Notes under the pieces: model-generated
The model's database searches: none
What the model was told of the DNA's origin: nothing
Seen by the model: the letters and a program-made list of their open reading frames with translations, nothing else
Part shown: piece after piece, positions 1-42,259 of the stretch
Position numbering within the stretch: the first letter of the stretch is position 1
Layout: the number at the start of each line of letters is the position of its first letter
Translations under genes and position numbers: made by a program
Origin: Candidatus Uhrbacteria bacterium RIFCSPHIGHO2_12_FULL_60_25
Lineage (GTDB): Bacteria > Patescibacteriota > Patescibacteriia > 2-12-FULL-60-25
Direction: 5' to 3'
Assembly: GCA_001791275.1 (NCBI GenBank)
Contig: MGEH01000037.1
Coordinates: 17,765-60,023 of the forward strand
Length of the DNA stretch: 42,259 bases

Positions 1-21
1 CACGGATCGATACATTTCTGC

Positions 22-71
22 GAGAGGACTAGGCGGCTATTGTCGAAAGACTAGTGTTGACGTGTCCTCTC
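22..71. other. Inverted repeat in non-coding left edge
   Basis: An 8-bp arm gagaggac (22-29) is matched by its exact complement gtcctctc (64-71) around 34 nt that could fold further. I see no convincing gene in 1-139; the short open frame starting at 54 runs through two terminator hairpins and looks spurious. The stretch could be the end of a transcript that begins upstream of the window. No known RNA family is recognised. Confidence 0.25.
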
Positions 72-139
72 ATCTCTCAAAAGAGTGCCTATACGTCGTC
101 TGTCACGCTTGCGCGACTTAAGCTCGTCTGGCCCTCTTT

Positions 140-170
140 CCCCGCCTTCAAACGGCGGGGTTTTATTTTT
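140..170 (+). terminator. Rho-independent terminator, plus strand
   Basis: A 7-bp GC stem, ccccgcc (140-146) with ggcgggg (154-160), is followed by ttttattttt (161-170). This is a classical intrinsic terminator for a transcript entering from the left edge of the window. Confidence 0.6.
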
Positions 171-176
171 ACAAAA

Positions 177-208
177 TCAGCCCCGCCGTTCGCGAACGGC
201 GGGGCTGA
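177..208 (-). terminator. Perfect 16-bp-arm palindrome, minus-strand terminator
   Basis: Positions 177-192 and 193-208 are exact reverse complements with no unpaired centre. Read on the minus strand the hairpin is followed by ttttgtaaaaataaaa, so it should end the transcript of the gene at 217-708, whose stop codon lies 9 nt upstream. It reuses the ccccgcc/ggcgggg core of the neighbouring plus-strand terminator. Confidence 0.65.
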
Positions 209-216
209 CGCGTTGC

Positions 217-708
217 TCAAACCGAGATTGGCGGAGGAAGGTCCATCGCTCGGAACTCCACGATGAACTTCGGAAGGTACTCCTTGAGCTGCCGGATGGC
301 GTCTTCGTGGTCCGCAAATCCGATCTCGTGCCACACGGACGGACTGCCGCGAACGAGTCGCGACACGCGGCGTTCGTTGATCCTGTCCTGCTCCGCGATG
401 AGCACCACGGGCTTGTTCGCGTGCCAGGCCATTTCGATTTCGATGCCGACGCCGATGGAGGGAATGCCCACGTAGGCGATCATGAAGAACGACAGGGTCA
501 CGGCCTGGCGATCGATCTGGTCGATCTGTTGCGGCGTCTTGTCCGCGTTCCGTTTCGGATCGCCGTACTTGTGCGGCAGGTACACGCTGAATCCGTGCGC
601 CTCGCAGGTCTCGCCGATCCACTCGTAGAACGTGCGCAGCTTTGCGCGTTCCGCCTCATCCATGTCCGACAACGCGCCAGAAATGTAGACCATTCGTTTC
701 TCGCCCAT
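217..708 (-). CDS. Nucleoside 2-deoxyribosyltransferase-like protein
   Basis: This 163-residue protein resembles the nucleoside 2-deoxyribosyltransferase/DUF4406 Rossmann-like superfamily, whose members cleave or swap N-glycosidic bonds of (deoxy)nucleosides. Visible signatures are the N-terminal strand VYISGAL (residues 7-13) and the GIPSIGVGIEIEMA stretch (81-94) followed by KPVVLIAE (99-106). The glutamates at 90 and 92 are candidates for the acidic catalytic position. The ATG at 708 is chosen over upstream starts because GAGAGG lies about six bases before it and the upstream extension runs into promoter and repeat DNA. It is a single gene facing left and ending at a strong terminator. A distant relative with the same fold lies at 25862-26245. 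The substrate cannot be read from sequence, and a nucleotide-binding role without catalysis is possible. Confidence 0.7.
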   Translation of the reverse strand: MGEKRMVYISGALSDMDEAERAKLRTFYEWIGETCEAHGFSVYLPHKYGDPKRNADKTPQQIDQIDRQAVTLSFFMIAYVGIPSIGVGIEIEMAWHANKPVVLIAEQDRINERRVSRLVRGSPSVWHEIGFADHEDAIRQLKEYLPKFIVEFRAMDLPPPISV

Positions 709-740
709 TCGTTCCTCTCGATCGGTGAAGGTGCGCGGAA

Positions 741-768
741 ACAGTACACGAGGCGTGTACAGGGTCAA
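741..768 (-). promoter_or_regulatory. Promoter with internal palindromic operator
   Basis: On the minus strand TTGACC (768-763) and TACTGT (746-741) are 16 bp apart. Between and touching them is the perfect palindrome gtacacg-agg-cgtgtac (744-760), placed where a repressor would block polymerase. The predicted start is near 734, giving a leader of about 26 nt with a Shine-Dalgarno site. The -35 box is the edge of the repeat at 762-785. Confidence 0.5.
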
Positions 769-894
769 CCCCGCCCCAGTTCGTGACAACACACCTGGTG
801 CCGCAAGCCGCCCTTACAACTACAGGCACCGGAAGGCCTATTGGATTGATGACACGAACTGGGGCGGGATTGATTCGAACTGCGGCGGGGTCAA
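762..894. repeat. Composite REP-like element, three copies of one motif
   Basis: Three copies of a roughly 21-bp motif (consensus cgaactgGGGcGGGrttgA) lie at 762-785 (inverted), 853-873 and 874-894 (tandem). Copies one and two form an inverted repeat enclosing about 67 nt with a smaller ggtgcc/ggcacc pair. A fourth copy, as an 18-bp-arm hairpin, is at 29047-29085. The arrangement is like bacterial interspersed mosaic elements built from REP units. No gene is seen in 709-920. Confidence 0.6.
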
Positions 895-920
895 GAACAA
901 GTCCCGCGTCCACAGGGCTG

Positions 921-949
921 TTGTCAATGACGGTTTTTACGCGTAAAAC
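921..949 (+). promoter_or_regulatory. dnaG promoter, leaderless geometry
   Basis: TTGTCA (921-926), a 17-bp spacer and TAAAAC (944-949) precede the dnaG ATG at 958 by only eight bases. Transcription would therefore start at or next to the start codon. No Shine-Dalgarno sequence is present. Confidence 0.5.
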
Positions 950-957
950 TGACCCAT

Positions 958-2703
958 ATGGACGCCGCGCAGGAGGTGAAATCGAAATTGGACGTGGCCG
1001 ACATCGTCGGCGAGTACCTGACGCTCAAGCCCGCCGGGAGCGGGAGCTTCAAGGCGCTCTGCCCGTTCCACCAGGAGAAGACGCCCAGCTTCTACGTGAA
1101 CAGGCCGCGGCAGTCATGGCACTGCTTCGGCTGCGACAAGGGGGGAGACCTCATCTCGTTCGTCATGGCCATGGAGGGCACGGAGTTCCGTGAGGCGCTG
1201 GAGCACCTGGCGACGAAAGCGGGAATTCAGTTGCCCACGTTCGATCCGCAGAAATCCGGCGAACGGAAGCGTCTCCTCGAGGTGAACGACCTCGCCTCGA
1301 AATTCTTCCGCGCGACGCTCCTCGCGTCTCCTGACGCGGAACACGCGCGCGCGTACGCGGCGAAACGTCACATTGACGACCTCACGGGCGACCTGTTCCG
1401 CATCGGGTACGCGCCGCAGAGCTGGGACGCATTGACGACCGCGCTGAAGTCGAAGGGCGTGACGGACGAAGAAATGCTCAAGGCGGGTCTCGTCGCGAAG
1501 AGTGACCGAGGACCGGGCGTCTACGACCGGTTCCGCGACCGGCTCATGTTCTCGATCCAGGACGTGCACGGCAACGTCGTCGGGTTCACCGGACGACTCC
1601 TCGCGGCAGACGCGAAAGAGGCGAAATACGTGAATACGCCGGAAACAGTCGTGTACCGAAAGTCCGCCGTGCTCTACGGCCTCGACAAGGCGAAGGGGGA
1701 CATCAAGCGTCAGGATCTCGCGGTCGTCGTCGAGGGCAACATGGACGTGGTCTCGAGCCACCGCGCAGGCATCACGAACGTGATCTGCTCGAGCGGGACG
1801 GCATTGACCGAGGAACAGCTCAAGCTCGTCTCACGGTTCACGAAAAACCTCGCGATCGCGTTTGACGCGGATGCGGCAGGCGGTGCAGCGACGCTGCGCG
1901 GGTTGGACCTGGCGCGCAGCCAGGACTTCAACGTCAAACTGATCACGCTTCCGCCGGAAGCGGGCAAAGACCCGGACGACGCCGTCACGAAAGACCCGGA
2001 CTTGTGGCGGCGCGCCATCGCAGACGCGACGGATGTCATGGACTGGGTGTTCCGGAACGCATTCAAGAACCGCAGCCTGTCGAATCCGGAAGATAAGAAG
2101 CGCATCGCCGCCGGCATCCTGCCGGAAATCCGCCGCATCGCCGATCCCATCGTGCGCGACCACTGGGTGAAGAAACTGGCGTCCGGTCTTTCCGTCGGCG
2201 AAGACGCATTACGTGAGGCATTGCGTAAATCGGGAACCGGGAACCGGGAGCCGGGAACCGTCTCGAAACAAGCGCGTCCGACTTCCGGTTCCCCGTTCCC
2301 GGCTCCCGGTTCCCGGTTCCCGGATCGAGTCCGTGATCTCTCCGAGCAAGTCCTCGCAATCCTCCTCAAACGCCCTGAACTCCGCTCAACCGTCGAGATG
2401 GACCTGACCGGCATGCTCCCCGCCGACTTATCCACCCTTTACACGGACCTCGAAAGCGCATACACTCTGGCCGAACAAAAAGACCTCGTCGACATCCTTG
2501 TGATACGAGGCGACCGTGACTACCAGGATCAAACGCCGGCGACCCTTGAACGGGAACTGAAGAACGCCATCTCCCTCCTTCACGAACACGTGAAAACGTC
2601 GGCGAGACGGCAGATCGAAGAAGACATGCGACAAGCGGAACTCATGGGAGACCGCGACCGCATCCTGCAACTGACGCAACGTTTCAAAGAACTTACATCA
2701 TAA
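958..2703 (+). CDS. dnaG: DNA primase DnaG
   Basis: Primase synthesises RNA primers for lagging-strand replication and is recruited by the DnaB helicase. The 581-residue protein shows the full order of domains. A CHC2 zinc-binding domain has C35, H38, C56 and C59. The catalytic core carries the TOPRIM acidic residues E259 (VVVEGNMD), D303/D305 (AFDADAAGG) and the KDPDD motif (337-341). A C-terminal helical domain (about 457-581) is in the place of the helicase-binding domain. The ATG at 958 starts directly on the zinc-domain helix and follows a promoter by eight bases. rpoD follows 75 bp downstream in the same direction, an arrangement also seen in the macromolecular-synthesis operon of many bacteria. 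The oddity is residues 426-456, which are encoded by an inverted heptamer repeat placed exactly in the linker between core and C-terminal domain. Confidence 0.97.
   Translation: MDAAQEVKSKLDVADIVGEYLTLKPAGSGSFKALCPFHQEKTPSFYVNRPRQSWHCFGCDKGGDLISFVMAMEGTEFREALEHLATKAGIQLPTFDPQKSGERKRLLEVNDLASKFFRATLLASPDAEHARAYAAKRHIDDLTGDLFRIGYAPQSWDALTTALKSKGVTDEEMLKAGLVAKSDRGPGVYDRFRDRLMFSIQDVHGNVVGFTGRLLAADAKEAKYVNTPETVVYRKSAVLYGLDKAKGDIKRQDLAVVVEGNMDVVSSHRAGITNVICSSGTALTEEQLKLVSRFTKNLAIAFDADAAGGAATLRGLDLARSQDFNVKLITLPPEAGKDPDDAVTKDPDLWRRAIADATDVMDWVFRNAFKNRSLSNPEDKKRIAAGILPEIRRIADPIVRDHWVKKLASGLSVGEDALREALRKSGTGNREPGTVSKQARPTSGSPFPAPGSRFPDRVRDLSEQVLAILLKRPELRSTVEMDLTGMLPADLSTLYTDLESAYTLAEQKDLVDILVIRGDRDYQDQTPATLERELKNAISLLHEHVKTSARRQIEEDMRQAELMGDRDRILQLTQRFKELTS
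2231..2332. repeat. Inverted heptamer array inside dnaG
   Basis: The left arm (2231-2260) is four units of gggaacc, the third being gggagcc. The right arm (2303-2332) is its reverse complement with a single mismatch and also mirrors the variant unit; a further degenerate unit precedes it from 2285. The loop is about 42 nt. The insertion keeps the reading frame and encodes a Gly/Pro/Arg-rich linker (GTGNREPG...GSRFP). The same heptamer recurs in nrdJ at 24770-24804. Confidence 0.9.
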
Positions 2704-2778
2704 GAGACGGTCAGATACCGGGACGACGGTACTCCCGCATCAGGGATACTTTCGTTCGCGCCCTGGCCGCACGATTCC

Positions 2779-4053
2779 ATGTCACTCATGAAAAAGAAGA
2801 GGCTTGCCACCGCGCAAGCGAAATCGCGATTTCTCGCAAAAGCACATCGCATCGCGAAAAAGTCCCTGAAACGTCCGGCCCCCGTCCAGCGGCAGAAGCC
2901 GAAAGGGAAAGAGGGACCGAGGCATACGTTTCAGTTCAAGAAGCCCGCGTACGTGAAGGTCCCGCCTCCCCAGCCGGTGACCCTTGATAAGCTGTTCGAA
3001 AAAGCGCGCACGCGCAATTTCATGACGGAACAGGAGCTCATGTACGCGTTCCCGTACATGGAAGATTACATCCCCGTGTACGAGGCGTTCATTGATCGCC
3101 TGGACGGCGCCGGGATCGGGATTATCGAGCAGAAAGAGGGGATCCTCGGGCGACAGACAGAACGCCACGAAATCTTGACCAAGATGCACAGCGCGGACGA
3201 ATCGCGCATGAAAGTGGAGCCGTTCGATGTCACGGCCGACAATATCCAGATGTACCTGCGCGAGATCGGGAAGATCCCGCTCCTTACCGCAGAGGAAGAA
3301 GTCGCACTCGCGAAACGCAAAGAGAAGAATGAGAAAGAGGCCGAAAAAAAACTGATCGAAGCAAACCTCCGTCTCGTCGTGTCCATTGCCAAGAAGTTCA
3401 TCGGCAAGTCGTTGAGTCTGCTCGACCTGATACAGGAAGGGAACATTGGCCTATTCCGCGCCGTGAAGAAATTCGAGTACCGGAAAGGGTACAAATTTTC
3501 TACGTACGCCACCTGGTGGATCCGCCAGGCCATCACGCGCGCGCTCGCGGACCAGAGCCGCACCATCCGCATCCCCGTGCACATGGTGGAGACCATCAAC
3601 AAGTTCCAGCAGGTGGAACGCCAGCTGATTCAGGACCTTGGTCGCGAACCGCTCCCTGAGGAAATCGCCGCAGAAATGGGCGAGGAAGTGGACAAGGTCC
3701 GCCACATCATCAAGATTTCACAAGACACCGTGAGTCTCGAAACGTCCGTGGGCGAAGACGACGAGGACTCGACGCTCGAAGACTTCATCGAAGACGTAAA
3801 GAACGTGGCGCCGGACCGCGCGGCCGCGCTCCAGCTCTTGAAAGACTACGTGCGCGACATCATCAAGGACCTGAATCCGCGCGAACAAAAGATCCTCGAG
3901 ATGCGTTTTGGTCTCACGGACGGCGTGAGTCATACGCTCGAAGAAGTCGGGAAAGAATTCGACGTCACCCGCGAACGCATCCGCCAGATCGAGGCAAAGG
4001 CCTTGGAAAAAATACAGCAACATCCGATGATCAAGAGGCTCGTTGATTACTAG
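2779..4053 (+). CDS. rpoD: Primary sigma-70 factor RpoD
   Basis: This is the housekeeping sigma factor that directs RNA polymerase to -35/-10 promoters such as those seen throughout this window. The 424-residue protein starts with a basic tail (first 60 residues rich in Lys/Arg/Ala). A region-1.1-like segment follows ([15 protein letters not shown]), then region 1.2 ([17 protein letters not shown]). Region 2 has the core-binding and -10 recognition helix ([35 protein letters not shown]). Region 3 and region 4 ([32 protein letters not shown]) complete it. The ATG at 2779 has no good Shine-Dalgarno site and an in-frame ATG at 2788 is equally possible. It follows dnaG by 75 bp and is probably cotranscribed. 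The acidic insertion between regions 1.2 and 2 found in proteobacterial sigma-70 is absent. Confidence 0.96.
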
Positions 4054-4056
4054 GTT

Positions 4057-4085
4057 TTGACGCAGATGGGTAATCGTGTTACAGC
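4057..4085 (+). promoter_or_regulatory. Putative promoter of phosphatase gene
   Basis: TTGACG (4057-4062), 17 bp, then TACAGC (4080-4085). The leader would be about 40 nt and ends with the Shine-Dalgarno GGAGGG at 4120-4125. Confidence 0.4.
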
Positions 4086-4130
4086 CTAGTCAGGTTAAGG
4101 CCGCACTTTCATTAGACATGGAGGGTACCG

Positions 4131-4688
4131 GTGCAAACAATCGTGCTCGCGAGGCACTGCAAGACAGACTGGAACGCGGAAGGGCGCGTTCAGGGTCAAA
4201 CCGACCGGCCATTGAATCCGGATGGACTAACCCAGGCCCAGGAATTGGCCTGCGCCATGCGAGATGATCCTCATCTACGGATTCAGATCATCGTCACATC
4301 GGACCTGAAGCGAGCGGTGCAAACGGCGACGATCATCGCCGAGGTCCTGCATATCCCGATGCAGGATGTCAGACTCGATTCAAGGCTTCGTGAGTGCAGC
4401 TTCGGAAACCTGGAAGGGAGCACGTTCTTTGAGCTGAAACATCGCTTGAAAGAGGACGCACGCGCGAGCAACTCCGAGTATGACCTCACCGAGCATGGTG
4501 GGGAAAGCTCATGCCAGGTGACCACCCGTCAGGTCGCAGCGCTACGGGATCACTGTCCGTCACTCGCTCCATCGTCTCATCTACTCGTGATAGGCCACGG
4601 GAGATCACTCGGGACCCTCCTCCACCATTTCCAGCACAAGCACCCACTCATCCAGGGTCGGTACCAGTTGCTGACGATTTCTCTCTAG
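4131..4688 (+). CDS. Histidine phosphatase superfamily protein
   Basis: A 185-residue member of the phosphoglycerate-mutase-like (branch 1) phosphatases, which form a phosphohistidine on the first catalytic His. The start is GTG at 4131, placed five bases after GGAGGG. The N-terminal motif reads LARHCKTDWN (residues 6-15), so the canonical RHGET becomes RHCKT, while R8 and H9 are retained. DLKRAVQTA supplies the second arginine, and IGHGRS near residue 153 supplies the second catalytic histidine. Substrates in this family range from phosphosugars to nucleotides and cobalamin precursors, and nothing nearby narrows this. It stands alone with its own promoter and terminator, convergent with msrB. 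The Gly-to-Cys change beside the catalytic His is unusual and could tune or redox-sensitise the enzyme. Confidence 0.85.
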   Translation: MQTIVLARHCKTDWNAEGRVQGQTDRPLNPDGLTQAQELACAMRDDPHLRIQIIVTSDLKRAVQTATIIAEVLHIPMQDVRLDSRLRECSFGNLEGSTFFELKHRLKEDARASNSEYDLTEHGGESSCQVTTRQVAALRDHCPSLAPSSHLLVIGHGRSLGTLLHHFQHKHPLIQGRYQLLTISL

Positions 4689-4694
4689 CGATCG

Positions 4695-4730
4695 GGCCGG
4701 ACGCTTCACGCGATCCGGTCCTTTTGTTTA
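4695..4730 (+). terminator. Rho-independent terminator
   Basis: The stem ggccgga (4695-4701) pairs with tccggtcc (4714-4721) with one bulged t, and is followed by ttttgttt. It lies seven bases after the phosphatase stop codon and overlaps the 3' end of the convergent msrB. Confidence 0.65.
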
Positions 4731-5099
4731 CGATTGTTTCTTCAGCTCGAGCGAACACGAATTGATGCAGTAGCGTTTCCCGGTTTTCGTAGGTCCGTCA
4801 TCGAACAGGTGGCCGAGATGCGCGCCGCAATTCTTGCATATGACTTCGGTCCGGACCGTGTCGAGCGACCGGTCTTCCTTGAGCTCGACGTTCGCGAGGT
4901 TCGCTGGCTCGTCAAAGCTCGGCCACCCGGTCCCGGAGTCGAACTTCGCGTCGGACGAGAAGAGCTCGGCGCCGCAATTCGCGCACGTGTACATCCCTTT
5001 CGCATGTTCGTTCACATACGCGCCCGTGAATGGCGCTTCCGTGCCGCCGGAGAACATCACGCGCTTCTGATCTTCCGAAAGGTTTGGGTTCTGTTTCAT
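4728..5099 (-). CDS. msrB: Peptide-methionine (R)-S-oxide reductase MsrB
   Basis: This enzyme reduces the R epimer of methionine sulfoxide in proteins, repairing oxidative damage in the cytoplasm. The protein is 123 residues, a normal length for a single-domain MsrB. It has the structural zinc site CANC (C39, C42) and CKNC (C88, C91), the GTGWPSF substrate loop (56-62), HLGHLFDDGP, and the catalytic RYCINS motif with C111. The catalytic residue is cysteine, not selenocysteine. The ATG at 5099 is chosen because any upstream extension would read backwards through a terminator and a tRNA gene. A TATGAT -10 box (5120-5115 on the minus strand) could start its own transcript just after the tRNA terminator. 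No msrA is seen in the window. Confidence 0.95.
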   Translation of the reverse strand: MKQNPNLSEDQKRVMFSGGTEAPFTGAYVNEHAKGMYTCANCGAELFSSDAKFDSGTGWPSFDEPANLANVELKEDRSLDTVRTEVICKNCGAHLGHLFDDGPTKTGKRYCINSCSLELKKQS

Positions 5100-5118
5100 A
5101 GAGATCAAAAGGATATCA

Positions 5119-5149
5119 TAAAAAACCGAACGGTCTTTACCCGTTCGGT
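5119..5149 (-). terminator. Terminator of the tRNA-Asn transcript
   Basis: A 9-bp perfect stem (5125-5133 with 5141-5149) encloses seven bases and is followed on the minus strand by ttttttat. It separates the tRNA from msrB. Confidence 0.75.
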
Positions 5150-5155
5150 CTTTCA

Positions 5156-5230
5156 TGGCTCCGGGGGTGGGATTCGAACCCACGACCAAAGGATTAACAG
5201 TCCTCTGCGCTACCGCTGCGCTACCCCGGA
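5156..5230 (-). tRNA. tRNA-Asn (anticodon GTT)
   Basis: Read on the minus strand, the acceptor tccgggg (5230-5224) pairs with ccccgga (5166-5160). The D arm, the anticodon arm with loop ctgttaa (anticodon GTT), and the T arm with ggttcgaatcc are all present. The discriminator is G and a CCA end is genome-encoded (5158-5156). The structure is complete in about 75 nt with no intron. It has its own promoter and terminator, so it is a monocistronic tRNA gene. Confidence 0.97.
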
Positions 5231-5241
5231 ATGGCGGCAGG

Positions 5242-5270
5242 ATGGTAACGAGAAATGACGGGACGGTCAA
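5242..5270 (-). promoter_or_regulatory. tRNA-Asn promoter
   Basis: On the minus strand TTGACC (5270-5265) and TACCAT (5247-5242) are separated by exactly 17 bp. The predicted start near 5235 is a few bases before the mature tRNA 5' end at 5230. Confidence 0.6.
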
Positions 5271-5300
5271 TAGAATTGACATATTCGACGTGTCATCCGA

Positions 5301-5336
5301 ACCACGGTTGACCCGTGGTCCGATTCGTGTTAACTT
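5301..5336 (+). promoter_or_regulatory. Promoter with inverted repeat over the -35 box
   Basis: TTGACC (5308-5313), a 17-bp spacer and TAACTT (5331-5336) face the gene at 5405. The -35 box is the centre of an inverted repeat, accacgg (5301-5307) and ccgtggt (5313-5319), as expected for a repressor site. The leader would be about 60 nt and ends with GGAGG at 5392-5396. Confidence 0.5.
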
Positions 5337-5404
5337 CTTGCCCTTGTTTGGCGATTTTCATCTCCAAACCGTTCCTTCCCATCACACACCCGGAGGCATG
5401 CCTC

Positions 5405-6655
5405 ATGGAGAGTCTGATTCCGCCGTCCAATCCGCTCCCGTCCGTCGTCGTCGACACGCGCGCCTACCCGAAGGCCATACAGGATTTTCTCGCGCAGAAT
5501 CGCGCCGAGAGCGAACGCTTCGTGAGCGAATCCTACGCGCGCGAACTCTGGCTGAATGACCACGACTTCCGCGTCTCCGCGGACCTGTGCATCGACGGCC
5601 GCGTAAGCGATTTCTCCGAAGCGCTCGGCCTTTCAACCGGACTCCTCGAGATGTACCGATCCGCAGGGTGCCGGTACAACGTGCCAACCTCCTGGATCTA
5701 CAGCCGCCGCATCCGCGACGGGAACCGAAAGCTCCGGGTCATGGACCTGGGGGACTCGTTCGACAAGCGGATGATCGAGATGCGCATGGTGACGGTTCAC
5801 TACTCGGCTTCGAGGCCCAAGGACTCTTCCTGCGCCGCCTGGGAACACCGGACGAGCGAAGCCGTGACCGCCATGCAGGATCTCGCGGACCGGTTCAACG
5901 ACCGGTACTTCCGGGGGAACATGATCGCGTTTGTGGTTCTCGTCGACACGGACCTGGACGCGGTCACGGTAATCGGTCCCGGTGGGCGCCTTTCCACCAA
6001 GGAGTACATCAACATCGGGCCGCGCCGCGCGCTCACGGATATTCTCGCGACCCACCTGCGTCAGATCTTCCCTGCATCCTGGTCGCCGCTCCTGACTCTC
6101 GAAGAGCAATATCGCCGAACATTCCACGAGGAGCTCGCAGAGCACCTCGCGTCGAACGTGGCATTCGTGGAACACGTCCGTGCCACGGACCGGCCTCTCG
6201 AGCTCCTGATCCACCAGGAACGGATGATCTTCGTCGGTCGTCCGCTCGAAACGCGCAATCACAACACGGCGTTTCTGATCGAAGACCGTGAAGACGAAGC
6301 GAACCGCGCCCAGTTCCGGCTCGGGATGCGCTACGTGCTCCAGAACGCGCTCACGGACGCCATCGCGTCCGAAGACCGCGACTGGACGGTGCCGGTCTTC
6401 ATCAGCATCCCGAACGACAAGGACGACCTCGAGCAGACCGTGGACTACGCGCGCGGGATCCGTGCGAACCTCGAAGCGGAGCTGGAGAAGATCAAAGACG
6501 ACCTGGCGGCGACGGTCGGCAGGAAGCTGAACGGATCGCCGGATCGGACGCTGCCGGATTGGGTCATGAAGGACCTGCAGTCCCTCGAACGGCACGTGTC
6601 ATGGTGTACCACCACGAACGACCGCCGCACGCGCCTCTTCGTGCCGTGTGACTAA
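5405..6655 (+). CDS. Putative CsoSCA-type (beta-fold) carbonic anhydrase
   Basis: The 416-residue protein is not obvious at first sight, but its key residues match the carboxysomal carbonic anhydrase CsoSCA, which interconverts CO2 and bicarbonate using one zinc. C62, D64 and R66 form the beta-class C-x-D-x-R motif (LCIDGR). H132 follows 70 residues after C62, and C143 follows eleven residues after the His (HYSASRPKDSSC). As I remember it, Halothiobacillus CsoSCA uses C173, D175/R177, H242 and C253, with spacings of 69 and 11. FVVLVDTDLDAV (176-187) and the later VGRPLETRN region also recall CsoSCA, whose C-terminal half is a second, inactive CA-like domain. The long N-terminal domain of CsoSCA seems to be missing. 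The ATG at 5405 lies eight bases after GGAGG. No carboxysome shell or RuBisCO gene is nearby. This call rests on motif spacing from memory, not on an alignment. Confidence 0.6.
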   Translation: MESLIPPSNPLPSVVVDTRAYPKAIQDFLAQNRAESERFVSESYARELWLNDHDFRVSADLCIDGRVSDFSEALGLSTGLLEMYRSAGCRYNVPTSWIYSRRIRDGNRKLRVMDLGDSFDKRMIEMRMVTVHYSASRPKDSSCAAWEHRTSEAVTAMQDLADRFNDRYFRGNMIAFVVLVDTDLDAVTVIGPGGRLSTKEYINIGPRRALTDILATHLRQIFPASWSPLLTLEEQYRRTFHEELAEHLASNVAFVEHVRATDRPLELLIHQERMIFVGRPLETRNHNTAFLIEDREDEANRAQFRLGMRYVLQNALTDAIASEDRDWTVPVFISIPNDKDDLEQTVDYARGIRANLEAELEKIKDDLAATVGRKLNGSPDRTLPDWVMKDLQSLERHVSWCTTTNDRRTRLFVPCD

Positions 6656-6662
6656 ATCTACA

Positions 6663-6693
6663 AACGCCCATCCCGGCTCTCGGGGTGGGCGTT
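6663..6693 (+). terminator. Strong hairpin after the carbonic-anhydrase-like gene
   Basis: Arms 6663-6675 and 6681-6693 pair over 13 positions, including a wobble pair, around a five-base loop. There is no clear T tract, so it may be a weak terminator or a 3'-end stabilising hairpin. Confidence 0.5.
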
Positions 6694-6723
6694 GTACGTA
6701 TCGACATGCTTGAGCACACTTCC

Positions 6724-6752
6724 TTGCCAGAGACTATCGAAAGGCGCATACT
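6724..6752 (+). promoter_or_regulatory. Promoter of the metal operon, leaderless geometry
   Basis: TTGCCA (6724-6729), 17 bp, CATACT (6747-6752), then only seven bases to the ATG at 6760. Confidence 0.45.
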
Positions 6753-6759
6753 CACCACG

Positions 6760-7119
6760 ATGTATCGAAAAGTCGTCATTACTCTCATTTCTATCGGCGT
6801 CAACCTGACGTCTTTTTGTCCGGCTGCGCTCGCAAAAACTCATCCCATGGACATGGGACGATTTGATCGTGGTATGAGCACGGTCGTACACGTTCACGCG
6901 CCCATGCCAGAGTGCTGCCTGTCACAAGGAGCGCAAATGCAACACGACGTTATTCCAATGACCGTCAGACCTGCCCGACCGGACGTCCTTCCTGCAATCG
7001 TCGTTCCGGGAACCACGCCGACGATACGACCCGGCGATAACACACGTTTGAAGCCCACGCAACGTATCAGGTCTCCTGAACTTAAATTTGAAACACGCAG
7101 CACCGCAAAAAGGGAATAG
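6760..7119 (+). CDS. Secreted Met/His/Cys-rich protein, possible metal binder
   Basis: A 119-residue protein with a typical signal peptide: MYRK, a hydrophobic core (VVITLISIGVNLTSF) and an AxA-like cleavage site (PAALA/KT). The next 45 mature residues are rich in possible copper ligands, including HPMDMG, VHVHAPMPECC and MQHD. The C-terminal half is Pro/Thr/Arg-rich and looks unstructured. No family is recognised. It is the first gene before an HMA-TauE-cupredoxin fusion, a Cu(I) ATPase and a ZIP-like protein, so a role as an extracytoplasmic copper chaperone or buffer is a reasonable inference. The ATG at 6760 is preferred because it begins the signal peptide and lies seven bases after a -10 box. 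An in-frame upstream ATG would put 25 polar residues in front. Confidence 0.6.
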   Translation: MYRKVVITLISIGVNLTSFCPAALAKTHPMDMGRFDRGMSTVVHVHAPMPECCLSQGAQMQHDVIPMTVRPARPDVLPAIVVPGTTPTIRPGDNTRLKPTQRIRSPELKFETRSTAKRE

Positions 7120-7122
7120 GCC

Positions 7123-7151
7123 TTGTGAATGAGGGTCCGTCGGATTACTCT
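7123..7151 (+). promoter_or_regulatory. Putative promoter before the copper fusion gene
   Basis: TTGTGA (7123-7128), 17 bp, TACTCT (7146-7151), and 19 bases to the ATG at 7171. Confidence 0.35.
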
Positions 7152-7170
7152 TATTTACGGTTGATTCCCT

Positions 7171-8538
7171 ATGTCTCGAATTCTTATATGGAACGTGACG
7201 GGCATGACCTGTCACTCATGTGAAAAAGTCATCGGAAATATCTTGAAAGACCTCCCCGGCGTGGAGGAGTTTGAGGTGTCCCTGAAGCAAGGGAGAGCGG
7301 GTGTTCGCATGCGCGATGACGCGAAGAACCCGGACCTTGCAGCCTTGAACTCAAAGCTCGGCGCGCACGGGTATGTACTGACGCCTGAAGGAGGGGAACG
7401 GACGGCCGCGCGGCCTGCCGACTGCCGACTGCCGACAATACATCGGAACCGCTTCAGCACTCGTCTTCGACACGCTCTTGTCGCTCTCTTCGCGGTTGGC
7501 GCCGCGTCGGTCTTCATCCTGGGTCCGCTCCGCAGCCTTGTGCCGAACGTATCAGCCGGTGCATCCATTGGCGCCTTGCTCGTGTTCGGGCTCGTGGCAT
7601 CGGTCTCCTCCTGTCTCGCAACGACCGGTGGATTCCTCCTGGCATATAACGGCAAACCGCGTTCAAATCGACAGCTCCTTGCCGTTCACGCGGGCCGGTT
7701 GGCGGCCTTTCTCGCCGGTGGAGCGTTGCTCGGATTGATTGGACGTAGCATCCCGGGCGTCTCCGAATCGCTCTATGGTGTCCTGGCCCTCGGCCTTGGC
7801 ATCATCTTCCTCGTCATGGGTCTCCACATGCTCGAGCTTTCGCCGTCACTGGCCAAACTCGGCCTGACGCTCCCCAAAAACATGTCGAAACTCGGCGATC
7901 GTATGTCATCTTCCGAAGGACGTGCCGCGCCGTTCCTCGTGGGCGCCGTCACATTCGCGCTGCCATGCGGTTTCACGCAGACGGCACAAGCGTTGGCCCT
8001 CGCGTCCGGATCGCCCATGACCGGTATGCTGCTCATGGGTGCGTTTGCCCTTGGGACGCTTCCGGTCCTCGCAGGACTATCCATCTTCGGGACGGTCAAA
8101 GCGCTCAAGTATCGCGCCGTAAAACTCGCGACCGGCGCCGTCCTCTCGTTCTTCGCCTTTGGCCAGATCGATGGAGGACTGACCGTCCTGGGATCGCCGG
8201 TTACGCCGGGTTCACTTTTCGCGTCTTGGACGTCACAAGCGGCCCAACAAGCGATCCCTGTCGCCAATGCACAGGAACAGCTCGTGCGCATGACCGTTGC
8301 CTATGGAACGTATTCTCCAAGGGTTCTCACGGTGAAGAAGGGCGTGCCCGTGCGCTGGGAAATCGACGGACAGGACGTTGGAGGCTGCGCCAGATCGCTC
8401 GTGGTGCCGAAGTACGGCATCCGTCGGAACCTCACGCCGGGCCTGAACGTCATCCAATTCACTCCAAAGGACGCAGGAACCATTCCCTTCAGCTGCGGGA
8501 TGGGCATGATCCGCGGGTCATTTAACGTCACTGATTAA
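7171..8538 (+). CDS. HMA-TauE/SafE-cupredoxin fusion membrane protein
   Basis: The 455-residue protein joins three parts. Residues 1-75 are a heavy-metal-associated domain with the GMTCHSC copper motif (C14, C17). About 100-355 is a six-helix-type sulfite-exporter/TauE-SafE (UPF/DsbD-like) membrane domain with conserved Pro/Cys helices ([24 protein letters not shown]). About 370-455 is a cupredoxin-like beta domain ([29 protein letters not shown]), presumably extracytoplasmic. This architecture is known from many uncultured bacteria and is usually found with copper ATPases, as here. It probably moves copper or electrons across the membrane. The link between HMA and membrane domain contains an in-frame 7-bp repeat (7415-7436). 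Its stop codon is one base before the CopA start, so the two are translationally coupled. Confidence 0.85.
7415..7436 (+). repeat. Three heptamers ctgccga in the linker
   Basis: Exact units at 7415-7421, 7422-7428 and 7429-7435 encode part of PADCRLPT (about residues 82-89), between the HMA and membrane domains. No inverted arm is seen. Confidence 0.75.
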
Positions 8539-8539
8539 T

Positions 8540-10741
8540 ATGCAGCGGAAGACCATACCGATTCGTGGGATGCATTGCGCATCCTGCGCCGTGACGATTG
8601 AGCGGGCACTAAAGAAAGTCCCGGGAGTAAAAGAAGCGAGTGCGAATTTCGCCCTTGAACGCGCGACCGTCGAGTTCGACGAGACGAAGACGTCCCATGA
8701 CCATCTCGCACAAGCGATCAAAGACAATGGCTACGAACCTGTCATGGACGACCACGAGCACCCCGCGACGCACAAACCCGCTGCTTCGCATCTGACGCAC
8801 ACCGGGTACATCGACAGGAGTGGTCTTGTCCTTGCCTTCATCCTCGTCCTCCCGCTCATCGTGAGCATGGTGATGGAACCCGACATCGGCAGTCTCTTCG
8901 GAAGACCGGCCTGGAATGTGATGAATCTGATCGTCGCATGGGTACTCGTCGCCTGGCTTGGTCGCGGATTCCACAAGGGAACCATCAACGAGTTGCGACA
9001 CCGACGGGCGAACATGGACACGCTCGTCTCCGTTGGGACCGGCGCCGCGCTTCTGTGGAGCACAAACGCATTCTTCTTCGGAGGCGATGGCTACTTCGAA
9101 GTAGCCGGAATCATCATCGTCTTCCTGTTGCTCGGTAAATACCTCGAGGCGTTGCAACGCGGGAAAGCGGGAGCGGCCATCCAGGCGTTGCTCGGCCTTC
9201 ACGCAAAACTCGCTCACATTGTGGGGTCTGACGGGACCGTGACGGACGTGGACCCGAAGGCGCTCAAACCCGGAGACGTCTGTCGCGTGAAACCCGGCGA
9301 ACGCGTGCCTACGGACGGCGCGATTCTGGAAGGCGACACGAGCGTGGATGAATCAATGCTCACCGGAGAACCGATCCCTGTCGAAAAACACAAGGACGAC
9401 CTCGTGTATGGTGCGACAGTGAACGGGACCGGGTCATTCCTCATGAGTGTCACGGTCGAATCGGGCAAGTCGACCTTGGACGCGATCGTTCAGACCGTCG
9501 AACATGCGCTGTCCACGAAATCCCCGGTCGAAAAACTGGTGGACCGCATCTCATCCATCTTTGTTCCGGCCGTGATCGTCGCAGCAATCATCACGCTCAT
9601 CGCATGGGCCGCAATGACAGGGAACGTGGGCGAAGCAATTCGTCATGCGGTCGCGGTCCTAATCGTGGCGTGTCCATGCGCGCTCGGCCTTGCGACCCCG
9701 GCCGCCATCATGGTGGGAGCGGGCGCGGGCGCGAAAAAGGGGATTCTCGTCAAAGACGGTTCTGCGCTCGAGGCTGCGCGTGACATTTCTATGGTGGTCT
9801 TCGACAAGACGGGAACACTCACCGAAGGAAAGCCCACGGTCACGGACGTCGTCGAAAACCGCGCGTCGGGGGTTCTGCCTCTCGAGGTGACGCGTGTGGC
9901 CGCCGCGCTCGAGGCGTCGTCCGAACACCCTCTCGCTCGTGCGGTGTTGACGTATGCGACGGAACAGTCGCCAAAGAAATTCTCACCCGAGACCGTACGA
10001 GAATTCCGCGCCGTTGCGGGGAAAGGGATCTCGGGCTCGTTAGACGGGACGCCCGTCAGCCTCGGGACCGAGGTCTTCATGACCGAACGAGGCGTCGCAA
10101 TTCCACCCGATATCGCCAAGGCAACGGACAAGCTCCGCAGCGATGCAAAAACCGTCATGTACGTTGCGCGCGATGCGACGCTCTTGGGCGTCATCGCGGC
10201 GCAGGACCGGATACGGCCTGACGCCATGGAAGCAATGAAGCGCCTGACGGACTTAGGCGTGGGCGTGGCGCTCCTCACGGGCGACCACAGGGCGACGGCA
10301 CACGCGGTGGCGAAGCAGCTCGTGATCTCGAACGTCTATGCTGACGTGACACCCAACAAGAAAGCAGACATCGTGACGCAGCTCCAGAAGAAAGGAGAAA
10401 AAGTCGCGTTCGTGGGCGATGGCATCAATGACGCGCCGGCGCTCGCACAGGCGAACCTCGGGATCGCGGTCGGGACCGGCTCGGACGTGGCGATCGCCAC
10501 AGGTCAGCTCGTGATCATGGGTGGGTCACCGGTGAAGGCGGCTGACGCCATCAAACTCGCGCGCATGACGTTCCGGGCTGTGAAACAAAATCTCTTCTGG
10601 GCATTCATCTACAACGTCGTCGGCATCCCGCTCGCGGCGTTCGGATTCTTGAATCCGCTTATCGCGAGTTTCGCCATGGCGATGAGCAGCGTCTCGGTTC
10701 TCTCAAACAGTCTGCGAATCGCGAAACGAATGAGGACGTAA
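8540..10741 (+). CDS. copA: Cu(I)-exporting P1B-type ATPase CopA
   Basis: This ATPase pumps cuprous ions out of the cytoplasm. The 733-residue protein has one N-terminal HMA domain (GMHCASC, C13 and C16) followed by a His-rich spacer ([15 protein letters not shown]). It has the usual P1B membrane helices, the TGE actuator motif ([10 protein letters not shown]), the transmembrane CPC metal site (C378-P-C380) and the phosphorylation motif DKTGT (D422). The SEHPLA motif of the nucleotide-binding domain and the hinge GDGINDAP (from 626) follow. All catalytic residues are present. It starts one base after the fusion gene stop and its stop touches the ATG of the ZIP-like gene, so the three form a tight operon. 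The length is normal for a bacterial CopA with one HMA domain. Confidence 0.95.
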
Positions 10742-11344
10742 ATGTATCTCACCAAAGCGCAGAACGCACTGGTCACTTCTCTCGCCGCCGGCATCTTCGT
10801 TGGCGCCGCGCTCTTCGACGTATTCCCGGAAGCGTCGGCACGCCTCGGATCGACGATTGCCATTACCTGGATGGCTGCCGGACTCCTCTTCTGGTGGCTG
10901 CAGAAACACGTTTTGCGCCGGTTTCAGAAACCCGACATGCCTCCGCTCGTCGCCTCTGCGCTCTGGTTCCATTCGATCTTAGAAGGGATCGTGACCGGCC
11001 TCGCGTTCGGCGTATCACAGACGTTCGGCATCCTCGTCTTGGCTGCCATGACGCTGCACCTCCTCCCCGAGTTCTTCGCGGCCGTGGGGCTCATGCGCGG
11101 TGCAGGTTCGAAGACGCGGACGTCGGTCGCGGTCACCATCGCCGGATTCGTGATTCTGTACTTAAGCTTCGGTCTGACATACGTCTTCGTGCCGCAACTC
11201 GACCCGACGACGCTCCCCGCGCTCATTGCGTTGTCCGGTGGCGCGTTTCTCTACGTCGGCTGCGTGAGCTTTTGGCGTCTTCGTGGTGCGCGGACGTTGG
11301 TCGCCTTCATGATCGGTGCAGCGATCGCATTCCTCACCGCGTAA
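10742..11344 (+). CDS. ZIP-family-like metal permease
   Basis: A 200-residue polytopic membrane protein with about six to seven hydrophobic segments. The fourth segment carries LWFHSILEGIVTG and the next TLHLLPEFFAAVG, which correspond to the paired His/Glu metal-binding helices of ZIP transporters (commonly HNxPEG and HExPHE). It is shorter than most ZIPs (about 240-300 residues), and the second motif keeps H, P and E but not the full pattern. ZIPs normally bring Zn, Fe or Mn into the cytoplasm. Within a copper operon it might balance other metals, or have been adapted to another ion. The ATG follows the CopA stop directly and the gene ends just before a terminator. Confidence 0.7.
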   Translation: MYLTKAQNALVTSLAAGIFVGAALFDVFPEASARLGSTIAITWMAAGLLFWWLQKHVLRRFQKPDMPPLVASALWFHSILEGIVTGLAFGVSQTFGILVLAAMTLHLLPEFFAAVGLMRGAGSKTRTSVAVTIAGFVILYLSFGLTYVFVPQLDPTTLPALIALSGGAFLYVGCVSFWRLRGARTLVAFMIGAAIAFLTA

Positions 11345-11351
11345 CACGACG

Positions 11352-11385
11352 AAGCCCTCGATCAGATGACCGAGGGCTTTCGTTT
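11352..11385 (+). terminator. Terminator of the copper operon
   Basis: The stem aagccctcg (11352-11360) with cgagggctt (11371-11379) is followed by ttcgttt. It lies eight bases after the ZIP-like stop codon. Confidence 0.75.
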
Positions 11386-11734
11386 ACGGTGAAAAGGAGG
11401 GGACGACGGGAGGATCGAAGGTCGCCTGATGGTAGCAGGACACTTCAACCTCCTTTTCGGTGAATCCCAGCTGACCGGCGGCAAGGATCGCCTGCAAACT
11501 CGATGGAAACTCTCTCGTGTCGCCGATGATGTGATACGTGCACTGTATGTCGCGCACGGCGCCGTGGGGCGTCGGAGGCGATCTGTACGCCTCTGCATAC
11601 GCACCCCCTGTCGGAATCGTAGGGATATCGACGGCCGGGACGACAGGTTTCTGTGTGGGCGGAGCGCGATAATAACACGCAACCGCGAGCATCACGACAA
11701 CAACCCAAGGCTGGGATCGGACAGGGCCGTTCAT
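11384..11734 (-). CDS. Small predicted lipoprotein, unknown function
   Basis: A 116-residue protein with a short basic N terminus, a hydrophobic stretch (VVVVMLAVA) and C20 in a lipobox-like context, so it is probably exported and lipid-anchored. The rest is Pro-rich at first (APPTQKPVVPAVD), then a small domain with two further cysteines. No family is recognised. The start is well supported: the ATG at 11734 is preceded by GAGGAGGT three to four bases upstream, one of the best ribosome sites in the window. It converges on the copper operon terminator. Confidence 0.6.
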   Translation of the reverse strand: MNGPVRSQPWVVVVMLAVACYYRAPPTQKPVVPAVDIPTIPTGGAYAEAYRSPPTPHGAVRDIQCTYHIIGDTREFPSSLQAILAAGQLGFTEKEVEVSCYHQATFDPPVVPSFSP

Positions 11735-11811
11735 GGGACCTCCTCATGATGCGAAAGGTGCCAGGAATATGTAACACGGACGCGGACGTCCGTTCAAGCT
11801 CAAACACAATA

Positions 11812-11871
11812 CCACTCCGGGGGTAAGCCGGAGTGGCGGAGGGGCGGGAGACCGAGATTGGTCTCCCGCCC
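11812..11871. other. Two consecutive GC hairpins
   Basis: Stem 1 is 9 bp (11812-11820 with 11828-11836) and stem 2 is 12 bp (11842-11853 with 11860-11871), both perfect. They lie downstream of the minus-strand lipoprotein gene at 11896-12354 and upstream of the next one. They have no T tract on either strand and could end or protect the 11896-12354 transcript. Confidence 0.55.
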
Positions 11872-11895
11872 GAAGTTGGCCTTGTCCGATGAGTG

Positions 11896-12354
11896 TTACC
11901 TCATCGAGACGGTTGGCCGGCTCTCGAGCCGGAAAAAGTCGCATGTCTCGACGACCCTGCGGTCGGCGAGCTTCCGCTCCTTCGCGTGCTCGAGTGCTTC
12001 GCTCTTGGAGGTGAAGCTCTCGCCCGTGCCCATGAGGACCCATGCGCAGGCTCCCTGGTTCCGGGCGCTGAAGCTCGGCGTTGCCGTGACGTCGCGGGCC
12101 GATCGGGAGTCGTTCGAGGCGACTGCGACGATACGGGTCTCGTCGGCGTCCGCCACACGCGCCTGCTCGAGCGCGTTCTTGCTCGCGACATCGGCGTGGG
12201 TGCCGTGGGAGACGATCTCGACCGGGGTGGTCACGACCGCAACCCTGGCCACCGGATGTGCGTTGATCGCCGCCGTGCCGCACCCTGCGATGGCGAAGGT
12301 GGCGAAAACGACGAAAATCAGGCTGAGCTTGTGGGTGAAGGTGCTCTTGTTCAT
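11896..12354 (-). CDS. Predicted lipoprotein, unknown function
   Basis: A 152-residue protein starting MNKSTFTHKL, with a hydrophobic core and the lipobox AIAGC (C25). After that come a Val/Ala-rich region (NAHPVARVAVVTTPVEIV), a central segment rich in Asp/Thr/Ser and a C-terminal helical part (SKSEALEHAKERKLADRRV) ending in a single Cys. No family is recognised. The ATG at 12354 has AAGGA at a proper distance, and a textbook promoter lies at 12433-12405. An upstream in-frame ATG would include promoter DNA and is rejected. The strong promoter suggests a well-expressed envelope protein. Confidence 0.65.
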   Translation of the reverse strand: MNKSTFTHKLSLIFVVFATFAIAGCGTAAINAHPVARVAVVTTPVEIVSHGTHADVASKNALEQARVADADETRIVAVASNDSRSARDVTATPSFSARNQGACAWVLMGTGESFTSKSEALEHAKERKLADRRVVETCDFFRLESRPTVSMR

Positions 12355-12373
12355 GACCGTTATCCTTTGTTTA

Positions 12374-12433
12374 CAATGCCAGGTTATCCAGCATTGAACG
12401 GGATAATGTAACATATTCTTTACATTTTGTCAA
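12374..12433 (-). promoter_or_regulatory. Near-consensus promoter plus leader inverted repeat
   Basis: On the minus strand TTGACA (12433-12428), a 17-bp spacer and TACATT (12410-12405) form the closest match to the sigma-70 consensus seen here. Just downstream, caatgc (12374-12379) and gcattg (12391-12396) form an inverted repeat with an 11-bp centre, covering the predicted start of transcription. It may be an operator or a leader hairpin. Confidence 0.6.
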
Positions 12434-12481
12434 GTCCCATTGACTCGCAATAAAAGGCCCATATTTAAGCCGAAATTTTGG

Positions 12482-12525
12482 TTAATAAAGCCGCCGTAGA
12501 CGCGAGTGGTTCGCGTTACGGCGGC
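12482..12525 (-). terminator. Intrinsic terminator of the guanylate-kinase-like gene
   Basis: A long stem (12490-12505 with 12511-12525, one bulge) is followed on the minus strand by tttattaac. Its upper arm overlaps the last codons of the gene at 12516-13106. Confidence 0.65.
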
Positions 12526-13106
12526 ATGATAGAAGCGATCGCTTGGTCGACTAGGTCGACGTCATTGAAGGTCCCGCTAATCGGGACGATCGACGGAGTG
12601 TGTTTCACCGACGGCGGAATGGTCGAGAGCCGTACGGCTCTCTGTGTTTCATCCTCGGCCGTTTTCTGATCCAGCCCTCCCTCGCGGACCAACCGTTCGC
12701 AGAATTCTTGCGGATCGGCGGGTTGGAGGAAGACGGTACGGAGGGGGAACTCACGTACCGTATCTGGACGCGATTCGAGACGCTCGAGGCCAAGCGGGGT
12801 CATCCCGACGAGCGGCGTGTACCCGGCATCGCACACTTCGCGTACGCGCGACCTCATAATAAAAAAGAGCGATTTGCCCTCGCTGAAGTGTGTCAGCATT
12901 TGGTTCGTATTGAACCTACTGACGCGCTGCGAAGGCATGCGATCGAACCAGACGTCGTCCCCGGGCAGTTCCTGGGACCGCGTGGTGATCGTACGGACCG
13001 GAGCAAACACATCCGGATGGCTCGTGAGGAGCCTGTCCAGATGGAGGTGTCTACCTGCACGCCTACTCCCCACGAAGATGAGGAGTGGATGAGCGTTGAG
13101 TGTCAT
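12516..13106 (-). CDS. Degenerate guanylate-kinase-like protein
   Basis: The 196-residue protein keeps the length and order of guanylate kinase, the GMP-phosphorylating P-loop enzyme. LLIFVGSRRAGRHLHLDRLL (8-27) stands in the place of the P-loop, and TITTRSQELPGDDVWFDRM in the place of the GMP-binding TTR-x-R-x-GE-x2-G-x2-Y-x-F region. But the P-loop GxxGxGK[ST] reads GSRRAGRH, lacking the catalytic Lys and Ser/Thr, and the tyrosine becomes Trp. It is therefore unlikely to be an ordinary kinase; a nucleotide-binding or regulatory protein is possible. The ATG at 13106 has GGAGG eight bases upstream, a TTGACC/TAAACT promoter, and its own terminator, so it looks maintained rather than decaying. 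Similarity is judged by eye. Confidence 0.5.
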   Translation of the reverse strand: MTLNAHPLLIFVGSRRAGRHLHLDRLLTSHPDVFAPVRTITTRSQELPGDDVWFDRMPSQRVSRFNTNQMLTHFSEGKSLFFIMRSRVREVCDAGYTPLVGMTPLGLERLESRPDTVREFPLRTVFLQPADPQEFCERLVREGGLDQKTAEDETQRAVRLSTIPPSVKHTPSIVPISGTFNDVDLVDQAIASIMPP

Positions 13107-13126
13107 GTGAAACGCCTCCAAACGGA

Positions 13127-13155
13127 AGTTTAACAAAACGAAGAGATCTGGTCAA
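13127..13155 (-). promoter_or_regulatory. Promoter of the guanylate-kinase-like gene
   Basis: Minus-strand TTGACC (13155-13150) and TAAACT (13132-13127) are 17 bp apart, with a leader of about 14 nt that includes GGAGG. Confidence 0.55.
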
Positions 13156-13203
13156 CGATTAAGTCTGCAATTCGACATAATAAATCTCATCACGGGGATC
13201 TAG

Positions 13204-13365
13204 AACGATATCATTCTTGAAATATACGGAAGGAAGATTGATCAGAACCATTCACTCGCATCCTTCATCCGGGACACGCAGGTCGGGGACAAGGTAACGA
13301 TCAAACTCCTCCGCAAAGGCGAGGAGAAGACGATTGAGGCCGTCCTGCAGGAAATCCCGGAGTAG
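13204..13365 (+). pseudogene. 3' remnant of an HtrA/S1C-type serine protease (PDZ domain)
   Basis: Translating 13204-13365 gives 53 codons and a stop, with the typical C-terminal PDZ half: NDIILEIYGRKID, SLASFIRD, VGDKVTIKLLRKGEE and an EAVLQEIPE tail. In HtrA/DegP proteases this segment binds peptide C termini and the usual sequence is NDIILEINGxxID. The codon directly before it is TAG, no start codon or ribosome site is present, and the protease domain is absent upstream, where the guanylate-kinase-like gene's promoter now lies. It is a dead 3' fragment left by deletion. The good conservation of the remaining reading frame suggests the loss was fairly recent. Confidence 0.75.
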
Positions 13366-13369
13366 GGTG

Positions 13370-13378
13370 TGATATACT
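13370..13378 (+). promoter_or_regulatory. Extended -10 promoter, leaderless geometry
   Basis: TGaTATACT (13370-13378) ends six bases before the ATG at 13385. No -35 box is evident, as is common for extended -10 promoters. Confidence 0.5.
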
Positions 13379-13384
13379 GGAAGC

Positions 13385-14224
13385 ATGCAGAAGAGAGGGG
13401 CGTCGGGAGACCCGCGCGCGGCGCTTTGGGCGACGTTGACTATTGTAGCGTTTCCGCTCGTCGCCATGTCCATGGGGTGGTTCGGCGTGGACCCCTTTAC
13501 GAGCTTCGTATTCGGCGCCGCCGCATCCCTCCTCGTGCTCACGGTCGAAGCCGTGGTCCGCGGCCGCTGGTGGATTTCCGACCCCGCGATCGCGCGCATT
13601 TTTTCAGATCCCTCGTTCGGGTACCGCCTCCTCGTACTCGTCGGCATCGTGGTATTGCTCTTTCAATCGCTCGTGCTGGTCGGATTCATGACCGACCCTT
13701 CGTTTGACGGGAACATCGTCCGGTTCGTTCTTGAGCGGCAGTGTGAGGCTCCATCGAATGCATTCTTCAGTCGTCTGTGTCGTGAAGCCGCGAAACCGCC
13801 CACGTCGACTGATATTGATCTTGTGACATCAGCGGTTCGAGAAGCTGCGGAGACACGTTTCTTCGCAGGCGGACTCATCACGTGCGCTGCAAAACCGCTC
13901 GTGACGAAGATTGGCGAACAATCCTGCACGTACGCCGCACTCATCCGATGCGACCGCTGGGTTGTGGGACGCATCGCCGGCCAACCTATCAGTGTTGAAA
14001 CGATCCAACGACCTGTCATTGCAATCCTCGGAATCCAGGCAGATGGGACGTACCGCGTGAACGGCTGGTCCGATGACCCGACATCGCCTGAGTGGATATC
14101 AATTGGCGGAACGATCGCGAGTCACGCGCTTGAGAAGAGTCGTGATGATCTGAGGGACGAATCCGTCGACAGCGCGCTCGCTCAAGAGACGTTCAGACGC
14201 GTGATGGAACGGATTAGTCAATAA
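13385..14224 (+). CDS. Membrane protein of unknown function
   Basis: A 279-residue protein with about three hydrophobic helices in the first 105 residues (ALWATLTIVAFPLVAMSM, SFVFGAAASLLVLTVEAVV, LLVLVGIVVLLFQSLVLVGF). A soluble C-terminal domain of about 175 residues follows, presumably facing outside. That domain contains five cysteines (ERQCEAP, SRLCREA, ITCAAKP, QSCTY, IRCDR), which would suit disulfides. No family is recognised. The start is set by an extended -10 box six bases upstream. It ends at the large inverted repeat 14230-14290, facing the cupredoxin gene. Confidence 0.6.
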   Translation: MQKRGASGDPRAALWATLTIVAFPLVAMSMGWFGVDPFTSFVFGAAASLLVLTVEAVVRGRWWISDPAIARIFSDPSFGYRLLVLVGIVVLLFQSLVLVGFMTDPSFDGNIVRFVLERQCEAPSNAFFSRLCREAAKPPTSTDIDLVTSAVREAAETRFFAGGLITCAAKPLVTKIGEQSCTYAALIRCDRWVVGRIAGQPISVETIQRPVIAILGIQADGTYRVNGWSDDPTSPEWISIGGTIASHALEKSRDDLRDESVDSALAQETFRRVMERISQ

Positions 14225-14229
14225 TAAAG

Positions 14230-14290
14230 CAGGACGTCGGGACGTAGGGTCGTCATGGCCAATCCGACGACCTGACGTCCCGACGTCCTG
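14230..14290. repeat. 25-bp inverted repeat between convergent genes
   Basis: Arms 14230-14254 and 14266-14290 match at 23 of 25 positions around an 11-nt loop. Each arm is built of about three degenerate 8-bp units (ggacgtcg, ggacgtag, ggtcgtca). It begins six bases after the stop of the membrane protein gene and ends 14 bases before the convergent cupredoxin stop, so it may act as a bidirectional terminator although it lacks a T tract. Confidence 0.75.
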
Positions 14291-14303
14291 TTCGATACAA
14301 ATC

Positions 14304-14708
14304 TTATTTGACGATCACTCGTCCTTTCACTCCTGGGCTCTTGTGGTTGTGGAAATCCCATTTCCCCACATTCTCGAACGTAAACGCGTACGACTCGCCC
14401 TGGTCGAGCACGGTTTTCGAATCGAATCCTGCCAAATTCGTGTGCGCCGGGTGCGGATCAGACGCCACCCAGAGCGGTTGCGACGTCTTGTTTACGAACG
14501 TGACGGTCGTCCCCGGAGCGATCTGGATTTCATTCGGCGAGAATCCGCCGTTCACGTATTCCACAAACCGACCTGCATCGCTCGGATTTGATGACGTTGG
14601 GGGAGCCTGGACCGGAGGTGTTGGTCGTGGCGCAAAGCATCCCTGACCAAGCAGGATGACACCGGCCGCGAGACTGATGAGTTTCGTCACGTGTGAGTGG
14701 TTTTTCAT
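14304..14708 (-). CDS. Cupredoxin-like exported protein
   Basis: A 134-residue protein with a signal peptide (KLISLAAGVILLGQGC; C24 suggests lipid attachment, though the lipobox is not canonical) and a Pro-rich spacer. A plastocyanin/azurin-like beta sandwich follows: GGFSPNEIQIAPGTTVTFVNK, then DPHPAHT, then the final strand KWDFHNHKSPGVKGRVIV. In type-1 copper proteins the last loop gives Cys, His and Met ligands. Here the Cys position is Asn (HNH) and the Met position is Val, so a type-1 blue copper site is unlikely, while three or more histidines could bind copper another way. This FHxH variant is common among cupredoxin proteins of candidate-phyla bacteria. The ATG at 14708 follows an extended -10 box by ten bases. 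Confidence 0.8.
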   Translation of the reverse strand: MKNHSHVTKLISLAAGVILLGQGCFAPRPTPPVQAPPTSSNPSDAGRFVEYVNGGFSPNEIQIAPGTTVTFVNKTSQPLWVASDPHPAHTNLAGFDSKTVLDQGESYAFTFENVGKWDFHNHKSPGVKGRVIVK

Positions 14709-14718
14709 AGTGCGTAGA

Positions 14719-14727
14719 ATCATAGCA
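14719..14727 (-). promoter_or_regulatory. Extended -10 promoter of the cupredoxin gene
   Basis: Minus-strand TGcTATGAT (14727-14719) lies ten bases before the ATG at 14708, giving a leader of only a few bases. Confidence 0.45.
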
Positions 14728-14751
14728 TGACGGACGAAATGGAGACGAGCG

Positions 14752-14760
14752 TGATAGACT
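14752..14760 (+). promoter_or_regulatory. Extended -10 promoter of the MBL nuclease gene
   Basis: TGaTAGACT (14752-14760) ends seven bases before the ATG at 14768. It diverges from the cupredoxin promoter about 25 bp away. Confidence 0.4.
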
Positions 14761-14767
14761 TCTCCAC

Positions 14768-16117
14768 ATGAACATTACGTTCCACGGTGCTGCGCGCGAA
14801 GTGACAGGGTCGTGTTATCTCGTTCAGACCGGGAATGTCCGCATCCTTGTTGATTGCGGGATGTTCCAGGGGTCGGCGTACACCGACGCGAAGAACTTCC
14901 GGGATTTCGGATTTGATCCGGCGGATGTGGACGCCGTGGCCGTGACGCATGCACACCTGGACCACACGGGGCGCCTCCCCAAGCTCTGCAAAGAACGGTT
15001 CAATGGGACCATCTACGCCACGCCGCCCACGCGCGACATTACAAAGATCATCCTCGAAGATGCGGAGCAGATCATGGAGGACGAGTTCAAACGCGAGTAC
15101 CGGCCTAAACTCTACGAGCGGAAGGACGTGGACGCGGTAATGTCGCGCATGACGCCAGTGGACTACTCGCAGTGGGTGGAGATTGGAGACCTGAAGATTC
15201 GGTTCCGTGACGCAGGTCACATCTTCGGCAGTTCGTTCATCGAGGTTGAAGAACGGGGCGGGCCGCGCGTGGGGTTCTCCGGGGACCTCGGAAACGTCGA
15301 GGTCCCGATCCTCCGGCCGACCGCGCAGATCGGGGCGTGCGACGCGATCATGATCGAATCGACGTACGGCAACCGCATTCATGAAGACCCGAACACGCGA
15401 TCCACGAAGTTGCGTGAGGCGATCGTCTCGACCGTGAAGCAGGGCGGCGTCCTCATGATCCCGGCGTTCGCCGTGGAACGGACGCAAGACCTGCTCTACG
15501 AGATGAACACGATGGTGGAGCGGGGGACGCTGCCCAAGGTGGACGTGTACCTGGACAGCCCCATGGCAATCAAGGTGACGGAAGTCATGCGGAGCTACCC
15601 GGAGTACTACGACCGTGAAGCGCTGGAACGTGTCATGGTCGGCGACGACCTGCTGGACTTCCCGGGCTTGCACCGGACGGAGTCGCGCGACCAGTCCAAA
15701 GCGATCAACGAAGCGCAGAGACCAAAAATCATCATTGCGGGCGCGGGCATGATGAACGGCGGCCGCATCCAGCACCACCTGGTCCGGTACCTCGGAGACC
15801 CTAAGTCAACCGTCCTCATCATCGGGTACCAGGCGGCAGGCACGCTCGGGAGGAGACTCTACAGCGGTGAGAAGCACGTGGACGTGTTGAGCGAACGCGT
15901 GACGGTCAAAGCGACCGTGACCTCCATCGGCGCCTTCAGCGCGCATGCGGACCAAAAGAAGCTCCTGACCTGGCTCCATGAGGCAAAGTCGCCTCCAACG
16001 CGCGTGTATTGCACGCACGGCGAGGAAGCGGCTGCGGCCGCGCTCGCCACGCGCATCACGGAAGACCTCGGGATCCAAGCCGACGTGCCGCGATTTGAAG
16101 AGATGGTGACGGTTTAG
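14768..16117 (+). CDS. Metallo-beta-lactamase/beta-CASP RNA nuclease
   Basis: A 449-residue enzyme of the CPSF73/RNase J-related family that cuts or trims RNA using two zinc ions. The MBL motifs are all visible: HAHLDH (61-66), GHIFGSSF for the third motif, and SGDLGN for the fourth. The inserted beta-CASP domain has the acidic motif A (ESTYGNR), then PAFAVERTQDLLYE and the GAGMMNGGRIQHH stretch. The C-terminal RMMBL part has GAFSAHADQ with the final histidines (YCTHGEEAA). It is closest in layout to the YSH1/exonuclease-like group rather than to RNase J, which is longer. It has its own extended -10 promoter with almost no leader, and its stop codon lies inside the heptamer inverted repeat that follows. 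Confidence 0.9.
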   Translation: MNITFHGAAREVTGSCYLVQTGNVRILVDCGMFQGSAYTDAKNFRDFGFDPADVDAVAVTHAHLDHTGRLPKLCKERFNGTIYATPPTRDITKIILEDAEQIMEDEFKREYRPKLYERKDVDAVMSRMTPVDYSQWVEIGDLKIRFRDAGHIFGSSFIEVEERGGPRVGFSGDLGNVEVPILRPTAQIGACDAIMIESTYGNRIHEDPNTRSTKLREAIVSTVKQGGVLMIPAFAVERTQDLLYEMNTMVERGTLPKVDVYLDSPMAIKVTEVMRSYPEYYDREALERVMVGDDLLDFPGLHRTESRDQSKAINEAQRPKIIIAGAGMMNGGRIQHHLVRYLGDPKSTVLIIGYQAAGTLGRRLYSGEKHVDVLSERVTVKATVTSIGAFSAHADQKKLLTWLHEAKSPPTRVYCTHGEEAAAAALATRITEDLGIQADVPRFEEMVTV

Positions 16118-16178
16118 GACGTGGGGCGTGAGTGACATGATCCACGCCCTACGCCCTACGCCCTACTGACTACGCCCT
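16116..16178. repeat. Heptamer array acgccct with inverted arm
   Basis: Five units of acgccct (fourth degenerate) run from 16144 to 16178. The stretch 16143-16157 is complementary, 13 of 15, to 16116-16130, which includes the last bases of the MBL gene's stop codon. The loop is 12 nt. The stem forms a possible terminator between the MBL gene and the EamA gene. Confidence 0.75.
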
Positions 16179-16183
16179 ATTCA

Positions 16184-16192
16184 TGGGATAAT
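16184..16192 (+). promoter_or_regulatory. Extended -10 promoter, leaderless geometry
   Basis: TGgGATAAT (16184-16192) ends eight bases before the ATG at 16201. Confidence 0.45.
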
Positions 16193-16200
16193 GCATCAAC

Positions 16201-17124
16201 ATGACGACGTTTCCATTGTGGCTCCTCTGGGCCCTCGCCGGTCACCTAGCGAACGGTGCGGCGTTCGTGATTGATAAGACGCTGCTCCGGAAGTCGTTCA
16301 AGCACCCGGCGACGTACGCGGGGATCATCGGCGCCATGGGCGTCCTGGCGCTCATTCTCATCCCGTTCGGCGTCCATGTACCCGATGCGACCGGGTGGTT
16401 CTGGATCGTCGTGTCCGGGATGACGTTCATTGTTTCGCTCTGGGTGTTCTTCGCCGCGCTCCGGGCAGGGGAGGCAAGCCGCGTGGTTCCCATCATCGGG
16501 TCGCTCATCCCCATCTTGACGCTCGCGGGCACAACGCTGTTTCTCGGTGAGCGACTCACACAGTCGCAACTCCTCGGCTTCGGTCTCCTCATCGTCGCGA
16601 CCGTCATCTTGTCCGGCGGCGCGGCACACAGCCGCCTGACCAGGAAGACGGTGGGTCTCGCAATTTTTGCAGCTGCGGTTTTCGCATTCTCATCCGTGGC
16701 CGGAAAGATCGCGTATGAATCTGACGGATTCTTGACCACGTTCGCCATCTCACGTATCGCCGGCGCCGTCGCGGCCGTTCTGATTCTCTGCATTGACCGC
16801 GGTGCCGCCCGTGAGTTGAAGGCGTCATTATTCGGTGGACGACGTACGGGTCGGATCGGCACGCACACGGCCGTCGTTCTCGTTTTCGTGGCGCAGACGT
16901 TGGGTGCGCTCGGATTCGTGGGCGTCCAGTACGCCACGTCGCTCGGTTCTGCCGCGCTCGTGAACGCGCTCCAGGCCGTGCAGTACGCGCTCCTCGTGGT
17001 CGTCGCCTTCGCGCTGCACCGGAGAGCGCCTGACCTTCTGGGCGAGGACCTCACTACGGCGACCGTGATCCGCAAAGTGGTGGCCCTCGCGGTCGTCGGC
17101 GCGGGATTGTGGCTTGTCGTATGA
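16201..17124 (+). CDS. EamA/DMT-family transporter
   Basis: A 307-residue protein with ten hydrophobic helices arranged as two five-helix EamA repeats, the drug/metabolite transporter fold. Typical pieces are the first-repeat end SRVVPIIGSLIPILTLAGTTLFLGERLTQSQLLGFGLIIVA-like region (about residues 98-137) and the second-repeat GVQYATSLGSAALVNALQAVQYALL. Members export amino acids, sugars, nucleobases or other metabolites, or transport lipid-linked intermediates, and the substrate cannot be told from sequence. Its stop overlaps the ATG of the glycoside-hydrolase-like gene (ATGA), so the two are coupled. The pairing hints at a sugar-related substrate, which is inference only. Confidence 0.88.
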   Translation: MTTFPLWLLWALAGHLANGAAFVIDKTLLRKSFKHPATYAGIIGAMGVLALILIPFGVHVPDATGWFWIVVSGMTFIVSLWVFFAALRAGEASRVVPIIGSLIPILTLAGTTLFLGERLTQSQLLGFGLLIVATVILSGGAAHSRLTRKTVGLAIFAAAVFAFSSVAGKIAYESDGFLTTFAISRIAGAVAAVLILCIDRGAARELKASLFGGRRTGRIGTHTAVVLVFVAQTLGALGFVGVQYATSLGSAALVNALQAVQYALLVVVAFALHRRAPDLLGEDLTTATVIRKVVALAVVGAGLWLVV

Positions 17125-18134
17125 CAAAGGGCCCGCGTTTTCCAAGACTTCTCACCGCCCTCATGATCGTGGGAGGCGTCATCGCGCTCCTGATTGCGAC
17201 ACTCTGGGTGGGGGTCTCGACCAAGACACCGGGGGACATCAAAAAAGGCGTTACGTTCAGCCAGATCTTCGCCGAAAGTCTTGGTTTGAACTGGCGCGAG
17301 CTCCTCACGGTCTCGCTCGACGACCTGGGCGTGCGCCAATTCCGCATCCCTGCGTACTGGAACGTGGTCCAGCCCGCCCCTGACCGATACGACTGGTCGA
17401 GCATTGACTACCAGCTGGACGAAATCGCACACAGAAACGGCAAGGTCCTCCTCGCGGTTGGACTGAAATTGCCGCGTTGGCCTGAATGCTGGAAACCGGA
17501 TTGGGTCAAACCGCTCACAACCAAGGACGAACATACGGCGCGGCTCGCGTACATCGAAGCGGCCGTGACGCGCTACAAGGACCACCCTGCGCTCGAGTCA
17601 TGGCAGGTCGAAAACGAGGCCAACTTCCTGTTCGGCGAATGCCCGTTACCGAACCTCTCATTTTTCAAGCAAGAGGTTGCGCTCGTAAAACGTCTTGACC
17701 AGTCTCATCCAATCACAACGACGGATTCCGGCGAGCTCGCAACATGGCTCGCGGTCGGGCCGCAGGTGGACGGGCTCGGCGTCAGCGTCTACCGCGTGGT
17801 CCGTCTTCCATGGGGCAGCGTGTGGCCCTACGACTGGATACCGCCGTACTGGTACGCGAGACGGGCGCTCCTCGTCTCCCCGTGGGTGAAACGCGTGTTC
17901 GTGAGCGAGTTCCAGATGGAACCGTGGGTTGAGAAAGCCGTGACGGAAACGCCGATTGACCGTCAACTCGAGACGTTTGACGTAAGCCGCATGCGAAAAA
18001 ACTTCACGTTCTCCGAACGGATGCAGTTCGACGAAATCTACTTCTGGGGCGTGGAGTGGTGGTGGTGGATGAAGACGAAACAGAGCGACCCCCGCTTCTG
18101 GGACATGGCGAGGGAGTTTTTCCAAAAGACGTAA
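17121..18134 (+). CDS. Membrane-anchored glycoside hydrolase-like protein (TIM barrel)
   Basis: The 337-residue protein has one N-terminal signal-anchor helix (about 10-33) and then a TIM-barrel domain of the GH-A clan type (GH5/GH39/GH42-like). Clan-A catalytic residues are visible: WQVENEANF (161-169) with E166 following the conserved Asn as acid/base, and FVSEFQMEPW (260-269) with E263 as nucleophile. Strand-end motifs such as RIPAYWNVVQPAPDRYDW (75-92) and the C-terminal GVEWWWWM fit the same fold. The substrate is unknown, but the placement outside the membrane suggests a cell-surface or host/environmental glycan. The ATG at 17121 overlaps the EamA stop by four bases and is preferred over an upstream TTG. 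Confidence 0.75.
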   Translation: MTKGPRFPRLLTALMIVGGVIALLIATLWVGVSTKTPGDIKKGVTFSQIFAESLGLNWRELLTVSLDDLGVRQFRIPAYWNVVQPAPDRYDWSSIDYQLDEIAHRNGKVLLAVGLKLPRWPECWKPDWVKPLTTKDEHTARLAYIEAAVTRYKDHPALESWQVENEANFLFGECPLPNLSFFKQEVALVKRLDQSHPITTTDSGELATWLAVGPQVDGLGVSVYRVVRLPWGSVWPYDWIPPYWYARRALLVSPWVKRVFVSEFQMEPWVEKAVTETPIDRQLETFDVSRMRKNFTFSERMQFDEIYFWGVEWWWWMKTKQSDPRFWDMAREFFQKT

Positions 18135-18155
18135 GCGCCCCCGAAGACCGTTTCC

Positions 18156-18184
18156 TTGACTGAATGGCCGTTTTCACGTACAAT
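18156..18184 (+). promoter_or_regulatory. typA promoter
   Basis: TTGACT (18156-18161), 17 bp, TACAAT (18179-18184). The start of transcription falls near 18191, so the leader is only about 11 nt and has no Shine-Dalgarno site. Confidence 0.65.
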
Positions 18185-18201
18185 CCGCAAGCTATTTGGA
18201 T

Positions 18202-20001
<1,800 letters not shown>

Positions 20002-20026
20002 CGATCAGGACGGACAATGAACAAAA

Positions 20027-20055
20027 GCCCCGCGGGAGAACCCTGCGGGGCGTTT
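20027..20055. terminator. Bidirectional terminator between typA and the convergent gene
   Basis: The stem gccccgcggg (20027-20036) pairs with ccctgcggggc (20041-20051) around agaa, with one bulge. On the plus strand it is followed by gttt and on the minus strand by ttttgtt, so it can end both typA and the gene at 20061-21356. Confidence 0.75.
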
Positions 20056-20060
20056 GAGAT

Positions 20061-21356
20061 TCATGCCTTGTGCTGTGTGAGGCGTCGTTCGAGCAGATGC
20101 TCGAGGAATGACACGCGTTCATCGTACTCTTCGTGCTGGAGCACGAGTGAACGAAGCGCGATTTCTTCCTTGACCGTGACGTCCTGCTGAAAGCGCATTT
20201 CCTTCGCTTCCCACGAGGCATCGCCTTCCTGCTGGATGCGATCAAGTGTCTTTTCGGCATCCGCGGCGACATCATCGACGATGTGCTCGAGGTCACGTGA
20301 CGTTTCGGCTTCGATGGCTGCTCTGCGCTCGTGATACTCCCGCTCAAGCGTTGCGAGTTCCTCTTCCCGTCGGCCGACAATCCCGATACGGCGTTCTTCG
20401 GCAGTTCGTTCAGCCTGTGCGCGGACCTCGTCACAGGTGGCACCAATACGTTCATCGTGTACGCGCTTCAGATGTTTGAGCTCTGCGGCGTGTTCGCCCG
20501 AGAGTCGAGCCTGTTCGCGCTCGAGCAGATCACCAGCTTGCCGAAGGTGAATGCGGTACTGCGTGAGCTCATGTTCGATCGGATCCATCGCGGGATCAGT
20601 CGAGTTCGACGGAACGAGACCGGGGGTCAACGTGACACGATAGACGTTGTCGCCTAGCAGCGTCAGGAACCCGTTTTCGCGAACGCTCTCCAGGATGGTT
20701 TCCAAATCCTTCGGAGCACAGGCCTGGTACAACTTCTTGAGCGCGCCCAAGGGATCCACGACCACGTCAACGAGCACCACATTGCCGTCCAGCGTGAAGG
20801 TGCGTTTTGCGGCGTCGAGACACAGGACGGCATCCTCGATATCCGGGATGGACGTGGTGTCGTTCGCTGTCGGGTCGGCGGCGCTCTGCAATGCCGTCTC
20901 GTCCTGATCCGCGCGATCTTCCAGGAGCGCGTCCACTCTCGCCCGGACCGTCTCCGAGGACGGTTCGAGAACGGTCGGCCCGCCGCATGTGTATGCGATC
21001 GCGCGATCCATCTGCTCGGCGTCGTAGAGTGTGATCTCACGTCCGTCCGGGAGGACGATCGGTATCAGCACCGCGAGATTCTTGAGCGAACGAACGAGGT
21101 CGTCCGCCGCTCCGCGCATCTCGCCGAGCTCGTTCGCAATCCGGTCATTCATGCGTCCGGCATCGACCGCGAGTCCCGGATACTCGGGATGCTTCTTCGC
21201 GAGCTTCTTCAGCAAGCGACCGACCCTCGCGAGGTGCGGGGGGAGAGCACTCCGGCTGCTCCACCGGTAGCGGCTTCGATGGGCGGAACTGAATTCCACC
21301 CGTATGAGTCGCACGTCGGCAGGCTGGGTACCGTACAGAGTGGCTGGCGCTTCCAT
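20061..21356 (-). CDS. Large coiled-coil protein, unknown function
   Basis: A 431-residue soluble protein with no signal peptide. Residues 1-110 contain a basic helical part (HLARVGRLLKKLAKKHPEYPGL). The middle (about 110-265) is mixed, with a beta-rich stretch around TFTLDGNVVLVDVVVDPLG. The last 170 residues are a long Glu/Arg/Ala-rich coiled coil (HLRQAGDLLEREQARL through RSLVLQHEEYDERVSF). No family is recognised. The ATG at 21356 has AAGGA eight bases upstream, and a TTGACG/TAGCCT promoter lies at 21454-21426. It diverges from the DnaQ-fold exonuclease gene. A structural or scaffold role, for example with chromosome or envelope, is conceivable but unsupported. Confidence 0.6.
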   Translation of the reverse strand: MEAPATLYGTQPADVRLIRVEFSSAHRSRYRWSSRSALPPHLARVGRLLKKLAKKHPEYPGLAVDAGRMNDRIANELGEMRGAADDLVRSLKNLAVLIPIVLPDGREITLYDAEQMDRAIAYTCGGPTVLEPSSETVRARVDALLEDRADQDETALQSAADPTANDTTSIPDIEDAVLCLDAAKRTFTLDGNVVLVDVVVDPLGALKKLYQACAPKDLETILESVRENGFLTLLGDNVYRVTLTPGLVPSNSTDPAMDPIEHELTQYRIHLRQAGDLLEREQARLSGEHAAELKHLKRVHDERIGATCDEVRAQAERTAEERRIGIVGRREEELATLEREYHERRAAIEAETSRDLEHIVDDVAADAEKTLDRIQQEGDASWEAKEMRFQQDVTVKEEIALRSLVLQHEEYDERVSFLEHLLERRLTQHKA

Positions 21357-21425
21357 GCGTCTGATCCTTGGTGTTCCGGGATGGGCGGCCCGGCAGGTGT
21401 GGAAAGGACACTTGCCCAAGACCCG

Positions 21426-21454
21426 AGGCTACGGGTTTTGGGTGACGACGTCAA
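21426..21454 (-). promoter_or_regulatory. Promoter of the coiled-coil gene
   Basis: Minus-strand TTGACG (21454-21449), 17 bp, TAGCCT (21431-21426), and a leader of about 60 nt. Confidence 0.45.
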
Positions 21455-21486
21455 GGGATATCACTATTCACGGACAGACACTGACT

Positions 21487-21495
21487 TGCTATCGT
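21487..21495 (+). promoter_or_regulatory. Extended -10 promoter of the exonuclease gene
   Basis: TGcTATCGT (21488-21495 with its preceding t) lies about 20 bases before the ATG at 21516. No clear -35 or Shine-Dalgarno site is seen. Confidence 0.3.
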
Positions 21496-21515
21496 GGCTC
21501 ACCTTGACTGACTGT

Positions 21516-22097
21516 ATGCGCCGCGAAGTCGTGTTCGACATTGAGACGAAAAATACGTTCCAGGACGTGGGCGCGTATAATCCTTCGTTGCTTGAGGTTT
21601 CGCTCGTGGGTGCCTACTTCTACGAGACTGACACCTATGAGTCTTTCCTCGAGGAAGACTTGCCAAAACTTTGGCCGCGACTCGAACGAGCGGACCGGAT
21701 CATCGGGTACAACATCCTGGGGTTCGACATCCCGTGCCTGCAGAGCTACTACACGGGCGAACTCCTGAAGCTCCCGTCCTTGGACCTCATGGCCGAGATT
21801 GCGAACCGGCTGGGGTTCCGGATCAAGCTCGACGACGTCGCGAAAGCGACGCTTGGGATCGGGAAGTCGGGACATGGACTCCAGGCGGTGGAGTTCTGGA
21901 AGAAAGGGGAGATCCAGAAGCTGCGCGACTACTGTTTGCAGGACGTGAAAATCACGAAAGACGTGTATGAGTACGCCCTGACCCATAAAGAAGTGAAGTA
22001 TGTGGACCGAATGGGACAGGTGCAGACGTGTCCGTTGCCCCTCGAACCCGTCCCGGATGGCCAACAGACGTCCTTTAACCTCTCATTAGGTCTCTAG
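21516..22097 (+). CDS. DnaQ-fold 3'-5' exonuclease (RNase H-like/YprB type)
   Basis: A 193-residue single-domain nuclease. The DEDD-type motifs are present: Exo I FDIETK (D and E at about 7 and 9), Exo II NILGFDIPCL, and Exo III YCLQDVKITKDVY, giving a two-metal acidic site that degrades DNA or RNA from the 3' end. The family is that of YprB/RNase_H_2 proteins, often annotated as ribonuclease H-like. The ATG at 21516 begins right before the first catalytic strand; longer upstream frames cross the opposing coiled-coil gene and are rejected. A tail of about 20 residues (CPLPLEPVPDGQQTSF) follows the domain. It is followed by the NrdR-controlled nrdJ. Confidence 0.8.
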   Translation: MRREVVFDIETKNTFQDVGAYNPSLLEVSLVGAYFYETDTYESFLEEDLPKLWPRLERADRIIGYNILGFDIPCLQSYYTGELLKLPSLDLMAEIANRLGFRIKLDDVAKATLGIGKSGHGLQAVEFWKKGEIQKLRDYCLQDVKITKDVYEYALTHKEVKYVDRMGQVQTCPLPLEPVPDGQQTSFNLSLGL

Positions 22098-22119
22098 TTA
22101 TCCACAGACAGGGGTCTGG

Positions 22120-22167
22120 ACACTACATCTTGTGGTATACTGGCGAAGTAACCACAAGATGTAGTGG
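22120..22167 (+). promoter_or_regulatory. Two NrdR boxes flanking the nrdJ -10 element
   Basis: Two 16-bp partly palindromic sites, acactacatcttgtgg (22120-22135) and ccacaagatgtagtgg (22152-22167), resemble the NrdR consensus acaCwAtATmTwGtgt. They are reverse complements over 15 bp and their centres are 32 bp apart, about three helical turns, which is the normal NrdR arrangement. The extended -10 TGgTATACT (22133-22141) lies between them, so a dATP-bound NrdR would block initiation. A leader of about 125 nt follows, containing a gttgct/gagcaac hairpin but no recognised riboswitch. Confidence 0.85.
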
Positions 22168-22272
22168 TTGCTGGGAAAGAGAGCAACGTCCGCATCCGGC
22201 GTGTAAAAACGCAGGGTTGTGGGGTTTTGACCAGTCTAAAACAAATTCATTCCATTTTTCCAAGCCCGATAT

Positions 22273-25200
22273 ATGAGCAATCAGGCTTCCACGTCCCGCG
22301 TCGGTTCCGCCACCGGGGCAGCCGCCACCGATCCCAAGGCGCAAGCAACCGCCATCTGGGAGTACGTTACATCAGTCCGCGCGGTCAAAAAGCGCGACGG
22401 CCGGATCGAAGATTTCAATCCGCAAAAACTCGAAGCTTCCATCAGGAACGCATTTGAGGCCGCGGGCATGAAGGACGAACGCACGCTGAAACGTGTGGTC
22501 ACGAGCGTCCTCGCTCGACTCGTCAAGAAATTCGACGGTCTCGTGGTCCCAACGGCCGAAGAAGTCACGGAAGTTATCGGCGTCACGCTCATTGACGCGA
22601 ACGTGTCGCACGTGGCCAAACGGTACCTTGGCTTCCGCGTGGACACCCACGTCCTCTCGAGCGATCCCGTCTACGGCAAGGGACTCCGCGTGAAGCGTTT
22701 CTATACCAAGCCGGGAGTCCACCCCTACGACGAAATCGAGTGGGAACAGCGCGACGCCGTGATCACGAACGCCGAGGGGAAGGTTGTCTTTGAACAGAAG
22801 CGCGTAGAAGTCCCGAAATCCTACAGCCAAACCGCCACGAACATTATTGTTTCCAAGTATTTCCGGGGCCGTTTGGGCACCCCGGAGCGGGAAACGAGCG
22901 TCCGCCAGATGGTGGATCGGGTCGCCAAAACCATCACCGCGTTCGGTCGCCGTGGCGGGTATTTCCTCACGGAAGACGACGCCGTCATCTTCGAGGCGGA
23001 GCTCACATCGATACTCGTGAACCAGCGCGCGGCGTTCAACAGTCCCGTGTGGTTCAACGTGGGCGTGAACCCGAAGCCCCAGTGCTCGGCCTGCTTCATC
23101 AACTCCGTGCACGACGACATGCGTTCCATCCTGAACCTCGCGGTCACGGAAGGCATGCTCTTCAAGTACGGGTCCGGCACCGGCTCCAACCTCTCGCAAC
23201 TCCGAAGCTCCAAGGAAAAGCTCGGCGGCTCCTCCGGCCTCTCCTCCGGCCCTGTGTCGTTCATGAAAGGTCTCGATGCGTTCGCGGGCGTCATCAAGAG
23301 CGGCGGGAAAACGCGCCGTGCGGCAAAAATGGTCATTTTGGATGTGGGCCACCCGGACGTGGTCGAGTTCACCTGGTGCAAGGCGAAGGAAGAGAAGAAA
23401 GCCCACACCCTGATCGACGCCGGCTACGACGGCGCGCTCGATGGTGAAGCCTACGGGTCTATTTTCTTCCAAAACGCGAATAATTCCGTGCGAGTCAACG
23501 ACGAATTCATGTGGGCTGTGGAAGCGGACGGTGAATTTCACACCAAATACGTACTCACGAAGGACCCCTGTGAACGGTTCAAGGCGCGCGAGCTCCTGCG
23601 TCAGATCGCCACGGCGGCCTGGGAGTGCGGAGATCCGGGTGTGCAGTACGACACCACGGTGAACGACTGGCACACCTGTTCCGGGACTGACCGCATTTAT
23701 GCCTCGAATCCGTGCTCCGAGTACATGTTCCTGAACGACACGGCTTGCAATCTCGCCTCCGTGAATCTCATGACGTTCCGCGCGCCTGACGGCTCATTCG
23801 ACGTCCAGGCGTACGAACACGCCTGTGCCGTCATGATCACCGCCCAGGAGATCGTGATTGATTTCTCAAGCTACCCCACGCCTGCCATCGAACAGATGAG
23901 CTGGGACTACCGCCCGCTTGGATTGGGCTACGCGAACCTGGGCGCGCTCCTCATGAGCATGGGACTGCCGTACGACAGCGACAAGGGCCGGAACCTGGCA
24001 GCGGCCCTCACCTCCATCATGTCAGGCGCGGCTTATGAGCAATCCGCCAAAATTTCGGAGAAGCTCGGCGCGTTCCGCGGGCATGCCAAAAACGAACAAC
24101 CCATGCTCCGCGTGATGCGCAAGCACCGCGACGCCGCCTACCACATCCAAAACGACGGCGTCCCGCAACACGTCCTCGATGAGGCGCGGGCCTCCTGGGA
24201 CCGCGCGATCGCGGTCGGAGAAAAGCACGGGTACCGGAACGCGCAGATCTCGGTCTTGGCGCCTACAGGCACGATCGGGTTCCTCATGGACTGCCAAACC
24301 ACGGGCATCGAACCGCCAATCGCGCTCGTGTCGTACAAGTGGCTCGTGGGAGGCGGGATGATCAAGCTCGTGAACGAGACAGTCCCGGAAGCGCTCCACG
24401 CGCTCGGGTATTCCGAAGCCCAGATCAAGGACATCCTCGCCTTCATCGAGAAGGAAGACACCATCGAAGGCGCGCCGCACATGAAGTCCGAGCACCTCCC
24501 TGTCTTCGACTGCGCGTTCAAGGCCGCCAAAGGTTCGCGCTCCATCAACTACATGGGCCACATCAACATGATGGGCGCGGTCCAGCCGTTTCTCTCCGGC
24601 GCCATCTCAAAAACCGTGAACATGCCGGCCGATGCTACAGTCGAAGACGTCATGGACGTGTACCAGCAGGGCTGGAAATTGGGACTCAAAGCCGTGGCCA
24701 TCTACCGCGACGGCTGCAAACGGTCCCAGCCGATCACCATGAGCAAGGATGCGGTCAAAAAGACCGATGGGGCAACGGGAACCGGGAACCGGGAACCGGG
24801 AACCGCGAAGGTTTCATCGTCCGTCACGGGAGAGGCGCGCGTGGCGCGCCGTCGCAGGCTCCCCGAGGAACGCCGCGCCCTCACGCACAAGTTCCAGATC
24901 GGCCCGCACAAAGGCTACATCACAGTCGGCTTGTATGAAGACGGCACACCCGGCGAAGTCTTCATCACCATGAACAAAGAGGGGAGCACGCTCTCGGGCC
25001 TCCTCGACTCCTTCGCCACGGCCGTGTCCGTGGGCCTCCAGTACGGCGTGCCATTGAAAACGCTTGTCAACAAGTTCGCGCACGTGCGCTTCGAGCCGTC
25101 AGGTTTCACCACGAACCCAAACATCCGAATGGCGAAGAGCATCGTGGACTACATCTTCCGCTGGCTCGGCATGAAGTTCCTGTCCGCCGAAGATCGCGCG

Positions 25201-25473
25201 GCGCTCGGCATCAACGTGATCGAAGGGGGAGCCACGAGTCTTGCCGAACCCGTCCTCCACGCCGTGGAAACGCTGGCCGTGAAGGAATTCATGGCTGCGA
25301 ATCCTCAGCAAAGTCTTCTCGAGCCCGCTGCCCCGTCCGGCCTCTCCGCCCTCACCGCCACCATCGACAACCAGTCAGACGCCCCTGCCTGCGACACATG
25401 CGGCTCCATGATGGTCCGGAACGCCGCGTGCTATAAGTGCCTGAATTGTGGTGGGACGTCGGGTTGCTCGTAG
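22273..25473 (+). CDS. nrdJ: Adenosylcobalamin-dependent (class II) ribonucleotide reductase
   Basis: This enzyme makes deoxyribonucleotides using a B12-derived radical and works with or without oxygen. The 1066-residue protein has an N-terminal ATP-cone (about 36-121, VKKRDGRIEDFNPQKLEASI), which senses ATP/dATP. The catalytic barrel shows FNSPVWFNVG, the paired cysteine region QCSACF, the finger-loop SNPCSEYMFLND with the thiyl-radical Cys, and NLASVNL. The C-terminal tail ends in a Cys-rich ribbon (C1040, C1043, C1053, C1056, C1059, C1065) that re-reduces the active site. There is no intein. A linker near 835-846 is lengthened by the same 7-bp repeat as in dnaG. Two NrdR boxes overlap its promoter. 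Such bacteria usually cannot make cobalamin, so import or salvage is implied. The ATG at 22273 lacks a clear Shine-Dalgarno site. Confidence 0.96.
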   Translation: MSNQASTSRVGSATGAAATDPKAQATAIWEYVTSVRAVKKRDGRIEDFNPQKLEASIRNAFEAAGMKDERTLKRVVTSVLARLVKKFDGLVVPTAEEVTEVIGVTLIDANVSHVAKRYLGFRVDTHVLSSDPVYGKGLRVKRFYTKPGVHPYDEIEWEQRDAVITNAEGKVVFEQKRVEVPKSYSQTATNIIVSKYFRGRLGTPERETSVRQMVDRVAKTITAFGRRGGYFLTEDDAVIFEAELTSILVNQRAAFNSPVWFNVGVNPKPQCSACFINSVHDDMRSILNLAVTEGMLFKYGSGTGSNLSQLRSSKEKLGGSSGLSSGPVSFMKGLDAFAGVIKSGGKTRRAAKMVILDVGHPDVVEFTWCKAKEEKKAHTLIDAGYDGALDGEAYGSIFFQNANNSVRVNDEFMWAVEADGEFHTKYVLTKDPCERFKARELLRQIATAAWECGDPGVQYDTTVNDWHTCSGTDRIYASNPCSEYMFLNDTACNLASVNLMTFRAPDGSFDVQAYEHACAVMITAQEIVIDFSSYPTPAIEQMSWDYRPLGLGYANLGALLMSMGLPYDSDKGRNLAAALTSIMSGAAYEQSAKISEKLGAFRGHAKNEQPMLRVMRKHRDAAYHIQNDGVPQHVLDEARASWDRAIAVGEKHGYRNAQISVLAPTGTIGFLMDCQTTGIEPPIALVSYKWLVGGGMIKLVNETVPEALHALGYSEAQIKDILAFIEKEDTIEGAPHMKSEHLPVFDCAFKAAKGSRSINYMGHINMMGAVQPFLSGAISKTVNMPADATVEDVMDVYQQGWKLGLKAVAIYRDGCKRSQPITMSKDAVKKTDGATGTGNREPGTAKVSSSVTGEARVARRRRLPEERRALTHKFQIGPHKGYITVGLYEDGTPGEVFITMNKEGSTLSGLLDSFATAVSVGLQYGVPLKTLVNKFAHVRFEPSGFTTNPNIRMAKSIVDYIFRWLGMKFLSAEDRAALGINVIEGGATSLAEPVLHAVETLAVKEFMAANPQQSLLEPAAPSGLSALTATIDNQSDAPACDTCGSMMVRNAACYKCLNCGGTSGCS
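24770..24804 (+). repeat. Heptamer array gggaacc inside nrdJ
   Basis: Four exact units (24777-24804) are preceded by one degenerate unit, gggcaac (24770-24776). The array is read in the same frame as in dnaG, giving GTGNREPGT, and lies between the catalytic core and the C-terminal region. No inverted arm is present. Confidence 0.9.
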
Positions 25474-25485
25474 CGTTTTCTCCTA

Positions 25486-25518
25486 CTGTACGGGCGAGGC
25501 AGTGCCTCGCCCGTACAG
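25486..25518. repeat. 33-bp palindrome, copy 1
   Basis: Arms of 16 bp (25486-25501 and 25503-25518) are perfect complements around a central g. A second copy at 32656-32688 is identical except for one base pair that has changed in both arms (G-C versus C-G). It lies 13 bases after the nrdJ stop codon. Confidence 0.85.
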
Positions 25519-25547
25519 GACGAAGAAAAAGTCCCGAAATACGGCAA

Positions 25548-25580
25548 ACCCCCGGCAAGAGATCCCTGCCGGGGGTTTTG
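25548..25580. terminator. Bidirectional intrinsic terminator after nrdJ
   Basis: A perfect 10-bp stem (25548-25557 with 25567-25576) encloses nine bases and is followed by tttt on the plus strand and by ttt on the minus strand. It ends nrdJ and the convergent small lipoprotein gene. Confidence 0.85.
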
Positions 25581-25583
25581 AGG

Positions 25584-25793
25584 TCAGTGTCTGGCATCTG
25601 CCTCGTGAGGCGACGCCGCGTACTCGCAGCGAATGCGCTCGGTCTCGGTGTAGAACTCCGGATGCATGGACGCGCCCTCACATGGGATCGCCCGATGGAC
25701 GGGTGTCGGGCTCGTCGCGGCTTCCACGGGGCGCTCGGGCGCGCTTGCGCACGCCGCTGCGAGACAGGGGAGTATCCAAAGGGCGATGTTCAC
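25584..25793 (-). CDS. Small exported protein, probable lipoprotein
   Basis: A 69-residue protein beginning with GTG at 25793, chosen because GAGGAGG lies six to seven bases upstream. The N terminus (NIALWILPCLAAAC) is a short signal peptide with a lipobox-like Cys at 15. The rest is a small polar domain with two further cysteines (AIPCEGAS, ERIRCEY) that could form a disulfide. No family is recognised. An in-frame ATG upstream would add residues encoded by promoter DNA. A promoter on this strand is visible at 25857-25829. Confidence 0.55.
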   Translation of the reverse strand: MNIALWILPCLAAACASAPERPVEAATSPTPVHRAIPCEGASMHPEFYTETERIRCEYAASPHEADARH

Positions 25794-25809
25794 TGGTGCC
25801 TCCTCGTAG

Positions 25810-25857
25810 TTGAGCCGTGACCGACCTTGGTCTACCATAGGTACGACCAACGGTCAA
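25810..25857. promoter_or_regulatory. Overlapping divergent promoters
   Basis: Plus strand: TTGAGC (25810-25815), 17 bp, TACCAT (25833-25838) toward the gene at 25862. Minus strand: TTGACC (25857-25852), 17 bp, TAGACC (25834-25829) toward the small lipoprotein. The two -10 boxes overlap by two bases, so the two directions should compete. Confidence 0.5.
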
Positions 25858-25861
25858 CGAT

Positions 25862-26245
25862 ATGAATGTCTGCCTTGTCGGGTCCATGAGGAACTACGAC
25901 CGGATCCTCCGGATCGCGAAGAGTCTGAAGGAAGCAGGCCATCAAGTGACGACGCCCGTGGACGTGTCGGAAGGGAAGTTTGGGGACAAGCAGAAAGAAA
26001 AGGCCGACTTCATCCGCGGGATGTACCAGGCCATGCAGGGGTGCGACAATGTCCTCGCCGTGAACGACGAGGAGCGCGCCATGTACAAGGGCTACATCGG
26101 TCCTAATACGTTTCTCCAGCTCGGAATGGGATTCGCGCTCGGGAAGACGTTGTTCTGCCTCGAGAAATGGGATCCGCGTCTGCCGTACAACGACGAATTG
26201 CAGGCCATGGGGATCAAGAAACTCGATATTCAGATCAGGTTTTAG
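25862..26245 (+). CDS. Nucleoside 2-deoxyribosyltransferase-like protein
   Basis: A 127-residue Rossmann-like protein. The first strand VCLVGSM (3-9) is followed by a helix, then FIRGMYQAMQGCDNVLAVND, where an Asp ends the strand. GPNTFLQLGMGFALGKTLFCLEKW is the typical ending of nucleoside 2-deoxyribosyltransferase/YtoQ-like families, in which the small-residue loop and an acidic residue bind the sugar. Here the position usually filled by the catalytic Glu (GxxxExxxA) reads GPNTFLQLGMGFA, with Gln, so transferase activity is doubtful. It may bind nucleotides. It is followed two bases later by the membrane protein gene, probably as an operon. Confidence 0.6.
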   Translation: MNVCLVGSMRNYDRILRIAKSLKEAGHQVTTPVDVSEGKFGDKQKEKADFIRGMYQAMQGCDNVLAVNDEERAMYKGYIGPNTFLQLGMGFALGKTLFCLEKWDPRLPYNDELQAMGIKKLDIQIRF

Positions 26246-26247
26246 AC

Positions 26248-26844
26248 ATGTTGACGCTGCTCTTCATTGCCATCGTCCTCTACGGCGTCACGTTCGCCTT
26301 CCTGTGGGGCTGGAGCGTGGTCCATGCGATTCTGACTCCACGCGTGGAGTGGGGGAGGAGGGGACTCTGGACGGCCGCCATAGTCGTGAATCCGGTCTCG
26401 GCCATGTGGTACTGGTACGTGTGGAAGCGCTGGGCGTTCTGGGTGCTCTTCGCGCCCGCGCTCGCGTTCATGGCCCTCCTGCCCTTTGCGCTCGAAGGAA
26501 TGCTCCGCGCGTTTGCCGTGCGTGACGTGGCGGACCGGTTCGTGACGATTGGGACGCTCTTCCTGAATAACGTGCTGGACGCCATCCCGCTCCCGATCCT
26601 GATTCCGCTCGTCGTCCTCCCTCTGGTGCTCCGCCTCGCGGCGCTCGCCCACCTGGGAGGCAACAGCGACCTCACGGCCGCAGACCGGAATGACCAAGCC
26701 ATCGCCTTCGCGCTTCCGCTCTTCGGATTCGGCGCGGCCCTGACCTACTGCTTCAAATGGAGACGTGCGTGGGCCGCCTTCGGCCTCGCCTGGTTCGTTC
26801 TTGCGACCGGGACCGTGTGGTCCTTCGTGAGATTCATTAAATAG
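26248..26844 (+). CDS. Polytopic membrane protein, unknown function
   Basis: A 198-residue protein with about five hydrophobic helices (LTLLFIAIVLYGVTFAFL at the N terminus, then AFWVLFAPALAFMALLPFAL, LPILIPLVVLPLVLRLAAL, IAFALPLFGFGAALTYCF and AAFGLAWFVLATGTVW). Tryptophans are frequent near the membrane boundaries (WYWYVWKRW). No family is recognised. It begins two bases after the preceding stop codon, and the REP-like hairpin 26852-26887 follows it. Confidence 0.6.
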   Translation: MLTLLFIAIVLYGVTFAFLWGWSVVHAILTPRVEWGRRGLWTAAIVVNPVSAMWYWYVWKRWAFWVLFAPALAFMALLPFALEGMLRAFAVRDVADRFVTIGTLFLNNVLDAIPLPILIPLVVLPLVLRLAALAHLGGNSDLTAADRNDQAIAFALPLFGFGAALTYCFKWRRAWAAFGLAWFVLATGTVWSFVRFIK

Positions 26845-26851
26845 TTTGTCA

Positions 26852-26887
26852 TTCCGAGGAAGGCCGTTGGACGGCCGCACCTAGGAA
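26852..26887. repeat. Hairpin between convergent genes, REP-like
   Basis: An inner stem ggccgt (26862-26867)/acggcc (26871-26876) is flanked by ttccgagg/cctaggaa (26852-26859 and 26880-26887), which pair with one mismatch. The gtcattccga...ggaa layout is like small palindromic elements of many genomes. It sits between two convergent genes and may terminate both. Confidence 0.45.
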
Positions 26888-27169
26888 CTATTCTTCTTCA
26901 ACGGTAACAAAATCGAGCACCGGGTTTTCTTCAAGACGAAGTTGCTTTTCCATTTCTTCGAGCTCTTCAAGTCCGTCCTTATCAAGATCATCTGACGGCC
27001 CTGCGACATTCGGATCTGTCAAATCGTCCGTTCCGCCTTCTATACCGACCTTGATCTCTTCTTCAGGCACTTCTTCCTCCTTCGGAGCATCCAGCATGGC
27101 AAGCTGGTCCACTTCCGGGTCAGCTTCCTCGGGTGCGGCACGGAACTCAAAGGCATTTCGCGACATCAT
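26888..27169 (-). CDS. Short acidic protein, unknown function
   Basis: A 93-residue protein that is extremely acidic, with runs such as PKEEEVPEEEIK, SDDLDKDGLEELEEMEKQ and a VTVEEE end, and a short uncharged start (MMSRNAFEFRAAPEEADPEVD). It looks largely disordered. No family is recognised. The start is one of two adjacent ATGs (27169/27166), chosen because upstream sequence is Ser/Pro-rich and unlike the rest. No Shine-Dalgarno site is visible. The strong amino acid bias on this strand, without stops, supports a real gene, but expression is unproven. Confidence 0.5.
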   Translation of the reverse strand: MMSRNAFEFRAAPEEADPEVDQLAMLDAPKEEEVPEEEIKVGIEGGTDDLTDPNVAGPSDDLDKDGLEELEEMEKQLRLEENPVLDFVTVEEE

Positions 27170-27255
27170 ATTAATTTTCTTGGGGGAATCTGATGATGGC
27201 GATGAAGATAGCGGGGATGACGGAGGATGTGAAGAGTGACTTATCAACACTGTCA

Positions 27256-27317
27256 AGGGATAGTCGATGGTCGAATAGTCGATAGTACTATTCGACTATC
27301 GACTACCGACTGACCCT
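27256..27317. repeat. Heptamer-type inverted repeat (tagtcga family)
   Basis: Left arm 27256-27285 and right arm 27288-27317 are about 30 bp each, complementary with a few mismatches and one slipped base, around a two-base loop. Each arm is made of variants of tagtcga at about 7-bp steps. It lies between the divergent acidic-protein and rmuC genes, so it cannot be a simple terminator and may affect both promoters. Confidence 0.8.
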
Positions 27318-27336
27318 ATGTCACTCTCCTCTCGCT

Positions 27337-28401
27337 ATGGAACTGACGACACTCCTGCTCATCGTCCTCTTGGCCGTGCTCGTAGCGGGATTTGCATGGC
27401 TTGGGATGCGGAAGGCGCCACAGGTCCCGGTCGCGGACCCGCAGGCGCTCTCGCTCCTCCAAAACCAGGTGGCCCAAATGTCCAAGGCGCTCGAGGAGCG
27501 CATGAGCGAGACGAACCGAACGGTCGTGAACCAGTACAAGGCATCTGCGGACATCATTAAGGACGTAACGGAGCGCCTCACGAAACTCGACGAAACGAAC
27601 CGTCAGGTCGTAGGATTTGCAACGCAGCTGAAGAGTCTGGAGGATATCCTGAAAAATCCAAAACAGCGGGGGATCCTAGGGGAATACTTCCTCCAGACGA
27701 TTCTCGAAAATACGCTTCCAGGACCCAACCACTTTAAATTGCAATACCGCTTCAAGCAGAAGGACGCGCGTGGAGCGGACAAGATCGTGGACGCCGTCAT
27801 CTTCGTGCGGGACATGCTGATCCCCGTGGATGCGAAGTTCTCGCTCGAAAACTGGAACCGCCTCGCCGAGGAAAAAGACGCGGCGCGACGCGACGTCCTT
27901 GAGCGCGAATTCAAGCAGGACCTGAAAGACCGGATCGACGAGACCGCGAAGTACATCGTCCCGGCCGAAGGCACCGTGGACTTCGCCATCATGTTCATCC
28001 CGGCCGAAGGCGTGTTCCACTCGCTCATGGTTGGGACGGGCGCCGTGACGATTCGCGCGCAGGATCTGATCGAGTACGCGTTCAGGAAACACGTGGTCAT
28101 CGTGTCCCCGTCGTCCTTCTACGCATACCTCCAAACCATCCTGCACGCCTTGAAAGCCCTCCAGATCGAAGAGGGGGTGAAAGACGTACTCAAACGCGTG
28201 GGGGACCTGAATAGACACTTCGCGAGCTACGACAAACACCTCCAAAGCATGGGGAGCGCGCTCGACACGGTCGTCCGCCAGTACAACCTTGGGTACAAGG
28301 AGTTCCAGAAGATCGACAAGGACGTGTTGCGCATCGCCGGAGAATCGAATCAGATCGAGCCGCTCTTGATCGCCAAACCCGACCGTGATGACGCCGCCTG
28401 A
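27337..28401 (+). CDS. rmuC: DNA recombination protein RmuC
   Basis: RmuC is a membrane-anchored PD-(D/E)XK-like nuclease homolog that limits inversions at short inverted repeats in E. coli. The 354-residue protein has one N-terminal helix (TTLLLIVLLAVLVAGFAWL), a coiled coil (about 35-95), and the conserved domain. The domain shows KQRGILGEYFLQTILEN, FVRDMLIPVDAKFSLENWNRL (with the DAKF acidic/lysine pair), FIPAEGVFHSL and FRKHVVIVSPSSFYAYLQTI. The catalytic-type residues appear intact. It overlaps the next gene by 14 bases. A protein that acts on inverted repeats is interesting in a chromosome that carries so many. Confidence 0.93.
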   Translation: MELTTLLLIVLLAVLVAGFAWLGMRKAPQVPVADPQALSLLQNQVAQMSKALEERMSETNRTVVNQYKASADIIKDVTERLTKLDETNRQVVGFATQLKSLEDILKNPKQRGILGEYFLQTILENTLPGPNHFKLQYRFKQKDARGADKIVDAVIFVRDMLIPVDAKFSLENWNRLAEEKDAARRDVLEREFKQDLKDRIDETAKYIVPAEGTVDFAIMFIPAEGVFHSLMVGTGAVTIRAQDLIEYAFRKHVVIVSPSSFYAYLQTILHALKALQIEEGVKDVLKRVGDLNRHFASYDKHLQSMGSALDTVVRQYNLGYKEFQKIDKDVLRIAGESNQIEPLLIAKPDRDDAA

Positions 28402-29047
28402 CATCACAACCGAACAAGGGAGGAGACGGATCCCGTGGACCATTATCGTCTCCGTGGTCCTTGGCGTGCTCGCTTTCGCGTTCACCGACGCCGTGGTAAT
28501 CGTTCAGACGAGCTACGCGGACCGGATCGTCCGGAGAGGTGCAGACGCGCCGGTGCGTCCCGTCGCCATCGTCCTTGGCGCGTCCGTTAAGAAAGATGGA
28601 ACGCCGTCTGCCGCGCTCGAAGACCGGATTCTGACCGCGGCGGAACTCTACAAGACCGGGAAGGTCGACGCGCTCCTCATGACAGGGGACGACGGCCAGT
28701 TTCACATCGACGAGATCAAGACCATGGTTCGCGTGGCGCGCGAAGCCGGGGTTCCGGACAACGCCATTCGGACGGACGGGCACGGGTACCGCACGTACGA
28801 GTCCTGCAAGCGAGCGCACGACGTATACGGCGTGACGGAGGCGATCGTGGTGACGCAGCGTTTTCATCTTGGACGCGCGCTCTACCTCTGCAACCGTCTC
28901 GGGATTGACGCAATCGGAGTCGTCGCGGACAAGCGGACGTACGACCTCGCGGCGTCATTCTGGATGCGGGACATCCTTTCGAGCATCAAAGCATTCAGCG
29001 ACGTGAATCTGCTCCCGCCCACGCCTCCTGTCGCGTACCTCGATTGA
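28388..29047 (+). CDS. SanA/YdcF-like DUF218 membrane protein
   Basis: A 219-residue protein with one N-terminal membrane helix (TIIVSVVLGVLAFAFTDAVVIV) and a DUF218 domain. VAIVLGASVKKDGTPSAALEDRI is the first strand and conserved Gly/Ser/Pro loop. LLMTGDDG, RTYESCKRAHDVYG and VVTQRFHLGRALYLC are the other family marks. Relatives include SanA, needed for envelope integrity and vancomycin exclusion at high temperature, and YdcF. The catalytic role is unclear. The ATG at 28388 overlaps the rmuC end, and the stop codon's last base is the first base of the palindrome 29047-29085. Confidence 0.85.
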   Translation: MTPPDITTEQGRRRIPWTIIVSVVLGVLAFAFTDAVVIVQTSYADRIVRRGADAPVRPVAIVLGASVKKDGTPSAALEDRILTAAELYKTGKVDALLMTGDDGQFHIDEIKTMVRVAREAGVPDNAIRTDGHGYRTYESCKRAHDVYGVTEAIVVTQRFHLGRALYLCNRLGIDAIGVVADKRTYDLAASFWMRDILSSIKAFSDVNLLPPTPPVAYLD

Positions 29048-29085
29048 TCCCGCACCAGTTCGATTTGATCGAACTGGTGCGGGAT
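29047..29085. repeat. 18-bp-arm palindrome, fourth copy of the 762-894 motif
   Basis: Arms 29047-29064 and 29068-29085 are perfectly complementary around ttg. The right arm, cgaactggtgcgggattga, matches the motif of 853-873 in 18 of 19 bases. It starts at the stop of the SanA-like gene, and its right edge continues into TTGACA, the -35 box of the next gene. Confidence 0.85.
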
Positions 29086-29112
29086 TGACAGGACGGGGTC
29101 GCTTGATAAGGT
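29085..29112 (+). promoter_or_regulatory. Promoter using the palindrome edge as -35
   Basis: TTGACA (29085-29090), 16 bp, TAAGGT (29107-29112). The leader of about 23 nt contains AGGAG before the GTG start at 29142. Confidence 0.5.
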
Positions 29113-29141
29113 GGCGGCGCACCTCACATAGGAGCATTCCC

Positions 29142-29540
29142 GTGACAAAATACAAAGCTCCGCGCAAGACCGAGAGCGAATACGACGAGAAGGCGGAAGT
29201 GTATACACTCGGACATTTCACCACGCCGTCCAGTACGCGTTTCGTCGCCTTCGCGTGCGGCCACAGGGACTACCCCGCCGCGTACATCAAGATTCCGGAC
29301 CGCCTAAAAAGCCTGTGCCATGAGCGCGGCTGGCTCCGGAACGTGAATTCTCACGAAGATGTCGTGGCGCTCAACCACCCCTCATCAGAGAAACACGGCG
29401 TACGGATCATCGGACCCGTGAGCCGCGAATGCTCGGACTGTATCGTCGCGCAACTCAAACGCGACCTCATCGAAATAGGCATCGAAGCACGGCAGAACGA
29501 GATACCGAATCTCCGCGTGGTCCGCAAGCGCAAACGCTGA
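29142..29540 (+). CDS. Small Cys/His protein, unknown function
   Basis: A 132-residue basic protein starting with GTG at 29142, seven bases after AGGAG. The sequence has FACGH (Cys-x-His) and later ECSDC (Cys-x-x-Cys), a possible zinc knuckle. A Lys/Arg-rich C terminus (VVRKRKR) would suit nucleic-acid binding. There is no signal peptide or membrane helix. No family is recognised. The longer upstream frame crosses the promoter and is rejected. Confidence 0.55.
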   Translation: MTKYKAPRKTESEYDEKAEVYTLGHFTTPSSTRFVAFACGHRDYPAAYIKIPDRLKSLCHERGWLRNVNSHEDVVALNHPSSEKHGVRIIGPVSRECSDCIVAQLKRDLIEIGIEARQNEIPNLRVVRKRKR

Positions 29541-29561
29541 CAACTCATGCCAAGAATCAAC

Positions 29562-29605
29562 GACCCGCCTCACTCGAGACGGGTCTGTGTATTCAGGGGC
29601 CCCTG
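29562..29605. other. Hairpins in the 29541-29704 intergenic region
   Basis: gacccg (29562-29567)/cgggtc (29580-29585) is a likely terminator for the gene ending at 29540, although the following T content is low. Next comes the palindrome caggggcccctg (29594-29605). Further small stems (around aggcgaagcct and cgccgtcctgcggcg) follow before the convergent gene end at 29705. No coding signal is seen here. Confidence 0.45.
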
Positions 29606-29704
29606 TCAGGATGACAGAGGCCCGTGAGAGGTCCGACGAATCGAACCGAAGTGTTTGACAGGCGAAGCCTGTTGTTGTGTGGCGCCGTCCTGCGGCGCGA
29701 TCGT

Positions 29705-30259
29705 TCACACGGGGAGGGGAGTCTCCGTGGCGTTCCGGAGCGACAGACGCGACTGCGCAAGACGCGCCGCCTGTGCGTCCACGCGCGCCGCGAGCCGCTC
29801 CATGGCGAGGAGGGCATCGATCTTCGCCCCCTCATCCACCTCGTACGTGCGGCACCCGATGTCGCGGACCGACGTGAGGATCCATTCCAGGACCCTACCC
29901 ACGCTCACGATCGCGTTCTTGATGCGCAGGTCGGTCTCGTTCATGGCGCCGATGATCACGAGCGCCTCCGGGAATCCCACGAGCGGACCCCGCGCATGCA
30001 CGAGAGACGTCTCGGACGCATGCACCTTCGTCTTGTGGCGAACCTCGTTGGCGTAGTATGTGAACCGGTTCTGCAAGAGGCGGATGTTGTGGACGAGCGC
30101 GGATCGCGCGCGGCCCGGGAGGTCGCGTGTGGCCGCTGCCGCCGCGATGGCGTTCGCCGCCGCGTGTAGATCGCCCACGAGATCGACGTCGTCCGAGAGG
30201 AGGACGTACTTCGCGAAGTTGTCGAATTCCTCTATCAGTTTCCCGCGAGAATCTGCCAT
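29705..30259 (-). CDS. Helical protein of unknown function
   Basis: A 184-residue soluble protein predicted to be almost wholly alpha-helical (LIEEFDNFAKYVLLSDDVDL, LHAAANAIAAAAATRDL, ALVHNIRLLQNRFTYYANEVR, and a long C-terminal helix ALLAMERLAARVDAQAARLAQ). No family is recognised. The ATG at 30259 has GGGAG at a good distance and a TTGACC/TAGGCT promoter upstream. The protein at 32163-32570 has a similar helical plan (a LI-x-L/F-x2-F-start helix, a His-rich helix, a LL/VIIG or LLILGNG segment), so the two may be distant paralogs on either side of the ABC exporter. Confidence 0.6.
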   Translation of the reverse strand: MADSRGKLIEEFDNFAKYVLLSDDVDLVGDLHAAANAIAAAAATRDLPGRARSALVHNIRLLQNRFTYYANEVRHKTKVHASETSLVHARGPLVGFPEALVIIGAMNETDLRIKNAIVSVGRVLEWILTSVRDIGCRTYEVDEGAKIDALLAMERLAARVDAQAARLAQSRLSLRNATETPLPV

Positions 30260-30322
30260 GGTTTCGCTCCCAAGGTACTAGGTTGACTCACACGCCGGCG
30301 TTAAAATAACGACGACCGCCCA

Positions 30323-30351
30323 AGCCTACGTGAAAACGACGGAACGGTCAA
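30323..30351 (-). promoter_or_regulatory. Promoter of the helical protein gene
   Basis: Minus-strand TTGACC (30351-30346), 17 bp, TAGGCT (30328-30323), and a leader of about 57 nt ending in GGGAG. Confidence 0.45.
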
Positions 30352-30372
30352 TGGATCGGTCAAGGCGACGCC

Positions 30373-32094
30373 CTACGCGTCCCGGAATTGCAGGTCGTGG
30401 AGTCGGCGATATTCCCCTCCGGCCGCCATGAGTTCGTGGTGTGATCCCTGCTCAACGATGCGGCCGTGCTGGAGAACGAGAATGTTTCCCGCTTCACGCA
30501 CCGTCCGGAGACGGTGGGCGATAATGAACGTGGTCCGCCCCCGCATGAGGGTCTGTAGAGATTGTTGGATCACGGCCTCGGTGGAGGCGTCCAGGTTGGA
30601 CGTCGGTTCGTCCAAAATGAGAATCTTCGGATTGCGCAGGAATGCCCGGGCCAAAGCGACCCGCTGCCGCTCTCCGGCGGACAATTTGAGACCGCGCTCG
30701 CCGACGACGGTCTTGTAGCCGTCCGGCAATTTCTTTATCCAGTCATGCAGCGCCGCGAGGCCGGCTGCGGTCTCCACCTCACGGTCCGATGCATCCAGAC
30801 GGCCGTAGCGGATATTTTGTCGCAGCGTGTCATGGAACAGCGTGAGGTCCTGCGGCACGTAGGCGAGCTGGCTCCGGAGCGACCCAAGCTCGATCTCGCG
30901 CGTGTCCGTTCCGTCAATCAGAATCCTGCCGCGCTTGGGTTCATAATAGCGCGACAGGAGCTCGACGATGGTCGTCTTGCCCTCGCCGCTTTCGCCCACG
31001 ATGGCGACTGTCTGACCGGGCTCCGCCTGGAACGAGACGTCTGTGAGGACCGGCCTGTCTTCGCGGTACCGGAAACGAACGTGCTGGAAGTCAACGGCGC
31101 CCTGAATGTCCAGCGTTCGGCCGACGCCATACCGTTCTTCGGGCATGGTCATCATCTCCTCGAATTTGCGCCGATAGACGTCAAGAGAGGTAAACTCCCA
31201 GCGAACCCAGAGATAACGGCGAACCATGGCCCAGGTCAGGTATGAATACCCCAGGACGGTCGCCAATTGTCCGGGTGAAATCGCGCCGTCCGTGATCGCC
31301 AAGGCCGCAATGCCGAAGAGAACCACCGTCCCGACTCCGGAGACGATGTCCTGTCGCGCGGCGTTCTTGTTAAACAGCACCGTGAGCTTCTCGTCCAGCT
31401 TGGCGTCGTTCTTCATGAGTTTCCCGACGAATCTCCGTTCGAACGCTTCCGCGCTGTTCGCCTTGACGATCCCGATGTTTCGAAGCGCGTCCCACATGCG
31501 TCCATACCGCTTGCGCCAACCCTTTTCAATGTCATCCCAGGCGCGGTCGAGCCTCGGAATGAGCGCGTCGCTCCACAACGCGAAGACGCACACGATGACG
31601 ATATTCGCCGCACCGAGCCGGAGATCGAGATACGCGAGGTAGATCGTCATGAAGACGACCGTGAACACGCCGGGCACGAGGTCGAACAACCCCTGGTTCA
31701 TGAAGTTCTCGAAGGAATTCCGCAACCGGTTGATGCGCTCCTGAATTTCTCCGCTGCGGTATTCGTGATGAAACGACAACGGGAGCGACAACAGGTGAGC
31801 GAGCGCGTCCGCGTCAATTTTCCGCGCCGTGACCCGCGTAATCGCGAGCCCGCGCTTATATATTTCACGGCGCAACCAGTCGGTCACCAGCCGAAGGACG
31901 AGCCAGGCGCCTAAAAGTGCCGCGAGCGCGTTCATTCCTCGTCGCTGGATCACGCCATCGAGCGCGCGCCCGTAAATCACCGGGATGGCCGCATCAAACA
32001 CGGCCGCGAGCGCGGCGAGCGCGCTCAATCCAATCACGGTATGCCGATGAGGACGGAGGGTACGGGCGAGGAAACGGAGGGTTTCAAGTTTCAT
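30373..32094 (-). CDS. ABC transporter, fused permease and ATPase (exporter type)
   Basis: The 573-residue half-transporter has a six-helix exporter membrane domain (about 20-310) and a C-terminal ATPase. Visible ATPase motifs are Walker A GESGEGKTT, the Q-loop YVPQDLTLF, the signature LSAGERQ (in place of the common LSGGQ), Walker B ILILDEPTS and the switch histidine IIAHRL. It probably works as a homodimer or with a partner outside the window, like MsbA- or multidrug-type exporters. The substrate is not deducible. The ATG at 32094 is supported by TATACT seven bases upstream. A longer upstream frame crosses a terminator and another gene and is rejected. Confidence 0.92.
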   Translation of the reverse strand: MKLETLRFLARTLRPHRHTVIGLSALAALAAVFDAAIPVIYGRALDGVIQRRGMNALAALLGAWLVLRLVTDWLRREIYKRGLAITRVTARKIDADALAHLLSLPLSFHHEYRSGEIQERINRLRNSFENFMNQGLFDLVPGVFTVVFMTIYLAYLDLRLGAANIVIVCVFALWSDALIPRLDRAWDDIEKGWRKRYGRMWDALRNIGIVKANSAEAFERRFVGKLMKNDAKLDEKLTVLFNKNAARQDIVSGVGTVVLFGIAALAITDGAISPGQLATVLGYSYLTWAMVRRYLWVRWEFTSLDVYRRKFEEMMTMPEERYGVGRTLDIQGAVDFQHVRFRYREDRPVLTDVSFQAEPGQTVAIVGESGEGKTTIVELLSRYYEPKRGRILIDGTDTREIELGSLRSQLAYVPQDLTLFHDTLRQNIRYGRLDASDREVETAAGLAALHDWIKKLPDGYKTVVGERGLKLSAGERQRVALARAFLRNPKILILDEPTSNLDASTEAVIQQSLQTLMRGRTTFIIAHRLRTVREAGNILVLQHGRIVEQGSHHELMAAGGEYRRLHDLQFRDA

Positions 32095-32101
32095 CCGGAG
32101 T

Positions 32102-32107
32102 AGTATA
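32102..32107 (-). promoter_or_regulatory. -10 box of the ABC exporter, leaderless geometry
   Basis: Minus-strand TATACT (32107-32102) is seven bases before the ATG. No clear -35 box is seen. Confidence 0.45.
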
Positions 32108-32123
32108 CCCCATAACGATGCAA

Positions 32124-32151
32124 CCCCACCCCGCGACTGTGCGGGATGGGG
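32124..32151 (-). terminator. Hairpin after the 32163-32570 gene
   Basis: ccccaccccgc (32124-32134) pairs with gcgggatgggg (32141-32151), with one mismatch, around a six-base loop. There is no T tract. It separates the helical gene from the ABC exporter's -10 box. Confidence 0.45.
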
Positions 32152-32162
32152 CGTGGAGACGC

Positions 32163-32570
32163 TCATGCGGCCGAAGGAGTCGGGCGCGGCGACGGTTCGA
32201 CTTTCGAGGCGGCGGTGAGAGCGCCGAAGAGTTCGTCGAAGAGCTCGGACATGCGGCTCGCGATGTTCTTGAACTGCTCGTCCGGCGTCATGCCGTTCCC
32301 CAGGATGAGGAGCGCGCGCGGGAAGGGGACGGCGGGCGAAGACGTTCGAGCCCACTCGCGCAGCCGTTCGACGTTCGAGATGATGGTCCCTGCGTACTTC
32401 GTCCGCTGCTCTCGCGGGATCACCGCAGCAACGAGGATGTACGCGAGCGTCACGGTATTGTGGAGCAGGTGGATCGCCCGCTGGTCGCTGCGCTTGATCG
32501 TCGCTTGGGAGAATCTGCGCAGGTCGACGATCAGGCGTGTCGTTTCGTCTTGTATTGGCGTGTAGGGCAT
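32163..32570 (-). CDS. Short helical protein of unknown function
   Basis: A 135-residue, mainly helical soluble protein with a Pro/Ser-rich tail (SKVEPSPRPTPSAA). Its segments are TTRLIVDLRRFSQATIKRSD, a helix with HLLHNTVTLAYILVAAVI, and MTPDEQFKNIASRMSELFDELF. No family is recognised. The start at 32570 is set by GGAGG eight bases upstream; an earlier in-frame ATG lies inside that ribosome site. It resembles the helical protein at 29705-30259 in layout. Confidence 0.55.
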   Translation of the reverse strand: MPYTPIQDETTRLIVDLRRFSQATIKRSDQRAIHLLHNTVTLAYILVAAVIPREQRTKYAGTIISNVERLREWARTSSPAVPFPRALLILGNGMTPDEQFKNIASRMSELFDELFGALTAASKVEPSPRPTPSAA

Positions 32571-32655
32571 TCCGAGTACCTCCATTGATAAGGTTCGTAC
32601 GGTGGAGCCTAGCATTGGTGGGGGAGTGTGTGAAAGGGAGGAACCTTCACTCGTC

Positions 32656-32688
32656 CTGTACGGGCGACGCAGTGCGTCGCCCGTACAG
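32656..32688. repeat. 33-bp palindrome, copy 2
   Basis: 16-bp arms (32656-32671, 32673-32688) are perfectly complementary around a central g. The copy equals 25486-25518 except for a compensated base pair. The surrounding 32571-32851 (281 bp) holds no gene I can support; it also has the inverted pair gtacacg/cgtgtac near 32723-32742 and an AT-rich stretch near 32850. Confidence 0.85.
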
Positions 32689-32851
32689 GGACATGAAAGA
32701 AATCGCGCGACAATTTTTTACAAGTACACGTTTCGGTACACGTAGGCGCCCAAGACCAAAATGTCTTTTTTTCCGGGCGGGGAGGGGAGGCCGAAAGACG
32801 CTAGCCTTTGTATCTATGCGTCGCACAATATGCCTTATACGACACTTAGGG

Positions 32852-33694
32852 CTATTTATAATAGATACGCCCTGGAATCCTCGCGTCGACGTACGAGTAA
32901 ATTCGTGTGCCTGGCGGCAAACTCTTTGAGAAGACGTAATAGCTCTGTATTTGATCTTGCATGGACGTGAGGAGGTCTACATACACGTCATAGGGCTCAT
33001 ACATGTTCAAGACGAGCTTCGTGGACGTGGATGTCTCAAGAATCGCATTACGGTATCCGAACCCGGCCTTGGACAGGTCCTGGAAGGCCCTAAGCCACGT
33101 TTCGACGATCACCTGATCCACCAACGGCTCTCCAGGGACGAATAGAGGGCTTTCGCGGAGCGTCAGGATTGGCGCGTCGTCGGACTTCGTCGGGGAGGGC
33201 TTTGCGATGCGTTTGAGAATTTGTTCTTCTTCCTCGGTTGTAATCCGTTTCGCGACCATCCCTCGACGGTCTAAGAGAAAGAACTCATTTCCGGTCACGA
33301 GAATGAGTGAAGATTGCCTCTCTCGGATATTGAGTCGTAAAACGGATGGATAGGACTTTTCCACAGCCACCTCTTCCGCAAATAATCGTTGTTCCAGATC
33401 GTGACTCAGCGCGCTTGAATTCACGAGCAGCAAATTCCGTCTGCTCCAGGTCCCCTGTTCATCAAGCGAGGCGTACACCTCCTTCATCACCTCTCCCCTT
33501 TCCAGGTCGCTCACGTCGCCGATATCGACGGTTGAGACGGTGAAAATCCCTGATCCAAAAAAAACGTAGAGCCAGCCGACAACGGCGACAACGGCGAGAA
33601 ACGCGACGACGACGCGGCGACGCTTCGTCGTCGTGACATAGCGTTCGCCCGCGAACGTCCCCTCTTCCCTGCCAATCCGTGACGGCCATTTCAT
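32852..33694 (-). CDS. ftsQ: FtsQ/DivIB-like cell division protein (POTRA domain)
   Basis: The 280-residue protein has a basic cytoplasmic start (ERYVTTTKRRR), one membrane helix (VVVAFLAVVAVVGWLYVFF) and an outside POTRA-like domain: FTVSTVDIGDVSDLERGEVMKEV, then LFAEEVAVEKSYPSVLRLNIRERQ. The FtsQ beta domain follows (LILVTGNEFFLLDRRGMVAKRI) with a long C-terminal part. FtsQ bridges early and late divisome proteins at the septum. It is not in the usual mur/fts cluster but at the end of the surface-synthesis run greA-lysS-serS-femAB, 15 bases after femAB. The ATG at 33694 follows TATACT by seven bases. Identity is by domain layout and short motifs, as FtsQ is weakly conserved. Confidence 0.75.
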   Translation of the reverse strand: MKWPSRIGREEGTFAGERYVTTTKRRRVVVAFLAVVAVVGWLYVFFGSGIFTVSTVDIGDVSDLERGEVMKEVYASLDEQGTWSRRNLLLVNSSALSHDLEQRLFAEEVAVEKSYPSVLRLNIRERQSSLILVTGNEFFLLDRRGMVAKRITTEEEEQILKRIAKPSPTKSDDAPILTLRESPLFVPGEPLVDQVIVETWLRAFQDLSKAGFGYRNAILETSTSTKLVLNMYEPYDVYVDLLTSMQDQIQSYYVFSKSLPPGTRIYSYVDARIPGRIYYK

Positions 33695-33701
33695 GCCTCG
33701 C

Positions 33702-33707
33702 AGTATA
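33702..33707 (-). promoter_or_regulatory. -10 box of ftsQ, leaderless geometry
   Basis: Minus-strand TATACT (33707-33702) is seven bases before the ATG and directly after the femAB stop, giving ftsQ an internal promoter. Confidence 0.45.
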
Positions 33708-33709
33708 GC

Positions 33710-34735
33710 TTACAGCCCGCGTTTGATCCTCCGGATCGTCTCCAGCGTCCACGTGAGCCAGTACCGCGAATGTAGGATGAGATCTTGAGCGTGAACGTAC
33801 GCGTCCGCACGTCCGCCGAACCCCTTTTTGAAGAGCGACAACCCGGCCCATGGATGTGTCGGGTGGTCGTCGGGTGAAATGCCCCAAAAGTTGTACATGG
33901 TGCACCCGCGTCGTTTCGCTTCCTGAATGACACGCCACTGGAGGAGGTACGACGCCATGATTTTCGGGTACGCGTGCGAGGACGCGCCCTGGTGGTAGTA
34001 TGCCGAATGTCGGTCAAAAATGATCATCGCGGCAGAGATGACTTCGCCCTGGTACGACCCGAAGAACCAGGCGACGCGTCCATCCGACGCGAATGCCTCG
34101 AACTCCTTGCGCAGGTACTCTTTCGAGAATGGCGTGAAATGCTGACGATCGACCGTGGCGCGGTACGTGACCCAAAACGTCTCCACATCGGCAGGATCGG
34201 AGCTCATGCGGATCTCCACGCCGTCTGATTCGGCCTTGCGGATCGAGTACCGCGTGGTTTTTCGCATGTCGCGCAGGAGTTCGTCTTCCGAAGGTGTGAC
34301 ATCGAGGATCCATGCGAGCTCCGGGTGCATGTGGATGGGAGCTGGTCGGAACCCGTTTTCGGCGAACAGCCGACGATTCGCGTCCATATCCGAGAGATAT
34401 GGACTCATGCGGAGGAAGGCGCAGCCGGATTCCCTCGCAATCACGAGAAGACGTTCAACGAGCGGACGCAACACGATTGAGACGTCCGTCCCCGGCAGGA
34501 TGACCGGTCCGTGCGGACAGAATAGGAAGGACCCCCGACGCGCCGAGACGTTGATGACGAGGGCGCACCCAACGAGAACGTTGCCGTCGTACGCGCCGAG
34601 ACGGTGGATGACGTGGCCGGTCCGCTCATGAAAGTCCCCCCAGAGCCACGACTGCAGGAACGTGTTCGGTTTGCGCGCGTCCATGAATTCCTCCCACGCC
34701 TGTTTTGATTCGACCGGCCGGATGGTGATCTTCAT
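33710..34735 (-). CDS. FemAB/FemX-family aminoacyltransferase
   Basis: The 341-residue protein is two fused GNAT-type folds, the FemABX pattern. Its members transfer an amino acid from aminoacyl-tRNA to lipid II or peptidoglycan precursors to build interpeptide bridges. Visible family features are TFLQSWLWGDFHERTG (25-40), a first domain ending with FLRMSPYLSD, RKTTRYSIRKAESDGVEI, and in the second domain GEVISAAMIIFDRHSAYYHQGASSHAYPKIMASYLLQWRVIQEAKRRG, followed by YNFWGISPDD. It overlaps the DegT-like gene by four bases (ATGA). lysS and serS lie upstream in the same run, which would supply charged tRNAs, so a Ser- or Lys-using transferase is suggestive. Confidence 0.88.
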   Translation of the reverse strand: MKITIRPVESKQAWEEFMDARKPNTFLQSWLWGDFHERTGHVIHRLGAYDGNVLVGCALVINVSARRGSFLFCPHGPVILPGTDVSIVLRPLVERLLVIARESGCAFLRMSPYLSDMDANRRLFAENGFRPAPIHMHPELAWILDVTPSEDELLRDMRKTTRYSIRKAESDGVEIRMSSDPADVETFWVTYRATVDRQHFTPFSKEYLRKEFEAFASDGRVAWFFGSYQGEVISAAMIIFDRHSAYYHQGASSHAYPKIMASYLLQWRVIQEAKRRGCTMYNFWGISPDDHPTHPWAGLSLFKKGFGGRADAYVHAQDLILHSRYWLTWTLETIRRIKRGL

Positions 34736-35994
34736 ACGGTGGCGAGGAAACGTTCCGCGATGCGCCGCGCGTCCGCTTCGGTGATGTGGATGTCCGTTGG
34801 CAGGTTCAACGATTCCGTGGCGAGCCGTTCCGCCACGGGGCAGCTGCCCGGGCGGTAGAAGACAAGGTCTTGGCGGACGCCGGGGGGCGCGATCGGAACG
34901 TCATACCAGTCGCCAAGGAGAATCCCTTCCTGCTTCAATGCGCGTCGGATCTTCTCCGCATGCGGCGTTCGAACCGTGTAGCGGAGGAAGACGTGACGCA
35001 CGCCGGGCGACGACGCTGGCGCGATGACGGGTCGTCCCGGCCCGGACGTTGCTACGGACGAGAGCTCGCGATCGTATACGCCCGCGATCATCAGGCGGTG
35101 GTCGTTGAACCGTTCGAGTTTGCTGAACTGATGGAGCGCGAGACGCGCGAGCGCGTTCGGCATCCGCTTCCCCGTGAACGACGGCCTCTCTCCCCTCTTC
35201 TCGAGGGGGGTGACGGCTTTTGAGATCACATGGAGACGCTTTGAGGCCTCGAGGATCAGCTTCCCGAAGCCCATGGCGTCATACGTCGCTTTTGCGACAG
35301 ACAGAATCACAGGGTGCGAGAGCTGTCGCGCCACCCATCCCCTGCCCGGAAGTGGGAACTCGGACTGGAGTCGTCGGAGCGACTCCGCCGTATCGTCGCG
35401 CGATGTTGTCGCCAGTCCGCCGAACACGCTTGAAATGATCTTGTCGCGGCCGAAACTGAAAAATGCCGCATCGCCGAACGTCCCGACCCGTTTCCCTTCT
35501 GACTCACTTCCCAAGGCGTGCGCGCAGTCTTCAATCACGAAGAGACCGTGGCGTTTCGCGATCGCCGAGAGATGGTCCACGTCCGCCGGGTTGCCGAACG
35601 TGTGCTGGATGATAAGCGCCTTACTCTTCGGCGTGATCTTCCGTTCAAGGTCGTCCGGCGACATGTTGAACGTCTGCTCCTCGACATCGACGTAGACCGG
35701 ACGCGCGCCGGACCAAAGGACGGCGTTCGGAACCGCCACGCATGTGTACGCCTGCAAGAGGACCTCGTCGTCTGATTGTAACCCGAGCGTGGACAGGATA
35801 GCGGTGAGTGCGGTCCGGCCGCTTTCAAACGCGAATGCATGCGCGGCCGGCAGCCAGGCGCATACCGTGCGTTCGAGATCCGTGGATGCCGTCCCATGGA
35901 CCCAGGCCCATGGCGCAACGAGAAGACGGAGCGCGAGCGAAACGTCATCGCGCTCCACGTTCGGCGAGAGGCCCGTGAAGATCATCCGCGCCAT
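34732..35994 (-). CDS. DegT/DnrJ/EryC1/StrS family PLP aminotransferase
   Basis: A 420-residue type-I-fold PLP enzyme. Most relatives transaminate nucleotide-linked keto-sugars for surface glycans; some are dehydratases or act on other substrates. The internal aldimine lysine is K185 in FFSFGRDKIISS, the cofactor-binding Asp is D156 in VIEDCAHALGS, and FESGRTALTAIL (55-66) forms the phosphate-binding start. The C-terminal part (HVFLRYTVRTPHAEKIRRALKQEGI) is typical. It sits between the transglutaminase-like and FemAB genes and overlaps both, so the three are translated together. The actual sugar is unknown, as no nucleotide-sugar epimerase is nearby. Confidence 0.88.
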   Translation of the reverse strand: MARMIFTGLSPNVERDDVSLALRLLVAPWAWVHGTASTDLERTVCAWLPAAHAFAFESGRTALTAILSTLGLQSDDEVLLQAYTCVAVPNAVLWSGARPVYVDVEEQTFNMSPDDLERKITPKSKALIIQHTFGNPADVDHLSAIAKRHGLFVIEDCAHALGSESEGKRVGTFGDAAFFSFGRDKIISSVFGGLATTSRDDTAESLRRLQSEFPLPGRGWVARQLSHPVILSVAKATYDAMGFGKLILEASKRLHVISKAVTPLEKRGERPSFTGKRMPNALARLALHQFSKLERFNDHRLMIAGVYDRELSSVATSGPGRPVIAPASSPGVRHVFLRYTVRTPHAEKIRRALKQEGILLGDWYDVPIAPPGVRQDLVFYRPGSCPVAERLATESLNLPTDIHITEADARRIAERFLATV

Positions 35995-36968
35995 ACTTTA
36001 CGTATCTTGAACGACGTATTCACATCGAGTCCTTCCGGCCCTTGTTCGCTCCACACGAACGCGTGCTGAAGGATATCCGCGGACCGTGTATTCCCACCGA
36101 GTTGGACTGGGATATCACACCCATACGACATGACCACGCGATCACTTCCCACGAATCCCAATCGCCCGGACTTGTTCGTCCGCCCGGCCCACGCGAGGTG
36201 TTCGACGGAGGGGTCTGCAGGGATCCATGATCCGTCGGGCAGCATGATCTCGAGCCAGGCATGCATCTTGTTCTTCGCCTTGGACACCGCCCAAAACCCG
36301 CTCGCGATCCGCGCGGGAATCCCCTGCGAGACGCACAACGCCGCAAGAAGCGTATCGAACCCGCCGCAATCCACGACGGTTCTCGTGAGTGCGTCGTGCG
36401 ACGAGTAGAGGCCAGGAATCGGGTCGCCGTAGTTGAGGCGTGTCACGACAGCGCGGTTGAACCGTTTGAGGATAGCGAACACATCCGTCTCCGAACCTCG
36501 TAGTTCCCGCGCGAGGCGGATCACCTCCGGATCGGACGATCGCACGAACCGATTCGGCTCACGATAGGCCGCGTGCGCTTCTCCCTTCTGATCCGCGTAC
36601 GCGTCGATCGTCAGGCGACGGTCCAACTGCGTACGGAACGGTGTCACATGGACCACGAACGATTCATGGAATTCCGCGATATCTCCCGGCCGAAGCTCCC
36701 ACTGATGGACGGCGTACCGATTGCCGTACCGCTCGTCCGTGCGGAACTCTGAGGGGCTCGGTGTGAACATCGGTTCATGGATCACGCGTTGATGGTCCGT
36801 ATTCGGCGGGATCGGGATGGCGATGTAAAAACGTTTCGTCACACCTGACCCGTTATGCACCGTCATGTCGTATTGGACGGGAAAACGCCGCGGTTTCGTA
36901 TAAAACGCCAAACCAGCGGCTTCTCTGGTGCGGTGGATGACGCGACGTATACCGCTGACCACGCTCAT
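35982..36968 (-). CDS. Transglutaminase-like cysteine protease-fold protein
   Basis: A 328-residue protein with an N-terminal beta-rich half (YDMTVHNGSGVTKRFYIAIPIPPN, resembling the domain in front of many bacterial transglutaminase-like proteins) and a C-terminal transglutaminase core. The triad is complete: C201 in TVVDCGGFDTLLAALC, H236 in KMHAWLEI and D252 in WIPADPS. Members act as peptidases or amidases, often on cell-wall peptides. No signal peptide is seen, so it may act in the cytoplasm or be exported unconventionally. The ATG at 36968 is eleven bases after serS. Its last codons overlap the DegT start. Confidence 0.82.
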   Translation of the reverse strand: MSVVSGIRRVIHRTREAAGLAFYTKPRRFPVQYDMTVHNGSGVTKRFYIAIPIPPNTDHQRVIHEPMFTPSPSEFRTDERYGNRYAVHQWELRPGDIAEFHESFVVHVTPFRTQLDRRLTIDAYADQKGEAHAAYREPNRFVRSSDPEVIRLARELRGSETDVFAILKRFNRAVVTRLNYGDPIPGLYSSHDALTRTVVDCGGFDTLLAALCVSQGIPARIASGFWAVSKAKNKMHAWLEIMLPDGSWIPADPSVEHLAWAGRTNKSGRLGFVGSDRVVMSYGCDIPVQLGGNTRSADILQHAFVWSEQGPEGLDVNTSFKIRKVWRG

Positions 36969-36978
36969 GAACGTAACC

Positions 36979-38253
36979 CTACCCGATCTTTCCAAACCCG
37001 CAATACGGCACGAGAACCGTCGGAATCTTGATGGACCCATCCGGCTGCTGGTAGTTTTCCATGATGGCGATGAGCGCGCGTGAGGTTGCGATTGCCGTCC
37101 CGTTCAGCGTGTGGAGTAATTCGACCGATCCGCTGCGCCTGCGGACCTTGATGCCGAGACGACGCGCCTGGAAGTCCGTGCAGTTCGAGGCGGACGTGAC
37201 CTCCCCCCAGTCCCCTTTCTTCTCGCCGGCGGACTTCCCCGGCATCCACGCTTCGAGATCGAACTTGCGGTATGCCATGCCTCCCAGGTCTCCCGTGCAG
37301 ATATCCACGGTCCGGACGGGAATGCCGAGTTTCTTCCAAAGGTCTTCCTCGATGCGGACCAGTTCGACGTGCATCGCTTCAGACTGTTCGGGTGTCGCGT
37401 AGACGAACATCTCGACTTTCGTGAACTGGTGCACGCGATAGAGACCGTAGGATTCGCGCCCGTACGCGCCCGCTTCCGTGCGGTAGCAGTGCGAGAGCGA
37501 CGCGTACCGGAGCGGCAGGCGGTCTTCGTCCAAGGCCTCGTTCATGTGATACCCGGCCGTGGTGATTTCAGCCGTGCCGATGAGCGAGAGGTCGGCGTTC
37601 TCAATCGAGTAAATCTGCGATTCAGGACCTCGCGGCTGGAACCCCGTGCCGATCACGACCTCGTCCTTCGCGAGGTCCGGCGTCGTCAATGGGACGAAAT
37701 GGTGGCCCATAAGTTCGTCCAGCGCGAAACGGACGAGCGCCTGCTCGAGAATGGCGAGGCGTCCCTTCAGGTAGTAGAACTTCGCGCCCGTGACCTTTGC
37801 GCCACGCTCAAAGTCCAGGACATCCAGCGACTTGCCCAGCTCAACGTGGTCTTTCACGTCACGGATCGAGTGAGGCTCGGCGGAACGGCGGACTTCCACG
37901 TTCATCGCGTCGTTCTCCCCCACCGGAGCGTCCGGGTGGCTCCTGTTCGGAATCTGGAGGAGCAGGTTCATCCAGGCTTCTTCGGCCGAAGCGAGGTCGG
38001 CTTCTTGCACGCCGATCAGCTGTTTCAACTGCTTGCCGCGTTCCACGAGACCGGGACGCTGCTCTTGAGACGCCGTCTTCATTGTTTCCGCGATCTCGTT
38101 CCGCTCCTGACGAAGCGCCTGGACGTCCCGAAGGAGCGCGAGACGGTCCGCGTCGAGCTTTAGAAGCGAGTCAATGTCCACGTTCACGTTCCGCAGTCTG
38201 CAGTTCTTGCGGACGTCGTCGCCGTGTTCACGGATGTATTTGATGTCGAGCAT
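36979..38253 (-). CDS. serS: Seryl-tRNA synthetase
   Basis: This class II synthetase charges tRNA-Ser. The 424-residue protein has the N-terminal antiparallel coiled-coil arm that grips the long variable arm of tRNA-Ser (about 30-100, RQERNEIAETMKTASQEQRPGL). The catalytic core has motif 1, motif 2 (LRYASLSHCYRTEAGAYGRESYGLYRVHQF) and motif 3 (LNGTAIATSRALIAIMENYQQ). The protein ends at the usual place (PYCGFGKIG). It starts three bases after the nucleotidyltransferase gene and precedes the transglutaminase-like gene by ten bases. Confidence 0.97.
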   Translation of the reverse strand: MLDIKYIREHGDDVRKNCRLRNVNVDIDSLLKLDADRLALLRDVQALRQERNEIAETMKTASQEQRPGLVERGKQLKQLIGVQEADLASAEEAWMNLLLQIPNRSHPDAPVGENDAMNVEVRRSAEPHSIRDVKDHVELGKSLDVLDFERGAKVTGAKFYYLKGRLAILEQALVRFALDELMGHHFVPLTTPDLAKDEVVIGTGFQPRGPESQIYSIENADLSLIGTAEITTAGYHMNEALDEDRLPLRYASLSHCYRTEAGAYGRESYGLYRVHQFTKVEMFVYATPEQSEAMHVELVRIEEDLWKKLGIPVRTVDICTGDLGGMAYRKFDLEAWMPGKSAGEKKGDWGEVTSASNCTDFQARRLGIKVRRRSGSVELLHTLNGTAIATSRALIAIMENYQQPDGSIKIPTVLVPYCGFGKIG

Positions 38254-38256
38254 AGG

Positions 38257-38715
38257 TCAGAGAGGGAGCCAGTCGGCAACAGGTTCGGTCTCGGTGATCG
38301 TGTCCCCCGCCGTCGAGACGTTGAGCAACGAGGACTTATACACGTCCGGCTGAAACGGTTCTGCGCGCACGACGCGGCAATTGAGACCCCGCGCGCGCAA
38401 TGCGTCCTCAAGCCCTTCCGTGAACGCTTCCTGATCATACCCCAGAACAATGACATCGGGCTTGAGGTCGCAGATGACGTCCAGTTTGTCTCCATCACGA
38501 CCAAGGACGGCACAGTCAACAAGACCGTGGTCGTGGACGGCGCGGCGGCGTACCTCTTCCCCTCTTCGCGGCAGCTGGCCTTTCACGTCCAGGACCGTCC
38601 GGTCGCGCGCCACGACCGCGATCACGCGGTCGCCGTACTCCTTGGCCTGTCGAAAATAATCCTCGTGCCCCTTGTGGAGCCCGTCGAACGTGCCGAGGAC
38701 GAGAACCGTGGACAT
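38257..38715 (-). CDS. Cytidylyltransferase-like nucleotidyltransferase
   Basis: A 152-residue protein of the HxGH nucleotidyltransferase family. The signature GTFDGLHKGHEDYFRQAKEYG (8-28) has the HxGH motif (LHKGH), and DVIVLGYDQ is the second conserved part; the usual ISSTxIR motif is replaced by KSSLLN. Relatives include glycerol-3-phosphate cytidylyltransferase (TagD/Tarl), FAD synthetase-like and HldE-like enzymes, which activate phosphorylated alcohols or sugars for wall polymers. It starts one base after the lysS stop and ends just before serS, so it belongs to the operon. The exact substrate is not decidable. Confidence 0.8.
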   Translation of the reverse strand: MSTVLVLGTFDGLHKGHEDYFRQAKEYGDRVIAVVARDRTVLDVKGQLPRRGEEVRRRAVHDHGLVDCAVLGRDGDKLDVICDLKPDVIVLGYDQEAFTEGLEDALRARGLNCRVVRAEPFQPDVYKSSLLNVSTAGDTITETEPVADWLPL

Positions 38716-38716
38716 A

Positions 38717-40192
38717 TCAGTGCTGCTCGGGTCGGAGCGTCGGGAACAGGATGACTTCCTTGATGTTGTCCGCTCCCGTGAGCAGCATCACCATGCGGTC
38801 AATCCCGATCCCGAGACCGCACGCCGGAGGCATGCCGTGACGGATCGCATCCAGGTAGTCCGTGTCGGTCTGGTGCGCTTCCGCAAACCCGGCGTCGGCT
38901 TTCTTCTTCTCTTCCACGAAACGGCGTTCAAGGTCTTCCGGGTCGTTCAGTTCCGAGTAGTTGTTCCCGATCTCGCTCCCGAGCGCGAACGCTTCGAATC
39001 GTTCCACGTATCGCGGGTCCGCGCACTTCTTCGCGAGCGGCGACACTTCGACGGGGTAGTCGTAGATGATGGTCGGCTGGACGAGCTTCTCTTCGACGAG
39101 CTCTTCAAACGCGAACGCGATCACTTCGCCGACCGTCTTCATCCGGTCGAGCTCCGCGACCTTCGATTGCTTGAGACGGGGCGTCAGGTCCGTCTTGGCC
39201 TGACCCACATCCGACCACGACGAGACATCGAGTCCGCCGACCTCGCGAACGGACTCGACGAGACTCATCCGCTTCCATGGACGCGCGAGATGGATGGTGA
39301 CTTCGCCATGAGGAACGTCCGTCGTCCCGAGGACGTTCGTGGCCGCGTGTTCAAACAATTCCTCGAACAGGTCCATCCCGTACCGGTAGTCCTGGTACGC
39401 GATCTGCGCTTCGAACATGGTGAATTCGGGGTTGTGGTCGTGATCAATCCCCTCGTTCCGGAAGACCTTCGTGATCTCGTAGACTTTTTCAAAACCGCCG
39501 ACCAAGAGCCGCTTCAGATACATCTCATCCGAAATCCGCAGATAGAAGTCCGCATCGAGCGCATTGTGGTGCGTGGTGAACGGTCTCGCGAATCCCCCGC
39601 CGTAGACCGGCTGCAGTGTTGGCGTCTCGACGTCGAGGAACCCTTGCGCGTCCAGGAACGACCGGATGGCGCTCACGACCTTCGACCGCTGGATCATACG
39701 ACGACGCACGTCGTCGTTCATCACGAGGTCGAGGTACCGTTTGCGGAAGCGCAGCTCGACGTCCTGCAGTCCGTGCCACTTCTCCGGAAGCGGCAGGAGC
39801 GCCTTTGCGAGGACCTTCCAATCCGTGACGGCGAGCGTGTGCTCTCCCCTCTTTGTCGTGAACAGCGTCCCCGCGACCTGCACGAAATCGCCGGGGTCAA
39901 TGCTGTCCCGAAAAAGCGCGTACGACGCCTCGCCCTGGCGGTCTTGCGTGAGCTGAATCTGCAACTGACCCGATGCGTCGCGGACATCCGCAAACATCAT
40001 CGCGCCATGCACGCGCGTGATCATCACGCGGCCCGCGACGGTGACAGGCGTTCCGGACGCGGACAGCGCATCGAAGTCCGCATGCGCGTGAGCCGCGCTC
40101 GCGGTCCGTTCCGCGCGAGACGGGTACGGGTTCATGCCCGCGTCGCGGAGCACCTTCAATTTTCCCCGACGGACGTCAATTTCATCCTGCAT
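38717..40192 (-). CDS. lysS: Lysyl-tRNA synthetase (class II)
   Basis: A 491-residue class II enzyme that charges tRNA-Lys. The N-terminal OB-fold anticodon-binding domain includes TVAGRVMITRVHGAMMFADVRD. The catalytic domain has motif 1 (FLDAQGFLDVETPTLQP), motif 2 (FRNEGIDHDHNPEFTMFE) and motif 3 (GLGIGIDRMVMLLTG). The typical MNPYPSR sequence occurs about 20 residues from the start. The ATG at 40192 is chosen over one 13 codons upstream because it lies ten bases after the -10 box and the upstream codons overlap it. The longest antisense open frame in the window, about 500 codons, runs opposite this gene and is a by-product of codon bias. Confidence 0.97.
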   Translation of the reverse strand: MQDEIDVRRGKLKVLRDAGMNPYPSRAERTASAAHAHADFDALSASGTPVTVAGRVMITRVHGAMMFADVRDASGQLQIQLTQDRQGEASYALFRDSIDPGDFVQVAGTLFTTKRGEHTLAVTDWKVLAKALLPLPEKWHGLQDVELRFRKRYLDLVMNDDVRRRMIQRSKVVSAIRSFLDAQGFLDVETPTLQPVYGGGFARPFTTHHNALDADFYLRISDEMYLKRLLVGGFEKVYEITKVFRNEGIDHDHNPEFTMFEAQIAYQDYRYGMDLFEELFEHAATNVLGTTDVPHGEVTIHLARPWKRMSLVESVREVGGLDVSSWSDVGQAKTDLTPRLKQSKVAELDRMKTVGEVIAFAFEELVEEKLVQPTIIYDYPVEVSPLAKKCADPRYVERFEAFALGSEIGNNYSELNDPEDLERRFVEEKKKADAGFAEAHQTDTDYLDAIRHGMPPACGLGIGIDRMVMLLTGADNIKEVILFPTLRPEQH

Positions 40193-40202
40193 AGACCATG
40201 AA

Positions 40203-40231
40203 AGAGTACTGTTTTTACCCCTCACGGTCAA
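40203..40231 (-). promoter_or_regulatory. lysS promoter, nearly leaderless
   Basis: Minus-strand TTGACC (40231-40226), 17 bp, TACTCT (40208-40203), ten bases before the lysS ATG. It lies in the 46-bp gap after greA. Confidence 0.55.
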
Positions 40232-40238
40232 CGCGGAT

Positions 40239-40706
40239 TTATTTCACTTCCACGATGGTGTACGTGGTAGTCCCTCCGGGAGTGGAGACGGAGACAGCGT
40301 CGCCTTTCTTGTGACCCAGGAACGCGTTGCCGATCGGCGACTCGTTCGAGATCCGTCCGGCCGCCGGGTCGGCTTCGTTCGATCCCACGATTTGAAATTC
40401 CTTTTTCTTCCCGGAAGACGCGACCACGACCGTTGATCCGATAATAACCGCGCCCCCGGCTCCCTTCTCGCTCTCGATCACCGAGATGTTCTTCAACATC
40501 TCGTTCAGTTGGATGATCCGGCTCTCAATCATGCCGAGCTGCTGTTTCGCTTCCTGGTATTCGGCGTTCTCGGACAAATCGCCGAGCGACCGCGCGGCAT
40601 CAACCCGCTCCGCGGTTTCGCGGCGCTTCACCGTCTTCAAATCGTGGAGTTCGGCCTTGAGCTTTTCCAGCCCCTCGGCCGTCACGTAATGAATTTTGTC
40701 CGTCAT
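40239..40706 (-). CDS. greA: Transcription elongation factor GreA
   Basis: GreA enters the RNA polymerase secondary channel and stimulates cleavage of backtracked transcripts. The 155-residue protein has the N-terminal coiled coil with the acidic tip (AARSLGDLSENAEYQEAKQQ) and the C-terminal FKBP-like domain (EFQIVGSNEADPAAGRISNESPIGNAFLGHKKGD, with the family SPIGxAL/F-G-x2-x-GD pattern). The start is the ATG at 40706 (MTDKIHYVTAEG). A longer frame upstream has no family similarity. A GATACT sequence about 13 bases before the ATG may be its -10 box. Confidence 0.95.
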   Translation of the reverse strand: MTDKIHYVTAEGLEKLKAELHDLKTVKRRETAERVDAARSLGDLSENAEYQEAKQQLGMIESRIIQLNEMLKNISVIESEKGAGGAVIIGSTVVVASSGKKKEFQIVGSNEADPAAGRISNESPIGNAFLGHKKGDAVSVSTPGGTTTYTIVEVK

Positions 40707-40964
40707 AAGCGTGGTTCGGAGTATCTGCGCCCGTCGTTTGGGTACTTGCATGATGATTGATTGATGAACCCGCACCCGCACGATATGGATCGGCCGGACA
40801 AATCACACGCCGTCTCGATCAAATGACAGGGCGATGTAACGTATATGCTCGGGTGCGGGGTGAAGAAGAAACGCGCGTTCTTCTGGAATCGCGCGTAATG
40901 CCCCTCTGTTTGTTCTACGCTAGCAAACGTCGTTATGGACGTCAAATGTAAATAAAATGACGGA
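40707..40964. other. Non-coding interval between greA and the tandem paralogs
   Basis: No gene is supported here. A possible greA-directed promoter TTGACG/TAGCGT with 17-bp spacing lies around 40916-40944 on the minus strand. acccgcacccgcacga (about 40769-40784) is nearly complementary to tgctcgggtgcggggt (about 40845-40860), forming a long-range inverted repeat. Confidence 0.35.
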
Positions 40965-41000
40965 CCAAAGTTCCAATATCCAAAGTGCCAAATTTCCAAT
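40965..41000. repeat. Heptamer-like array (ccaaag family), copy 1
   Basis: Four to five units of the type ccaaagt/ccaaatt/ccaatat at 7-9-bp steps directly follow the stop codon of the gene at 41002-41934. A sister array lies at 41977-42010 behind the second paralog. Both share tgacggaccaaag nearby. Confidence 0.7.
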
Positions 41001-41001
41001 T

Positions 41002-41934
41002 TCAGGAAGAGAAGCGTCCCAGGGGACGGAAACCGACGCGCCCGAACGGCCTGCCGCCCCAGCCGACGCCCGAGGCCCCGCCATAGCCGGAGCGGCCGGA
41101 AATCAACCGCCCGCCGGACCCCGAGGTCTCTTTCTGCCATTCAGTCGTATCCGTGGTCCCCCATTCAGGGTGGTGGATGTTCGCCAGCACGTTCCAGACG
41201 ATGGTTTCCGTGAGTGAGGCTTGGCCTGGCTTAAGATCAAGGGCCTTGGCGAACGCGTTCATGACCTCCGGCTTTGTAAAGTCTGCGGGCGACAGGCCAA
41301 AACGCGATCTCGGATCAAGCTTCGTCTCGTCAAAGTTGCTTTGGCTGATGACGCCTCGGCGGTTCAAGTCTTCGAGCACAGGCGCGAGCGGATCATGGTC
41401 ATACATCTGGGCACCTTTGGCGTAGTCGGGCTTCTGCCTGCCATCCACGAGCACCCAGGCGCCTGGGAGCATGGTGGCGTCCTTTGCAATGCGACCGTCG
41501 GCGATTTCCTCGTAGAACCAGCGACGTGGCTTCTTCTCCCACCCGGGGAAGTCAGCGTCCTCTGTCATGTCCATCGGAGGGAGGTAGTGGAGCTCAAAGC
41601 CCATCGCCTCCCAGTTCTTGATGCGCTCCGGGGTGATCTCATGGGGGAGGGGCTGGACGGTGATGGATTCACCGAAGAAGGCTTTGAGCGTGGCCGCTTC
41701 TTCCTCACGGAGCTTGGAGAGTTCTGGGGCCTCGATCCTGGCCTTCTCTTTGTTTGACAGACGGAACGGTTCCCATTCAGGCTCTTCAGGCCTGCGCTTC
41801 TCCTTTGCCATGATCTTGCGCATTTCTTCTTCTGCTGCACGACCAAGAAACTTGCCGATAAGCTCGGCGTCGTCTTTCAGGCGCTTCTTGGGAGGCTCGA
41901 AGGGGTTCTCGAGGGAGTGGAAGGGAGGGGGCAT
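41002..41934 (-). CDS. Tandem paralog 1: charged protein with Gly/Arg-rich tail
   Basis: A 310-residue soluble protein, family not recognised. It starts with a Pro-rich segment (MPPPFHSLENPFEPPKKRLK). A Glu/Lys-rich helical stretch (EEEMRKIMAKEKRRPEEPEWE, LSKLREEEAATLKAFFGE) and a more globular middle (FYEEIADGRIAKDATMLPGAWVLVDGRQKPDY, then a Lys/Pro/Phe region with NAFAKALDLKPGQASLTETIVWNVL) follow. It ends in a low-complexity tail rich in Gly, Arg and Phe (GGRLISGRSGYGG, GRVGFRPLGRFSS) that recalls RGG-type RNA-binding tails. A longer frame upstream runs through the repeat array and is rejected; the ATG at 41934 has no clear Shine-Dalgarno site. The C-terminal third is about 90% identical to the next gene. 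Confidence 0.65.
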   Translation of the reverse strand: MPPPFHSLENPFEPPKKRLKDDAELIGKFLGRAAEEEMRKIMAKEKRRPEEPEWEPFRLSNKEKARIEAPELSKLREEEAATLKAFFGESITVQPLPHEITPERIKNWEAMGFELHYLPPMDMTEDADFPGWEKKPRRWFYEEIADGRIAKDATMLPGAWVLVDGRQKPDYAKGAQMYDHDPLAPVLEDLNRRGVISQSNFDETKLDPRSRFGLSPADFTKPEVMNAFAKALDLKPGQASLTETIVWNVLANIHHPEWGTTDTTEWQKETSGSGGRLISGRSGYGGASGVGWGGRPFGRVGFRPLGRFSS

Positions 41935-41976
41935 GGGTGACGGACCAAAGCTTGTCCTGAGCAACACCGAAGGATT

Positions 41977-42010
41977 CCAAAGTTCCAAAGACCAAAGGTC
42001 CAAAAATCCA
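41977..42010. repeat. Heptamer-like array (ccaaag family), copy 2
   Basis: Regular units ccaaagt, tccaaag, accaaag, gtccaaa in about 7-bp steps follow the stop codon of paralog 2, in the same position as copy 1 behind paralog 1. Confidence 0.75.
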
Positions 42011-42013
42011 ATG

Positions 42014-42259
42014 TTAGGGAGAGAAGCGTCCCAGGGGACGGAAACCGACGCGCCCGTGCGGCCTGCCGCCACCGTCGACGCCCGAGGCTCCGCCATTGTC
42101 GGAGCCGCCGGAAACCAACCGCCCGCCGGAGCCCCGGGTCTCTTTCTGCCATTCATACGTATCCGTGGTCCCCCATTCAGGATGATGGATGTTCGCGAGC
42201 ACGTTCCAGACGATGGTTTCCGTGAGTGAGGCTTGGCCTGGCTTAAGATCAAGGGCTTT
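42014..42259 (-). CDS. Tandem paralog 2, 5' part outside the window
   Basis: Only the last 81 codons are present; the frame is open to the right edge (KALDLKPGQASLTETIVWN...), and the stop codon is at 42014-42016. It matches the C terminus of paralog 1, with the same HHPEWGTTDTxEWQKET block, followed by a diverged Gly-rich tail (GGSDNGGASGVDGGG) and the shared end GRVGFRPLGRFS. The offset between the copies is about 1012 bp. Function is unknown, and the array may continue beyond the window. Confidence 0.7.
   Translation of the reverse strand, partial: KALDLKPGQASLTETIVWNVLANIHHPEWGTTDTYEWQKETRGSGGRLVSGGSDNGGASGVDGGGRPHGRVGFRPLGRFSP

Follow-up and report, generated by a model that had tools for sequence, protein, structure and literature searches.

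Tandem arrays of the heptamer GGGAACC are a dispersed repeat family of Candidatus Uhrbacteria bacterium RIFCSPHIGHO2_12_FULL_60_25 rather than a device specific to its dnaG gene, and they lie mainly inside genes, in frame. The explanation that we favor, with a probability of roughly two in three, is that 30-bp blocks of the form C(GGGAACC)4G were inserted in a burst specific to this lineage, after its split from the three congeners examined, and are tolerated by the host proteins as ten-codon loops. The blocks would have spread by copying of existing arrays, and are presumably neutral or selfish.

The mirror pair in dnaG

The gene for DNA primase, dnaG (positions 958–2703, plus strand; 581 aa; Pfam Zn_ribbon_DnaG, DNAG_N, Toprim and DnaB_bind), carries two arrays that face each other, and its reading frame is unbroken across both. 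Arm 1 (2231–2260, plus strand) is a 30-bp C(GGGAACC)4G block with the G-rich strand as coding strand and the translation SGTGNREPGT; arm 2 (2286–2322, minus strand), C(GGGAACC)5G, has five clear units and is translated as GSPFPAPGSRFP. One unit in each arm reads GGGAGCC. Positions 2231–2258 and 2295–2322 are 100% complementary over 28 nt, and extension to 30 nt brings in one mismatch (29/30), in agreement with the original prediction of an in-frame 30-bp arm repeated as its reverse complement with one mismatch and a common variant unit. The distance between the arms is about 17–26 bp: the spacer (2261–2285) is 25 bp long if arm 2 begins at 2286, and 17 bp if it begins at 2278, to which decayed units probably reach. 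Tandem Repeats Finder (TRF) reports a 21-bp unit in 2.2 copies at 2278–2323, and with this duplication and the decayed units counted arm 2 may comprise about seven units. Judged from the sequence of the UvrD-like and UvrB loci (see below), the dnaG spacer is probably host linker DNA. The single strand of the mirror pair folds more stably than shuffled sequences (z = −6.9 as DNA and −6.0 as RNA).

In the AlphaFold2 model of DnaG, the sole stretch with pLDDT below 50 is formed by residues 428–452, which join the catalytic core to the C-terminal helical domain, and the domains around the insert are still well predicted. This places the insert in a linker, as had been proposed. Orthologues of dnaG were found in 54 of the 57 genomes searched, and alignment with relatives gave a mixed answer to the expectation of precise presence or absence: the repeats are missing from the congeners, but the congener linkers are repeat-free and of comparable length (about 24–40 aa), so that dnaG by itself cannot demonstrate a clean insertion. 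An ancestral segment, equally long and repeat-free in relatives, had been named as the counter-case to insertion; it holds by half at dnaG, whereas loops of conserved length elsewhere do show insertion.

The window, i.e., the whole stretch of 42,259 nucleotides that was analyzed, contains 20 near-matches to CGGGAACCGGGAAC against 8.9 expected, a number attained in 0 of 100 shuffles. Its second array is a perfect C(GGGAACC)4G block at 24776–24805 (plus strand; translation TGTGNREPGT) within the gene for a class II ribonucleotide reductase (22273–25473, plus strand; Pfam Ribonuc_red_lgC and Ribonuc_red_2_N).

Arrays of other units are also present in the window. Between genes at 27259–27311, (GATAGTC)3.9 is followed directly by the reverse complement (ACTATCG)3.4, which makes a mirror heptamer pair, and the GATAGTC unit recurs in 6.7 copies at L067:4756. 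An 8-bp array, GGACGTCG, and 10 bp on its near reverse complement, CCGACGTC, occupy 14232–14288, just past a gene end at 14224, and degenerate 8-bp arrays, CCAAATTT and TTCCAAAG, are seen near the window end at 40965–41003 and 41975–42015.

A genome-wide family with a 30-bp module

The source assembly comprises 979 kb in 37 contigs and is 95% complete; genomes of relatives in the same class are mostly about 0.6–1.6 Mb, which points to a bacterium of the Patescibacteria type with a small genome. The exact 14-mer GGGAACCGGGAACC occurs 79 times in the genome and its reversed-letter control not at all, and with up to two mismatches the counts are 231 and 9, respectively, so that the genome-wide count suggested with the original prediction yields a dispersed family. 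Among 191 relatives, the exact 14-mer is absent from the three of the same genus and is matched twice in the 188 others, once in each of two distant genomes; 79 copies here versus two in 191 relatives point to a burst in this lineage. Scattered (GGGAACC)4 runs exist in other phyla too, e.g., in Vulcaniibacterium, a Geobacteraceae MAG and an Acidobacteria MAG, where by a rough flank test they are mostly not through-coding or genic. Arrays were read in 212 kb of sequence stretches that cover all 79 exact and 199 of the 231 near matches (about 14% of the near matches lie outside), and 57 arrays in 39 clusters were mapped. An assembly artefact was considered and rejected, as the terminal 60 bp or so are free of arrays at the 38 contig ends checked; one array is found 63 bp away from the C2 start.

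Gene calls were made with our own codon model, trained on long open reading frames. In the stretches classified, which were picked for having exact matches, 33 of the 39 clusters are inside genes and in frame, with coding signal on both sides for nearly all. This share is in line with the coding fraction, 0.89 (p = 0.31), and the arrays are thus not excluded from genes. Host proteins of replication and repair are DnaE (two sites), UvrB, RecR, a UvrD-like helicase/nuclease (two sites) and the ribonucleotide reductase; the tRNA synthetases include ValRS (two sites), LeuRS, PheT and a class II enzyme; and further hosts are TsaD, thymidylate kinase, a pseudouridine synthase, an M24 protein of the methionine aminopeptidase type and several glycosyltransferases. 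By contrast, in the congener G003 the 7–8-bp arrays, which are of other units, are intergenic in 49 of 61 cases (Fisher p about 1e-10 against GGGAACC).

Two side observations concern these hosts and G003. The LeuRS fragment that carries an array (L064:2-2242) has a NUDIX match (PF00293) at residues 204–297, between the editing and catalytic parts. The arrays of G003 (L173–L192) are degenerate and of the GGGTTAC, CCCTACT, ACCTACGA and CATGGCC types, and different kinds often adjoin.

Exactly four units are present in 35 of the 57 arrays; a C precedes the array (−1) in 40 of 48 cases, and a G follows it (+1) in 41 of 48. The insertion unit is therefore best read as C(GGGAACC)4G, 30 bp or ten codons. 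Beyond YC and G(G/T) the flanks contain no target-site motif, and no constant duplication is seen in them, with no DNA-level empty sites to compare since the congeners share only about 60–75% protein identity. All six frames of the module are open, and it encodes ten codons of the GTGNREP or GSRFPVP type, depending on frame and orientation; however, roughly one heptamer in two is open in six frames as well, so that openness alone is nothing special, and it is the 30-bp length that preserves the frame. Single genic arrays have n = 4 or 10 units, for both of which 7n + 2 is divisible by three, in a count that excludes C14, a short, irregular genic array of three units that fits the rule less cleanly. 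A genic second arm, in C29, has seven units, and arrays outside genes reach sizes of 5, 9 and 20. Genic copy number thus seems to move in steps of three units (21 bp, seven codons), the pattern to be expected for proteins that are translated and required. The unit variants GGGAACG, GGGAGCC and GGGAACA are seen, and, of 24 genic arrays that are single or split, 19 have the G-rich strand as coding strand.

A composite of (GGGAACC)2, a 24-bp core CTTCGRCTTCGCTCAGGGCAGGCT and again (GGGAACC)2 recurs at seven loci, from which it appears that arrays already present can be copied whole.

The genome holds a second dispersed family, CTTCGRCTTCGCTCAGGGCAGGC (L143–L172), found at 33 places with up to three mismatches, none of them in the window. 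Some of its sites are genic, some are intergenic hairpins of the form GGGACAGTTTTC..GAAAACTGTCCC, and seven sit precisely at the junction of the second and third units of GGGAACC arrays.

Insertion, pairing and alternative origins

The insertion is most directly seen in the UvrD-like protein, where a loop between two conserved anchors has 10 residues in all 18 aligned relatives and 30 in this genome. The gain is exactly 60 bp, i.e., two 30-bp modules, and the 10 host residues remain, six between the arms and four beyond them. As the arms account for the whole gain, the spacer is host sequence and two insertions took place. The gene itself (L077:2259-5309) is 73% identical to its counterpart in G011, a genome of another genus, versus 60–62% to those of the three congeners, which may mean gene exchange. 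RecR and UvrB also have large insertions that are missing from all aligned relatives; the net gain in UvrB is 18 residues, not 20, and the RecR insert is disordered in the AlphaFold2 model (about residues 165–190), with the fold intact. In the ribonucleotide reductase and at the C-terminal site of DnaE, the linker of the congener is equally long and repeat-free, and there, as in dnaG, the change may have been a replacement rather than an insertion.

At least 13 mirror pairs are present in the genome, outnumbered by single arrays, and all 13 are convergent with the G-rich arm first. Paired spans are 66–105 bp, with spacers of roughly 10–27 bp that have no sequence in common across loci. We favor reading the mirror pairs as two insertions on either side of host DNA rather than as one arm copied from the other, and we infer that where the second insertion landed, and in which orientation, was constrained by the first one or by a paired lesion.

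Formation of the second arm from a single inserted array, by fold-back or template switching, is closest to the original prediction that the second dnaG arm was copied from the first. It is in keeping with the 28 of 28 complementary bases in dnaG, GGGAGCC unit included, and with the presence of GGGAGCC in both arms at three loci (C7, C29 and dnaG). Our data do not lend support to it, however: over 12 pairs, the two arms of a pair resemble each other no more than they resemble arms from other loci (permutation p = 0.42), the sharing of rare variant units is marginal (p = 0.044, and 0.12 without dnaG) and mostly out of register, and second arms keep the four-unit size, while the length arithmetic of the UvrD-like loop indicates two separate 30-bp insertions around host DNA. 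We consider a templated arm very unlikely, and assign the same low standing to a MITE- or REPIN-like hairpin, whose arms and spacer move together and leave single arrays as broken copies. Inverted arms, a strong hairpin, the convergence of all 13 pairs and the similar appearance of REPINs and Rickettsia palindromic elements would suit such an element, but the unrelated spacers, the excess of single arrays, the UvrD-like loop that fits the arms alone and the lack of Y1_Tnp/RAYT in the genome argue against it.

That the arrays are ordinary simple-sequence repeats, expanded in situ and independently at each locus from chance GGGAACC-like seeds by replication slippage that G-quadruplex stalling promotes, is unlikely, even though slippage or unequal exchange evidently does occur, given the unit variants and the arrays of 9, 10 and 20 units, and many other degenerate 7–8-bp arrays exist in G003. 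Independent seeds would yield many units and broad lengths, as in that congener, instead of a single unit throughout the genome with a sharp four-unit mode and fixed C and G ends, and they leave the exact 2 × 30 bp gained in a loop of otherwise constant length and the composite at seven loci without explanation. Least probable is a selected function, be it regulation of transcription or translation by a quadruplex or hairpin, or phase variation by unit number. The array size equals the minimum of four GGG tracts that an intramolecular quadruplex needs, related GGGAATC oligonucleotides form quadruplexes in vitro (PMC4692102), by analogy with which the present arrays might do so, and the coding strand is preferentially G-rich; yet the sites are not conserved in relatives, the hosts are unrelated housekeeping genes, and genic unit numbers preserve the frame, contrary to a frame switch.

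We therefore retain insertion of 30-bp blocks as the best overall explanation. Entry of C(GGGAACC)4G into a gene would lengthen a loop by ten residues and leave the protein unbroken, and copies would persist where a disordered loop is tolerated, as in the dnaG linker. A second, convergent insertion, usually 10–27 bp off, would create a mirror pair with a spacer of host sequence, and genic copy number would afterwards shift only in the three-unit steps described above. With respect to a mobilizing enzyme, the 95%-complete genome has no match to Y1_Tnp, RVT_1 or DDE_Tnp_1; the RAYT (Y1_Tnp) search was negative at E ≤ 0.001, where control genomes gave matches, and IS200/RAYT, IS4-type transposase and reverse transcriptase were dropped as candidate movers for this reason. 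A new process is a tentative and rather unlikely possibility, in which a fixed four-unit G-rich block would be added at the 3′ ends of nicks, one nick giving a single array and two staggered nicks on opposite strands, 10–27 bp apart, a convergent pair around host DNA.

Relation to known repeats and significance

Among known repeats, the family is closest in kind to the quadruplex-forming GGGNATC repeats of Xanthomonas and Nostoc (PMC4692102), dispersed G-rich heptamers with a four-unit mode (Rehm et al. 2015). In Xanthomonas they form 70–75 convergent inverted pairs per genome, and the GGGAATC repeats are 89–93% intergenic (two genomes) and mostly common to two species (PMC4692102). The present family is likewise built on a GGG-initial 7-bp unit, is spread genome-wide, and has four units in 35/57 arrays and 13/13 convergent pairs. 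It differs from GGGNATC and GGGGA(C/T)T in its unit GGGAACC, with C at position 6, and, unlike the mainly intergenic GGGNATC repeats, it is about 85% genic (33/39 clusters) and missing from congeners. Repeats of short length that occur singly or as inverted pairs with a short spacer are also found in the REP/REPIN (BIME) systems with RAYT. The likeness is in just this arrangement; here the repeats are tandem heptamers, mainly genic, with unrelated spacers and no Y1_Tnp match.

Rickettsia palindromic elements are 105–146 bp long, have a conserved body with terminal inverted repeats and lie in frame within conserved protein genes (PMC2229807). The resemblance in outcome that the original prediction pointed out, tolerated in-frame insertion into conserved protein genes, is confirmed, as is the difference in unit and anatomy: a 30-bp tandem-repeat module, single or paired, with host-derived spacers. 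The tandem repeats of Borgs are lineage-specific and, in genes, contribute disordered stretches without loss of frame; their genic units have lengths divisible by three, and nearly every locus has a unit of its own (Schoelmerich et al. 2023, PMC9879509), in contrast to the single 7-bp unit used genome-wide here and framed by unit count. In the literature searched, we found no family that combines a single heptamer with a frame-neutral block of 30 bp and a mainly genic location, and nothing specific on repeats in candidate phyla or on the heptamer GGGAACC.

Quadruplex-type heptamer arrays have so far been described as mostly intergenic and of obscure role; here they lie within enzymes of replication, repair and translation. 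Their frequency there is close to what gene density would predict, and the apparent reason is that the common block leaves the frame intact. The nick-end process, if true, would explain why the blocks measure 30 bp, why the pairs have their polarity and host-derived spacers, and why an ordinary transposase is lacking; it would amount to a gene-friendly insertion system. The genic blocks form a natural insertion-tolerance map of essential proteins, and the burst is datable, as the congeners are without arrays, and follows a clear length rule (30 bp, 10 codons). Combined with strain or long-read data, this rule could show how such repeats move.

Follow-up and report, generated by a model that had tools for sequence, protein, structure and literature searches.

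An intact CDS with an ATG start occupies positions 5405..6655 (+ strand) of the window, by which we mean the whole 42,259-nucleotide stretch of DNA analysed here. It encodes a protein of 416 aa, predicted to be a CsoSCA2-type beta-carbonic anhydrase. A ribosome-binding site read from the sequence, GGAGG (5391..5395, + strand), lies close 5′ of the ATG, preceded by a possible promoter, TTGACC-16 nt-TTAACT (5308..5335, + strand), which has a weak -10 and received no call from the promoter scan. TTGAC-like elements are also found 5′ of most orthologues that we inspected. The first-pass annotation had noted an inverted repeat on the -35 box, and ACCACGG-TTGAC-CCGTGGT is indeed present at 5301..5319, overlapping the -35-like TTGACC. 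However, its role as a promoter palindrome found no support, as the core occurs once in the genome with no second copy, the repeat is missing upstream of all 6 orthologues checked, and its folding was not significantly better than that of shuffled sequences (z -1.3). Because there were neither other copies nor conservation, we dropped the hypothesis that the palindrome at 5301-5319 is an operator.

Upstream of the gene are dnaG, rpoD, a histidine phosphatase gene, msrB, and tRNA-Asn. Downstream, a small secreted ORF comes first. Next are genes for a membrane protein with HMA, DsbD_2, and cupredoxin domains (7171-8538) and for a copper-type P-type ATPase (8540-10741), and then a ZIP-like ORF that scored under the Pfam cut-off (10742-11344). 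Together with the small secreted ORF, these form a copper-type cluster (6685-11344). This gene order would fit a protein that is a component of copper handling, as would the locus L022 from the same genus, where similar ORFs, judged by length and N-terminus alone, lie 3′ of the orthologue. However, a strong hairpin without a T-run (6659..6696, + strand; -27.3 kcal/mol, z -4.9) directly follows the stop codon, and a hairpin of unlike sequence is found at the same position in L022 (-34.8, z -4.3), such that gene and cluster are separated in both species. There is also a promoter-like site downstream of the CsoSCA-like gene, the neighbours in other genera are tgt/uvrD, hydrogenase-like, or ATP synthase genes, and an order common to one genus may reflect ancestry. 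Since the hairpin separates the window gene from the cluster, we judge the copper link very unlikely. The hairpin at 6659..6696 probably ends or separates the transcript ahead of the copper cluster, and the CsoSCA-like gene is likely transcribed alone.

The first pass had seen no RuBisCO or shell gene nearby. The neighbours are free of both, and searches of the window genome (979 kb, 95% complete) with RuBisCO_large (PF00016) and BMC (PF00936) found none, while positive controls matched. Pro_CA was likewise without a match in this 979-kb, 95% complete genome, with its controls matched, and Pro_CA_2 found none in the same genome, with one control matched, under the cut-off. As this carbonic anhydrase search consisted of Pro_CA and Pro_CA_2, with alpha- and gamma-class enzymes outside its scope, the window gene is not established as the only carbonic anhydrase.

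Active site, homology and fold

The zinc ligands of HnCsoSCA are Cys173, His242, and Cys253 (PMC12646314). In the window protein, the codons for C62-x-D64-x-R66 (5588..5602, + strand), the predicted zinc-ligand Cys and Asp-Arg dyad, are in register with HnCsoSCA C173/D175/R177, while the codons from H132 to C143 (5798..5833, + strand), which bound predicted zinc ligands two and three, are in register with H242/C253. C62 and H132 lie 70 residues apart and H132 and C143 lie 11 apart, compared with 69 and 11 in HnCsoSCA. The first-pass annotation had picked out these five residues and their CsoSCA zinc-site spacing; both hold, and the profile match described below keeps the register. Shuffling the window protein 200,000 times, with a C-to-H gap of 60-80 residues allowed, reproduced the pattern in 33 cases. 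Thus, the spacing is beyond chance even without profiles.

Alignment revealed that Cys62, Asp64, His132, and Cys143 are invariant in all 40 patescibacterial relatives, with Arg at position 66 in 36 of them and Lys in the remaining 4. All five active-site residues are also shared by 3 carboxysomal CsoSCAs. T182, N251, H270, and G278 are likewise invariant (40/40 patescibacterial proteins), the last three being in the C-terminal domain. The segment FVVLVDTDLDAV and the later HQERMIFVGRPLETRNHN, which had been said to recall CsoSCA, do align with it, pairing with LLIGVDTDTDAI and HAERYISVGDGFDEVQIRN, respectively.

Pfam CsoSCA_cat (PF20686) matched the window protein at 25.9 bits (cut-off 21.5). 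TIGR02701, the NCBIfam equivalog for carboxysomal CsoSCA, gave 18.5 bits, far under its cut-off of 241. A phmmer search of the PDB with the single window protein returned no match, and a profile was therefore needed. The A1 profile, built from 7 orthologues, matched HnCsoSCA (2fgy/9g4t) with E ~1e-10 across the catalytic and C-terminal domains, with the five residues in register, and Cyanobium CsoSCA with E 1.7e-4, while ordinary beta-carbonic anhydrases reached only 0.6-1. An hhalign comparison to 2 plasmid-encoded carboxysomal CsoSCAs (Thiodictyon and Nitrobacter) gave 96.5% and E 8e-10 over 310 columns. PF08936 (CsoSCA_C) did not match the window protein at E up to 10. It also found nothing in the window's own genome or in 380 genomes of the phylum; as the controls were silent too, these blank genome searches are no proof of absence. 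Plasmids and phages searched with P0001 yielded no match, nor did plasmids searched with a clade B protein.

A structural match to CsoSCA had been set beforehand as a check on the first-pass reading, and the comparison bears that reading out. We built an AlphaFold2 model from 7 sequences, which is of moderate confidence (pLDDT 74, pTM 0.73). In a Foldseek search with this model, CsoSCA entries ranked first (E 5e-15). VIA-align Z scores were 25.5 to 8thm, 24.1 to 9g4t, and 23.4 to 2fgy, with alignments spanning 334-340 residues, although identity between the window protein and CsoSCA is just 14-18%. Among ordinary beta-carbonic anhydrases, the best score was 15.7, to the two-domain 1ddz, and the others scored 7-10. 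The model loops at residues 78-99 and 144-148, near the predicted zinc site, are of low confidence, and the geometry that we propose for C62, H132, and C143 would follow from the sequence register.

These comparisons also bear on whether the protein could be an ordinary beta-carbonic anhydrase. It shares with that class (PF00484; 1DDZ) the overall fold, as the Z scores of 15.7 and 7-10 reflect, and the CxDxR motif. In contrast to the canonical enzymes, the His-Cys gap is 11 rather than 2, Pro_CA (PF00484) does not match the window protein, CsoSCA structures score far higher, and the second site is lost, the C-terminal half having no ligand motif. We consider membership of the canonical class hardly credible. 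The profiles, the fold comparison, and the active-site conservation instead agree on a CsoSCA relative outside a carboxysome context, as first proposed, and homologues of this kind in candidate phyla have already been published. We conclude that the product of the gene is very probably a free-standing zinc beta-carbonic anhydrase of the cytoplasm that belongs to the CsoSCA2 ('non-cso') type.

Domain layout and the RuBP question

The fold, the ligands and their spacing, the Asp-Arg dyad, and a degenerate C-terminal domain are all features of carboxysomal CsoSCA (2FGY, 9G4T, 8THM). Unlike the carboxysomal enzymes, to which it is 14-18% identical, the window protein is without the N-terminal hook or RuBisCO-binding region, its gene is not part of a cso operon, and RuBisCO and shell genes were not found in the genome. 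Only 61 residues precede the first zinc ligand, compared with 172 in HnCsoSCA, and short N-terminal helices (residues 17-52; 5453..5560, + strand; helices 23-41 and 43-52 in the model) replace the carboxysomal N-terminal domain. As that domain is missing, the protein should not bind RuBisCO or shell.

Residues ~246-416 (6140..6652, + strand) form a degenerate beta-CA-like domain with no zinc-ligand motif, identified from the profile, the structure, and conservation. The profile matches the CsoSCA counterpart of this domain, and the structural alignment runs to residue 416. Cysteines occur in the window protein only at positions 62, 89, 143, 401, and 415, and a second CxDxR is absent. With these five Cys and no second motif, no catalytic zinc is expected in the C-terminal half. 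Each chain would thus be a pseudo-dimer, in which the N-terminal catalytic half is predicted to hold one Zn through C62, H132, and C143, with D64-R66 as the putative catalytic dyad for interconversion of CO2 and bicarbonate, while the C-terminal half would be a degenerate copy in which the ligand motif is missing.

The activity of HnCsoSCA without RuBP has been ascribed to the Asp409-Arg196 pair, and the RuBP-regulated cyanobacterial CsoSCA has Lys469 at the position of HnCsoSCA Asp409 (PMC11086599). In the patescibacterial proteins, the Asp409-equivalent position is D in 32 of 40, E in 7 (including E282 of the window protein), and G in 1, and is thus acidic in 39/40. The Arg196 partner was aligned to R85 by HMMER but not by MAFFT. 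Judging from the aligned residues, the acidic side chain at the Asp409 position suggests that the window enzyme is active without RuBP.

Relatives and their neighbourhoods

Counting the window's own, relatives are present in 18 of 57 genomes searched. The A3 profile found the family in 48/381 genomes of the class; PF20686 alone found it in 5/380 genomes of the phylum, a different sample that allows a rough comparison. With PF20686, 14 of 21 A3 members reach E 1e-3.

In our tree, the patescibacterial proteins form four clades, from which carboxysomal CsoSCA stands apart on a long branch. Clade A, which contains the window protein, has 7 rows, so far from the window's own family only, and its named members include Ca. 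Uhrbacteria. Clade C, also from the window's own family, has 5 rows, of which four carry Lys at the dyad position; the other two clades, B with 11 rows and D with 16, are wider. The outgroups were carboxysomal CsoSCA only; the deepest split has weak support (80/43), one row has a branch length of 4, and the root and order of the four clades are tentative. In the proteins of L011, L012, L016, and L017, the dyad Arg is Lys (CMDEK), and all zinc ligands are retained.

In several relatives, the gene sits between tgt and uvrD or next to them. Of about 20 loci inspected, 6 have atpC (ATP synthase epsilon subunit) adjoining or close upstream (L021, L030, L043, L051, L057, and L058). In L025 (clade A) and L051 (clade B), Oxidored_q6 and antiporter genes are directly downstream; these NuoB-like and antiporter subunits 3′ of the CsoSCA-like genes (L025:1586-5159; L051:2661-4073) resemble group-4 hydrogenases or complex I. 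Small Pro_CA_2-like neighbours were also found, scoring above the cut-off in L027 (6349-6768) and below it in L010 (854-1378) and L030 (196-603). As the loci are a convenience set for which no null was computed, the association with atpC and Oxidored_q6 is a lead only, and what it hints at is a function in balancing protons or CO2. In the window genome, Oxidored_q6 (PF01058) was not found, and a hydrogenase link was therefore rejected there.

Known free-standing homologues and the proposed role of the protein

CsoSCA has become known as a carboxysome enzyme, yet relatives occur in cells without carboxysomes. CsoSCA homologues outside carboxysome loci were reported in 2022 from Ca. Falkowbacteria, Magasanikbacteria, Moranbacteria, Pacebacteria, Staskawiczbacteria, and Uhrbacteria (three genomes) (PMC9164163). 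As this list includes Ca. Uhrbacteria, the free-standing kind was already known. In the same study, CsoSCA2 is said to start with two helices that make up a 40-residue N-terminus and to have both domains and every active-site residue, and carboxysomal CsoSCA is suggested to have descended from free-standing relatives. In a second study, the 'non-cso' sequences are pseudo-dimers with a single zinc site, and NAD or [FeNi] hydrogenase genes are frequently found in their vicinity (PMC11086599). Our literature search, which covered few subscription papers, found no further paper on patescibacterial CsoSCA, nor any report on the biochemistry of a free-standing relative. New here are the four patescibacterial clades, the presence of the family in 48/381 genomes of the class, and the recurrent neighbours in other species.

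The window protein resembles CsoSCA2 and the 'non-cso' sequences in being free-standing, with a short two-helix N-terminus, a presumably active and a degenerate domain, all active-site residues, and one predicted zinc site per pseudo-dimer. Unlike CsoSCA2, it belongs to a divergent clade and has no Pfam CsoSCA_C match. Its assignment to CsoSCA2 is by features, and the tree compares it with patescibacterial relatives and carboxysomal CsoSCA.

The role of the enzyme is the part of our interpretation of which we are least certain. Of the usual ligases that consume bicarbonate, the window genome yielded none, with CPSase_L_D2 giving a single match that was weak and partial. That no known bicarbonate-using client was found, together with the low identity to CsoSCA (14-18%) and the change of the dyad Arg to Lys in some clade C relatives, would fit a non-catalytic or repurposed beta-CA fold that binds zinc or another ligand, such as a sensor or structural protein. 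However, the invariance of the ligands and Asp64 in 40/40 proteins across many families, with Arg66 kept, suggests that catalysis has been retained, and we regard a repurposed fold as improbable. The favoured CsoSCA2-type enzyme, probably active without RuBP, could serve general CO2/bicarbonate and proton balance. A small, constitutive enzyme of this type in a reduced genome would make both the non-carboxysomal function and the origin of CsoSCA testable.

More tentatively, Patescibacteria may have a CsoSCA-type family that is ancient and has diversified into four or more clades. In many species it would be linked to membrane energetics, through a neighbouring ATP synthase operon or hydrogenase/complex-I-like module, a context since lost in the window clade. 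Such a history, which we hold possible though doubtful, could inform the origin of carboxysomal CsoSCA. Tandem CsoSCA-like paralogues were also observed: in one genome a clade A gene lies beside a clade B gene, and in another two clade B genes are adjacent (loci L004/L019, G011:C13, and L009/L020, G022:C56).
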